Assembly: GCA_016183655.1 (NCBI GenBank)
Contig: JACPEH010000023.1
Coordinates: forward strand, 124,001-188,000
Direction of reading: 5' to 3'
From: Rhodocyclales bacterium
GTDB taxonomy: Bacteria > Pseudomonadota > Gammaproteobacteria > Burkholderiales > Rhodocyclaceae
Length of the DNA stretch: 64,000 nucleotides
Shown here: piece by piece, positions 1 to 64,000 of the stretch
Numbering within the stretch: the first letter of the stretch is position 1
Layout of the letters: each line of letters starts with the position of its first letter
Translations under genes and position numbers: made by a program
Notes under the pieces: model-generated
Told to the model about the DNA's origin: nothing
Database searches by the model: none
What the model saw: only the letters and a program-made list of their open reading frames with translations

Positions 1-319
1 TCGCTAGGTTTAATTGGGCATCAGCATCGTTCGGCAACAGGTTGGCGGCTCTTTCGAGAAGTGCGAGACCATCCCGCCCCTGCATCTGCAACACGACCCC
101 CATCAATCCCAGCAAAAACCCGGAATCAGGAGAATGCTTGAGGCGTTCGCTCACGCGCCCTTCAAGTTCGACAACACGTCCTGAATTTAGGAGCGCAAGT
201 AACTGACGCCCTTCCGCCGTCTCTGCAGAGATGGCTGCGGCGCCTGTCCTCCCCCGACAGCAAGACTTATACTTCCGACCGCTACCGCAAGGGCAGGGTT
301 CATTTCGTCCTGGCACCAT
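1..319 (-). CDS. SEC-C motif / TPR-like protein, N-terminal part (runs off the left window edge)
   Basis: Manual minus-strand translation from ATG at 319: MVPGRNEPCPCGSGRKYKSCCRGRTG...ALLERAANLLPNDADAQLNLA, open to the window edge; SEC-C motif plus TPR-like repeat. Starts 8 bp after the argJ stop. Confidence 0.8.
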   Translation of the reverse strand, partial: MVPGRNEPCPCGSGRKYKSCCRGRTGAAAISAETAEGRQLLALLNSGRVVELEGRVSERLKHSPDSGFLLGLMGVVLQMQGRDGLALLERAANLLPNDADAQLNLA

Positions 320-327
320 CGAAAGCA

Positions 328-1566
328 TCAGCTCCGGTAATCGGCGTTGATCTTGACGTAGTCGTAGGAAAAATCGCAGGTATAGACGTTCGCCGCCGCC
401 GCGCCGCGCCCGAGGTCGACGCGCACGGTGATCTCGGCGGCCTTCATGATGCGCGAGCCGTCTTCCTCGCGGTAGCTGGCGGCACGCCCGCCCTGTTCGG
501 CGACGAGCACTTCCTCGCCATTGCTGCCGAGCCAGACGCGGATCCGGTCGACATCCAGATCGGCGATGCCGGCGTAGCCGATCGCGGCGAGGATGCGGCC
601 GAGGTTGGGGTCGGAGGCGAAGAAGGCGGTCTTCACCAGTGGCGAATGGCCGATCGCGTAGCCGACCTGACGGCATTCGTCGCGGTCCTTGCCGCCACCG
701 ACGGCGACGGTGATGAACTTGGTCGCCCCCTCGCCGTCGCGGACGATGGCTTGCGCCAGCTCGCGGGCGACGGCAATCACCGCTTCGCGCAACTGCGCGT
801 AGCCCGTGGCCGCGGCGTCAGCGAAGTGTGCGCCGGAGTGGCCGGTGGCGATCAGGATGAAGGAGTCGTTGGTCGAGGTATCGCCGTCGACGGTGATGCA
901 GTTGAACGATTCGTCGGCAGCTTCCTTGACCAGCGTCGCCAGCAGCGGCTGGGCGATGCCGGCGTCGGTGGCGAGATAGCCGAGCATCGTCGCCATGTTC
1001 GGCTTGATCATGCCGGCGCCCTTGGAGATGCCGGTCAGGGTGATGGTCTTGCCGTTGATCTCGACGCGGCGAGAGACGGCCTTGGCGACGGTATCGGTGG
1101 TCATGATGCCGTGTGCCGCGGCATGCCAGTTATCGGCCTTGAGGTCGGCGGCCGCCGCCGGCAGACCGGCAACGAGACGCTCCACCGGCAGCGGTTCGAG
1201 AATGACACCGGTCGAGAACGGCAGCACCTGCGCGTCGCTCACCCCCAACACCTCGGCGACTGCGGCACAGGTCTGTTCCGCAGCCGTCAGGCCCGGTTCG
1301 CCGGTACCGGCGTTGGCAATGCCGGTGTTGATCACCAGTGCGCGGATTCCTTTGCCGAGCGCCAGATGACGGCGGCAGACCTGCACCGGCGCGGCGCAGA
1401 AGCGGTTCTCGGTGAACACGCCGGCGACGGTGGCGCCGGCGTCGAGCGCGAGCAGCGTCAGGTCGCGGCGGTTCGCCTTGCGGATGCCGGCCTCGGCGAC
1501 GCCGAGGCGAACGCCGGCGACGGGAAACAGGGCTTCGGGAGCGGGAGTGGCGTAGTTGACGGGCAT
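328..1566 (-). CDS. argJ: Glutamate N-acetyltransferase / amino-acid acetyltransferase (ArgJ)
   Basis: 412 aa; ArgJ-type sequence with ...[10 protein letters not shown]... autoprocessing region and [19 protein letters not shown]. Confidence 0.95.
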
Positions 1567-1664
1567 GATCGAATCCGGAAAACAGAGACTATGAATGACG
1601 AAGGCACAGAGGATAACGCATCCGCGTCACGCCCTGTGCCTTGGGTACTGCCGCTGCCGAGCGG

Positions 1665-4379
<2,715 letters not shown>

Positions 4380-4468
4380 CGTGGAGACGACCGAGGTCGT
4401 GGGTTCGGGAAAGGGCGGATTCTACCATGCCGCCGGCACGCGCCGCCGGCATGGCATCCGGCGGGAAA

Positions 4469-5398
4469 TTACTTGCGGCCGCGGGGCGCCTGCGCGAGCT
4501 GGGCCCCTTGCTGGAGGAAGCGCGCGGGGTTCTGGGCAACCCCCTTGTAGCGGACTTCGAAATGCAGGTGCGGGCCGGTGGAGCGCCCGGTATTACCGGA
4601 CAAGCCAAGATGCTGGCCCCGTTTCACGAACTGGCCATCCTTGACGGACAGCTTCGACAGATGCGCGTAGCGGGTGGAGAAATCGTTGCCGTGGTCGATC
4701 TCGATCAGGTTGCCGTATTGCGGATGCCGCTCGGCAAGCGCCACGACCCCGCCCGCGGCAGCGATCACGGGCGTGCCGACGTCGGCCGCGAAATCGATGC
4801 CTTCGTGCATGGCACCGGCGCCGACGATCGGGTCGACGCGCCAGCCGAACCCCGAGCCGACGTAGTTGCCCTGGATCGGCGTGATCGTCGGCAGCAGCGA
4901 ACGGCGCACCTTGTCGTCGAGCAGTTGCGTTTCCATCGCGCTCAGGGCATCGAGGCGAAACTCGACACGGCGGGAAAGGCGGTCAAGTGCCTGGCCGAGC
5001 TCGTTAGGCGTCTGCGGTTGCGCCAACAACAGCGGGCCGCCCTGACCGCCGCGGAACTCGATCGGCTTTTCCTCGGACTTGACGCCGGAGAGCGTCGACA
5101 CGCGCTCGCCTAGCGAATCAAGACGCAGCAACTGCGCCTGCATCTGGCCGAGCCTGGCCGCCATCGCGTCCAGGTTGTCGCGCATGTAGGCGTCGCTGCG
5201 TTCGGTTTCCTGCTTGTGCACGGAAAGCACCAGGTTTTCGAGGAACGGCAGACGAAATTGGACCGACAGCCACGAGAACAGCGCCGAGGTGGCGAACATC
5301 ATCACCAGGAAGACGGTTATCGCCGCCAGCACGAAGCGCGGCGTGACGACGAAGGTCTTGGCGGTTGCCAGCTTGTTCGAGACCAGAATAATATGCAC
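4469..5398 (-). CDS. M23 family metallopeptidase (murein endopeptidase-like)
   Basis: 309 aa; N-terminal TM, coiled coil, and LytM domain (HEGIDFAADVGTPV, GPHLHFEVR). Confidence 0.92.
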   Translation of the reverse strand: MHIILVSNKLATAKTFVVTPRFVLAAITVFLVMMFATSALFSWLSVQFRLPFLENLVLSVHKQETERSDAYMRDNLDAMAARLGQMQAQLLRLDSLGERVSTLSGVKSEEKPIEFRGGQGGPLLLAQPQTPNELGQALDRLSRRVEFRLDALSAMETQLLDDKVRRSLLPTITPIQGNYVGSGFGWRVDPIVGAGAMHEGIDFAADVGTPVIAAAGGVVALAERHPQYGNLIEIDHGNDFSTRYAHLSKLSVKDGQFVKRGQHLGLSGNTGRSTGPHLHFEVRYKGVAQNPARFLQQGAQLAQAPRGRK

Positions 5399-5422
5399 TG
5401 CTGCACTCCTCCTCTACATCCG

Positions 5423-5866
5423 ATGTCCCATTCTCCCCAGCCCCTCAACAACTACCTGTCGGACAGCGACGGCGCCGGCAGGCTCATGGCGCATGTCGCG
5501 CTGCTGCGGAAGCTGGCGCGCATCTATGCAAACACGGCGCCGGAACATCTCGGTCAGGCCAGTCGAGTGGCCAATTACAAGTCGGGGACAGTCGTTATCC
5601 ACGCCGACAACGGCGCGGTCGCGGTCAAGCTGAGGCAGATGGCGCCCACCCTCGCCCGCGAATTTTCGAATCGGGGAGTCGAGTGTAGCGGCGTCCAGGT
5701 AAAAGTGCAAGCCCTTGAAATATCAGGCCATTCCAAGCCAGCCGTGCATCGCCCGCTGTCCAGCCGAACCGGGGACGAGCTGGCCGCGCTGGCCGGCGGC
5801 ATGCGCGCCTCGCCGCTGCGCGACGCGATCGAGACGCTGTTGCGGCGGGCAGCTAGAGAGAAATGA
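5423..5866 (+). CDS. DUF721/DciA-like protein
   Basis: Start trimmed from ORF 5216..5866 to MSHSPQPLNNYLSDSD; DUF721-like core (VVIHADNGAVAVKLRQMAPTLAREF); divergent from the M23 gene. Confidence 0.7.
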   Translation: MSHSPQPLNNYLSDSDGAGRLMAHVALLRKLARIYANTAPEHLGQASRVANYKSGTVVIHADNGAVAVKLRQMAPTLAREFSNRGVECSGVQVKVQALEISGHSKPAVHRPLSSRTGDELAALAGGMRASPLRDAIETLLRRAAREK

Positions 5867-6041
5867 CGGCGACGCGCTCGAGGACCATCAGCGCGAACAC
5901 CAGCAGCGCGACGATCAGCGCGTAGCGAAAAACCCGCCAGGAGAAACGAACGTATTTCTTGTCGCCGGTCAGCAGGTAGGCGATGACGCCGCCGGCGACG
6001 GCGATGACGACCAGGACCGCGAGCAGGCGGAGGATCAGCAC
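5853..6041 (-). CDS. Small two-TM membrane protein
   Basis: Downstream of lpxC; VLILRLLAVLVVIAVAGGVIAYLLTGDKKYVRFSWRVFRYALIVALLVFALMVLERVAVISL from GTG; two hydrophobic helices; 3' end overlaps the DUF721 gene by 14 bp. Confidence 0.65.
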   Translation of the reverse strand: MLILRLLAVLVVIAVAGGVIAYLLTGDKKYVRFSWRVFRYALIVALLVFALMVLERVAVISL

Positions 6042-6060
6042 CGGTCGCCGAGCGCAGGAG

Positions 6061-6981
6061 TCAGGCCGCGGCGTTCGCCGCCAGCCAGCGGGAAACGGCG
6101 ACCGGCGCCTCGCCGGCCTCCTCGAAACTGACCAGCTCCCAGGAATCGCGGGCATCGAGCAGCGCCCGGGCAAGCTGGTTGTTCAGCGCGTGCCCCGACT
6201 TGTGCGCCGTGAACTCGGCGAGCAGCGGATGGCCCAGCAGGTAGAGGTCGCCGATCGCGTCGAGCACCTTGTGCTTGACGAACTCGTCGGCATAGCGCAA
6301 TCCGTCGGCATTGAGCACGCGGTATTCATCGAGCACCACCGCATTGTCGAGGCCGCCGCCCTGGGCGAGGCCGTTCTCTCGCAGCCACTCGACTTCCTGC
6401 ATGAAGCCGAAGGTGCGGGCGCGCGCCACTTCGCGGACATAGGAGTTCTCGGCGAAATCCACCGTCACTTCCTGACCGGTACGGTCGATCGCCGGATGAT
6501 TGAAGACGATCGAGAAAGTCAGGCGGAAGCCGTCGTAAGGCGTGAAGCGGGCCCACTTGTCGCCGTCGCGGACCTCGATCGGCTTGGTGACGCGGATGAA
6601 TTTCTTCGCCGCCGCCTGTTCCTCGATGCCGGCCGACTGGATCAGGAAAACGAAAGGCGCCGCGCTGCCGTCGAGGATCGGCACTTCCGCCGCATCCAGA
6701 TCGACCCAGGCGTTGTCGATGCCCAGCCCGGCAAAGGCGGACATCAGGTGTTCGATGGTCCCGACCTTGACGCCATCGCGTTCCAGGCAGGAGCACATGC
6801 GCGTATCCCCCACGGCCACGGCCGACGCGGGCAGATCGACCGGCACGTCGAGATCGACGCGACGGAAGACGATGCCGGTATCAGGCGCCGCCGGACGCAG
6901 CACCATCGTGACGCGTTCGCCCGAATGCAGGCCGACGCCGGTGGCGCGAATCAGGGACTTGAGCGTTCGTTGCTTGAGCAT
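6061..6981 (-). CDS. lpxC: UDP-3-O-acyl-N-acetylglucosamine deacetylase
   Basis: 306 aa; [57 protein letters not shown]. Confidence 0.98.
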
Positions 6982-7170
6982 GTATCTGAAAAATATGGGA
7001 AAGCGGCGAATTTTAACATGCGCCGCTCTCCCTTTGCAGAGGCTTTACATCTTCGTTACAACTTATCCACGACCGTGCGAGCGCAGCTCAGGCGAGGCGC
7101 GGACGACCGCCGCATGGCAGCGCCATGCAAGGCCGGCCGCAACGACGCATGAGCAAGCGCAGCCGGTCGC

Positions 7171-8349
7171 TCAGTCGGCCTGCTTGCGCAGGAAGGCCGG
7201 AATGTCATAGCGATCGACGCCGCTGTTCGCCAGCGCCTCGACCGTCGAGCTGCCGCGCTTCCTGACGATCGCCGGCACGTTGTCGAGATCGCTGTAGTTG
7301 ATCGCCTGCGACGCCATCGCCGAAGCGTCGTGCGTGCCGGTCGCCTGCAGCACCGGGGTGTTGATCACCTCGAAGGTCTGCCGCTTGGCCTGCGCCTGGC
7401 CGAGGCCGGTGGCGACGACGGTGACGCGGATCTCCTCGCCCATCGCCTCGTCGTAGACGGCGCCGAAGATGATGTGCGCGTCCTCGGCGGCGAATTCGCG
7501 GACGGTGTTCATCACCTCGTTCACTTCCTTCATCTTCAGGCCGCGGGTGGCGGTGATGTTCACCAGCACGCCCTTGGCGCCGGAGAGGTTGATCCCTTCC
7601 AGCAGCGGCGAGGCGACCGCCTGCTCGGCGGCGATGCGCGCGCGGTCGACGCCGGCGGCCGACGCGGAACCCATCATCGCCATGCCCATTTCGCCCATCA
7701 CCGTGCGCACGTCCTCGAAGTCGACGTTGACCAGACCGGGGAAGTTGATGATCTCGGCAATGCCGCCGACGGCGTTCCTGAGCACGTTGTCCGCCGCCTT
7801 GAAGGCTTCGTCCATCGACACGTCGTCGCCGAGCACTTCCATCAGCTTGTCGTTGAGGATGACGATCAGCGAATCGACCTGCTTCTGCAGCTCGGCCAGT
7901 CCGGCTTCGGCAACCTTCATGCGCTTGCCCTCGAAGCCGAACGGCTTGGTGACGACAGCGACGGTCAGGATGCCCTGTTCGCGTGCCACCTCGGCGACGA
8001 TCGGCGCCGCGCCGGTGCCGGTGCCGCCGCCCATGCCGGCGGTGATGAAGACCATGTGCGCCCCTTTCAGCGCCTCGGCGATGCGCTCGCGCTCTTCCAT
8101 GGCGGCGCTGCGCCCGGCCTCCGGCTTGGCGCCGGCACCGAGGCCACTCTTGCCAAGCGCCACCTTGAGCGTCGCGCCGCTGCGTTTCAGGGCCTGCGCA
8201 TCGGTATTGGCGGCGATGAACTCGACGCCGTTCACGCCCTCGCGGATCATGTGATCGACGGCATTGCCGCCGGCGCCGCCGACGCCGATGACCTTGATCA
8301 CGGTACCGCTATCGTTCGTCACTTCTTCGATATCGATGATTTCAAACAT
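7171..8349 (-). CDS. ftsZ: Cell division protein FtsZ
   Basis: 392 aa; tubulin signature GGGTGTGAAP and C-terminal DIPAFLRKQAD. Confidence 0.99.
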   Translation of the reverse strand: MFEIIDIEEVTNDSGTVIKVIGVGGAGGNAVDHMIREGVNGVEFIAANTDAQALKRSGATLKVALGKSGLGAGAKPEAGRSAAMEERERIAEALKGAHMVFITAGMGGGTGTGAAPIVAEVAREQGILTVAVVTKPFGFEGKRMKVAEAGLAELQKQVDSLIVILNDKLMEVLGDDVSMDEAFKAADNVLRNAVGGIAEIINFPGLVNVDFEDVRTVMGEMGMAMMGSASAAGVDRARIAAEQAVASPLLEGINLSGAKGVLVNITATRGLKMKEVNEVMNTVREFAAEDAHIIFGAVYDEAMGEEIRVTVVATGLGQAQAKRQTFEVINTPVLQATGTHDASAMASQAINYSDLDNVPAIVRKRGSSTVEALANSGVDRYDIPAFLRKQAD

Positions 8350-8381
8350 GGTGGGGCCTCCTCTGCAAAAAAACGTAAAGA

Positions 8382-9611
8382 TCAGAAATTCTTTTCGAAC
8401 CAGGACTTCATCCGTCCCATGACCTGCTTGAAGCTGCGCGTCTCATGCACTTTCTGGCCGCGCTTGTGTTGCGTCTGCGCCTCCAGCAGCAGGCCGTAGG
8501 CGGTGGAAAAACGCGGGCTCTGCACGACGTCGGCAAGCGCGCCCGAATACTTCGGCGAACCCAGCCGCACCGGCATGTGGAAAATCTCCTCGCCGAGCTC
8601 GATCATTCCCGGCATCACCGCGGTACCGCCGGTGAGGACGATGCCCGACGACAGCACCTCCTCGAAGCCGGCACGGCGCAGCTCGGCCTGGATCAGCTCG
8701 AACAGCTCCTCGACGCGCGGCTGGATCACGTCGGCCAGCGCGCGGCGCGACAGCTTGCGGCTGGGGCGATCATCGACGCCGGCGACGTCGAGCACTTCCT
8801 CCGGGTCGGCCAGCTGCGACAGCGCGCAGCCGTGGCGGCACTTGATGTCCTCGGCTTCGCGCGTCGGCGTGCGCAGCGCCATCGCGATGTCGTTGGTGAT
8901 CTGGTCGCCGGCGATCGGGATCACCGAGGTGTGGCGGATCGCGCCCTGCGTCCACACGGCGATGTCGGTGGTGCCGCCGCCGATGTCGACCAGGCACACG
9001 CCGAGATCCTTCTCGTCCTCGGAGAGCACGGCATAGGACGACGCCAGCGGCTGCAGCACCAGGTCGTTCACCTCGATGCCGCAGCGGCGCACGCACTTGA
9101 CGATGTTCTGCGCGGCAGAGACGGCGCCGGTGACGATGTGCACCTTCACTTCCAGCCGGAAGCCGCTCATGCCGATCGGCTCGCGGATGCTGTCCTGGTC
9201 GTCGATGATGAATTCCTGCGTCAGGATGTGCAGGATCTCCTGGTCGGCCGGGATCGGCATCGCGCGCGCCGTCTCGATCACGCGGTCGACGTCCATCGGC
9301 GTCACTTCCTTGTCCTTGATCGCCACCATGCCGTTCGAGTTGAAGCTGCGGATGTGGCTGCCGGCGATCCCGGTATAGACGTCCTTGACCTTGCAGTCGG
9401 CCATCAGCTCGACTTCCTGGACGACGCGCGAGATGGCGGCGACGGTCTCCTCGATGTTGACCACGACCCCCTTCTTCAGCCCCTTCGACTCCTGCGAGCC
9501 GATGCCGATCACGTTCAGCCGCCCCTCCGGCGTCACTTCGGCGACCAGCGCGACAATCTTCGAGGTGCCGATGTCCAGCCCGACGATCAGATCCTTGCTG
9601 TCTCTGCTCAT
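8382..9611 (-). CDS. ftsA: Cell division protein FtsA
   Basis: 409 aa actin-like fold (LIVGLDIGTSKIVALVAEV, GVCLVDIGGGTTDIAV). Confidence 0.99.
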   Translation of the reverse strand: MSRDSKDLIVGLDIGTSKIVALVAEVTPEGRLNVIGIGSQESKGLKKGVVVNIEETVAAISRVVQEVELMADCKVKDVYTGIAGSHIRSFNSNGMVAIKDKEVTPMDVDRVIETARAMPIPADQEILHILTQEFIIDDQDSIREPIGMSGFRLEVKVHIVTGAVSAAQNIVKCVRRCGIEVNDLVLQPLASSYAVLSEDEKDLGVCLVDIGGGTTDIAVWTQGAIRHTSVIPIAGDQITNDIAMALRTPTREAEDIKCRHGCALSQLADPEEVLDVAGVDDRPSRKLSRRALADVIQPRVEELFELIQAELRRAGFEEVLSSGIVLTGGTAVMPGMIELGEEIFHMPVRLGSPKYSGALADVVQSPRFSTAYGLLLEAQTQHKRGQKVHETRSFKQVMGRMKSWFEKNF

Positions 9612-10357
9612 TGCTTCCCTTTGCTTTCAGTTACCTGCGCTGCCGCAAGCCGCAGCGCGAATCCGTTGGGGTACCGCATGTCCACCACGCTCGGCCGCGC
9701 CTTTGCCACGGTCAGCACGCTCGGGTAGTGGTTGACGAAGCGCTGCAGCCGGGTGCGGATCGGCACCTTGGCCTGCTGCCGGCCGAGCTCGATCACCATC
9801 CCGTCGTCCAGCTTCAGCTGTACCGCCAGCCGCGGCGACATGGTCAGTACGCGCGGCGCACGGCCCAGCGGCTTCAGCAGGTCCACCGCCTCGCGGTAGT
9901 AGCCGAGCATTTCCGGCGCGACGGCCAGCGGCCCGTGCAGCACCGGCAGCGGCTGCGGCACCGTCATCACCGCCGCAAACACCTCGCCATACGTATTCAC
10001 CAGCTGTCCGCCCGCCTCGCCCCATTGCGCCACCGGCCGATGCTCCTCGATGCGCACTTCCAGGCCGGACGGCCAGCGCCGGCGCACTTCCGCATGGCGC
10101 ACCCAGGACAGCTTCTCCAGCGAGAGGCGCAGCGCCTCGACATTGGCGCTGAAGAAATTGCCGCGCAACAGACCGGACATCGCCCGCTCGACATCGGCAC
10201 GCTTTACCTCGGTCAGCTCGTGCGCGACCACCACCTGCGACAGGCGGAAGTGCGGCAGCCGGGTGAACCAGACCGCCGCCGCCACCAGCAACGCGGCCGT
10301 CGCCGCCGCGAAGAGCAGGTCGGCAACGGCGGTCATCAGCTGCGGCTTGTTCCACAT
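9608..10357 (-). CDS. ftsQ: Cell division protein FtsQ
   Basis: 249 aa; single TM then POTRA-like region (FSANVEALRLSLEKLSWVRHAEVRRRWPSGLEVRIEEHRPVAQW); position between ftsA and ddlB. Confidence 0.95.
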   Translation of the reverse strand: MWNKPQLMTAVADLLFAAATAALLVAAAVWFTRLPHFRLSQVVVAHELTEVKRADVERAMSGLLRGNFFSANVEALRLSLEKLSWVRHAEVRRRWPSGLEVRIEEHRPVAQWGEAGGQLVNTYGEVFAAVMTVPQPLPVLHGPLAVAPEMLGYYREAVDLLKPLGRAPRVLTMSPRLAVQLKLDDGMVIELGRQQAKVPIRTRLQRFVNHYPSVLTVAKARPSVVDMRYPNGFALRLAAAQVTESKGKQ

Positions 10358-10378
10358 GGTTCATTCGCGCTCCCGCGT

Positions 10379-11284
10379 TCAGCCCTTCGCCGCCAGCGCC
10401 AGCACCCGCAGCACCAGCGCGTCGTAGTCGATCCCGGCCACCCGCGCCGCCATCGGCACCAGCGAGTGGTCGGTCATCCCCGGCGAGGTATTCACTTCGA
10501 GGAAGTGGGCATTGCCCGCCTCGTCCATCAGGAAATCGACGCGCCCCCAGCCGCGCCCGCCGAGCACGCGAAAGGCTTCCATCGCCTGCTCGCGGATGTG
10601 CCTCTCGCGCGCTTCCGGCAAGCCGCAGGGGCAGCGGTACTGCGTGTCGTCGCGGTTGTACTTGGCCTCGTAGTCGTAGAACTCGGTCGCCGGCTCGATC
10701 TTGATGATCGGCAGCACCTCGTCGCCGAGGATGCCGACCGTGTATTCGCCGCCGAGGATGCCGCGCTCGGCGATCACCAGCGGGTCGTATTTCGCCGCCA
10801 GCGCGTAGGCCGCCGCCAGATCGCCGCGGCGCTTGACCATCGAGATGCCGATCGACGAGCCCTCGCAGGCCGGCTTAACGAACAGCGGCAGGCCGAGCTC
10901 TTCCTCGACCTCGGCGAAATCGCTGTCGGCGTTGAGCAGCGCGTAGTCCGGCACCGGCAGCCCGGCCGCCTTCCACAACAGCTTGGTGCGCCACTTGTCC
11001 ATGCCCAGCGCCGACGCCATGACGCCGCTGCCGGTGTAGGGGATGCCCATCAGTTCGAGCACGCCCTGGATCGTGCCGTCCTCGCCGTGGCGGCCGTGCA
11101 GCGCGATGAAGGCGCGGTCGTAGCCGCGCAGTTCGTCGAGCGCGCGCTCGGCCGGATCGAAGGCGTGGGCATCGACGCCCTGCCGCAGCAGCGCCGCCAG
11201 CACGCGCGAACCGCTGTTCAGCGACACCGGCCGCTCGGCCGAGGTACCGCCGAAGAGGACGGCGACTTTTCCGAAATCAGTCAT
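10379..11284 (-). CDS. ddlB: D-alanine--D-alanine ligase
   Basis: 301 aa; ATP-grasp; [52 protein letters not shown]. Confidence 0.98.
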
Positions 11285-11298
11285 GACAAAAACCCCTT

Positions 11299-11402
11299 AA
11301 CCGCTCTTGACGCGGAGGTCGCAGAGACGCAGAGGACGCAGAGAAGAACCGGAAATCTCTGCGCGCTCTGCGTCTCTGCGCTCTCTGCGTTCAAGGCGGT
11401 TT
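11299..11402. repeat. Imperfect palindromic CGCAGAGACGCAGAG-type intergenic repeat
   Basis: Arms aaccgctcttgacgcggaggtcgcagagacgcagaggacgcagag (+) and aaccgccttgaacgcagagagcgcagagacgcagagcgcgcagag (reverse complement of right arm), 45 nt each with few mismatches. Confidence 0.85.
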
Positions 11403-11410
11403 CGTCCATA

Positions 11411-12799
11411 TCAAACATTCGCAAGCTTCCCCGGCACGCCGCCAATCGAACCCGCGCCCATGGTCAACACGACGTCGCCGTCGCGAACGACATCCAGAAT
11501 CGCCTGCGGCATCGCCGCGATGTCCTCGACGAAGACCGGCTCGACCTTGCCGGCGACGCGCACCGCGCGCGCCAGCGAACGGCCGTCGGCAGCGACGATC
11601 GGCGCCTCGCCGGCGGCATAGACCTCGGCCAGCAGCAGCGCGTCGACGCCGTTCAGCACCTTCACGAAATCCTCGAAGCAGTCGCGCGTCCGCGTGTAGC
11701 GGTGCGGCTGGAAGGCCAGCACCAGCCGCCGGCCGGGGAAGGCGCCGCGCGCCGCGGCGAGCGTCGCCGCCATCTCGGCCGGGTGGTGGCCGTAGTCGTC
11801 GACCAGCGTGAAGCGGCCGCCGCTCGGGCAGTCGACTTCGCCGTAGCGCTGGAAGCGGCGGCCGACCCCCTTGAACTCGGCCAGTGCCTTGACGATCGCC
11901 GCGTCCGGCACCTGCACCTCGGTGGCGACGGCGATCGCCGCCAGCGCGTTGAGCACGTTGTGCATGCCGGGCAGGTTCAGCGTCACCGGGAAGCGGCTGG
12001 TCGTGCCGTTCACCCGCACGCAGTCGAACTGCATGCGGCCGTCGGCGGCGACGACGTTCTCGGCATGCACGTTGGCCGACGGGTCGAGACCATAGGTGAC
12101 GATCTGCTTGGCCACCTTCGGCAGGATCTCGCGCACATTGGGATCGTCGGCGCAGAGCACGGCGACGCCATAGAACGGCAGGCGCTGCAGGAAGTCGACG
12201 AAGGCTCCCTTCAGCCGTCCGAAGTCGTGGCCGTAGGTCTCCATATGGTCGGCGTCGATGTTGGTCACCACCGACACCACCGGATTCAGGAACAGGAAGG
12301 AGGCGTCCGACTCGTCCGCCTCGGCGACGATGAAGTCGCCTTGCCCCAGGCGGGCGTTGGCGCCGGCGGCGTTCAAGCGGCCGCCGATGACGAAGGTTGG
12401 ATCGAGCCCACCCTCGGCGAGGATCGACGCGACCAGGCTGGTCGTCGTCGTCTTGCCGTGCGTGCCGGCGATGGCGATGCCCTGCTTCAGGCGCATCAGC
12501 TCGGCCAGCATCTGCGCGCGCGGTACCACCGGCACCTTCTTCTCGCGCGCGGCGACCACTTCCGGGTTGTCCGCCTTGACCGCCGTCGACACGACGACGG
12601 CGTCGGCGCCGGCGATGTTGTCGGCGGCGTGGCCGACGCGTACCTGCACGCCCTGCGCGGCAAGCCGCCGAGTCACCGCGTTATCGGCAAGATCGGAGCC
12701 GGAGACGGCGAAGCCGAGGTTGGCGAGGACTTCGGCGATGCCGCTCATGCCGGAACCGCCGACGCCGACGAAGTGGATGTGCTTGACCTTGTGTTTCAT
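11411..12799 (-). CDS. murC: UDP-N-acetylmuramate--L-alanine ligase
   Basis: Start trimmed to [42 protein letters not shown]. Confidence 0.98.
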
Positions 12800-13875
12800 T
12801 TCACCAGCTCCGTGCAGGCTTGCGCCACGATCGCCGTGGCATCGGGTTTGGCCCGTTCGCGGGCGCGCTCCGCCATCTGCAGCAGTTGCTCGCGGCTGTA
12901 ATTGCGGATCAGCGCGATCTTCTCCGGCGTCATCTCGGACTGCGGCAGCAGGATGGCGCCGCCGGCGCTGGCGAGGAACTTGGCGTTGCCGGTCTGGTGG
13001 TCGTCCACCGCGTGCGGGAACGGCACCAGGATGCTGGCCACGCCGGCGGCGGCCAGCTCGGCGACGGTCAGCGCGCCGGCGCGGCAGATCACCAGGTCGG
13101 CCCACTCGTAGGCGCCGGCCATATCCTCGATGAAAGCGACGCAGTGCGCATCGACACCGGCCGCGGCATAGTTCGCCTGCAGTGCGGCGAGATGCTTCTC
13201 GCCCGCCTGATGCACGACGGTCGGCCGCTCGCTTTCCGGAATCAGCGCCAGCCCCTGCGGCACCGTCTCGTTGAGCGCGGCGGCGCCGAGGCTGCCGCCG
13301 AGCACCAGCAGCCGGATCGGCCCGTCGTGCGCGGCAAAGCGTTCGGCCGGCGCCGGCAGCGCGGCAATCTCGGCGCGCACCGGGTTGCCGGCCCAGATCG
13401 CCCCCGGCAGCACGTCGGGGAAGCCGGCCAGGATGCGGTCGGCGACCTTGGCCAGCACGCGGTTGGCCAGCCCGGCGACCGAATTCTGCTCGTGCAGCGC
13501 CAGCGGGCAGCCGAGCAGCGAGGCCATCATGCCGCCGGGGAAGCTGATGTAGCCGCCCATGCCGAGCACGACGTCGGGACGCACCCGGCGGATCTGCCGT
13601 GCCGCCTGCCAGAAGCCCGAGAGCAGCGCGAGCGGCAGCAGCAGCTTCCTGAGCAGTCCCTTGCCGCGCAGCGCACCGAAGCGCACCGGCGCCAGCTCGT
13701 AGCCGCGCGCCGGCACCAGCTTCGCTTCCATGCCTTCCGGATTGCCCATCCAGACCACGTTCCAGCCGCGCGCACGCAGGTGGTCGGCAACGGCAAGGCC
13801 GGGGAAGACGTGGCCGCCGGTGCCGCCGGCCATCACCAGCAGCGTGCGGGCGACGTCGGGCGCGTTCGTGCTCAC
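12796..13875 (-). CDS. murG: UDP-GlcNAc:lipid I GlcNAc transferase MurG
   Basis: GTG start in [30 protein letters not shown]; overlaps the ftsW stop (GTGA). Confidence 0.97.
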
Positions 13876-15035
13876 AGCTTGCCCCCCCGCATCAGTTGCC
13901 GGTTCTCCCAGTCGACCCGCAGCAGGATCGCCAGCGCCACGCAGTTGGCGAGGATGCCGGAGCCGCCGAAGCTCATCAGCGGCAGCGTCAGCCCTTTGGT
14001 CGGCAGGAGGCCCATGTTCACGCCCATGTTGATGAAGCCCTGGACGCCGATCCAGATGCCGATGCCCATCGCCACCAGCGCCGGATACAGGCGGTCGAGC
14101 GCGACCGCCTGGCGGCCGATGACGAAGGCGCGCTGCACGATCAGCGCAAACAGCGCGACGACGATGACGACGCCGACTAGGCCGAGCTCCTCGGCGATCA
14201 CCGCGAGCAGGAAGTCGGTATGGGCCTCGGGCAGGTAGAACAGCTTCTCGACCGAGGCGCCGAGCCCGACGCCGAAGATCTCGCCGCGGCCGAAGGCGAT
14301 CAGCGCGTGCGAGAGCTGGTAGCCGCGGCCGAAAGCGTCGGCCCACGGGTCCATGAAGCCGAAGATGCGGTCGCGCCGGTAGGGCGAGACGATGATCAGC
14401 AGGGCGAAGGCGGCCAGCAGCAGCACGATCAGGATCGCGAACAGGCGGGCGCGCATGCCGCCCAGGAAGAGGATGCCCATGGCGATCGAGATGATCACGA
14501 CGAAGGCGCCGAAGTCGGGTTCCTTCAAGAGCAGGATGCCGACGAAGACCATGGCGCCGGCCATCGGCAGGAAGGCCTTCTTCAGGTCGTGCATTACCGC
14601 CATCTTGCGTACCGTGTAGTCGGCGGCGTAGAGCACGGCAAAGAGCTTCATCAGCTCCGACGGCTGCAGGTTGGCGATGCCGAGCGGCAGCCAGCGGCGG
14701 GCGCCATTGACGTCGCGGCCGAGCCCCGGCACGAGGACGACGATCAGCAGCAGCACGCCGGCGACGAACAGCCACGGCGCCATCTGCTGCCAGGCGTTGA
14801 GCGGCACCTGGAAGGCGACGGCGGCGGCGATGATGCCGATGCACAGGAAGACCGCGTGGCGCATCAGGAAATACGCCGGCTGGTTGCCGGTGAAGCGACC
14901 GGCCTCGGCGATCGCGATCGACGCCGAATAGACCATGACCATGCCGAAGAAGAGCAGCAGCAGCGCACTCCACAGCAGCGTGAAGTCCACCTCGGAGGGC
15001 ATCCGGCGCGGCGTGTCGAGCGCCTGCATCAGCAT
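13872..15035 (-). CDS. ftsW: Peptidoglycan glycosyltransferase FtsW
   Basis: 387 aa SEDS polytopic protein; [37 protein letters not shown]. Confidence 0.97.
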
Positions 15036-16405
15036 GGCGCGCCCTCCTTCGCTTGCTGCACCTTCACCGCGGCGATGAAAGCCTCGGCGCGGTGCGCGTA
15101 GTTGCGGTACATGTCGAGGCTGGCGCAGGCCGGCGACAGCAGCACGGCGTCGCCCGGCTGCGCCTGCGCGGCACAGAAAGCCACCGCCTCCGTCATGTCG
15201 GCGCAGCGCTGCAGCGGGATGCCGCTACCGGCGAGCACCGCCGCGACCGCCTCGGCATCGCGGCCGATCAGCGCCGCGGCACGGCCGTGCGCAACCAGCG
15301 CCGGGCGCAGCGGCGAGAAATCCTGCCCCTTGCCATCGCCGCCGAGGATGATGGCGAGCTTCCGCCCCATGCCGTTGATCGCCGCCAGCGTGGCGCCGAC
15401 ATTGGTGCCCTTGGAGTCGTCGTAGTAGTCGACTTCGCCGATGCGGGCGACGAACTCGACGCGGTGGGCAAGCCCCTTGAACTCGCGCAGCGCCGGCAGG
15501 CAGGCCTGCGGCGCGATTCCCACCGCTTCCAGCAAGGCCAGCGCCGCCAGCGCGTTGGCGGCGTTGTGCAGCCCGGCGAGCTTCAGCTCGGTCTGCGCCA
15601 CCAGGCGCTCGCCGCCGCGCATCAGCCAGCCGTCGACCAGCCCGTAGTCGCCGGCGCGCGGCGGCCTGTCCAGGCCGAAGGTGACCAAGGCCTTGCCGCA
15701 GCGCCCCATGCCGAGGCTGCGGTCGTCGTCGCGGTTGAGCACCATGACGCGGGTGCCTCGGAAAATGCGCGCCTTGGCGGCGGCATAGTCGTCAAGGCCG
15801 GCGTAGCGGTCGAGGTGGTCCTCGGAGATGTTGAGCACGGTCGCCGCATCGGGCTTGAGCGTGTGCGTCGTTTCCAGCTGGAAGCTCGACAGTTCGAGCA
15901 CCCACAGCGCCGGCAGCGTACCGGCGTCGATCACCGTCATCAGCGCATCGAGCGCGGCCGGCGAGATATTGCCGCAGGCCACCGCCGGCACGCCGGCGGC
16001 GTTGGCCAAGTAGGCGGTCAGCGCCGTCGTCGTCGTCTTGCCGTTGCTGCCGGTGATGGCGACGATCTTCGCCTGCGGCGTGCGCGCATGCACCGCCCAG
16101 GCGAACAGCTCGATCTCGGAGACGACCGGGACGCCGGCGGCGAGCGCCGCCTGGACGTGGGCCTCCTGCACCGGCAGGCCGGGCGAGATGGCTATCAAAT
16201 CGACACCGGCAAAGGTGGCGGCGGCGAACGGCCCGGCCACCAGCTCGGCGGCCGGCACCGCGGCGGCCAGTGCAGCGGCATTCGGCGGCACGGCGCGGCT
16301 GTCGGCGACGCGGACGCGCGCGCCTTCGCGCGCGAGCCATTTCGCCATCGCCAGCCCCGTTTCGCCGAGGCCGAGCACCAGTGCCTGTTTGCCGTTGAGG
16401 TTCAT
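15029..16405 (-). CDS. murD: UDP-N-acetylmuramoyl-L-alanine--D-glutamate ligase
   Basis: 458 aa; [43 protein letters not shown]. Confidence 0.98.
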
Positions 16406-16415
16406 ATTCCCGTGT

Positions 16416-17504
16416 TCAGCGCAGCTTCAGCGTCGACAGCCCGAACAGCACGAGCATGATGGTGATGATCCAGAAACGGACCACCACCTGCGTTTCCTTC
16501 CAGCCGCTCAATTCGTAGTGGTGGTGCAGCGGCGCCATGCGGAAGATGCGCTTGCCGCCGGTGAACTTGAAGTACAGCACCTGCGCCGCGACCGACAGCG
16601 TCTCGGCGACGAAGACGCCGCCCATGATCGCCAGCACGATTTCCTGGCGGACGATGACGGCGACGGTGCCGAGCGCGCCGCCCAGCGCCAGCGCGCCGAC
16701 GTCACCCATGAAGACTTCGGCCGGGTAGGCGTTGAACCAGAGGAAGCCGAGCCCGGCGCCGGCCATCGCGCCGAGGAAGATGCACAGCTCGCCGGCGCCG
16801 GGCACGTACGGAACGAACAGGTACTTGGCGTAGACCGCGTTGCCGGCGACGTAGGCGAAGATCGCCAGCGCGGCGGCGACCATTACCGCCGGCATGATCG
16901 CCAGCCCGTCGAGGCCATCGGTCAGGTTCACCGCATTCGAGGTACCGACGATGACGAAATAGGTCAGGATCATGAAGCCGATGACGCCGAGCGGGTAGGC
17001 CACCGTCTTGAAGAACGGGACGATCAGTTCCATCTGCGCCGGCAGCGTCGCCGTCATGCCGAGATAGACGGCGACGGCGGCGCCGATCACCGACTGCCAG
17101 AAATATTTCCAGCGCGAAGCCAGCCCCTTCGGGTCGCGGTAGACCACCTTCTTCCAGTCGTCGACCCAGCCGATGGCGCCGAAACCGACGGTGACGATCA
17201 GAACCACCCAGATGTAGCGGTTGGAGAGGTCGCCCCACAACAGCGTGGTGACGGCGATGGCGATCAGGATCAGCACGCCGCCCATGGTCGGCGTGCCGGA
17301 CTTGGCGAGGTGCGTCTGCGGGCCGTCGGTGCGCACCGCCTGGCCGATCTTCTTCGCTGCCAGCCAGCGGATCACGCGCGGCCCGGCAATGAAGGAAATG
17401 ATCAGCGCGGTCATCGCCGCCAGCACGGTGCGCAGCGTGATGTAGCCGAATACGTTGAAGACCCGCAGATCCTGGCCGAGCCACTGGGCGAGCATCAAGA
17501 GCAT
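16416..17504 (-). CDS. mraY: Phospho-N-acetylmuramoyl-pentapeptide-transferase
   Basis: 362 aa; [48 protein letters not shown]. Confidence 0.98.
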
Positions 17505-18886
17505 GTTTTGTTCTCCGTCGGCGGCACGGCGGCGATGGCATCGGCCACGCGCTCCATGCGCATGAAACGCGAACCCTTGACGAGCACGGTGGTCGTTGCC
17601 GTCAGTTCCGGGCGCAGCGCGTCGATCAGTTCTTCGATCTTCTTGTAGTGGTGGGCGCCGGCACCGAAATTGCGGGCGGCGACGGCGCTCGCCTCGCCGA
17701 GCGCGTACAGCGCATCGACGCCGGCGCTCTTGGCGTAGCCGCCGATCTCGTCGTGGTACTGCGCCGCGGCGTCGCCGATTTCGCCCATGTCGCCGAGCAC
17801 CAGCACCTTGCGGCCGATGGTCGAGGCCAGCACGTCGATGCCGGCGCGCATCGAGTCCGGGTTGGCGTTGTAGGTGTCGTCGAGGATCACCGCCCCGTTT
17901 GCCCCGGCGCGGCGCTGCAGCCGCCCCTTGATACCGCGGAAGGCGGCCAGGCCGGCATTGATCGCCGCCAGCGGGATGCCGGCGGCGAAGGTCGCGGCGA
18001 CCGCCGCCAGCGCGTTGCGGGCGTTATGCACGCCGGGCAGCGCCAGATCGACGGCGCCTTCGCCGAGCGGCGTGATGAAATGCAGTTCGGTTTCCAGGCC
18101 GTGCACGCGGACTCGGCCGTGCACGTCGGCGGCGCCGTCGAGGCCGAAGCTGACGACGCGGCGGCCGACGTTGGCGGCCTGCCACAGCGGCGCATGCGGA
18201 TCGTCGGCGTTGATCACGGCGACGCCGTCGGCGACCAGCCCTTCGTAGATCGTGCCCTTTTCCAGCGCGATCGCGTCGAGCGTGCCCATGCCCTGCAGGT
18301 GCGCGCGCTGGGCGTTGGTGACCAGCGCCACGGTGGGGCGCGCGATGCGGGTCAGGTAGCGGATCTCGCCCGGGTGGTTCATGCCCATCTCGACGATCGC
18401 CGCCCGGTGGTGCGCGCGCAGCTGCAACAGCGTCAGCGGCAGGCCGATGTCGTTGTTGAGGTTGCCCTGCGTCGCCAGCACCTCGTCGCCGAAGGCGGCG
18501 GCCAGGATGCTGGCGATCATTTCCTTGGTCGTCGTCTTGCCGTTGGAGCCGGTGACGGCGATCAACGGCAGCTCGAAGCCGGCGCGCCAGTGGGCGGCCA
18601 GTTCGCCGAGCGCCAGCCGCGTATCGGCGACGACGATCAACGGCAGGTCGACGCCCTTCAGCGCGTCGACGGCGTCGGCGGCGATGACGGCGCCGACCGC
18701 CCCTTCCGAGGCCACGGCGCCGATGAAGTCATGGGCGTCGAAACGCTCGCCGCGCAGCGCGACGAACAGGTCGCCGGCGCGGATCGCGCGGCTGTCGGTC
18801 GACACCGCCGAAAATTCGGCATCGACGCCGAGCAGCCGTCCCTGCAATGCCGCCGCCGCGGCCGAGAGTTTCAGCATCGAGCTCAT
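17495..18886 (-). CDS. murF: UDP-N-acetylmuramoyl-tripeptide--D-alanyl-D-alanine ligase
   Basis: 463 aa; [37 protein letters not shown]. Confidence 0.97.
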
Positions 18887-20343
18887 GCAGCCTCCTGGCG
18901 CGCCGCCAGCGCCGCCTCGGCTTCGCGCAGGTCGGAAAATGGATGGAAGGTACCGGCGATTTCCTGGTAGGCCTCGTGCCCCTTGCCGGCGAGCAGGACC
19001 ACGTCGGCCGGCGCGGCGCCGGCGATGGTCGCGGCGATGGCTTCGCGGCGATCGACGATCACCTCGGCCTGCGGCGCCCCGACGCGGATCTCCTCGACGA
19101 TCGCCGCCGGCGATTCGCTGCGCGGGTTGTCGCTGGTGAGCACGACGCGATCAGCGATACGTGTCGCCACCTCGCCCATCAGCGGCCGCTTGCCGTGATC
19201 GCGGTCGCCGCCGCAGCCGAAGACGCAGACGAGCCGACCGCCGCGCGCCGCGGCTTCCTCGCGCAGCGCGGCGAGGGCGTTGTCCAGCGCATCCGGCGAA
19301 TGGGCGTAGTCGATCACGACCAGCGGCTGACCGTCGCCGCCCAGGCGCTGCATCCGCCCCGGCGGCGCCTCCAGCGCTTCCAGGCGAGCGGCGAGCTGCT
19401 CGAAGGGCAGGCCGGCGGCGAGCAGGACGCCGGCAACGGCGAGCAGGTTGGCGACGTTGTAGCGGCCGACCAGCCGGCTGCGTATCTCGACCACTCCCTG
19501 CGGCGCACGCAGCGTGAACGCCATTCCCGCCGCTTCGTGACGGACGTCGCCGGCGGCCACCAGCATGTCGACCGAGGCCGTGGCATCGGCCAGCGTATAC
19601 CCGACCTTCAGTCGCGCCCGGGTCACCTTCGCCAAGTGGCAGCCGAAGGCGTCGTCGAGGTTGATCACCGCCGCACGCAGCCCCGGCCAGAGGAACAGCT
19701 TTTCCTTGGACGCGGCGTAGGCTTCCATCGTTCCGTGGTAGTCGAGATGGTCGCGCGTCAGGTTGGTGAAGGCCGCGATATCGACATGGGCACCGTTCAT
19801 CCGCCCTTCTTCCAGGCCGATCGAGCTGGCTTCCAGCGCACAGGCCTCGGCGCCCTGATCGAGGAAGGCGGCAAGGCAGCGCGCCAGGGTCGTCGCCTGC
19901 GGCGTGGTAAACCCGGTTTCGTCGAGGTCGCCGGGGAAGCCGGCGCCGAGCGTGCCGATGATCGCGCAGCGGCGGGGATGCGCGCGGGCGATCCATTGCG
20001 TGCAGCTGGTCTTGCCGTTGGTGCCGGTGACGGCGATCAGCGACAGACGTTCGCTCGGCTCGCCGAGCACGGCATGGGCCAGGTTGCCGGCGAGCGCACG
20101 CAGGTCGCGGACGGCGATGCTCGGCACCGGCAGCGTCTCGCCGGCCGCCCCTTCCGCTTCGAAAAGCACTGCCGCCGCGCCGCGGGCGATGGCATCGCCG
20201 ATGTAGCGGCGGCCGTCGGCGGCATCGCCGGGGTAGGCCAGGAACAGGTCGCCGCGACGCACCAGCCGCGAATCGTCGGTGAGGTTGTCCGGCTCGACGC
20301 CGAGGGCGGCCAGTTGGCGCAGGAGTTCAGCGGCGGCGCTCAT
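18883..20343 (-). CDS. murE: UDP-N-acetylmuramoyl-tripeptide synthetase
   Basis: 486 aa; AVTGTNGKTSCTQWIARA, DYAHSPDALDNAL, TSDNPRSESPAAI. Confidence 0.97.
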   Translation of the reverse strand: MSAAAELLRQLAALGVEPDNLTDDSRLVRRGDLFLAYPGDAADGRRYIGDAIARGAAAVLFEAEGAAGETLPVPSIAVRDLRALAGNLAHAVLGEPSERLSLIAVTGTNGKTSCTQWIARAHPRRCAIIGTLGAGFPGDLDETGFTTPQATTLARCLAAFLDQGAEACALEASSIGLEEGRMNGAHVDIAAFTNLTRDHLDYHGTMEAYAASKEKLFLWPGLRAAVINLDDAFGCHLAKVTRARLKVGYTLADATASVDMLVAAGDVRHEAAGMAFTLRAPQGVVEIRSRLVGRYNVANLLAVAGVLLAAGLPFEQLAARLEALEAPPGRMQRLGGDGQPLVVIDYAHSPDALDNALAALREEAAARGGRLVCVFGCGGDRDHGKRPLMGEVATRIADRVVLTSDNPRSESPAAIVEEIRVGAPQAEVIVDRREAIAATIAGAAPADVVLLAGKGHEAYQEIAGTFHPFSDLREAEAALAARQEAA

Positions 20344-22082
20344 AGTTTTTCCTTCGCGGTGGCGGCCTGCGCCACCGTCATCTGCGCGTCCGGCGGAATC
20401 CCCAGCGTGCGCAGCGCACCGCCGGTGATCGCCGAGAAGACCGGGGCGGCGACGTCGCCGCCGTAGTGTTTGCCGCCCGACGGTTCGTCGATCATCACGG
20501 CGACGATCAGGCGCGGATCGGAGACCGGGGCGAAGCCGACGAAGGACGACACGTATTTGTTGGCGTAGAGCCCGCCTTCGAGCTTGTGCGCGGTGCCGGT
20601 CTTGCCGGCGACGCGGTAACCCGGCACCTGTGCCTTCGGCGCTGTGCCGCCGGGGCCGGCGGCCATCTCCAGCATCGCCCGCACCTCGCGCGCGGTCTGC
20701 GGCGAGAACACCGGCACGCCGGTCACCGGCCCGTCATCGATGCGCGTCAGCGACATCGGCAGCAGCTCGCCGTCGCGGGCGAAAACGGTATAGGCGCGCG
20801 CCAGTTGCATCAGCGACACCGAGATGCCGTGGCCGTAGGACATCGTCGCCTGCTCGATCGGCCGCCAGGTCTTCCACGCGCGCAGCCGGCCCGGCACCTC
20901 GCCGGGAAAGCCCAGCCGCGACGTCTGGCCGAAGCCGACGGCGTCGAACATTTCCCACATTTCCCGCGGGCTGAAGTTGGCGGCGATCTTGGCGGCACCG
21001 ACGTTGGAGGATTTCTGGATGACCTGGGCGACGGTCAGCGCGCCGTGCGGATGCGCGTCCGAGATCGTCGCATTGCCGATGGTCAGCCGCCCCGGCGCGC
21101 AATTGATGATCGAATCGAAGCGGAACTTGTTCGATTCGAGCGCCAGCGCGGCGGTGAACGGCTTCAGCGTCGACCCCGGCTCGAAGGTGTCGGTCACCGC
21201 GCGGTTGCGCAACTGGCCGCCGGACAGGTGCTCGCGATTGTTCGGGTTGTAGGTCGGCCAGTTCGCCAGCGCCAGGATCTCGCCGCTCTTGGCGTCGATG
21301 ACGACGGCGCCGCCGGCCTTTGCCTTGTTGTCGGCGATCGCCTGCTTGAGCTGGCTGTAGGCGAGGTACTGGATCTTCGAGTCGAGCGCCAGGCGGATCT
21401 CCTTGCCGTCCTGCGGCGACCGGATCGAGCCGACGTCCTCGACGATCTGGCCGCGCCGGTCGCGAATCACGCTGCGGCTGCCGGCGTGGCCGACCAAACT
21501 CTTCTCGAAGGCCAGCTCGACGCCCTCCAGCCCCTTGTCGTCGACGCCGGTGAAGCCGACCATGTGCGCGGTCATCTCGCCGGTCGGGTAGTAGCGGCGG
21601 TATTCCTTGTTCTGGTAGATGCCGGGCAGCTTCAGCGCCGCGATGCGGTCGGCGACTTCCGGCGCCACCTGCCGCTGCAGATAGACGAAGCCCTTGTCGC
21701 TGGCCAGCTTGCGCGCCAGCTCCTTCGGGTCGCTGTCGAGCGCGCCGGCCAGCGCCCGCAACTGCTCGGCGCTGAGCTTGGCATCGACGGGGATCGCCCA
21801 GATCGACTTCATCGGCGTCGAGATCGCCAGCACGTCGCCGTTGCGGTCGGTGACCTTGCCGCGCGACGCCGAGATCTCGATGTCGCGGCGGTAGCGCGAA
21901 TCGCCCTTTTCCTGCAGGAAGTCGTTGTTGATGATCTGCAGGTAGAAGGCGCGGCCGACCAGCGCACCGAAGGCGGCGAGCAGGCACAGCCCGACCAGGC
22001 GCGAGCGCCAGGCCGGCAGCGCCAGCTGCAGCACCGGGCTCTCGGCAAAGCGGTGGGTGCGACCGCCCTTGCCGCGGATCAT
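20340..22082 (-). CDS. ftsI: Penicillin-binding protein 3 (FtsI)
   Basis: 580 aa class B PBP; EPGSTLKPFTAALAL, KSSNVG, GKTGTAHK. Confidence 0.98.
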   Translation of the reverse strand: MIRGKGGRTHRFAESPVLQLALPAWRSRLVGLCLLAAFGALVGRAFYLQIINNDFLQEKGDSRYRRDIEISASRGKVTDRNGDVLAISTPMKSIWAIPVDAKLSAEQLRALAGALDSDPKELARKLASDKGFVYLQRQVAPEVADRIAALKLPGIYQNKEYRRYYPTGEMTAHMVGFTGVDDKGLEGVELAFEKSLVGHAGSRSVIRDRRGQIVEDVGSIRSPQDGKEIRLALDSKIQYLAYSQLKQAIADNKAKAGGAVVIDAKSGEILALANWPTYNPNNREHLSGGQLRNRAVTDTFEPGSTLKPFTAALALESNKFRFDSIINCAPGRLTIGNATISDAHPHGALTVAQVIQKSSNVGAAKIAANFSPREMWEMFDAVGFGQTSRLGFPGEVPGRLRAWKTWRPIEQATMSYGHGISVSLMQLARAYTVFARDGELLPMSLTRIDDGPVTGVPVFSPQTAREVRAMLEMAAGPGGTAPKAQVPGYRVAGKTGTAHKLEGGLYANKYVSSFVGFAPVSDPRLIVAVMIDEPSGGKHYGGDVAAPVFSAITGGALRTLGIPPDAQMTVAQAATAKEKL

Positions 22083-22360
22083 TGCCCGCCCTCCTTCGGC
22101 GCCGCGACGAGCAGGCGGCCGGCCTCGGGGAGACGCATCTTGAGGCGCTCGCGGGCGATCTTCTCGATCCGCGGATGCGTCGCCCAGGTCGACAGTTCCA
22201 GTTGCAGCTGGCCGAACTCGACATCGAGCTGCTTGGCGCGCTCCTGCTCGCTCTCCAGCTCCTGGAAAAGCTTCCTCGCCTTGTGCTGCGAGGTGACGAC
22301 GCCGAGCGCGCAGAAGACGACGAAGAAGAGGAGGAGCATGTTGGTGCGCAGCATCAGCAC
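22079..22360 (-). CDS. ftsL: Cell division protein FtsL
   Basis: 93 aa single TM + coiled coil; between rsmH and ftsI. Confidence 0.92.
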
Positions 22361-23283
22361 TTCTCCGCCACGCGCATCACCGCGCTGCGGGCGCGGGGGT
22401 TGCCTTCAATTTCCGCCGCCGACGCCTTGACCGGCTTGCCGACCAAGCGCAGTTTCGGTGGCGGCAGCTCGGAAGCCTTCAGCGGCAGGTTCTTCGGCAG
22501 CGAGGAGTCCGGGGCCGCCGCGTCGCGCATGAAACGCTTGACGATGCGGTCTTCGAGCGAGTGAAAGCTGATCACCACCAGCCGCCCCCCCGGATTGAGC
22601 ATGTCGAGCGCCTGCGGCAGGGCTAGCGCAAGCTGCTCGAGCTCTTGATTGATATGAATCCGTAAAGCCTGAAAGGTGCGCGTCGCCGGGTCCTGGCCGG
22701 GCTCGCGGGTCCGCACGGCCTCGCGTACAAGCGCGGCGAGCTGCCCTGTGGTTGCAACAGGCCGCTCGCTCCGAGCAGCCACAATCTTCTTTGCAATCTG
22801 GAAAGCAAACCGTTCTTCGCCATAGTCCCTCACCACCTGAGTAATTTCTCTTTCGTCGGCCCGTGCCAGCCATTCCGCGGCCGTCTCGCCCTGCGTCGTG
22901 TCCATCCGCATGTCGAGCGGCGCATCGAAACGGAAGCTGAACCCCCGCTCCCCCTCATCCAGCTGCGGCGACGACACCCCGATGTCCATCAGCACGCCGT
23001 CCGCCCTGCCGAATCCAGCTTCGCTTACCGCCGCCGCCATTTCGGCGAACGGGCGATGAACGACCGTCAATCTGTTGTCGCCGATCGCGGCGGCCGCCGC
23101 GATCGCCCGCGGATCGCGGTCGAGCGCCAGCAGGCGGCCCCGCGGCCCGAGTTGTTGGAGGATCGCCCGGCTGTGGCCGCCGCGTCCGAAGGTGGCATCG
23201 ACATAGACGCCGGCCGGCTTGACTGCCAGCGCTTCGACCGCTTCCCGCAGCAGAACCGTCAGGTGCTGCGCGGGCGCGCTCAC
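22354..23283 (-). CDS. rsmH: 16S rRNA (cytosine1402-N4)-methyltransferase
   Basis: 309 aa; [34 protein letters not shown]. Confidence 0.98.
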
Positions 23284-23726
23284 AAGGCCAAATCCTCAAG
23301 GCCGGGCGGCAGCAGCTGATCGCCGAGGGCGAAGATCGCCTCCTGCTGCTTCTGCCAGCCGGCATCCGACCAGATTTCGAAATGATTGCCCTGGCCGACC
23401 AGCCACACCTGCTTCTCGAGCTGGGCGAACTGCCGCAGCTCGGGCGCGACCAGCAGGCGACCGGCGGAATCGAGCTCCTCCTCGCGGGCAAAACCGACGA
23501 GCAGGCGCTTCAGGAGGGCGGATTGCTGTTCGAGACTGGGCGCCGACAACACCTTGTTGCGGATCGGCTCCCAGGCGGGATTGGGGTAGAGCAGAAGACA
23601 GCGATGCGGGTGCGCGGTAAGAACCAGGGTGCCGTTGGCGGCAGCGACGAGCGCGTCACGGTGGCGGGCCGGGATGGCCAGCCGCCCTTTGGCGTCGAGA
23701 CTGAGTGCAGCCGCTCCGAAAAACAT
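23280..23726 (-). CDS. mraZ: Transcriptional regulator MraZ
   Basis: Start trimmed to [29 protein letters not shown] track extends it upstream through the promoter. Confidence 0.96.
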
Positions 23727-23775
23727 GGACTCCCTGACCCTTTCCTCTCCCGGGGCACACCCCGTTTTAAACGTA

Positions 23776-23805
23776 AACCCACTTTGAACCACTTTTCCCC
23801 ACTTT
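23776..23805 (-). promoter_or_regulatory. MraZ-type operator: three 10-bp direct repeats
   Basis: Minus strand reads AAAGTGGGGA AAAGTGGTTC AAAGTGGGTT in exact 10-bp phase, upstream of the mraZ start. Confidence 0.85.
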
Positions 23806-24027
23806 AAGACATCGAAGTGCACCGGGTCAAGGGGTTTTTGTGAGTTTTTTCAATGGGGACAAGGACTTAGACGCATTTTCGCAGGAAAATTTGCAAAAAA
23901 TTTCCCTTAAAAAACAATACTAGCGAAATGCAACTTAAAGTGCTTTGTGAGAAGTGGGGCGCGCTTAACGGGAACCCCGCCGGCATGAACGGGGTCTGCA
24001 TTGTTCCCATTCCCACAGGAGACATTC

Positions 24028-24630
24028 ATGAAGCTCTACTACAGTCCCGGCGCCTGCTCCCTCTCCCCGCACATCGCGCTCTGCGAGGCGGGACTGGCGC
24101 ACGAGCTGATCAAGGTAGACCTGAAGACGAAGAAGACGGAGCTAGGCGACGACTTCTACGCCACCAACCCCAAGGGGTACGTACCGGCGCTGCAACTGGA
24201 CGGCGGCGAAGTACTGACCGAGGGCCCGGCCATCATCCAGTACCTCGCCGACCTCGTGCCGGCGACCGGGCTGGCGCCGGCCGCCGGCACGCTCGCCCGC
24301 GTCCGCCTGCAGGAATGGCTGAACTTCATCGCCACCGAACTGCACAAGGGTTTCAGCCCGCTCTTCCGCAACCCGCCGGCCGAGTGGAAGGAAACGGTGC
24401 GCGCCGGCCTCGCCGGCCGCCTCGCCTACCTGGCGCCGATGCTGGAACGGCAGCCATACCTGATGGGCGACGCGTTCAGCGTCGCCGACGCCTATCTGTT
24501 CACCATTCTCAACTGGGCAAAATGGGTGAAGCTCGACCTGGCGCCCTGGCCGGCGCTGGGCGCCTATCTCGCGCGCGTCGCCGCCCGGCCGGGCGTGCAG
24601 AAGGCGCTGAAGACGGAAGGCCTGCTCTGA
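24028..24630 (+). CDS. Glutathione S-transferase
   Basis: MKLYYSPGACSLSPHIALCEAGLAHELIKVDLK; trimmed start following aggagacattc. Confidence 0.95.
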   Translation: MKLYYSPGACSLSPHIALCEAGLAHELIKVDLKTKKTELGDDFYATNPKGYVPALQLDGGEVLTEGPAIIQYLADLVPATGLAPAAGTLARVRLQEWLNFIATELHKGFSPLFRNPPAEWKETVRAGLAGRLAYLAPMLERQPYLMGDAFSVADAYLFTILNWAKWVKLDLAPWPALGAYLARVAARPGVQKALKTEGLL

Positions 24631-24648
24631 CCACGCGTCGAGCGCAAG

Positions 24649-24668
24649 CCCCGGCATTCATGCCGGGG
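24649..24668. terminator. GC hairpin between gst and rnpB
   Basis: ccccggcattcatgccgggg perfect inverted repeat; no strong T-run on the plus side. Confidence 0.4.
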
Positions 24669-24678
24669 TGAAAATGAA

Positions 24679-24714
24679 AAACCGGCGGCAGGCGTCAACG
24701 CCCACCGCCGGTTT
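24679..24714 (-). terminator. Rho-independent terminator for rnpB
   Basis: Minus strand aaaccggcgg...ccgccggttt followed by TTTCATTTT. Confidence 0.75.
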
Positions 24715-24721
24715 CCCGTGT

Positions 24722-25105
24722 GAAGTGAAGCTGGCCGATAAGCCGGGTTCTGTCGTGGGCAACCATTCCTCTAGGCGACGCGTTACCGCGCCGCTCAAGC
24801 AGCCTACCCGGAAGCAGCGCGAGCCACGCCCAAGCTTCCCTATTTGGCCTTGCTCCGGATGGGGTTTGCCGTGCCGTCCGTGTTACCACGTCCGCGGTGA
24901 GCTCTTACCTCGCCGTTTCACCCTTGCCTGATCTCAGCGAACTGAGCCATCGGCGGTCTATTCTCTGTTGCACTTTCCGTCGCCTTGGGTCTTTCGACTT
25001 ATAGCGCCCGGTCGTTAACCGGCATCCTGCTCTGCGGAGCCCGGACTTTCCTCCCGGCGTCGGGACCGGAATCCCTTCGCCCGGCGGTTGCCTGGCCAGC
25101 TTCAC
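24722..25105 (-). ncRNA. rnpB: RNase P RNA (bacterial type A)
   Basis: Minus strand begins gaagctggccaggcaaccgcc, contains ggaggaaagtccgggctcc, gcagagcaggatgccgg, gcaacagagaatagaccgcc, aagggtgaaacgg, and ends gaggaatggttgcccacgacagaacccggcttatcggccagcttc. Confidence 0.97.
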
Positions 25106-25121
25106 CGCCGATTATACGCGT

Positions 25122-25901
25122 TCAGCGCGCCGGCCTCCGGCCGGAACGAAATTGCCAAGCATCGTCGTAATAGGCCGGATCCTCGTTGTCGGCAACGACG
25201 CCGGGCAGGCCGAGCAAGGGCAGCGGCTGCAGCGCGCGCGGGTCGCCGTGCCTGCCCGCCGCCAGATCCGCCGCCAGCCAGGCATCGATCTCCGCCAGCT
25301 GCTCGGCGAGCGGCTGCGCCAGCCAGGCCGGCGCCACCGGGGTCAGCACGCACTTCGCCGTCAGCCCGCGGAACGGCGCCAGCAGCGCCTCGTAGGTGGC
25401 GTGCCCGAAGACGAAGACGCGCAGCCCGGCGGCGACCGCCAGCCGCCGCTCGACGAACAATTCGCGCCAGCGGAAGGCCGCGAGCAGGTCGAGCAGCGAC
25501 GGATCGTCGGCAACGACGACGGCGCCGCATTCGTCGAAATGGGTCATCGCATCGCGCACCCCGCCGCGCGCGCCGTGGCCGTTCGCCGCATCGCCGCCGC
25601 ACGCCAGTTCGCGCGCATGGCGCGCCGACAGCGCCGCCTTGGCCTGCGGGAACGTCAGCCAGACCAGCGCATTGAACCAGTCGTGCCAGTTATCCGGCCG
25701 CGTCTCGACCTCGCCGCGCAGCGCAATGCGGGCCTCGTAGCCGAGACCGTCGCCCGGCGGCGGGACGAAGCGCACCGGCAGGCCGGTGGCGGTGCGCGCG
25801 GGCCGGGCGGACGTCAATGCCGCCAGCGCGTCGCTGTCGGGCGCCGCCGGCAGCTGCGCCAACAACGGCGTCAACGGGAAGAAAAGCGGATTGGCGAACA
25901 A
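25122..25901 (-). CDS. DUF3025-like protein
   Basis: 259 aa; DNWHDWFNALVWLTFPQAKAALSARHARE, DECGAVVVADDPSLLDLLAAFRWRELFVERR. Confidence 0.75.
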   Translation of the reverse strand: MFANPLFFPLTPLLAQLPAAPDSDALAALTSARPARTATGLPVRFVPPPGDGLGYEARIALRGEVETRPDNWHDWFNALVWLTFPQAKAALSARHARELACGGDAANGHGARGGVRDAMTHFDECGAVVVADDPSLLDLLAAFRWRELFVERRLAVAAGLRVFVFGHATYEALLAPFRGLTAKCVLTPVAPAWLAQPLAEQLAEIDAWLAADLAAGRHGDPRALQPLPLLGLPGVVADNEDPAYYDDAWQFRSGRRPAR

Positions 25902-25948
25902 GAAACGGACCTGCCGCCCGGCGTCGGGAGACGCCGGGCGGGATCAAA

Positions 25949-26368
25949 TCATTTTGCCGCCTGTGCGGCGGCGAAGACCAGCCGGCCGCGCTCCTCGCGG
26001 AAGACCCCGAGCAGTTCCCCCTTGCCTTCCGGCGGCGGTGCGTCGAGCTTCTGGAAGCCCTTGCAGGTCTCGGTTTCGGTCAAATAGAGGTGGCGCCCCT
26101 GTTCGAGCAGGAAGGTATTCGGCGCGGTCAGATAGACCGTGAGCTGGAAGTCGCTGCCAACCGGCGCCGGCTGCAGCGCGTAGCGGCGCTGGCAGGTCGG
26201 CAGGCGGGCGACGACGATCTCCAGGTCCATCTTCTTTTCCCAGAAGCGCGACTGCGCGCGCATCAGCGAGATGGCATGGTCCGGGCCGTCGATGACCATC
26301 GCGATGCCGTCATTGACGCAGCCGGACAGCGCGGGCACGAGCAGGGCAAGCAGGGCTAGGCGTTTCAT
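25949..26368 (-). CDS. Small lipoprotein
   Basis: MKRLALLALLVPALSGCVNDGIAMVIDGPDHAISLMR; lipobox LSGC; trimmed from a longer ORF. Confidence 0.75.
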   Translation of the reverse strand: MKRLALLALLVPALSGCVNDGIAMVIDGPDHAISLMRAQSRFWEKKMDLEIVVARLPTCQRRYALQPAPVGSDFQLTVYLTAPNTFLLEQGRHLYLTETETCKGFQKLDAPPPEGKGELLGVFREERGRLVFAAAQAAK

Positions 26369-26394
26369 CGTCGCGGCTCCTCGGCGCGTTGTTC

Positions 26395-27429
26395 TCAGTC
26401 GACCAGGCTCCACGCCAGCGTCTCGCCGGCGCGCAGCGGCACCAGCGCCTCGCCGGCGAGGTAGGGATAGGCGTCGGGAACGGCTTGCGGACGCTTTTCC
26501 AGCGTGATCGTCCCGGCATTGCGCGGCAGCCGGTAGAAATCCGGCCCGAAGTGGCTGGCGAAGGCCTCCAGCCGGTCGAGCGCGCCGGCCGCCTCGAAGG
26601 CCTCGGCGTAGAGTTCCATCGCGGCATAGGCGGTGTAGCAGCCGGCGCAGCCGCAGGCCGCCTCCTTGGCGCCGCGGGCATGCGGCGCCGAATCGGTGCC
26701 GAGGAAGAACTTCGGGTTGCCCGAGGTCGCCGCGCGCACCAGCGCCAGGCGATGGACCTCGCGCTTCAGCACCGGCAGGCAGTACCAGTGCGGACGCACG
26801 CCGCCCTGGAAGATGGCGTTGCGGTTGTAGAGCAGATGATGCGCGGTGATCGTCGCACCGACGTTGGCGCCGGCCTCGGCGACGAACTCGGCGGCGTCCT
26901 TGGTGGTGATGTGCTCCATCACCGTGCGCAGCCCCGGATGGCGCTTGAGCAAGGGCGACAGCACCTGCTCGATGAACACCGCCTCGCGGTCGAACAGGTC
27001 CACCGCCGGATCGGTCACTTCGCCGTGCACCAGGAGCGGCAGACCGAGCTTTTCCATCTCGGCGAGCGCCGCGGCGCAGCGCGCCAAGTCGGTGACGCCG
27101 GCGTCGGAGTTGGTCGTCGCGCCGGCCGGGTAGAGCTTCACCGCCTTGACGAAACCCGACGCCACCGCGGCGCGGATTTCCGCGGCCGGCGTGTTGTCGG
27201 TGAGGTACAGCGTCATCAGCGGCTCGAAGGCCATGCCGGCGGGCAGCGCGGCGAGGATGCGCTGGCGGTAGGCGGCAGCCTGGGCGACGGTGGTCACCGG
27301 CGGCTTCAGGTTGGGCATGACGATGGCCCGCGCGAACTGGCGGGCGGTGTGCGGCAGCACGGTGCTCAGCGCGTCGCCGTCGCGCAGGTGCAGGTGCCAG
27401 TCGTCGGGGCGGGTGAGGGTGAGTTTCAT
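26395..27429 (-). CDS. pyrC: Dihydroorotase
   Basis: 344 aa; [42 protein letters not shown]. Confidence 0.97.
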
Positions 27430-27545
27430 GAATGGCCGGGGAAGGTTGGAATCGCGATTTTAAGCGATTCGCGCCACGTTCAGTGCTCGGCGTTGCCTTC
27501 CGCGACCGCCTCTTTAACGTGGAAGACGCGAAGCGGCTCTCGAAG

Positions 27546-27588
27546 CTCCCCTCGCCCGCGAAGCGGGAGAGGGGTCGGGGGTGAGGGG
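27546..27588. repeat. GC-rich palindromic intergenic repeat
   Basis: ctcccctcgcccgcgaagcgggagaggggtcgggggtgagggg: CTCCCCTCGCCCGC pairs with GCGGGAGAGGGG, plus G-rich tail. Confidence 0.7.
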
Positions 27589-27615
27589 AACGCGAGTCCC
27601 TCCGGACGGCATCGG

Positions 27616-28155
27616 CTATACCGCCTCGACCCGACGCCGTTCGCCGCCGGGCGCCGCGCCCAGCCAGCGGGCAAAGACCCGAGCCAGGGCGTGCTCGGCA
27701 GGGGGCTTGGCCAGACATTCGTCAACCCCCAGCTCCCAGCAGAAGGGGCTGCCGGCCCGGATGTTCTCGGCAGTGATGGCGACGACCGGAAGCGGGCGAC
27801 CGCCGCGGCGCCGCTCTCCGGCGCGAATTGCATGCACCAGCTGGAAGCCGTCCATCACCGGCATCCGGCAGTCGGTAAGGAGCAGCCGATAGCTCCGCGC
27901 GGCGAGCAAGGCCAGTGCCTCGGCACCGTTTTCCGCGGTATCCGCCGACCAGCCGAGGTATTCGACCTGGCAGCGCAGCACCTCGCGGAAGACCGGGTCG
28001 TCCTCGACGATCAGGATCGGCGGCGCATCCCCGCCACAGGCGTGGCGACGGACCAGGTCGACCAGCCATTTGTGGTGCGAGAGCCCCGCCGATTGCGCCG
28101 CATCGCGCAGCGCCGCCTCGGTCGCGTCATCGAAAACTATCGTCACTTGCCCCAT
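27616..28155 (-). CDS. Ribbon-helix-helix-like N-terminus fused to a response-regulator receiver domain
   Basis: From MGQVTIVFDDATEAALRDAAQSAGLSHHKWLVDLVRRH (RHH-like) to PPILIVEDDPVFREVL...LLLTDCRMPVMDGFQLV...VVAITAENI (REC). Confidence 0.75.
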   Translation of the reverse strand: MGQVTIVFDDATEAALRDAAQSAGLSHHKWLVDLVRRHACGGDAPPILIVEDDPVFREVLRCQVEYLGWSADTAENGAEALALLAARSYRLLLTDCRMPVMDGFQLVHAIRAGERRRGGRPLPVVAITAENIRAGSPFCWELGVDECLAKPPAEHALARVFARWLGAAPGGERRRVEAV

Positions 28156-28298
28156 GCCCCCTCCTCGACGCAGAAAAGTCCTTGCGAACAGTGGAAAAAC
28201 TGGCGCCCGCCCCGACTTTGCGGTACACCTCGACGCTTTCGACCGGCGGCGGACCGGGCCGCGCAAGCGCACCGTCATAACGTTTTGCCATTGGCAAT

Positions 28299-28338
28299 AT
28301 AGGCATCGGCTATTTTCATGTCAATAGGTTATGCCTAT
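28299..28338. promoter_or_regulatory. Candidate operator: two 15-bp dyads
   Basis: ATAGGCATCGGCTAT (28299-28313) and ATAGGTTATGCCTAT (28324-28338), starts 25 bp apart, in the divergent promoter upstream of the XRE gene. Confidence 0.5.
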
Positions 28339-28373
28339 TTTTCATTGCCCGGCCCCGCCGCTAGGGTTGCCGG

Positions 28374-28727
28374 ATGAAAATCGGACTACGCATCAAGAAC
28401 CTCCGCGAGGAACGGGGCTACAGCCAGGGCGAGCTCGCCCGCCGCGTCGGGGTGACCCAGCCGACCGTTTCCGACTGGGAAAACAACAAGACCGAGCCGA
28501 CCGTGGACAATCTGCGGCTGCTGGCGGTCGAATTCGACGTCTTCTTCGAGTGGCTGGTAACCGGCCGCGGCGAGCGGCAGTTCGCGCCGCTGGCCAGCGA
28601 GCCGCCGGCCGAGTACCGCGTCGCGCGGCCGCTGCCCGACGACGAGGCGCGCCTGCTCGACACCTTCCGCCGGCAGTCCGCGGCGCGCCGGGAGGCGCTG
28701 CTGGACTTCCTGTCGCGCTGGGACTGA
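28374..28727 (+). CDS. XRE-family transcriptional regulator
   Basis: MKIGLRIKNLREERGYSQGELARRVGVTQPTVSDWENNKTEPTVDNLRLLA HTH_3. Confidence 0.92.
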   Translation: MKIGLRIKNLREERGYSQGELARRVGVTQPTVSDWENNKTEPTVDNLRLLAVEFDVFFEWLVTGRGERQFAPLASEPPAEYRVARPLPDDEARLLDTFRRQSAARREALLDFLSRWD

Positions 28728-28740
28728 GAACGCCGCCGCC

Positions 28741-29589
28741 CTACGACTCGCCGCGCAGCGCCAGCGCCCGAGCGTAGAGCGCGTTCTTCGCCGCGCCGGT
28801 GATCGCATGCGCCAGCTTGGCCGCCTGTTTCACCGGCAGCCCCTCGTCGAGCAGCAGCCTGAGCACGCGCTCGGCTTCGGCGCCGTCGCCGACGGCGGCT
28901 TCCGGCGCATCGACGACCAGCACGAATTCCCCCTTCTGCCGGTTGGCGTCGGCGGCCATCCATGCCGACGCCTCGCCGAGCGGGCAGGCGTGGATGCTCT
29001 CGAACAGCTTGGTCAGCTCGCGGGCGATGACCAGGCGGCGGGCCGGGCCGAGGGTCGCCGCGAGTGCGGCGACGGTGTCGAGGATGCGGTGCGGCGCTTC
29101 GTAGAAGACCAGCACGGCCGGCAACGCCGCCAGCTCGCGCAACGCTTCCTCGCGCTGCTTCGCCTTGGTCGGCAAAAAGCCGTGGAACAGCCAGTGCGGC
29201 GCAGTGATGCCGGAGGCGGAAAGGGCAGCGATCGCCGCGCAGGGACCGGGCAGCGGCACCACCTGATAGCCGGCCTCGCGCACGCGCGCGACCAGCCGGG
29301 CACCGGGGTCGGAGATCGCCGGCGTGCCGGCATCCGAGATCAGCGCCACCGCTTCGCCGGCGGCCAGGCGGTCGATCACCTGCCGCGCGGCAGCCTCCTC
29401 GTTGTGTTCGTGCGCCGGCAGCATCCTTGCCGGCGAGCCGAGGTGGCGCAGCAGCGGCGCCGAGTGCCGGGTGTCCTCGGCGGCGACCCAGGGCACGCTG
29501 CGCAGCACGTCGGCGGCACGGGCGGTGAGGTCGCCGAGGTTTCCGAGCGGCGTGGCGACCACATACAATGCGGGAGATTCTTTTGTCAT
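28741..29589 (-). CDS. rsmI: 16S rRNA (cytidine1402-2'-O)-methyltransferase
   Basis: ALYVVATPLGNLGDLTARAADVLRSVPWVAAEDTRHSAPLLRHLG; start trimmed to 29589. Confidence 0.96.
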   Translation of the reverse strand: MTKESPALYVVATPLGNLGDLTARAADVLRSVPWVAAEDTRHSAPLLRHLGSPARMLPAHEHNEEAAARQVIDRLAAGEAVALISDAGTPAISDPGARLVARVREAGYQVVPLPGPCAAIAALSASGITAPHWLFHGFLPTKAKQREEALRELAALPAVLVFYEAPHRILDTVAALAATLGPARRLVIARELTKLFESIHACPLGEASAWMAADANRQKGEFVLVVDAPEAAVGDGAEAERVLRLLLDEGLPVKQAAKLAHAITGAAKNALYARALALRGES

Positions 29590-29951
29590 GGGAGCGATGG
29601 CGGTGGGCAAGCCCAACGATACCACGGACGGTGCGCGCGCCGAGGCGCTGGCGGCGGCCCACCTGGCGCGCCACGGTCTGGTCGTCGCCGAGCGCAATTA
29701 TCGCGTCCGCGGCGGCGAGATCGACCTGGTCTGCCGCGACGGCAGGACGCTGGTCTTCGTCGAAGTGCGCCTGCGCCGCAACGGCGGCTTCGGCGGCGCT
29801 GCCGCCAGCATCACCGCCACCAAGCGCCGCCGGCTGGTGCTGGCGGCACAGCACTACCTGGCGCAGCGCGCAAACGCGCCCGACGCCACCTGCCGTTTCG
29901 ACTGCGTGCTGCTCGACACGCTGGCAAGCACGGGCATCGAATGGATCCGCA

Positions 29952-29977
<26 letters not shown>
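29588..29977 (+). CDS. yraN: YraN/UPF0102 endonuclease-like protein
   Basis: AEALAAAHLARHGLVVAERNYRVRGGEIDLVCRDGRTLVFVEVRLRR; start may be 29588 or the downstream ATG near 29597. Confidence 0.9.
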
Positions 29978-31629
<1,652 letters not shown>

Positions 31630-31683
31630 CACGGGCGACGCCCAGCCGCCCCAGCCCGTGCGGCGCGCAGTCGATCGCCGGCG

Positions 31684-32256
31684 TCAGCGGCGGGCGAGGA
31701 ACTCCTCGATCTTGGCCAGCAGCTTCCGGTCGTCGGGGTCGGTCAGGCTCGAATAGGCCACCACTTCCTTGCCGCTGCGGTCGATCAGGTACTTGTAGAA
31801 ATTCCATTTCGGCGTCGTTCCCGAGGCGGCGATCAGCTGCGCGTAGAAGGGATTCTTCCGCTCGCCCTTGACCGTGGTCTTGGCGAACATCGGGAATTCG
31901 ACGCCATAGGTGAGGCGGCAGAACTCGGCGATTTCCTGGTTGCTGCCCGGCTCCTGCCCGCCGAAGTCGTTGGTCGGGAAGCCGACGACGACCAGGCCGC
32001 GTTCCTTCAGCCGCGCATAGAGCTTTTCCAGGCCGTCGTACTGTTTGGTGAAGCCGCAGTAGCTGGCGGTGTTCACCACCAGCAGCACCTTGCCCTGCCA
32101 CTGGCACAGCGACTGCGGTTTCTCGTCCTGCAGCCGGGGGAAGCTGTGGTTGAGCAGGGCCGGGCAGGCGGGATCGGCGACGGCCGGGGCCAGCGGCCCG
32201 GCCAGCCCGGCGAGGACAAGCAGGAACGGCATCAGGCGGGATGGCGACAAGGACAT
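31684..32256 (-). CDS. Glutathione peroxidase-family protein with signal peptide
   Basis: LLVVNTASYCGFTKQYDGLEKLYARLKERGLVVVGFPTNDFGGQEPGSNQEIAEFC, WNFYKYLIDRSGK. Confidence 0.94.
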   Translation of the reverse strand: MSLSPSRLMPFLLVLAGLAGPLAPAVADPACPALLNHSFPRLQDEKPQSLCQWQGKVLLVVNTASYCGFTKQYDGLEKLYARLKERGLVVVGFPTNDFGGQEPGSNQEIAEFCRLTYGVEFPMFAKTTVKGERKNPFYAQLIAASGTTPKWNFYKYLIDRSGKEVVAYSSLTDPDDRKLLAKIEEFLARR

Positions 32257-32362
32257 GGGCGGACTCCTCCAGGGGTTCGCCCGGTTGGACCGCCGGCCGG
32301 CGATTTAGCTCCCGGCCGCGGGAAACAGTAGAATCCCCGTTCCCCCGCCAACGACACGCCGC

Positions 32363-32854
32363 ATGAACGCCTACCCCGCCCCCGCCTTCGAAGCCAAGAT
32401 CTGCCCGCCCGACCAACTGGCTGCTGGCGTTGCCCGCCTGCCGCGGCCGCTGGTATTCACGAATGGCTGCTTCGACATCCTGCACCGCGGCCACGCCACC
32501 TACCTGGCGCAGGCGCGCGCGCTCGGCGCGTCGCTGGTCGTTGCGCTGAACAGCGACGCCTCGGTGAAACGGCTGGGCAAGGGCGACGACCGCCCGGTGA
32601 ACAAACTGGAAGACCGGCTGGCGGTGATGGCCGCGCTCGGCTGCGTCGACCTGGTGACCTGGTTCGACGAGGACACGCCGCTCGCCCGCATCCTCGACTG
32701 CCGCCCGGACGTGCTGGTCAAGGGCGGCGACTGGCCGGTCGCGCGCATCGTCGGCGCCGGCGAGGTGCTGGGCTGGGGCGGCAGCGTGCATTCGATCCCG
32801 TTCGTCCACGAGAAATCCACCACCGCCCTGCTCGACAAAATCCGCCGGCTGTGA
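32363..32854 (+). CDS. rfaE2: D-glycero-beta-D-manno-heptose 1-phosphate adenylyltransferase
   Basis: [26 protein letters not shown]...[21 protein letters not shown]...LVKGGDWP; cytidylyltransferase-type. Confidence 0.92.
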
Positions 32855-32985
32855 GCCCAGTCATGCGGCGCCGCCGTTCGCCGCATTGACCGCCGGCAGC
32901 GCGTTTACAACTTCTTTACGCCGGCGGCGATGATTTCTACGCCGCTTTTGCGCCGGCTCTCGTATCCTGCCCCCACAAGACTGCT

Positions 32986-34527
32986 ATGGAGGCAGGCATG
33001 GCTCCGCTCCCCAACCCGTCGAACCGCATCACCGCCTACGCCGCGGCCGTCGCCGCCTGCCTGCTGACCGCCGCGCTGGCGGCGCCGCTGCATGCGCTGA
33101 TCGACCTGGCCAACATCGTCATGCTGTTCCTGCTGACGGTATTTCTCGTCGCCTGGAAGCTCGGCCGCGGCCCGGCGGTATCGGCCGCCTTCCTCAGCGT
33201 GGCGCTGTTCGATTTCTTCTTCGTGCCGCCGCAGCTGTCGTTCGCGGTCAGCGACGTGCAGTACCTGATCACCTTCGCCGTCATGCTCGCCGTCGGCCTG
33301 ATCACCGCCCACCTGACCACCGGCCTGCGGCGGCAGGCCGACATCGCCGGCGCGCGCGAGCAGGCGGCCAAGCGCCTCTACGAACTGGCCCGCGACCTCG
33401 CCGGCGCGCTATCGGCCGAGCAGGTCGGCGAGCGGCTCGCCGACCATTGCCGCGCCGCCGGCTACCGCATCGCCATGCACCTGCAGAACGACAGCGCGCC
33501 GCCGACGGCCCCGCTGCCGGCGGGAGTCGACGCCACGCTGGCTCGAACCGCCATGCACACCGGCAGTCCGGTCGAAACCGCCACCCTGGCCGGCGCCGGA
33601 TCGGCCGCGCTGTATCTGCCGCTGGTCGCCCCGATGCGCGTACGCGGCGTCATCGCGGTGACACCTGCCGCCCAGGGCGAGGCACCGAGCCCGCCGGACC
33701 GGGAATTCCTGGAAACCGTGGCCTCGCTCGCCGCCATTGCCGTCGAACGCCTGCACTACGTCGACGTAGCGCAGCAGAACCACATCGAGGTCGTTTCCGA
33801 GCGGCTGCGCAGTTCGATCCTGGCCGCGCTGTCGCACGACATCCGCACGCCGCTGACGGCCCTGGTCGGGCTGGCCGATTCGCTGGCGATGGCCCGCACC
33901 GGCGTAGACGACGCGGCGCGGACGACCGCCGCCGACATCCGCGACCAGGCGCGGGCGATGAGCCACCAGGTCAGCAACCTGCTCGACATGGCCCGCCTGC
34001 ACGCCGGCCGGGTCGAGTTGCGGCGCGAATGGCAGTTGTTCGAAGACGTCATCGGCGCCAGCGTGCAACTGCTGCGGCCGGCGCTCGGCGAGCGCCCGGT
34101 GACGGTCGAACTGGCGCCCGACTTGCCGCTGGTCGAGTTCGACGCGGTGCTGCTCGAACGCGTCATCTGCAACCTGATCGAGAACGCCGCCAAATACGCG
34201 CCGGCGGGCAGCCCGATCGAAATCTCGGCCTTCGTCGACGGGCCGCGCGCCTGCATCCGCGTGCGCGACCACGGCCCCGGCTTCCCGGAAGAGAACCTGG
34301 CGCGGGTATTCGAGATGTTCGCGCGCGGCGCCGCCGAGTCGAAGACGCCGGGGGTCGGCCTCGGGCTGGCCATCTGCCGCGCCATCGTCGACGCCCACGG
34401 CGGCAGCATCGGCGCCGAGAACGTTGCCGACGGCGGCGCCTGCGTCACGCTGTGCCTGCCGTGCGGCACACCGCCGCCGGTCGAGGAGGAAGAGCTGGCG
34501 CCGGAAACGGGAGCTGCCGCCCGATGA
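32986..34527 (+). CDS. KdpD-like sensor kinase lacking the N-terminal KdpD/USP part
   Basis: DUF4118-type TM region, GAF-like region, H-box ILAALSHDIRTPLTALVGLADSL, HATPase NLIENAAKYAPAGSPI; translationally coupled to kdpE. Confidence 0.9.
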   Translation: MEAGMAPLPNPSNRITAYAAAVAACLLTAALAAPLHALIDLANIVMLFLLTVFLVAWKLGRGPAVSAAFLSVALFDFFFVPPQLSFAVSDVQYLITFAVMLAVGLITAHLTTGLRRQADIAGAREQAAKRLYELARDLAGALSAEQVGERLADHCRAAGYRIAMHLQNDSAPPTAPLPAGVDATLARTAMHTGSPVETATLAGAGSAALYLPLVAPMRVRGVIAVTPAAQGEAPSPPDREFLETVASLAAIAVERLHYVDVAQQNHIEVVSERLRSSILAALSHDIRTPLTALVGLADSLAMARTGVDDAARTTAADIRDQARAMSHQVSNLLDMARLHAGRVELRREWQLFEDVIGASVQLLRPALGERPVTVELAPDLPLVEFDAVLLERVICNLIENAAKYAPAGSPIEISAFVDGPRACIRVRDHGPGFPEENLARVFEMFARGAAESKTPGVGLGLAICRAIVDAHGGSIGAENVADGGACVTLCLPCGTPPPVEEEELAPETGAAAR

Positions 34528-35210
34528 GCATCGACGCCACCATCCTGCTGATCGAGGACGAACCGCAGATCCGCCGCTTCGTCCGCAGCGCCCTCGAAGC
34601 CGAAGGCTGTAAGGTGTTCGAAGCGGAGAACGGCGAGCGCGGCCTGATCGAGGCCGGCACGCGCCAACCCGAACTGCTGATCGTCGACCTCGGCCTGCCC
34701 GACATCGACGGCGTCCAGGTGGTGCGCGACTTCCGTAGCTGGTCGGGGGCCCCGGTGCTGATCCTGTCGGCCCGCGTAGACGAACAGGACAAGGTACGGG
34801 CACTCGACAGCGGCGCCGACGATTACCTGACCAAGCCATTCGGCGTCGGCGAGCTGCTGGCCCGCGTGCGGGCGCTGATCCGGCGGCACCAGCGCGGCCT
34901 CGACCCATCGCCGCAGGTCGTTTTCGGCGACGTCGAAATCGACTTCTCGCGGCGCACGGTCAGCCGCGGCGGCGAAGCGGTGCACCTGACGCCGCTCGAA
35001 TACCGGCTGCTGGCTTTGCTCGTCGCCAACGGCGGCAAGGTCATGACCCACCGCCACCTGATGCACGAGGTGTGGGGGCCGGCCTACGCCGAGAGCAGCC
35101 ACTACCTGCGCATCTACGTCAGCCGCCTGCGCCAGAAACTCGAAGCCGACCCGGCCCAGCCGCGGCATTTCCTCACCGAGACCGGCGTCGGCTACCGCTT
35201 CGAACCCTAG
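34524..35210 (+). CDS. kdpE: KdpE-like OmpR-family response regulator
   Basis: ILLIEDEPQIRRFVRSALEAEGCKVFEA...LLIVDLGLPDIDGVQVVRDFR...; winged helix with YLRIYVSRLRQKLE. Confidence 0.92.
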   Translation: MSIDATILLIEDEPQIRRFVRSALEAEGCKVFEAENGERGLIEAGTRQPELLIVDLGLPDIDGVQVVRDFRSWSGAPVLILSARVDEQDKVRALDSGADDYLTKPFGVGELLARVRALIRRHQRGLDPSPQVVFGDVEIDFSRRTVSRGGEAVHLTPLEYRLLALLVANGGKVMTHRHLMHEVWGPAYAESSHYLRIYVSRLRQKLEADPAQPRHFLTETGVGYRFEP

Positions 35211-35219
35211 GAAGAACAC

Positions 35220-37094
35220 ATGAGCGCACCCTCCAGCGGCCGCAGCGCCGGCCTGGCGCTGGCCGCCCTCGGCGTCGTCTATGGCGACATCGGCACCAGC
35301 CCCTTGTACACCATGAAGGAAGTCTTCGCCGGCGCCCATCACCCGGTGCCGATCAGCCCGGAGAACATCCTCGGCATCCTGTCGCTGATCCTGTGGTCGC
35401 TGCTGGTCGTCGTCGCGCTCAAATACGTGCTGTTCGTGATGCGCGCCGACAACAAGGGCGAGGGCGGCATCATGGCGCTGATGGCGCTGGTGCTCGGCAG
35501 CGTCAGGAACGGCGGCAACGCCGGCCTGCTGATGCTGCTCGGCCTGTTCGGCGCGGCGCTGTTCTACGGCGACAGCGTCATCACCCCGGCCATCTCGGTG
35601 CTGTCGGCGGTGGAGGGGCTGGAGATCGCGACGCCGGCATTCAAGCCCTACATCATCCCGATCTCGCTGACCGTGCTGCTGGCGCTGTTCGTCATGCAGA
35701 AGCACGGCACCTCGCAGGTCGGCAAGCTGTTCGGCCCGGTCATGGTGCTGTGGTTCGCCACCCTCGCCGTGATGGGCGCGGTGAACATCGCCGCGACGCC
35801 GGCGGTGGTGGCGGCGGTCGATCCGCGCCACGCCCTCGCCTTCTTCGCCGCCAATCCGCTGCTCGGCTATTTCTCGCTCGGCGCCGCGGTGCTGGCGCTG
35901 ACCGGCGGCGAGGCGCTCTACGCCGACATGGGACACTTCGGCCGGCGGCCGGTGCAGCTGGCGTGGTTCGGCCTGGTGCTGCCGGCACTGGTGCTCAACT
36001 ATTTCGGCCAGGGCGCCTTACTGCTGGCCGACCCGACGGGCATCGAAAACCCGTTCTACCGCATGGCGCCGGAATGGGCCTTGTACCCGCTCGTCGCGCT
36101 GGCCACGCTGGCCACGGTGATCGCTTCGCAGGCGGTCATTTCCGGCGCCTACTCGATCACCCGCCAGGCAATCCAGCTCGGTTACGCACCGCGCATGGAC
36201 GTGCAGCAGACCTCGCAGCGGGAGATCGGCCAGATCTACCTGCCGGGCGTCAACTGGGCGCTGCTCGTCGCCGTCGCCGCGCTGATCCTCGGCTTCGGCA
36301 GCTCGTCGAACCTGGCGGCAGCCTACGGCATCGCCGTCACCGGCACGATGGTCATCACCACGCTGCTCGCCTACGTCGTCGTGCGCCGCATCTGGGGCTG
36401 GTCACTGCTGCCCAGCCTGGCCGTAGCCGGCACCTTCCTCGCCGTCGACCTTGCCTACTTCTCGGCCAATCTGGTCAAGGTCATGGAAGGAGGCTGGTTC
36501 CCGCTGGTCCTCGGCGCCGGCATCTTCGTGCTGATGACGACCTGGAAACGCGGCCGCCAGTTGCTGCACGACCGTCTGGCCGGCGACTCGCTGCCGCTCA
36601 AGGAATTTATCGACAGCATCGGCGACGGCACGGTACCGACCGTTCCCGGCACCGCCGTCTTCCTGACGCCGACGCCGGCAACGACGCCGCATGCGCTGTT
36701 GCACAGCATCAAGCATTTCAAATGCCTGCACGAGCGCATCGTCATCGTCTCGGTGCAGATCTTCGACGTCCCCTACGTCCCCGAGATCGACCGCGTCGAA
36801 GTGCGCAAGCTGGGAGACAGCATCTGGAGCGTCAGCGTTCAATACGGATTCAAGGACGAACCGGACATCCCGGCGGCGCTGGTCTTGTGCGCCGAGGTCG
36901 GATTGCAGATCGAGCTGATGGACACCTCGTTCTTCCTCGGCCGCGAGACGCTCTTCCCGCGCCTCGGCTCGGGGATGGCGCTGTGGCGCGAGAAGCTGTT
37001 CATCGCCATGTTCCGTAACGCCGACAGCGCCGCGGGCTATTTCCATCTGCCGCCCAACCGCGTGGTCGAACTCGGCACGCAGATCGTGCTCTAG
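35220..37094 (+). CDS. kup: KUP-family potassium transporter
   Basis: 624 aa; ALAALGVVYGDIGTSPLYTMKEVF; ADNKGEGGIMALMAL; ends VVELGTQIVL. Confidence 0.96.
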   Translation: MSAPSSGRSAGLALAALGVVYGDIGTSPLYTMKEVFAGAHHPVPISPENILGILSLILWSLLVVVALKYVLFVMRADNKGEGGIMALMALVLGSVRNGGNAGLLMLLGLFGAALFYGDSVITPAISVLSAVEGLEIATPAFKPYIIPISLTVLLALFVMQKHGTSQVGKLFGPVMVLWFATLAVMGAVNIAATPAVVAAVDPRHALAFFAANPLLGYFSLGAAVLALTGGEALYADMGHFGRRPVQLAWFGLVLPALVLNYFGQGALLLADPTGIENPFYRMAPEWALYPLVALATLATVIASQAVISGAYSITRQAIQLGYAPRMDVQQTSQREIGQIYLPGVNWALLVAVAALILGFGSSSNLAAAYGIAVTGTMVITTLLAYVVVRRIWGWSLLPSLAVAGTFLAVDLAYFSANLVKVMEGGWFPLVLGAGIFVLMTTWKRGRQLLHDRLAGDSLPLKEFIDSIGDGTVPTVPGTAVFLTPTPATTPHALLHSIKHFKCLHERIVIVSVQIFDVPYVPEIDRVEVRKLGDSIWSVSVQYGFKDEPDIPAALVLCAEVGLQIELMDTSFFLGRETLFPRLGSGMALWREKLFIAMFRNADSAAGYFHLPPNRVVELGTQIVL

Positions 37095-37103
37095 TCGACG
37101 CGC

Positions 37104-37311
37104 TTGCACCGCCGGGCACGCCGGCGCCCCCTTGAGCAAAGCCGGAACCGCGCGGGAAGAGGCCGCATCGCCCGTCAGTCCCGGGTCAGCGGGTACCGAT
37201 ATAAAGGGACCGTGACGCCCTTACGAACTCCCGGCTCTCTCCTCCAGACGGGCTACGGCCCCCGGCTCCGCGAGGGCGTCACCCCCTCCCCTCGCGTTCT
37301 TGCACCCGCGC
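37104..37311. other. GC-rich intergenic region with long-range stem-loop potential between convergent kup genes
   Basis: GTGACGCCCT (37212-37221) pairs with AGGGCGTCAC (37273-37282); additional gtccc/gggac pairing just upstream. Confidence 0.45.
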
Positions 37312-39192
37312 TCAGAGGACGATCTGCGTGCCGAGTTCGACCACCCGGTTGGACGGGATCTTGAAGAAGGCCGTGGCACTGCCGGCGTTGCGGAACATGG
37401 CGACGAACAGCTTCTCGCGCCACAGTGCCATCTCCGAACCGAGGCGCGGAATCAGCGTCTCGCGGCCGAGGAAGAACGAGGTGTCCATCATTTCCACCGC
37501 CAGCCCGGCCTCGGCGCAGAGCGCCAGCGCCGCCGGGATGTCCGGCTCGTCCTTGAAGCCGTACTGGACGATGACGCGGTAGAAGTCGCCCTTCAGCTTG
37601 TGCACCTCGACGCGGTCGATCTCCGGCACATACGGCGTGTCGAAGACCTGCACCGAGACGAGCACGACGCGCTCGTGCAGCACCTTGTTGTGCATCAGGT
37701 TGTGCATCAGCGCGTGCGGCACACCGTTCGGGTCGGCGTTCATGAACACCGAGGTGCCTGGCACGCGCGTCGGCATGCCGGCGAGCAGCGCGTCGATGAA
37801 TGAATCAAGATGGATCGCCTCGCTCTGCAGGCGGTCGCTGAGCAGCTGGCGGCCACGCTTCCAGGTGGTCATCAGCACGAACACGGCGGCGCCGGCGACC
37901 AGCGGGAACCAGCCGCCGTCGGGAATCTTCAGGATGTTGGCGGCGAGGAAGACCAACTCAACCGAGAGGAAGGCGGCAAACAGCGCGACCGCCTTGTTCC
38001 ACCCCCAGCCCCAGACCTTGGCGACGACCACCGTCGCCAGCAGCGAGGTGATCACCATGTCGCCGGTGACGGCGATGCCGTAGGCTGCCGCCAAATTGTT
38101 CGATGACTTGAAGCCGAGCACGAGGATCACCACGGCGAGCAGCAGGCCCCAGTTGACCGCCGGCAGGTAGATCTGCCCCTGCTCCTTCTCCGAGGTGTGC
38201 TGCACTTCCATGCGCGGCATGAAACCGAGCTGCATGGCCTGGCGCGAGATCGAGAAGGCGCCCGAGATCACCGCCTGCGAGGCGATGATGGTAGCTACCG
38301 TGGCCAGCCCGACCAGCGGCAGCAGCGCCCAGTCGGGGGCCGACAGGTAGAACGGATTCTGCACGGTGTCCGGGTTCGCCAGGATCAACGCGCCCTGGCC
38401 GAAATAATTGAGCACCAGCGAGGGCAGCACGAAGCCGTACCAGGCGAGCTGGATCGGCTTGCGGCCGAAGTGCCCCATGTCCGCATAGAGCGCCTCGGCG
38501 CCGGTCACGGCGAGGACGACGTTGCCCATCGCCACCAGCGCCATGGCCTTGTTGGTGGCCAGGAATTCCAGCGCGTAGAGCGGGTTGAGCGCGAGCAGCA
38601 CGTGCGGGTTGTCGGCGATGTTGTAGAGCCCGAGGCCGGCCAACGTCGAGAACCAGACGATCATGACCGGGCCGAACAGCGCGCCGACGCGGGCGGTGCC
38701 GCGCTTCTGCATATAGAAGAGCGCGAAGAGGACGACCAGCGTCACCGGGATGACGAAGGACTTCATCGCCGGCGCCACGATCTCCAGCCCCTCGACCGCG
38801 GACAGCACCGAGATCGCCGGCGTCACCATGCCGTCGCCGTAGAACATCGCGGCGCCGAGGATGCCGATGATGGTGATGATCTTCAGCCGCCGCGGGTTGC
38901 CCTGCGCATCGTGCAGCGCCAGCGCGATCAGCGCCATGATGCCGCCCTCGCCGCGGTTGTCGGCGCGCATGATGATCGCCACGTACTTGAGCGAGACGAC
39001 GATGATCAGCGCCCAGAAGAAGGCCGACAGGCTGCCCAGGACGTTGTCGTCAGTGAGCGGGATCGGGTGGTTGCCGGCGAAGACTTCCTTCATCGCGTAC
39101 AGCGGGCTGGTGCCGATGTCGCCGTAGACGACGCCGAGCGCGGCCAGCGCCAGTGCGGGCACGGCGGTTTTTGCGGCAGAGTGGCTTTGCAT
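37312..39192 (-). CDS. kup: KUP-family potassium transporter (second copy)
   Basis: 626 aa; ALALAALGVVYGDIGTSPLYAMKEVFAGNHPIPL; ends VVELGTQIVL; clear paralog of 35220..37094. Confidence 0.96.
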   Translation of the reverse strand: MQSHSAAKTAVPALALAALGVVYGDIGTSPLYAMKEVFAGNHPIPLTDDNVLGSLSAFFWALIIVVSLKYVAIIMRADNRGEGGIMALIALALHDAQGNPRRLKIITIIGILGAAMFYGDGMVTPAISVLSAVEGLEIVAPAMKSFVIPVTLVVLFALFYMQKRGTARVGALFGPVMIVWFSTLAGLGLYNIADNPHVLLALNPLYALEFLATNKAMALVAMGNVVLAVTGAEALYADMGHFGRKPIQLAWYGFVLPSLVLNYFGQGALILANPDTVQNPFYLSAPDWALLPLVGLATVATIIASQAVISGAFSISRQAMQLGFMPRMEVQHTSEKEQGQIYLPAVNWGLLLAVVILVLGFKSSNNLAAAYGIAVTGDMVITSLLATVVVAKVWGWGWNKAVALFAAFLSVELVFLAANILKIPDGGWFPLVAGAAVFVLMTTWKRGRQLLSDRLQSEAIHLDSFIDALLAGMPTRVPGTSVFMNADPNGVPHALMHNLMHNKVLHERVVLVSVQVFDTPYVPEIDRVEVHKLKGDFYRVIVQYGFKDEPDIPAALALCAEAGLAVEMMDTSFFLGRETLIPRLGSEMALWREKLFVAMFRNAGSATAFFKIPSNRVVELGTQIVL

Positions 39193-39626
39193 TGGGAGGA
39201 TTCCGGAGCGGAACGAACGCTCAGCCGTGCCGCGCGGCGGTTCGTCCGGCGGCGGCCGGCGCGCGCGCGCAGGCGGGGGCGCGACCGTGCCGATCCCGCG
39301 CCGCCTGCACGAAAAGTTCGAAGCTGTTGAGCCTGTTCATTGGAAACCCCTGCCCGTATCCCGGTCTGCTTTGTTGCGCCGCGGCAATTCTGCATCAAAT
39401 CGGCCCGAACGTGGACACAAGTCGTTACAGATTTTTTCGGATTCTGGTGGCAGTCGGCAACGGGGGATGCCGCCGTTTCCGCCTGCCGCGCCGGGAGCAC
39501 CCCGGGTCCCCGCAGACACTGGATGCGCGCCGGCATTCCCTTTAATATTGGCGCACTCTCGCCGCACCGGGCATCCGGCGCGACACCGCCGCCCCCGTTC
39601 CCGGACGCCCCCAGCCGAACAAGCCC

Positions 39627-41324
39627 ATGTCCCTGACGCGTATCCGCCACAAGATGCTGGCCGTAGTCGGGCTGACCGCCGCGCTGGGCTTCGTCACCTC
39701 CGCCTACTACTACGTCTCCCATCAGGAGAAGGCGCTGCTGGCGCAGAACGAGCAGACCATGATCCGTCTCGCGGAGAGCGTCAGCCAGGGCCTGCAGAGC
39801 GTCATGCTGGCGGGCTCGGCCGACATCGCGCAGGCCTTCGCCGACAACCTGAAGAAGATCGCCGAGGTGTCCGAATTCCGCATCATGCGCGCCAACGGCG
39901 ACGAGGCCTTCCGCGACAACCAGACCATCGACGAGGTCAACCGGCGACGCGGCGAGGAGCTTTTCTGGCCGCGCGACGAGGAGAAGCGCGTGTCCATCCT
40001 GCCGGCGGACAACGCCAACCTGCGGCAGGTCCTGCACACGAACAAGTCGCTGATGCTCTACGACCGCGCCACCCCGGAGCGCTCGACGCTGACCTTCATG
40101 CTGCCGGTGCCGAATTCGGAGCAGTGCTACAAGTGCCACGGCAGCAAGAGCAACATCCGCGGCGTGGTGATGCTGACCACCTCGCTGGCGCGGGTCGAGC
40201 GCGACATCCTGAAGACCCGCCAGAACGTCGTCCTCCTTCTCGGCGGCGCCCTGATGCTGACCATGCTGCTGACCGGCTACACGCTGGGCCGCGCCGTGAT
40301 CCGCCCGATCGAGAAGGCAACGACGGCGATGCAGGCGGTCTCCGGCGGCAACCTCGACTCGCACATGAAAGTCGGCAGCGGCGACGAGATGGGGCAGATG
40401 GCATCGAGCTTCAACCTGATGACCGAAGAACTGCGCCGCACCTACGCCAGCCTGCGCCGTGAGCAGAACAAGCTGACGACGATCATCCAGAGTTCGAGCG
40501 AAGGCATCGTCGTCACCGACAGCGAGGATCGCATCGTGCTGGTCAACCCGGCGGCGGCGGCGCTGCTCGGCAAGTCGGAAACGGAGATCGCGCGCGAGGG
40601 CTTCCTCGGCCTCTTCGACGCGCCCGAGGAGATCGCCATCTGGCTCACCGCCGGCGACCGTTCCGGGCCGCACATGAAGATCCGTGGCGGGCGGCACCTG
40701 CGCGTCTTCGTCAACACCATCCGCCACGGCGACGGCGATGTGCTCGGCAGCGTCGCCCAGATCCGCGACATGACCGAGGAACTCCAACTCGAAGGCGAAC
40801 TGCGCCGCCTGTCGACCACCGACGGGCTGACCGGCCTGTACAACCGGCGCCACCTCGAAAACACGCTGCGCAACGAACTCGACCGCGCCCGCCGCACCCG
40901 CCAACCGCTGGCGATCGTGATGTTCGACGTCGACCACTTCAAGCGCTTCAACGACACCTATGGCCACGACCAGGGCGACCGCGTGCTGCAGGCGGTGGCC
41001 GACACGATGCGCGCCAACCTGCGCGAACCCGATGTCCCCTGCCGCTACGGCGGCGAGGAATTCCTGCTGATCCTGCCGGCAACGGCGCAGGCGACCGCCG
41101 TCGACATGGCGGAGCAACTGCGCGCCGCGGTGGAAGCGATGGCGGTGGACGACCTGCGGGTGACGATCAGCCTCGGCGTCGCGAGCACGCCGGAAATCGA
41201 CACGACGATCCCCGACACGCTGATCGCCGCCGCCGACGCGGCCCTCTATCGCGCCAAGGAAGGCGGCCGCAACCGCGTTTCGGTGGCCGGCGTGACGGGA
41301 GTATCGGGAGGCGCCCCGACATGA
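39627..41324 (+). CDS. Diguanylate cyclase with periplasmic c-heme (DUF3365/Tll0287-like) sensor, HAMP and PAS
   Basis: N-terminal TM, CYKCH heme motif at 40125-40139, HAMP, PAS, GGDEF domain with GGEEF and RxxD (REPD) I-site. Confidence 0.93.
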   Translation: MSLTRIRHKMLAVVGLTAALGFVTSAYYYVSHQEKALLAQNEQTMIRLAESVSQGLQSVMLAGSADIAQAFADNLKKIAEVSEFRIMRANGDEAFRDNQTIDEVNRRRGEELFWPRDEEKRVSILPADNANLRQVLHTNKSLMLYDRATPERSTLTFMLPVPNSEQCYKCHGSKSNIRGVVMLTTSLARVERDILKTRQNVVLLLGGALMLTMLLTGYTLGRAVIRPIEKATTAMQAVSGGNLDSHMKVGSGDEMGQMASSFNLMTEELRRTYASLRREQNKLTTIIQSSSEGIVVTDSEDRIVLVNPAAAALLGKSETEIAREGFLGLFDAPEEIAIWLTAGDRSGPHMKIRGGRHLRVFVNTIRHGDGDVLGSVAQIRDMTEELQLEGELRRLSTTDGLTGLYNRRHLENTLRNELDRARRTRQPLAIVMFDVDHFKRFNDTYGHDQGDRVLQAVADTMRANLREPDVPCRYGGEEFLLILPATAQATAVDMAEQLRAAVEAMAVDDLRVTISLGVASTPEIDTTIPDTLIAAADAALYRAKEGGRNRVSVAGVTGVSGGAPT

Positions 41325-43030
41325 CCATCCACCGCCTGCGCCACAAGGTCCTGCTGCTGCTCATGCTGACGATGTCGCTGGGCTTCACCGGCACCGCGTT
41401 CTTCTACATGCACTCGGCGGAGCAGTCGGTCCACGCCGAGAACGAGCGTTCGCTGCACAAGCTGACCGAATCGATCATCACGGTGATCCATACGGTGATG
41501 CTCGACAACCACGCCGAGATCATGCGCGAGTACATCCCTCGCCTGCGCGGCGTCGAGGGACTGGCGGACTTCCGCATCCTGCGCCGCGACGGCACCGACG
41601 CCTTCGTCGACAACCGCACCATCGCGTCGGTCAACGCGCTGCTTGGCGAGGAAGCCTTCCCGCGCCGGCGCAGCGTCCCCAACCCGCCGCAGTTCGACCC
41701 ACGGCATCCGGCCTTCGTCCGTGCGCTGACCGGCGAGGAAGCGGTCACGCTGTTCGAGACCGGCAAGGGCGGCGAACGCCTGCTGCGCTTCCTCGACCCG
41801 ATCGAATCCTCGCCGAAATGCTTCCGCTGCCACGGACGCGAGAGCGGGCCGCGCGGCGTGGTGATGGTCGTCACTTCGCTGGCGGCGATGGAGCGCAACA
41901 TCCAGCAGGTCCGTTTCGAATCCTTCTCGCTGCTGGCCGTCAGCCTGGTGATCACGATGCTGCTCACCGGCTACATGCTCGGCCGCACCATCGTCCGCCC
42001 GATCGAAACGGTGACGCGGGCGCTGAGCCGGATCTCCTCCGGCGACTTCACGCACAACGTTGCCGTGCACGGCAACGACGAGATCGGCCACCTCGCCGCC
42101 GGCTTCAACGCGATGACCAGCGAACTGCGCTCGACCTACGACCACATGCAGCGCGAGGGCGACAAGCTGCGCACCATCGTCGAAGGCGCGCAGACGGCGG
42201 TGATCGCCACCGACAGCAGCGGCAAGGTGGTCATCGTCAACCAGGCGGCGACCGAGTATCTGGGCAAGACCGCCGAGGAGATCGTCGCCGGCGGCATCGA
42301 GAACATCTTCGACAACCCGGCGACGATGCAGCATCTGCTCGCCCAGGACGACCAGTGGGAAAAGCCGCCGGAGCGGACGGTGAGCTACAAGGGCCGGGTT
42401 TTCCTCGTCTCCGCAGCGACCATCACCGACGAGGAAGGCGCCGTGATCGGCTCGGCGGCGCTGCTGCAGGACGTCACCGAGGAGAAGCGCCTGCTCGACG
42501 AGCTGCGCAAGCTGTCGACCACCGACGCGCTGACCGGCCTCTACAACCGGCGGCACCTCGACGCCACGCTGAAGCGCGAGATCGAGCGCAGCAAGCTGTC
42601 GCAGGTACCGCTGTCGGTGGTCCTCTTCGACGTCGACCATTTCAAGCGCTTCAACGACGAGCACGGGCACGACCAGGGCGATCGCGTGCTGCAGGCGGTC
42701 GGCGAGTGGATGCACCAGGTCACGCGCCAGTACGACACGCCATGCCGCTACGGCGGCGAGGAGTTCGTGCTGATCCTGCCGGCGACCACGCCGGAGACTG
42801 CCGTGCTGGTCGCGGAACGCCTGCGCAAGCTGGTCGAGTCGTCCGCCGTCGACGGCCTCTCGGTGACCATCAGCCTGGGCGTCGCGTGCACCGCCAGCCC
42901 CGGCCTGATCGCCCCGGAAGCGCTGATCGAGGCTGCCGACAGCGCGCTCTACCGCTCGAAGCACGGCGGCCGCAACCGCACCACGGCCTATGGCGAAACC
43001 GGAGCAGCGGAGGGAACGGCGCCGGCCTGA
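41321..43030 (+). CDS. Diguanylate cyclase, tandem paralog, c-heme sensor + HAMP + PAS + GGDEF
   Basis: CFRCH at 41819-41833; GGEEF; RQYD I-site; ATGA overlap with the preceding gene. Confidence 0.93.
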   Translation: MTIHRLRHKVLLLLMLTMSLGFTGTAFFYMHSAEQSVHAENERSLHKLTESIITVIHTVMLDNHAEIMREYIPRLRGVEGLADFRILRRDGTDAFVDNRTIASVNALLGEEAFPRRRSVPNPPQFDPRHPAFVRALTGEEAVTLFETGKGGERLLRFLDPIESSPKCFRCHGRESGPRGVVMVVTSLAAMERNIQQVRFESFSLLAVSLVITMLLTGYMLGRTIVRPIETVTRALSRISSGDFTHNVAVHGNDEIGHLAAGFNAMTSELRSTYDHMQREGDKLRTIVEGAQTAVIATDSSGKVVIVNQAATEYLGKTAEEIVAGGIENIFDNPATMQHLLAQDDQWEKPPERTVSYKGRVFLVSAATITDEEGAVIGSAALLQDVTEEKRLLDELRKLSTTDALTGLYNRRHLDATLKREIERSKLSQVPLSVVLFDVDHFKRFNDEHGHDQGDRVLQAVGEWMHQVTRQYDTPCRYGGEEFVLILPATTPETAVLVAERLRKLVESSAVDGLSVTISLGVACTASPGLIAPEALIEAADSALYRSKHGGRNRTTAYGETGAAEGTAPA

Positions 43031-43061
43031 GCACGGCCGGCGCGGTGACGGCGGAAAGCGT

Positions 43062-43973
43062 TCAGCGCACCGCGCCGAAGTCGAAGCGCAGCGGCTCGGA
43101 CACGCTCTTGTGCTCGTCGGAGGCGCGGTTGAAGACGGCGATCTGCCCGGTGATCTTGGCGCCGGGGGCGAACGGCCGGTCGTCGGCATGGCCGGTGTCG
43201 AGCTTGCGCGCCAGTTCGAGGTTCCAGAAGCCCCCTTTCCAGACGCCCTTCGCCTGCACGTCGGTCGTGCTGCCGGCCGCTTTCGGATTCAGCTCGAACG
43301 ACTCGATGCGCGCGGTGCCCTGCGTTTTCGGCGGCCGCACGGTCTTGTAGAGCGGGTCGCCGGCGTCGCGGTGCTTCTTGATATAGACCGTACCGACGCC
43401 CTGCACGGCGTATTCGGCGGCGTTCTCGATCTCGCGCGTCGCCACCTCGTGCAGCATGTCCTCGGCCAGGCCCTGCGCATTGGAGCGGCCGGCCGACCAC
43501 AGCCAGACGTCGACGCGATAGCTGTTGGCGGAGAGCATGCTGCGGTCGAACGTGCCGTCGAGATGCCAGCGCACGGCGAACATGTCGTCGCGCGCCTTGC
43601 CCTCGACATAGCGCCCGCCCGACCACTCCCAGCCGCGATACGCCGTGTCGGCGGCATCGTCCGGCCAGCGGGCGGCGAGGAAGAAGCGGCCGTCGGCGAC
43701 GCCGGCCTTCAGCTCGACGTTGATGGAACCGGTGTGGTTGCGATCCTCGCCGTCTAGGCCGAAGCGGGCGCGCGCCGACGGCAGCACCGCCGGATGGACC
43801 GCCACCCGGACCCAGCCGTCCTTGCCCCAGTCGGCCAGGTTGCCGTCGACCGCCGGCGCCTTTGCCAGCACGGCGACCGGAACAAGCTGCGGCGGATCGG
43901 GCTCGGCGGCGCCGACCACCGCCGGCAACAGCGCGCCGGCGAGCAGCGGGAGAAAGCCGGGCTTCGCCATCAT
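43062..43973 (-). CDS. Ethylbenzene dehydrogenase-related (gamma-subunit-like, heme-b binding) periplasmic protein
   Basis: Signal peptide; APAVDGNLADWGKDGWVRV; FFLAARWPDDAADTAYRGWEWSGG; DVWLWSAGRSNAQGLAEDM. Confidence 0.75.
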   Translation of the reverse strand: MMAKPGFLPLLAGALLPAVVGAAEPDPPQLVPVAVLAKAPAVDGNLADWGKDGWVRVAVHPAVLPSARARFGLDGEDRNHTGSINVELKAGVADGRFFLAARWPDDAADTAYRGWEWSGGRYVEGKARDDMFAVRWHLDGTFDRSMLSANSYRVDVWLWSAGRSNAQGLAEDMLHEVATREIENAAEYAVQGVGTVYIKKHRDAGDPLYKTVRPPKTQGTARIESFELNPKAAGSTTDVQAKGVWKGGFWNLELARKLDTGHADDRPFAPGAKITGQIAVFNRASDEHKSVSEPLRFDFGAVR

Positions 43974-44428
43974 TCGATGACCAGCTGGCCTTCCATGCCT
44001 TTTTCCCGGTGGTCGTCGATCGTGCAATAGACCGGGTAGGTGCCGGACTTGACCGGGACGAAGTAGAGGTCGAGCTGACCGCCCTTCTTCAGCACCTCGA
44101 AGGCGGTGAAGTACGGCGCCTTGGCCTCCGCCTGGCCATTGACCATGATCTTGCGCCAGGCAACGGCGCGGTTGAATTCCGGCGAGGTGAAGTAGTGATC
44201 CTTCTCGCCGACGTTCTTCAGTTCGACCTTGTAGGCCTTGCCGGCCTTGAAGCGCAGGTCTTCCGGCGTGTAGTGATGTTCCGACATCTCGACGGTGACG
44301 GTCGTCAGCGCCTTCCAGTCGGCCTTGTCGACATAGTCCTTGGCGTTTTCGATGTAGTCGGCGGCGACGGCGGACAGCGGCACGCCGGCAATCAGGCCGG
44401 CCAGCATGGCAGTACGGACAAGCTTCAT
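43970..44428 (-). CDS. Cupredoxin-domain periplasmic protein
   Basis: Start trimmed to MKLVRTAMLAGLIAGVPLSAVAADYIENAK; GKAYKVELKNVGEKDHYFTSPEF...SGTYPVYCTIDDHREKGMEGQLVIE. Confidence 0.85.
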   Translation of the reverse strand: MKLVRTAMLAGLIAGVPLSAVAADYIENAKDYVDKADWKALTTVTVEMSEHHYTPEDLRFKAGKAYKVELKNVGEKDHYFTSPEFNRAVAWRKIMVNGQAEAKAPYFTAFEVLKKGGQLDLYFVPVKSGTYPVYCTIDDHREKGMEGQLVIE

Positions 44429-44607
44429 GAAGCACCTCCAAAATGGTTGGCGCCTCTCCCCGGTTTTTGGTGTTGGTTGCTTTTCTATTGTTGGCCGCAA
44501 TGATGCCCGTCGCGCACCGGGCGGGCAAGCACCCAAACGTCCGGCCGTGCCAGCCGGCCGCGCTCTTGGTAGAGTGGACGGCCTGCGAACCCCCGCTGGA
44601 GCGAACC

Positions 44608-44925
44608 ATGACGCCCCCGATGTCCCGTTACGCCTTTTCGATCCTCGCCACGCTGCTTTGTTCCGGCGCTGCGCAAGCCCAGTCGATCATCCCCAAGCTC
44701 GACCAGGAGGGACGCAAGGGCGACATGGCCCGGCTGGCCAAGGAACAGGCGGTGGCCAAGTTCAACGCCGCCGACACCGACAAGGACGGCAAGCTGTCGA
44801 AGGACGAGGCCGGCAAGACCAGCCCCTACCTCGCCGAGAATTTCGACAAGCGCGACACCGACAAGGACGGCTTCCTCAGCTGGGAAGAGTATGTCGGCCA
44901 CGACCGCTGGCCGAAGGACAAGTGA
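44608..44925 (+). CDS. Secreted EF-hand calcium-binding protein
   Basis: Signal peptide; two EF-hands DTDKDGKLSKDE and DTDKDGFLSWEE. Confidence 0.88.
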   Translation: MTPPMSRYAFSILATLLCSGAAQAQSIIPKLDQEGRKGDMARLAKEQAVAKFNAADTDKDGKLSKDEAGKTSPYLAENFDKRDTDKDGFLSWEEYVGHDRWPKDK

Positions 44926-44946
44926 GACGACCGGACGCAGCAAGGA

Positions 44947-44970
44947 AAATGGCCTCCGCGGAGGCCATTT
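44947..44970. terminator. Bidirectional terminator between EF-hand gene and ssb
   Basis: aaatggcctccgcggaggccattt perfect inverted repeat between convergent genes, T-rich on the plus side. Confidence 0.75.
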
Positions 44971-44994
44971 CCATTTTTGCGACGGCGCGCTCGC

Positions 44995-45456
44995 TCAGAA
45001 CGGAATGTCGTCGTCCATGTCGTCGAAGCTCGGCTTCTTCGCTGCGGAGGGCTTGGCGCCGCCGTAGGCCGGTGCCGGCGCGCTGTCGCCGCCGCCATAG
45101 GAGGACGGTTCGCCCTGCCCCTGGCGGCCGCCGAGCATCTTCATTTCCTCGGCTTCGATCTCGGTCGTGTAGCGCTCCTGGCCGTCCTTGTCCTGCCACT
45201 TGCGGGTGCGCAGGCGGCCTTCGATATAGACCTGCGAGCCCTTCTTCAGGTACTGGCCGGCGATCTCGGCCAGCCGCCGGAAGAGCACCACGCGGTGCCA
45301 TTCGGTGGCTTCCTTCTTCTCGCCGCTGGCCTTGTCCTTCCAGCTGTCGGTCGTTGCCAGGCGCAGGTTGGTCACCGGGTCGCCGCTCGGCAGGTAGCGC
45401 GTTTCGGGATCGGCACCGAGGTTGCCGACGAGGATCACTTTGTTGACCGAAGCCAT
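44995..45456 (-). CDS. ssb: Single-stranded DNA-binding protein
   Basis: [43 protein letters not shown]-terminal acidic tip DDMDDDIPF. Confidence 0.98.
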
Positions 45457-45484
45457 TGTCTGTCTCCCTCCAGAGGGGTTGCGT

Positions 45485-46732
45485 TTAATTGGGTTGCGGA
45501 GCGGGCTGCGGCTTCCTTGCGCGCACCGGCAGCGGCGCCATGGTCAGCCCGAGGCCCAGCCAGGCCAGCGTCAGCAGGCCGCAGGCGGCATAGACCGCGT
45601 CGGCGCCGAAGCGCTGCGCGAGGAAGCCGCCGAGCGCGCCGCCGGCGGCAAGGCCGAGCGCCTGGGTCGTATTATATATGCCCAGCGCCAGCCCCTTGGC
45701 CTGCGGCGGCGCGATGCGCGAGATCATCGACGGCAGCGAGGCTTCGAGGATGTTGAAGCCGACGAAGAAGAGGAACAGGAAGAAGGCCAGCGACCAGACG
45801 CCGTCGCCGAAGACCCCGAAGCCGAGCTGCGTCAGCAGGATGGTGAGGATGCCGAGGTTGAACACCGCCTTGGTCTTGTTCTTCTTCTCGGCAACGACGA
45901 TCGCCGGGATCATCAGCACGAACGACAGCAGCAGCGCCGGCAGATAGACCTTCCAGTGCTCGGCCAGCGCCAGGCCGCCGGCTTTCACCAGCGCCAGCGG
46001 GATGACGACGAACATCGCCATCTGCGCCAGGTGCAGCGTAAAGATGCCGAAGTTCAGCCGCAGCAGTTCGGGGTCGAGAGCGATGCGCGAGAACGGAATC
46101 GGTCCATCCTCGTGGTGCTCGGGCGGCGGCGGCTCGGGCACGACGTAGAGCACGAGCAGGATCGCCGCCAGCGCCAGCGTGCCGGTCAGCGAAAACAGCC
46201 CGCCCATGCCGATCGCCGCGTAGAGCAGCGGCGCCAGCACCAGCGACAGCGCGAAGACCAGGCCGATCGACGAGCCGATCATCGCCATCACCTTGGTCCG
46301 GTGCTGCTCGCGCGTCAGGTCGGCGGCAAGCGCGGTGACCGCGGCCGAGATCGCCCCGGCGCCCTGCAGCACGCGGCCGGCGATCACCCAGTAGATATCC
46401 GGCGCCAGCGCGGCGACGAAGCTGCCGATGGCGAAAATGACGAGACCGATGATGATCACCCGCTTGCGGCCGAAGCGGTCGGAGGCGGCACCGAAGGCGA
46501 TCTGCAGCAGCGACTGGGTCAGGCCATAGGCGCCGATGGCGATGCCGACCAGCGTCAGGTCGTTGCCGCCGGGAATGCCCTGCGCGTGCACGGCGAACAC
46601 CGGCAGGATCAGGAACAGGCCGAGCATGCGCAGCGCAAAAATGGCTGCAAGACTGGCGCCGGCGCGCTTTTCGTCGCGCGTCATCGGGTCGGCCGAGGGT
46701 GAAAACATGGGTATTGGGCGAGATTGGTTCAT
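45485..46732 (-). CDS. MFS transporter (YajR-like)
   Basis: 415 aa polytopic; [50 protein letters not shown]. Confidence 0.92.
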
Positions 46733-46785
46733 GCTGGGAAGGGGCGTATATTAGCAGGTTTGCTTTTAGGCCTCAGACCCCCCCA

Positions 46786-49616
<2,831 letters not shown>

Positions 49617-49620
<4 letters not shown>

Positions 49621-50000
49621 GCGCCATCGAACAATTCAAGGGAAAACAGGGCCTGCGCCGGCTGATCAACGCGCTCGGCTACTCGCGCGACGGCCTCGCT
49701 TCGGCGTGGCGGCACGAGGCCGCCTTCCGCGAGGAAGTGATGCTCGCGCTGGTCACCGTCCCGCTCGGCCTGTGGCTCGGCCACGGCGGCGTCGAGAAAG
49801 CGCTGCTGGTCGGTGTCATCCTGCTGGTGCTCGTCGTCGAACTCTTGAACTCCGCCGTCGAGGCAGTGGTCGACCGGGTGTCGGACGAGCATCACGAGCT
49901 GTCGAAGCGGGCCAAGGACATCGGCAGCGCCGCCGTGCTGCTGACGCTGGCGATCGCCGCCGCCGTCTGGGGCCTGATCCTCGTTCCGCGCTTCGTATAA
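49617..50000 (+). CDS. dgkA: Diacylglycerol kinase
   Basis: [64 protein letters not shown]. Confidence 0.96.
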
Positions 50001-50031
50001 CCCAGAACCACTACGCCACTACCGAGATTCC

Positions 50032-52689
50032 ATGCGCACCGATACGCCGCAGACCATCCATCGCGCCGACTACCAGCCGCTCTCGTGGACGGTAACCGAC
50101 GTCGACCTCCATTTCGCCCTCGACCCGGCAAGCACGCTGGTCAGCAGCCGGCTGACGCTGAAACGCAACCGGCAGGCGCCGGCCGGGCCGCTGGTGCTGC
50201 TCGGCGACGAACTGGAACTGGTCTCGCTGACGATCGACGGCAAGGCGCCCGCCGCCGCGCGCATCAGCGATGCGCGGATCGAGATTGACATGCCCGGCGA
50301 CCTCGACGGCGACACGGCGACCGCCGACATCGTCACCCGCATCGCGCCGGAAAAGAACACCGCGCTGTCCGGCCTGTACACGTCGCGCGGCGGCTTCTTC
50401 ACGCAGTGCGAAGCGGAGGGTTTCCGCCGCATCACCTGGTTCCCCGACCGCCCGGACGTGATGGCACGCTTCGTCGTCACGCTCGAAGCGGACCGGGCGA
50501 GCTATCCGGTGCTGCTCTCCAACGGCAACCTGGTCGGCCAGGGCGAGCTGCCCGACGGCCGCCACTTCGCGCGCTGGCACGACCCCTTCCCCAAGCCCTG
50601 CTACCTGTTCGCGCTGGTCGCCGCCGATCTCGCCGTCAACGAGCGCCGGATCAACACGATGTCCGGCCGCGAAGTGCTGCTGCAGATCTGGACCGAGGCG
50701 GCCGCGCTGGAACGCACCGAACACGCGATGGAGTCGCTGGTGCGCGCGATCCGCTGGGACGAGGAACGCTTCGGGCTGGAGCTCGACCTCGAACGCTTCA
50801 TGGTCGTCGCCGTGTCCGACTTCAACATGGGGGCGATGGAGAACAAGGGCCTCAACATCTTCAACTCGAAGCTGCTGCTGGCCACCCCGGACACCGCCAC
50901 CGACGTCGATTACGAGAACATCGAGGCGGTCGTCGCGCACGAGTATTTCCACAACTGGACCGGCAACCGCGTCACCTGCCGCGACTGGTTCCAGCTGACG
51001 CTGAAGGAAGGCCTGACCGTCTTCCGCGACCAGGAATTCACCGCCGACATGCTGGCGGCGGCCGGCGGCGACTCCGCGCGCGCGGTGAAGCGCATCGACG
51101 ACGTGCGCGTGCTGCGCGCCGCGCAGTTCCCGGAAGACGCCGGGCCGATGGCGCACCCGATCCGCCCGGACAGCTACCAGGAGATCAACAACTTCTACAC
51201 GGCGACGGTCTATGAGAAGGGCGCCGAGGTGATCCGCATGATCGCCACGCTGCTTGGCCGCGACGGCTTCCGCGCCGGCATGGATCTGTATTTCCAGCGG
51301 CACGACGGACAGGCGGTGACCTGCGACGATTTCGTCGCGGCGATGGCCAACGCCAACGGCCGCGACCTGACGCAGTTCCTGCGCTGGTATTCGCGCCCGG
51401 GCACACCGGTGCTGAGCGCCAAGGGTACCTACGATGCCGCCGCGCAGACCTACACGCTGACGCTGGCACAACAGTCCGGCGGCGCGGCCGACGCGCCGCT
51501 GCTGATTCCGGTCGCGGTCGGCCTGATCGGCGCCGGCGGCGCCGACCTGCCGCTGACGGTGGACGGCGACACGGTGCACGGCACGCGCCTGCTCGAACTC
51601 GCCGCCGGCGAAGCCAGCTGGACCTTCACCAGCGTCGCCGAGCGCCCCGCGCTGTCGCTGCTGCGCGGCTTCTCGGCGCCGGTGATCGTCGACCTCGCCG
51701 AGGACGACGCGACGCTGGCCTTCCGCATGGCGCACGACGCCGACCCGTGCAACCGCTGGGACGCGGCGCAGCGCTTCATGGAGCGCACCGCCCTCGGCCT
51801 CGCCGGCGACGCTGCCGCCGGCCGGCCGCTGCACACCCCGGCACCCTTCGTCACCGCCTTCGGCACGCTGCTCGCCGACGACACGCTCGACCCGGCCTTC
51901 CACGCGCAGGCGCTGGCGCTGCCGGGCGAGGCCTACCTGCTCGAACGGATGACGCCGGCCGATCCGGCGGCGCTGCGCACGGCGCTGATGCACCTGCAGC
52001 GCGACCTCGGCAAGCGCTTCGCCGCCGACTGGCTCGACCTGCACATGCGCTGCCAGCTGGCCGGCGCCTACCGCTACCACCCGCGCGATGCCGGCCTGCG
52101 CACGCTCGGCAGCCTCTGCCTGCGCTACCTGTGTGCCGCCGGCGAGCCGGCCGGCTTCGCCGCCGCCGAACGGCAGTTCGCCCGGACCGGCAACATGAGC
52201 GAACGCCTCGGCGCGCTGACCGCACTGGTGCAGAGCGCCGCACCGCAGCGCGAAGGCGTGCTCGCCTCGTTCCACGCGCACTACGCCAACGACGCGCTGG
52301 TGCTCGACAAGTGGTTCGCGCTGCAGGCCTCGGCCTGGCGCTGGGAAGCCGCCGCCGCGCCGACGCTGCAGCGCGTGCGCCAGCTGCTGGCGCATCCGGC
52401 CTTCGCCGCGACCAACCCGAACAAGGTCTACGCGCTGCTCGGCAGCTACTTCCGCGCCAATCCGGGCGAGTTCCACAGTGCCGAAGGACATGCCTTCTGG
52501 GCCGAGCAGATCGTCGCGCTGAACGCGATCAACCCGCAGGTGGCGGCGCGCATGGCGCGCGCGCTGGAACGCTGGCGCAGCTTTACGCCGGCGCTGCAGG
52601 CATCGATGCGGCGCGCGCTGGAAACGGTGGCGGCGACGGAAGGGCTGTCGGCGGACGTCGCCGAAATCGTCGGCAAGGCGCTGGCCTAG
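50032..52689 (+). CDS. pepN: Aminopeptidase N
   Basis: 885 aa M1 family; GAMENKGLNIFNSKLLLA; HEYFHNWTGNRVTCRDWFQLTLKEGLTVFRDQEF. Confidence 0.98.
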   Translation: MRTDTPQTIHRADYQPLSWTVTDVDLHFALDPASTLVSSRLTLKRNRQAPAGPLVLLGDELELVSLTIDGKAPAAARISDARIEIDMPGDLDGDTATADIVTRIAPEKNTALSGLYTSRGGFFTQCEAEGFRRITWFPDRPDVMARFVVTLEADRASYPVLLSNGNLVGQGELPDGRHFARWHDPFPKPCYLFALVAADLAVNERRINTMSGREVLLQIWTEAAALERTEHAMESLVRAIRWDEERFGLELDLERFMVVAVSDFNMGAMENKGLNIFNSKLLLATPDTATDVDYENIEAVVAHEYFHNWTGNRVTCRDWFQLTLKEGLTVFRDQEFTADMLAAAGGDSARAVKRIDDVRVLRAAQFPEDAGPMAHPIRPDSYQEINNFYTATVYEKGAEVIRMIATLLGRDGFRAGMDLYFQRHDGQAVTCDDFVAAMANANGRDLTQFLRWYSRPGTPVLSAKGTYDAAAQTYTLTLAQQSGGAADAPLLIPVAVGLIGAGGADLPLTVDGDTVHGTRLLELAAGEASWTFTSVAERPALSLLRGFSAPVIVDLAEDDATLAFRMAHDADPCNRWDAAQRFMERTALGLAGDAAAGRPLHTPAPFVTAFGTLLADDTLDPAFHAQALALPGEAYLLERMTPADPAALRTALMHLQRDLGKRFAADWLDLHMRCQLAGAYRYHPRDAGLRTLGSLCLRYLCAAGEPAGFAAAERQFARTGNMSERLGALTALVQSAAPQREGVLASFHAHYANDALVLDKWFALQASAWRWEAAAAPTLQRVRQLLAHPAFAATNPNKVYALLGSYFRANPGEFHSAEGHAFWAEQIVALNAINPQVAARMARALERWRSFTPALQASMRRALETVAATEGLSADVAEIVGKALA

Positions 52690-52724
52690 CAGTCAGCCAA
52701 CTCGCATCCGGTTGATCCAACCCC

Positions 52725-52884
52725 CGTCATTCCGGGCTTGACCCGGAATCCAGGTGGCAGGCGCGGACGTCGGCAGGGCACGTTCTTGCGGGGTTTTTCC
52801 TGGATTCCGGCGCGGGCGTAGCCCGGCCTGCCCTGAGCTTGCCGAAGCCTGTCCTGAGCTTGTCGAAGGGGGGCCGGAATGACG
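52725..52884. repeat. Nested palindromic intergenic repeat element
   Basis: cgtcattccgg (52725) / ccggaatgacg (52874) outer arms; ccggaatccagg (52743) / cctggattccgg (52799) inner arms; tandem 20-mers ctg[c/t]cctgagcttg[c/t]cgaag at 52828 and 52849. Confidence 0.85.
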
Positions 52885-52934
52885 AACCTATCCATCCGTT
52901 CCAACATGACTGACTACCAGGAGCCAGCCGCGCG

Positions 52935-53831
52935 CTACAGCCCCCGCGCCCAGGCCGGGCGCAGCGGCGCCGACTCGGGGTGCGCGATTGCCGCACGCAG
53001 CTCGCCGAGCAGGCGCGCCTGCTCGGCCCCGAGCGTGCCCTTCAGCGCCAGCCAGTTCGAGGCGTGATCGCTGCGGAACACCGTGCGCTTCAGATCGAGC
53101 GCGGCGATGAAGCGCTCCAGCTCGACGAACAGCCCGTGCTGGTCGAGCGGCTGCCAGCCCGGGAAGCCGGCGCGAAAACGCGCTTCGCCCATCGGGAAAC
53201 TGACCACCAGCGTCGACAGGTACTCCGGCTGCGTCGCATTCATCAGCCGTGCCGAATGGTCGGCGTGCTGCGCCGACAGCGCCTGCCCGCCGAGGCCGTT
53301 GAGGATCATCACCGAGCGCGTGATGCCGGCCTCGCCCAGTTTCTCCAGCGCCTCGCACGTGCTGGCGAAGGTCTCGCCCTTGTTCACCGCCGCCAGCACC
53401 GCGTCGTCGCCGGACTCGGCGCCGACATAGACCAGGTCCAGCCCGGCCGCGGCCAGTGCGTTGACCTCGTCCTGCGACTTCTTCTTCAGGTTGCGCGGCA
53501 GGCAGTAGCTGGAGATGCGGCGGACGCCCGGCAGCTGCGTGCGGATCGCTTCGAGGATGGCCAGCAGGCGCCGCGTCGGCAGCACCGTCGCGTCGCCGTC
53601 GGCGAGGAAGACGCGCTTGACGTCGGCGCCGAAGCGCTCGCCGCAGCGGCGGATCGTTGCCAGCACCTCGTCCTCGCCGCGCGCGCGAAAAGCCTTCTGC
53701 GGCGCGGTGTACATCTCGCAGAAACTGCACTGGTTCCATGAACAGCCGTCGGTCACCGGCAGGATCAGCGAGTTGGCCTCGCTCGGCGGGCGGAAGACGG
53801 GTTCGACGTAACGGATCGGCGGCATGGACAT
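52935..53831 (-). CDS. Radical SAM protein
   Basis: [54 protein letters not shown]; start trimmed to [13 protein letters not shown]. Confidence 0.93.
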
Positions 53832-54010
53832 GGCGAATGGGGCGACGGCAAGGCCGGGAGAAAAGGAATAGGCCGGGCGAGCCCGGTGCAGCGCTGAGGC
53901 ATAATTATCCGGCAATCGGCACGGCTTGCGCAGCCGCCCCGCTTGCCCGGCGAACTTTCTCGCCGGCGCGTGGACTAAATGCATCCCGCAACCCGGAAGA
54001 GGACACAACA

Positions 54011-54514
54011 ATGACCCAGACCGTAACGCTCGCAGGCAACGCCATCCAGGTGGACGGCAAGTTTCCGCAGGCCGGCAGCCAGGCCCCGGCCTTCACCCTC
54101 GTCGGCAAGGATCTCGCCGACGTCCCGCTCGCCAGCTTCGCCGGCAAGCGGAAGATCCTCAACATCTTCCCGAGCATCGACACCCCGACCTGCGCCACCT
54201 CGGTGCGCAAGTTCAACCAGGCCGCCAGCGACCTGGCGAACACCGTCGTGCTCTGCATCTCGGCCGACCTGCCCTTTGCGCAGAGCCGCTTCTGCGGCGC
54301 CGAGGGGTTGGGCAACGTGCTCACGCTGTCGACCATGCGCGGCAGCCAGTTCCTGCGCGACTACGGCGTCGCCATCGCCAGCGGCCCGCTCACCGGCGTC
54401 GCCGCGCGCGCGGTGGTGGTCCTCGACGCGAACGACAAGGTGCTGCACGCCGAGCTGGTTCCGGAGATCAAGCAGGAACCGGACTACGACGCCGCATTGA
54501 AGGCGCTCGCCTAA
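54011..54514 (+). CDS. tpx: Thiol peroxidase
   Basis: [51 protein letters not shown]. Confidence 0.97.
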
Positions 54515-54679
54515 GCACCGGCCACAACCGCTGCGGCGCCCTCGGGGCGCCGCAGTGCATTGCGCCATCCGGCACGCGCATCGCGCCGGCCGGCGCATGG
54601 TATTTTCCCGGCATCTTTATCGTTTCCCATCCGGAAACCCGAGTTTCGGCGTCGGCCACAAGCCTTCGCCGCCACACAC

Positions 54680-55396
54680 ATGCAGACAATTACCTCCCCC
54701 AGCTTCCGCGCCGGCGCGCGCGAGGGCTTCCGTACCTTCCTGCCGCTGTCGGTCGGCCTGATCCCGTGGGCGCTGGTCACCGGCATGTCGATGGTCAGCG
54801 TCGGCTTCACGCCGCTGCAGGCGATGGGCATGAACGTCATCGTCTTCGCCGGCACCGCCCAGCTCGGCACGCTGCCGCTGATCGCCGTCGGCGCGCCGGT
54901 GTGGCTGATCGTCGCCACCGCGCTGGCGCTGAACCTGCGCTTCGTCATCTTCAGCGCCGCCATCGCGCAGGGCTTCCGCGGCCTCAGCAGCGGCAACCGC
55001 TGGTTCTGCGGCCACCTGCTCACCGACGGCGTCTTCGCCACCTGCATGGCGAAGATGCTGGCGACCGAGGACCGCCATTGGCGGCTCGGCTACTACCTGG
55101 CGCCGTCGCTGTGGAGCTGGCTGCTGTGGCAGGGCTTCGCGCTGGTCGGCGTCTTCGCCGCCGGCTCGATCCCGAAGACCTGGTCGCTGGAGTTCATGGC
55201 GACGATCGCGCTGCTGATCCTGCTGCTACCGATGGCGAAGATGCGGCCGATGCTGGTCGCCGCCGCAGCCGGCGGCGGCACCGCCGTGCTGCTGCATGCG
55301 CTGCCGCTGAAGCTGGGGCTCTTTGCCGGCATCTTCGTCGGCATCGCCGCCGGTTTCGCCGCCGACCACTGGCCGAAGAAGCAGGAGGCCGCATGA
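54680..55396 (+). CDS. azlC: AzlC-family branched-chain amino acid exporter subunit
   Basis: REGFRTFLPLSVGLIPWALVTGMSMVSVGFTPLQAMGMNVIVFAGTAQL; followed by AzlD-like gene. Confidence 0.92.
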   Translation: MQTITSPSFRAGAREGFRTFLPLSVGLIPWALVTGMSMVSVGFTPLQAMGMNVIVFAGTAQLGTLPLIAVGAPVWLIVATALALNLRFVIFSAAIAQGFRGLSSGNRWFCGHLLTDGVFATCMAKMLATEDRHWRLGYYLAPSLWSWLLWQGFALVGVFAAGSIPKTWSLEFMATIALLILLLPMAKMRPMLVAAAAGGGTAVLLHALPLKLGLFAGIFVGIAAGFAADHWPKKQEAA

Positions 55397-55731
55397 ACGT
55401 GCACGCCTTCGACGACGCCACGCTGTGGCTGATCTTCCTCCTGACCGGGCTGGCGACGACCTTGCCGCGCGCCAGCTTCATCGCGCTCGGCAGTCGCGTC
55501 ACGCTGCCCTCGGTCGTGCAGCGTGCGCTGCGCTATGCACCGGCGGCGGCGCTGGCGGCGATCGTCGTTCCCGACGTGCTGCTCGTCTCCGGCGAGCTGG
55601 CACCGCTCAATCCGAAGCTGGCTGCCGCCGGCGCCGCAATCGCCGCCGCCAGTCTGTGGCGCAACCCGTGGCTGCCCTTCGTCGCTGGCATGGCCGTGCT
55701 GCTCGGCCTGCGCTGGGGGCTCGGACTGTAG
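55393..55731 (+). CDS. azlD: AzlD-family branched-chain amino acid exporter subunit
   Basis: LWLIFLLTGLATTLPRASFIALGSRVTLPSVVQRALRYAPAAALAAIVVPDVLL; ATGA coupling to azlC. Confidence 0.92.
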   Translation: MNVHAFDDATLWLIFLLTGLATTLPRASFIALGSRVTLPSVVQRALRYAPAAALAAIVVPDVLLVSGELAPLNPKLAAAGAAIAAASLWRNPWLPFVAGMAVLLGLRWGLGL

Positions 55732-55770
55732 GCCAGGCCGGCGCACCTTGCGCCCTGCCGGGCGCACAAA

Positions 55771-55800
55771 AAAAGGGGCCTGCCGAAGCAGGCCCCTTTT
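55771..55800. terminator. Bidirectional Rho-independent terminator
   Basis: aaaaggggcctgccgaagcaggcccctttt perfect inverted repeat between convergent genes. Confidence 0.9.
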
Positions 55801-55830
55801 GCCTTGGGGCGCAGGTCGCACCGCCCGCGC

Positions 55831-57825
55831 TCAGGTGCCGAAGAAGCCGACGCCGACCAGCAGCAACAAGGTCAGACCGACGCCGATCAGCACCAGACCG
55901 AGGACCACCGAGCCCGTGTGGAACTGGCGCGACGGCGGGTCGACCAGATACTGGGTGATCTCGCCGGAGTCGACCAGGCGCTGGTAGTGCGCCGGATGGT
56001 CGTGGCGGAATTCCTCAAGCGACTGGGTGCCGGTGAACATCACCACGTCCGGCGGCGGCAGCTTGTCCGGCCGGAAGTGGTTGTTGAAGAAATGCACCGT
56101 AAACAGGAAGACCGCCGCCAGGAAGGCTTCCTCGCCATGCACCAGCGTGCCGACGTTGAACACCCAACCCGGCAGGAAGGTCGCCGTGACGTGCGGGAAG
56201 GCCAGCATCAGGCCGCTCCAGCCGATGATGTTCACGCCCCAGAACACCGCCCAGTAGTCGAACTTCTCGTAGTAGGCCCAGCGGTCGAACAGCGGCCGCG
56301 GCCCCTTGCCGAAGAACCACTTGAACATGCCCCAGCAGTCGGCGAAGTCCTTCCAGTTCGGGATCAGCGAATCCGGGCCGAACCAGCGGAAGGTCTTGTC
56401 GCGCAACAGCCGCTGCATGACATAGACGAAGTGGATCATGAAGATGCCGATGAACAGGAAGGCCGCGACGCGGTGGATCAGGCCGAGCATCTTCGGCCCG
56501 CCGACCGCCTTGGCCACCACCGGCGCCCACACGCTTTCGGCGTAGAGCGCGCTGGTACCGGTCAGCACCAGCGTCATCGTGACCAGCGCGAAGACCAGGT
56601 GGGCAATCCGCCAGCCGACCGGGAAGCGACGGAAATGCTTCTTCGTATCGAGGACGAGGCCCTTGGTGTCGATGTGCGGCGGCGCCTTGCCGGCCTTGCG
56701 GTCCATCCACTCGCGGTAGTACCAGAGGCCGGAATGCGCCCAGAAGAAGGCAAAGACGAAGATCAGCAGCGCCACCATGAATTTCGAGGCGACGAACATC
56801 TGCGGGTATTTGTCGAAATCGTCGGTGCTCGCATGCGGCGCGAACGAGGCGAAGCCCGGGGTCGCATCGTGCATGCCCGGCTTCTTGTCGCTGTGGCACT
56901 TCATGCAGGTCTTCATCCGGTTCTTCGGATGCACCGTCGCGTTCGGGTCCTCGATCGCCTTGATGTCGTGGCTGCGATGGCAATCCACGCAGCGCGCCGT
57001 GTAGGTGTAGCCGAGGCGGTTCACCTGTCCGTGGTAGGTGTCGGTGTAGCTGTTCAGCTGCTTCTTGTGGCAATCGCCGCAGGTATTGACGTTGGCCAGC
57101 TTGAAGTTGTCGGTCGACGTATTGGTCACGCGGTGCGCCGAGTGGCAGTCGGTACACACCGCCGCCTTGACGTTGCCCTTGTCGATCAGCTCCTCGCCAT
57201 GGATCGATTCCTTGTAGGAATCCAGTTGATCCTCGTGACACTTGGCGCCGCAGGTTTCCGGAATCTCCTTGTGCCACGCGGTGCGCCGCTCGCTGCCCTT
57301 GGGCGGCACGCGGAATTCGTGGCTGCCGTGGCAGTCCTCGCAGAAGGCCTTGGCGCGCGATGGATCGTCGGTGTCGGGGCGTGCATGGAAGGACTTGCGG
57401 TAGTCGGCGATGTTCTCGACGACCAGGCCGAGACGATCCTGCCCCTGGGCCTTGTTGTCCTTCTGCGCATCCGCCCATAGCTGCTCGTGGCAGGTGATGC
57501 AGTTCGGCGCCCTGGCCTGCGGGTTCTTCTTGTGCTGCGCCTGGCTGTCGGTGATTTCGAGGTGGCAGGTAACGCACTGCATCCCGGCATGGATGCTCAT
57601 GCCGAACTTGCGCGAATCGACATGGGCGAGAGCGCGCTTGTCGCCCTCCTTGCCCGGCACCTCGATCTTGCCCTTCTTGCCGTCGTGACAGCTCAGACAG
57701 CTTGCGTTATCGAGGCCGGCCGTTGCCGCCCACACCTGGGCGCCCCCCAGCAAGGACAGCACGGTCACCAGCAAGCTGCCTAGCGACGCGATTGTCAGGG
57801 GCCGCTTGTTCTCCGCTCTAATCAT
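55831..57825 (-). CDS. CbcL-like fusion: multiheme cytochrome c N-terminus + cytochrome b561-type membrane domain
   Basis: 664 aa; signal peptide; CLSCH, CVTCH, CITCH, CEDCH, CGAKCH (CX3CH), CTDCH, CGDCH, CVDCH, CMKCH, then several TM helices with conserved His (HLVFALVTMTLVLTG, IHRVAAFLFIGIFMIHFVYV, HGEEAFLAAVFLFTVHFFNNH). Confidence 0.88.
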   Translation of the reverse strand: MIRAENKRPLTIASLGSLLVTVLSLLGGAQVWAATAGLDNASCLSCHDGKKGKIEVPGKEGDKRALAHVDSRKFGMSIHAGMQCVTCHLEITDSQAQHKKNPQARAPNCITCHEQLWADAQKDNKAQGQDRLGLVVENIADYRKSFHARPDTDDPSRAKAFCEDCHGSHEFRVPPKGSERRTAWHKEIPETCGAKCHEDQLDSYKESIHGEELIDKGNVKAAVCTDCHSAHRVTNTSTDNFKLANVNTCGDCHKKQLNSYTDTYHGQVNRLGYTYTARCVDCHRSHDIKAIEDPNATVHPKNRMKTCMKCHSDKKPGMHDATPGFASFAPHASTDDFDKYPQMFVASKFMVALLIFVFAFFWAHSGLWYYREWMDRKAGKAPPHIDTKGLVLDTKKHFRRFPVGWRIAHLVFALVTMTLVLTGTSALYAESVWAPVVAKAVGGPKMLGLIHRVAAFLFIGIFMIHFVYVMQRLLRDKTFRWFGPDSLIPNWKDFADCWGMFKWFFGKGPRPLFDRWAYYEKFDYWAVFWGVNIIGWSGLMLAFPHVTATFLPGWVFNVGTLVHGEEAFLAAVFLFTVHFFNNHFRPDKLPPPDVVMFTGTQSLEEFRHDHPAHYQRLVDSGEITQYLVDPPSRQFHTGSVVLGLVLIGVGLTLLLLVGVGFFGT

Positions 57826-58104
57826 TTTTCTTCCCTCTCAAAGTCGACAGGCTGCCGCGATGTGCAGCCACGAGAAGGACAGCCGACGTCCCCAAATCCG
57901 CCCGCCAATCCCCTTATTGTTTTTATGGTCTTTATCTGCCGCGCATTGTGCCACACCCGGGAGGCGGGCTCCAACGAGCACACCGTCACCTTAGCAGCAA
58001 ACTGCGCCGCGCACCGCCAAGCCGCGCGATTGCCGCGGCGGCAATCACCTGGGCATAATCAGACCCCAGCCACGCCGCGCAGCGCGCCGACCGAGGAGAA
58101 CGCC

Positions 58105-59583
58105 ATGCAGGAAACCGACCGCCCTCCGGTAACGGACGCCACGGCCACCGCCGCCGGCGCAATGACAGCGCTTTCCGCTCCGCCGCCCGCGGGCGCCGCC
58201 GGCATGCTGCTGCGCTGGCTGCAAGAGGGGGCGCGCACGGCGCTGCTGCGGCACGCGCGCTGGGACGGACTGCACGCCCGCCCGGCGATGATCGTCGGCC
58301 TGCTCGCGGTGAGCCTGCTGCTCATGTTCGTGCTGCAGCGGCTATGGGTCGTCGGCCCGGCCAGTTTCTACTGGCAGCCGCTGCTGGTCGGCTGGCTGGC
58401 GCCGGCGGCAACCGCCTGGGCGTGCTACGCCCTCCTCCACCCGGCCGACGGCAGCGCACCGGCGCACGCGCCGAGCGCCGCCCATCTCTTCTGCCTGCTG
58501 CAGGCGCAAGGCTGCCTGCTCGCGGCCGTCTACGGCCTGCTCTGGGCGATCGTCATCCAGAGCGGCGGCGGCATGCCGCCACTGTCGCCGACGCTACTCT
58601 GGGGTATCTGGATCAGCCTCTGGGTCTGGCTCGGCGCCGCGCAGACGCTGACCTTCTGGCGCGGCACCCCGCGCAAGGGGCGGGCATTGGCGCTGGCCGT
58701 GCTGCTGCTGGCGCTCGGACTCATCGAGAGCGGCAGCAGGCAGGAGACGCTGTGGGTCGCCGAGGCCGGCGCCACCGCGGCGCCCGAGCCCACGCCGCGC
58801 CGGCTCGTGCTGACGCAGGAGCTGATGGAACAGCAGCCGCTGCTGCTGGGCCGTCGCCTGCAGGCCTTGCAGGCCCAGCGGCCGGGCATCGTCGACCTCT
58901 ACGCGCTGACCTTCGCGCCGTACGCGCACGAGGACGTCTTCCGCCGCGAGAGCGAGATGGTCGCGGGCGTCATGGCGCAGCGCTTCGACAGCGCCGGCCG
59001 CAGCCTGCAACTGGTGAACCATGCGACGACGGTGGACGACTGGCCGTGGGCGACGCCGCTCAACCTGCAGCGCGCCATCCGCCACCTCGCCGGGCTGATG
59101 GACCGCGACGAGGACATCCTGTTCATCCACCTCACCTCGCACGGCGCGCAGGACGGCCAGCTCGCCGCCCAGTTCTGGCCGCTGAGCGTAGCCGCAGTGA
59201 CGCCGCAACAGCTGAAGGCCTGGCTCGACGAGGCCGGCATCCGCCACCGCGTAATCTCGGTCTCCGCCTGCTACTCGGGCAGCTGGATCGCACCGCTGCG
59301 CGACGACAACACGCTGGTGATGACCGCCGCCGACGCCGAGCACACCTCCTTCGGCTGCGGGCGCCAATCCGAGCTGACCTACTTCGGCCGGGCGATTTTC
59401 GACGAACAGCTGCGCACGCAGACCCGCTCCTTCGAAGCGGCACACGCCGCAGCGCGTCCGCTGATCGAGCAGCGCGAGCGCGAAGCGGGCAAGGACGACG
59501 GCTACTCGAACCCGCAGATCGACATCGGCAGCAGCATCCGCGAACGGCTGGAGCGGATGCGCCGGCAGCTGGAGACCGGTTAG
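58105..59583 (+). CDS. Membrane-anchored peptidase C13 (legumain/caspase-like) family protein
   Basis: N-terminal TM helices; ILFIHLTSHGAQDGQL (catalytic His) and HRVISVSACYSGSWIAPL (catalytic Cys). Confidence 0.85.
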   Translation: MQETDRPPVTDATATAAGAMTALSAPPPAGAAGMLLRWLQEGARTALLRHARWDGLHARPAMIVGLLAVSLLLMFVLQRLWVVGPASFYWQPLLVGWLAPAATAWACYALLHPADGSAPAHAPSAAHLFCLLQAQGCLLAAVYGLLWAIVIQSGGGMPPLSPTLLWGIWISLWVWLGAAQTLTFWRGTPRKGRALALAVLLLALGLIESGSRQETLWVAEAGATAAPEPTPRRLVLTQELMEQQPLLLGRRLQALQAQRPGIVDLYALTFAPYAHEDVFRRESEMVAGVMAQRFDSAGRSLQLVNHATTVDDWPWATPLNLQRAIRHLAGLMDRDEDILFIHLTSHGAQDGQLAAQFWPLSVAAVTPQQLKAWLDEAGIRHRVISVSACYSGSWIAPLRDDNTLVMTAADAEHTSFGCGRQSELTYFGRAIFDEQLRTQTRSFEAAHAAARPLIEQREREAGKDDGYSNPQIDIGSSIRERLERMRRQLETG

Positions 59584-59642
59584 CCGCCCGCGAGGCGGGA
59601 GGCGAGGACCGCTCCGCGGAGCGCCGGGCGGGGCGCCCGCGT

Positions 59643-60536
59643 TCAGGCGGCGGACGGAGCGTCGACCGGCAGCTCGATGCGGAAGGTGGTGCCCTCGCCG
59701 ACGCGGCTCTTCACGTCAAGCCGCCCGCCGTGGCGTTCGACGATGTCGCGGGAGATCGACAGGCCGAGGCCGGTGCCCTTGCCGACCGGCTTGGTGGTGA
59801 AGAAGGGTTCGAAGATGCGGGCGCGGACCTCGTCCGGGATGCCCTGGCCGGTATCGGCAATTTCCACCCACACCCGGTCGTCGGCGGCACCGGTGCGCAG
59901 CGTGATGGTGCCGGTGGAATCGATCGCCTGCACGGCGTTGACCAGCAGGTTCATGAACACCTGGTTGATCTGGCCGGGGATGCAGACGACCGGCGGCAGC
60001 TCGCCGTAGTCGCGCACCACCTGCGCCTTGTATTTCAGCTCGCTCCAGATCACGTTGAGGGTGCTCTCCAGCCCGCGGTGCAGGTCGACGGTTTCCCGCT
60101 GCCCTTCGTCGGTGCGCGAGAAACCCTTGAGGTCGCTGATGATCTGCTTGACCCGGTCGAGCCCCTCGACCGACTCGCGCAGCAGGTCGGGAACATCCTG
60201 GCGCAGGTAGTCGATCTCGAGCGTCGCGCGCAGGCGAGCGACCGCCTGCCGCGCCGGATGTTCGGCCGGCAGCGCCTGCTCCATCGCCTCGTAGGCGGCA
60301 AGCAGCTCGAACAGGCGGCCAACGTAGGTGCCGAGCGCCCCCAGGTTGGAGCTGACGAAGCCGACCGGGTTGTTGATCTCGTGCGCCACCCCGGCGGCCA
60401 GTTGGCCGACCGAGGCGAGCTTCTCCGACTGCAGCAGCTGGCTTTCGATCTGCTTGACGTGCGCCCGCAGGCGCTCCAGCTCCGCGCCCGCATCCGTCGC
60501 CGGCCGAACGGCCGCATTGTCGTCGATGCCGTTCAT
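59643..60536 (-). CDS. Soluble sensor histidine kinase
   Basis: EKLASVGQLAAGVAHEINNPVGFVSSNL; NLLVNAVQAIDSTGTITL; FEPFFTTKPVGKGTGLGLSISRDIVERHGG. Confidence 0.94.
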   Translation of the reverse strand: MNGIDDNAAVRPATDAGAELERLRAHVKQIESQLLQSEKLASVGQLAAGVAHEINNPVGFVSSNLGALGTYVGRLFELLAAYEAMEQALPAEHPARQAVARLRATLEIDYLRQDVPDLLRESVEGLDRVKQIISDLKGFSRTDEGQRETVDLHRGLESTLNVIWSELKYKAQVVRDYGELPPVVCIPGQINQVFMNLLVNAVQAIDSTGTITLRTGAADDRVWVEIADTGQGIPDEVRARIFEPFFTTKPVGKGTGLGLSISRDIVERHGGRLDVKSRVGEGTTFRIELPVDAPSAA

Positions 60537-60546
60537 CTCATCCCCC

Positions 60547-62784
60547 TTATTCCGGTTCCGGGCCGAGCACCCGCAGCACTTCGGCCATCGGCGTCTCGCC
60601 GTGCGCCACCTTGTGCCAGGCGTCGTCCCACAGCGTTTCGTGGCCGCCGGCGCGGGCGTGGGCCGCCAGCTCCTTCATGCTCGCGCCGCGGGCGACCAGG
60701 TCGCGCATCCCTTCGTCGGGCAGCAGGATCTCGTAGAGCCCGACGCGCCCCTTGAAGCCGCTGCCGTCGCACTCGGCGCAGCCGGCGCCGACGTAGCCGC
60801 GCACCGGCGTGTCGCGGAAGCGCGGCCCGAGGCGGGCGGCGAGCGCGGCGTCGGTCACCACCTCCTGCCGGCAGTGGCGACAGATGCGGCGCACCAGGCG
60901 CTGCGCGATGATGCCTTCGAGCGCACTGGCGACGATGAAGGGCTTCATGCCCAGGTCGAGCAGGCGGGCGACGGTGGCCAGCGCCGAGTTGGTGTGCAGC
61001 GTGGACAGCACCTGGTGGCCGGTGAGCGCCGCATGGAAGGCGACCTCGGCGGTCTCGATGTCGCGGATCTCGCCGATCAGCACAACGTCCGGGTCCTGGC
61101 GCAGGATCGAGCGCAGCACCGTCGGGAAGGTCAGGCCGATCTTCTCCTTGACCAGCACCTGGCCGGCGTTGTCCAGGTAATACTCGACCGGGTCCTCGAT
61201 GGTGATGTAGTTCTTGGCCGGCGAGGCGTTCGCCTGCAGCAGCGAATAGAGCGTGGTGGTCTTGCCGCTGCCGGTCGGGCCGGTGGCGAGCAGCAGGCCC
61301 TGCGGCTTGTCCACCATCACCCGCACCTTGGCCAGTCCCTTCTCGCCGAAGCCCAGCCCAGCCAGGCTCAGCACCGCCGAGTTGCGGTCGAGGATGCGCA
61401 TCACCACTTTCTCGCCGTTGATCGTCGGCAAGGTCGAGATGCGCAGGTCGACCACCCGCAGTGGCGACTTGACCGTCAGCCGGCCGTCCTGCGGCCGCCG
61501 CCGCTCGGAGATGTCGAGCTCGGCCATGATCTTCAGCCGCGACACCAGCGGCCCGTGCAGCGCGTGCGGAATCTGGATCTTGTCGTGCAGCACGCCGTCG
61601 ATGCGCAGACGGACGACGACGTTCTTGGCGCGCGGCTGCAGGTGGATGTCGGAGGCGCCGAGGCGCATCGCTTCGAGGATGATGGCGTTGGCCAGGCGGA
61701 TTGCCGGCGGCTCGTTGGTCGCCGCCAGCAGCTCGTCGATCGGCACGTTCTCGTCTTCGTCGATGACGATCTCGATGCCCTCGTAGGGGTCGACGCTGCC
61801 GACGACGGTGGCCAGGTCGCGGAAATCGGTCGTGCTGCCCTCGCCGTAGAGTTCGTTGATCTTGGCGCGGATCGCCGCGGAATCGGCCATCACCACCTTG
61901 AGGTCGAGGCCGGCGGTGAAGCGCACGTCGTCGATCAGGCCGGCGTCCATCGGGTCGGCCACCGCCAGCAGCAGGCGGCGCCCTTCCAGCTTGAGCGGCA
62001 CCACCAGCTGCTTGTCGCAGAACGAGCGCGGGATCAGCTCGGCCACAGCGGCGTCGACGCGGAACTCGTCGAGCGCCACCTCCTCGACCAGCAAGTCCTC
62101 GCGCAGGATCTTGCGCAGCATTTTCTCGGTGACCCAGCCGCGGTCGAGCAGCAGCTTGAGCAGCGGCTCCTTGTGGATGCCCTGCAGGCGGGTGAGCTCC
62201 TGCAACTGGGCGCTGGTCAGCAGCTGCTTCTTGTGCAGCATGATCCCCAGCTGGCTACGGTTGGACACCGCGAGGCGCGACAGCGCGCTGATCTCCTTCG
62301 CCTTGCGCGTGTTCTCCTGGCTGAGCTGGCGGTTCTTCTGCACCAGGTCGTACTGCTCCAGCGCCAGCGACACGGTGACGCGCAGGTCGTCGTCGTTCCA
62401 CGGCTTGAGGATGAACTTGTACACCGCGCCTTCGTTGATCGCCCCCATCACCGCACCGGTGTCGGCGTGGCCGGTGAGCATGATGCGGATGGTGTCGGGG
62501 TAGAGGGCCTTCACCTGCTTGAGCAGCTCGGCGCCGGTCATGCCGGGCATCATGTAGTCGCTGATGATCACCTGCGCCGGCGCCTCGTGCAGTCGCGCCA
62601 GCGCTTCGCTGCCGTTGGCGGCGGTGACTATCTCGTAGGCTTCGCTGCGGAAGGTGCGCGTGAGCGCCTTGAGGATGCCCGGTTCGTCGTCGACGATCAG
62701 CAGGCGGTAGCGCGCTGGCGCCGTGCCGCCGTTGGCGGCGGGAGCGTCGGCGGAACCGGTGAAGTAGGCGGCGTAGTTGGTCAT
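60547..62784 (-). CDS. Receiver domain fused to a GspE/PilB-type secretion ATPase
   Basis: REC RLLIVDDEPGILKALTRTF...IISDYMMPGMTGAELLK; GspE-like N-domain; Walker A LLLATGPTGSGKTTTLYSLL; Walker B DPDVVLIGEIRDIETAEVAFHAALTGHQVLSTLHTNSA; CxxC...CxxC zinc motif CRHC/CAEC. Confidence 0.95.
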   Translation of the reverse strand: MTNYAAYFTGSADAPAANGGTAPARYRLLIVDDEPGILKALTRTFRSEAYEIVTAANGSEALARLHEAPAQVIISDYMMPGMTGAELLKQVKALYPDTIRIMLTGHADTGAVMGAINEGAVYKFILKPWNDDDLRVTVSLALEQYDLVQKNRQLSQENTRKAKEISALSRLAVSNRSQLGIMLHKKQLLTSAQLQELTRLQGIHKEPLLKLLLDRGWVTEKMLRKILREDLLVEEVALDEFRVDAAVAELIPRSFCDKQLVVPLKLEGRRLLLAVADPMDAGLIDDVRFTAGLDLKVVMADSAAIRAKINELYGEGSTTDFRDLATVVGSVDPYEGIEIVIDEDENVPIDELLAATNEPPAIRLANAIILEAMRLGASDIHLQPRAKNVVVRLRIDGVLHDKIQIPHALHGPLVSRLKIMAELDISERRRPQDGRLTVKSPLRVVDLRISTLPTINGEKVVMRILDRNSAVLSLAGLGFGEKGLAKVRVMVDKPQGLLLATGPTGSGKTTTLYSLLQANASPAKNYITIEDPVEYYLDNAGQVLVKEKIGLTFPTVLRSILRQDPDVVLIGEIRDIETAEVAFHAALTGHQVLSTLHTNSALATVARLLDLGMKPFIVASALEGIIAQRLVRRICRHCRQEVVTDAALAARLGPRFRDTPVRGYVGAGCAECDGSGFKGRVGLYEILLPDEGMRDLVARGASMKELAAHARAGGHETLWDDAWHKVAHGETPMAEVLRVLGPEPE

Positions 62785-62801
62785 GAGTGGGTCATGGCGG
62801 A

Positions 62802-63992
62802 TCAGGCGGGTAGCGCGACGGTAACGACGGTGCCGCCCTCGAGCGGGCAGCTGATGTCGACCTTGCCGCTGTGGGCGAGGATGATGTCGCGCGCCACGGT
62901 CAGGCCGAGGCCGGTGCCGGCACCGACCCCGCGCGTGGTGAAGAAGGGGTCGAAGACGCGCGGCAGCACCTCGGCGGGAATGCCCGGGCCGTCGTCGCGG
63001 ATGCTCACGGTGATGTTGTCGCCGACGGCGCGGCTGCGCACGGTCACCGTGCCGCCGGCCTCGACCGCCTGCAGCGCGTTCTGCAGGATGGCGAGGAAGG
63101 CCTGGTTGAGATGGCCGGGCAGGCACATCAGCGGCGGCAAGGGCTGCAAGTCGGCGACGAGGTTTACCGCCTCCGGCTTCTGGCCATTGACCACGGCGAG
63201 CAGCGCGGTCAGTTGCGCGTTGAGGTCGACCAGCTGCTCCTCCGGCTGGTCGACGCTGGAAAAACCCTTGAGGTCGCGGACGATGCGGGCGATCCGCTCC
63301 AGTCCCTCGCGCGTGTCGCGCAGCAGGTCGGCAAAGTCGGCGAAGACGAAGTCGAGATCCTGCTGCTGCCAGACCGCCGGCGGAATCACGTCGCGCAGCG
63401 CGGCGAGCTGCGCGCGGTAGCGTTCGGCGGCAAACAGGTTGCTGCCGATGAAGCCGAGCGGGTTGTTGATCTCGTGCGCGACGCCGGCCGCCAGCTGGCC
63501 GATCGACGCCAGCCGCTCGGCCTGGTAGAGCTGGCGCTGGCGCTCGTCGATGATCTGCGTCTGCTCGCGCACCTTGGCGTCGAGGTTCGCCGCCAGCTCG
63601 CGGTACTTCGCCTCGGACGCCTTCAGCGCCTCGTTCTGCTGCTGCAGCTTGGCGTAGTCGGCGCGCACCGCTTCCAGATGCAGGTCGGAAACCATGCGCA
63701 GCCGCGCCCGCGAGAGCAGGCCCCAGCGCAGCAGCCGCGCGATGCCGGCCAACGCCGACGGCGGGCAGTCGGCGGCGAGAAAGCCCAGCGGCTCCAGTTC
63801 GAGGACCAGCGGCGCGCGCGCCGCGCCCGGCGCCGGCGGTGCGCTGTCGGCAAAGGGCGCGCCGCCGGCGTCGAGCAGGCTGACCGGGACGCCGAGCAAG
63901 CCGGTGGCGGCGGCGCACAATTCGGCGGCGTCGCGCGGGGCCAGCAGTTCCTGCAGCGTGAAATCGCGGTCGAATTCGTTGCCCGGGTTCAT
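62802..63992 (-). CDS. Sensor histidine kinase with N-terminal sensory/coiled-coil region
   Basis: QAERLASIGQLAAGVAHEINNPLGFIGSNL; NALQAVEAGGTVTV; FDPFFTTRGVGAGTGLGLTVARDIILAHSG. Confidence 0.94.
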   Translation of the reverse strand: MNPGNEFDRDFTLQELLAPRDAAELCAAATGLLGVPVSLLDAGGAPFADSAPPAPGAARAPLVLELEPLGFLAADCPPSALAGIARLLRWGLLSRARLRMVSDLHLEAVRADYAKLQQQNEALKASEAKYRELAANLDAKVREQTQIIDERQRQLYQAERLASIGQLAAGVAHEINNPLGFIGSNLFAAERYRAQLAALRDVIPPAVWQQQDLDFVFADFADLLRDTREGLERIARIVRDLKGFSSVDQPEEQLVDLNAQLTALLAVVNGQKPEAVNLVADLQPLPPLMCLPGHLNQAFLAILQNALQAVEAGGTVTVRSRAVGDNITVSIRDDGPGIPAEVLPRVFDPFFTTRGVGAGTGLGLTVARDIILAHSGKVDISCPLEGGTVVTVALPA

Positions 63993-64000
63993 GGCATTCC

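Follow-up and report, generated by a model that had tools for sequence, protein, structure and literature searches.

A fused nonaheme cytochrome c/cytochrome b of the CbcL/MtrH/MtoC family and its candidate partners in a Rhodocyclales genome

We found that a 664-aa protein encoded in a 64-kb stretch of Rhodocyclales DNA (the window, meaning the whole stretch analysed; G000:C3:124001-188000 of source genome G000) belongs to the CbcL/MtrH/MtoC family, on its beta-proteobacterial MtoC/MtrH side. It is probably an inner-membrane quinol/quinone:cytochrome c oxidoreductase, with a mtoD-mtrA-mtrB row on another contig (C1) as its best available partner. Considering that nine c-heme sites and nine further histidines are invariant, that the membrane domain has the fold of FdnI and that the family is linked to mtoD, mtrA and mtrB, a quinone-linked relay to periplasmic cytochromes is well supported by anatomy and family, from which its heme ligation and quinone chemistry are deduced. 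Use of the C1 conduit in the source organism is plausible, although here we infer a partnership between unlinked genes. The source genome is 88% complete and in 28 contigs, so that the absence of an EB_dh gene or an MtrC-type protein from it is unproven. The protein itself is a new member of a described family; the branch of its relatives linked to EB_dh is less familiar, and the interest of the finding lies in this branch and in the split mto gene set.

Anatomy of the fused cytochrome

The open reading frame (CDS) starts with ATG, occupies exactly 55831-57825 on the minus strand, which also holds all features of the protein given below, and is present in one copy in the source genome. Its GC content by codon position (0.58/0.42/0.90) shows a strong third-position bias, and from this bias and its full-length conservation it is a genuine gene. 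A purine-rich, ribosome-binding-like site read from the sequence, GAGAGGGAAG, lies 4 nt 5' of the ATG (57830..57839, minus strand).

Hydropathy indicated an N-terminal signal peptide at about residues 1-33 (57727..57825), or at about 8-33. The periplasmic c domain follows at about residues 34-335 (56821..57726), defined by its motifs and by matches above the Pfam cut-offs to Cytochrome_C7, Cytochrom_c3_2 and Paired_CXXCH. The nine c-heme-type motifs that the initial annotation had read in one polypeptide were borne out, as eight CXXCH and one CX3CH. In order, these are CLSCH (residues 43-47, 57685..57699), CVTCH (84-88, 57562..57576), CITCH (109-113, 57487..57501), CEDCH (162-166, 57328..57342), the CX3CH motif CGAKCH (192-197, 57235..57252), CTDCH (224-228, 57142..57156), CGDCH (249-253, 57067..57081), CVDCH (279-283, 56977..56991) and CMKCH (307-311, 56893..56907). 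The Cys and His of all nine motifs were 100% conserved among 90 distinct homologues. Exactly nine other periplasmic His were invariant in the same set (residues 79, 98, 147, 169, 209, 231, 265, 286 and 331), a number sufficient for nine bis-His c-hemes; they probably provide the second ligand of each c-heme, the pairing being deduced from sequence.

The six-transmembrane (TM) cytochrome b domain, about residues 341-661 (55843..56805), was delimited by fold, conservation and topology. Hydropathy and AlphaFold2 placed its helices at about 341-376, 403-427, 444-474, 515-541, 553-582 and 633-661, and the positive-inside rule fits this arrangement, with 7 and 7 Lys + Arg residues in the cytoplasmic loops and 1 and 0 in the periplasmic loops. 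In the homologue alignment, TM His 364, 409, 451, 563 and 578 were invariant. The predicted topology has His451 and His563 facing the periplasm and His409 and His578 facing the cytoplasm, and these four are likely the b-heme ligands.

The membrane domain was modelled alone with AlphaFold2 (50 homologues, pLDDT 78), and the sole significant Foldseek match of this model in the PDB was 1kqf_C, the gamma subunit of formate dehydrogenase-N (FdnI) of E. coli (E 3.5e-4, probability 1.00, target TM-score 0.77); the cytochrome b of E. coli hydrogenase-1 stood further down the list and was not significant. The full-length model gave no significant Foldseek match in the PDB, probably due to a heme-less model and uncertain domain packing. 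Sequence searches of the PDB brought up weak multiheme cross-matches only, and nothing for the membrane domain, so that homology to FdnI rests on fold. The Pfam b561 family (Ni_hydr_CYTB) scored a weak 16 bits against the window protein and was matched, mostly weakly, in 29 of 30 family members. With six TM helices and the FdnI fold, the b561/HydC-like membrane domain that had been proposed for this protein stands. FdnI is without c-hemes, has four helices and works with FdnGH, whereas the window protein has two more helices and the nonaheme domain; the spacing of the b-heme ligands is presumably similar in the two.

Considering the FdnI fold and a 28-bit score against the formate dehydrogenase gamma profile (under its cut-off of 116), the protein might be read as the quinol-linked subunit of a NapC/NirT, thiosulfate, tetrathionate or formate dehydrogenase enzyme. 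This is very improbable, in that neither the window nor the relatives inspected have a catalytic-subunit gene next to it, save a frdABCD-like set at one locus (L142), and that in the homologues the nonaheme and b domains are parts of one fused protein. No thiosulfate or tetrathionate reductase family was matched, the affiliation that the initial annotation had named as telling against its own CbcL-like reading. The NapC/NirT profile (PF03264, Cytochrom_NNT) did not match the window protein either, and matched only 4 of 30 relatives (best E 2e-5). NapC/NirT proteins such as CymA are tetraheme with one N-terminal helix, whereas the window protein has nine c-hemes and six C-terminal TM helices.

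In the proposed mechanism, quinol would be oxidised, or quinone reduced, at the diheme FdnI-like b domain, and electrons would traverse the membrane through two b-hemes, likely one towards the periplasm with His451/His563 as ligands and one towards the cytoplasm with His409/His578. The onward path would lead along the nine c-hemes, each probably with two His ligands, to a small MtoD-type monoheme cytochrome c, and the C1 mtoD-mtrA-mtrB row would take electrons through the outer membrane. Based on the model and on analogy with FdnI, the two b-hemes would span the membrane and the quinone site would lie on its cytoplasmic side. If the site is so placed, inward electron flow would build membrane potential and outward flow would spend it.

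Family, conduit and direction of electron flow

CbcL has been described with nine c-heme motifs, six TM helices and a HydC/FdnI-like b domain; across the family, 3-23 motifs occur, the TM His are conserved and the genes often adjoin mtrAB or mtoAB and mtoD (PMC6295460; for the layout also PMC5566968 and PMC8805035). The window protein has these family features, namely multiple N-terminal c-heme motifs, six TM helices in the C-terminal half and a HydC/FdnI-like diheme b domain. It is 57-89% identical to beta-proteobacterial MtoC/MtrH-type kin, among them the reference proxies L079 (Dechloromonas, 64%) and L094 (Rhodoferax, 61%); the named MtoC, MtrH and CbcL were compared through such proxies or through published descriptions. 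The layout is identical to that of CbcL of Geobacter sulfurreducens (PMC6295460), which might suggest that the window protein is a true CbcL orthologue, specialised in respiring low-potential acceptors. Such orthology is improbable: Geobacter CbcL is about 35% identical to the MtoC/MtrH group, a published figure for the group (PMC6295460), against the 57-89% that the window protein shares with its beta-proteobacterial kin, and in the genomes the partners are MtoD/MtrAB or EB_dh. Thus the first description, CbcL-like, holds for the layout, while the kinship is with MtoC/MtrH-type proteins and not with CbcL itself.

MtoC, from the published mtoABCD gene set, is like the window protein a nonaheme inner-membrane cytochrome with six TM helices (PMC6295460, PMC5566968). 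The Dechloromonas locus carries mtrA-mtrB-mtoC and a monoheme cytochrome, whereas the window gene is solitary, with the mtoD-mtrA-mtrB row of its genome on a separate contig; the clustering of mtoA, mtoB and mtoD with the gene was found in many relatives and not at the window locus. MtrH of Rhodoferax ferrireducens (the CbcL-family MtrH of Shi and co-workers) shares family and layout, and its cluster also holds cymA and mtrC (PMC6295460); the Rhodoferax homologue L094 adjoins mtrA-mtrB and falls in another clade than the window gene.

No outer-membrane conduit genes were found in the 64-kb window, which agrees with the initial annotation, but what holds for the window does not hold for the genome. 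Porin-cytochrome genes, which that annotation had pointed to as worth seeking elsewhere, are present on contig C1, where an mtoD-like 116-aa monoheme cytochrome c (L120:8490-8840), a decaheme DmsE/MtrA (mtrA/dmsE, 8917-9894; E 2e-77) and an MtrB/PioB porin (mtrB/pioB, 9895-12027; E 6e-144) lie in a row. The genome therefore has every component of the published four-part mto set, split between contigs.

Homologues of the gene were present in 65 of 299 family genomes, and a tblastn search against plasmids gave no match. Of the 65 genomes that have the gene, 43 also have MtrB; of the 234 that lack it, 38 do (odds ratio 10, Fisher p 3e-14, a test that ignores kinship and draft-genome gaps). The best 80 named homologue loci were listed, all from beta-proteobacteria and near kin. 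Among these 80, the gene often adjoins a monoheme cytochrome c, a decaheme DmsE/MtrA and MtrB, and a few loci also carry a protein of about 1000 aa with about ten c-heme motifs. One homologue (L007/L039, 249-2114) has an early in-frame TAA, which may mark a pseudogene or stem from misassembly. Three facts count against the C1 partnership: the gene is unlinked to the conduit in the source genome, its own clade mostly does not adjoin mtrAB, and 22 of the 65 genomes with the gene are without MtrB. The gene's own clade comprises 37 rows with a support of 99 in a tree of 90 homologues.

The direction of electron flow may be either that of quinol oxidation or that of quinone reduction. Both have been proposed in the family, and no feature distinguishes its oxidases from its reductases (PMC6295460). 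Of the earlier term quinol oxidase, the link to quinone can be kept and the fixed direction cannot. As to the quinone, the genome has menD above cut-off and ubiG, and mqnA was not found in it; a menaquinone route is hence plausible, menD being the one gene of the menaquinone pathway behind it. In an inward flow, electrons from an extracellular or periplasmic donor such as Fe(II) or a cathode would pass through MtrB-MtrA-MtoD to the window protein, which would reduce quinone near the cytoplasm and build proton-motive force, much as the FdnI redox loop does in its normal direction. We regard this as a real possibility, though not the likelier one. MtoC of iron oxidisers has been proposed to be a quinone reductase (PMC6295460), the relatives listed include Gallionella, Sideroxydans and Sulfuricella, and with b-heme His predicted on both sides of the membrane, electrons could move either way. 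However, ImoA of Sideroxydans oxidises quinol in vivo (PMC9600427), which makes proposed directions unreliable, and menD suggests a low-potential quinone fit for outward flow.

Two recurrent genomic partners

The family has two recurrent genomic partners, MtrAB and EB_dh. The 37-row clade contains a subclade of 19 rows (support 94, drawn open) that includes the window gene and its congener; of the 17 other loci in this subclade, 15 have EB_dh upstream. The usual order at the EB_dh loci is a dCache_3 histidine kinase, an NtrC-type regulator, EB_dh, a monoheme cytochrome and the cytochrome c/b gene, the kinase and regulator preceding EB_dh in most of the longer loci. The EB_dh of this subclade is a diheme form of about 440 aa with one CXXCH and one CX3CH motif. 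The pairing recurs beyond the subclade in L086 and in L141 and L142, whose homologues are 52-53% identical to the window protein; in L142 the pair is preceded by the frdABCD-like set, in which frdA and frdB were recognised by Pfam and two small membrane genes by position. Some genomes of the Aromatoleum/Azoarcus type have two copies of the gene, one adjoining MtrB and the other adjoining EB_dh.

Among the 299 family genomes, long EB_dh was found in 22 of the 65 that have the gene, against 12 of the 234 that lack it (odds ratio 9.5, p 8e-9, ignoring kinship and draft-genome gaps), and MtrB and EB_dh showed no significant link in the same genomes (p 0.30). Since shared descent and draft gaps were ignored, these co-occurrence statistics are leads. 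MtrB was absent from 22 of the 65 gene-bearing genomes, which include most of the nearest relatives in the family sample, the congener G053 excepted.

It is possible, although we think it rather unlikely, that the true partner of the window protein is a periplasmic or lipoprotein EB_dh diheme cytochrome in a respiratory branch that can do without an outer-membrane porin-cytochrome conduit; the MtrAB row would then draw on a different quinol enzyme, for example the NapC/NirT protein of contig C16. The subclade loci, the further pairings, the co-occurrence and the genomes with one copy in each context speak for such a partner. Against it, a long EB_dh gene was not found in the 88%-complete source genome (the best match was short and NapC-linked, E 1e-16), the congener G053 (99% complete) has a long EB_dh far from the gene, and EB_dh also occurs with NapC or in genomes without the gene. 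Many family genomes have short EB_dh genes, and EB_dh adjoins NapC in L136. Because it stands beside NapC or other quinol modules too, EB_dh looks like a common acceptor or donor for quinol dehydrogenases. At L134:4063-13770, a kinase, an NtrC regulator and EB_dh are followed by a NapC-like cytochrome, an Fe-S protein, NrfD and a molybdopterin oxidoreductase; the front half is that of the window clade's operon, and the quinol module differs.

Extracellular transfer, as first proposed for this protein, gains from the conduit elsewhere in the genome but is not the sole reading, since most genes of the clade have either EB_dh or just a monoheme cytochrome beside them. For the MtoC/MtrH family as a whole, we tentatively suggest that there may be two outlets, namely the MtrAB outer-membrane conduit, or a unit under NtrC-type control in which the enzyme would work with a monoheme carrier to serve a diheme EB_dh-family cytochrome; the window's clade would belong with the second. 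The EB_dh-linked operon is a concrete candidate for a second function, and a literature search found no description of this branch. Homologues of CbcL and MtoC are customarily taken as evidence of extracellular electron transfer (EET) in genomes and metagenomes; if there are two outlets, many "EET marker" calls from an MtoC/MtrH-family gene would be wrong. The gene alone is in any case an unsafe marker of metal respiration, because 22 of the 65 gene-bearing genomes have neither MtrB nor the Uet undecaheme protein, and 12 of these 22 have long EB_dh.

Surroundings of the gene and other cytochrome loci

The cytochrome gene stands alone in the window, between AzlCD genes on one side and a C13 peptidase gene on the other. 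It ends at a terminator-like hairpin with a U tract, common to it and the convergent AzlCD genes (55762..55806, minus strand), for which RNA folding gave -26.5 kcal/mol and a z of -4.0, although a simple terminator scan did not list it. A functional tie to the window neighbours (AzlCD, C13 peptidase, histidine kinases) was considered and rejected, as none of them is an electron-transfer gene and the gene terminates at the shared hairpin. The gene for the Peptidase C13 family protein (573 aa, 57862-59583, plus strand) and the cytochrome gene are divergently oriented. The position directly upstream of the cytochrome gene is occupied by a histidine kinase in the congener G053, so the C13 frame may be an insertion. 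Further on, a receiver domain (response regulator) is fused to MshEN and a GspE/PilB-type ATPase (60547-62790, minus strand), flanked by two histidine kinases (59643-60536 and 62802-63992).

Other electron-transfer genes lie elsewhere in the genome. A Uet-like cluster on contig C17 (L122:5196-19366) encodes a 905-aa protein with eleven CXXCH motifs, a tetraheme protein, two NHL-repeat proteins and a C7-type cytochrome. The tetraheme protein matches 7tfs "cytochrome c" (E 7e-28), which we take to be the OmcE filament. The Uet undecaheme protein (Uet is described in PMC10734462) was found in 26 of the 299 family genomes. Uet was rejected as a substitute conduit in the MtrB-less relatives, where the undecaheme occurred in 0 of 22 genomes. 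The genome holds one NapC/NirT protein, a tetraheme cytochrome, which is adjoined by a short EB_dh with one c-heme motif on contig C16 (L123:10746-11624 and L125). Contig C12 (L121:7889-9802) encodes a 637-aa protein with a lipoprotein-like signal and seven CXXCH motifs, weakly akin to the GSU2203 and DmsE decaheme families.
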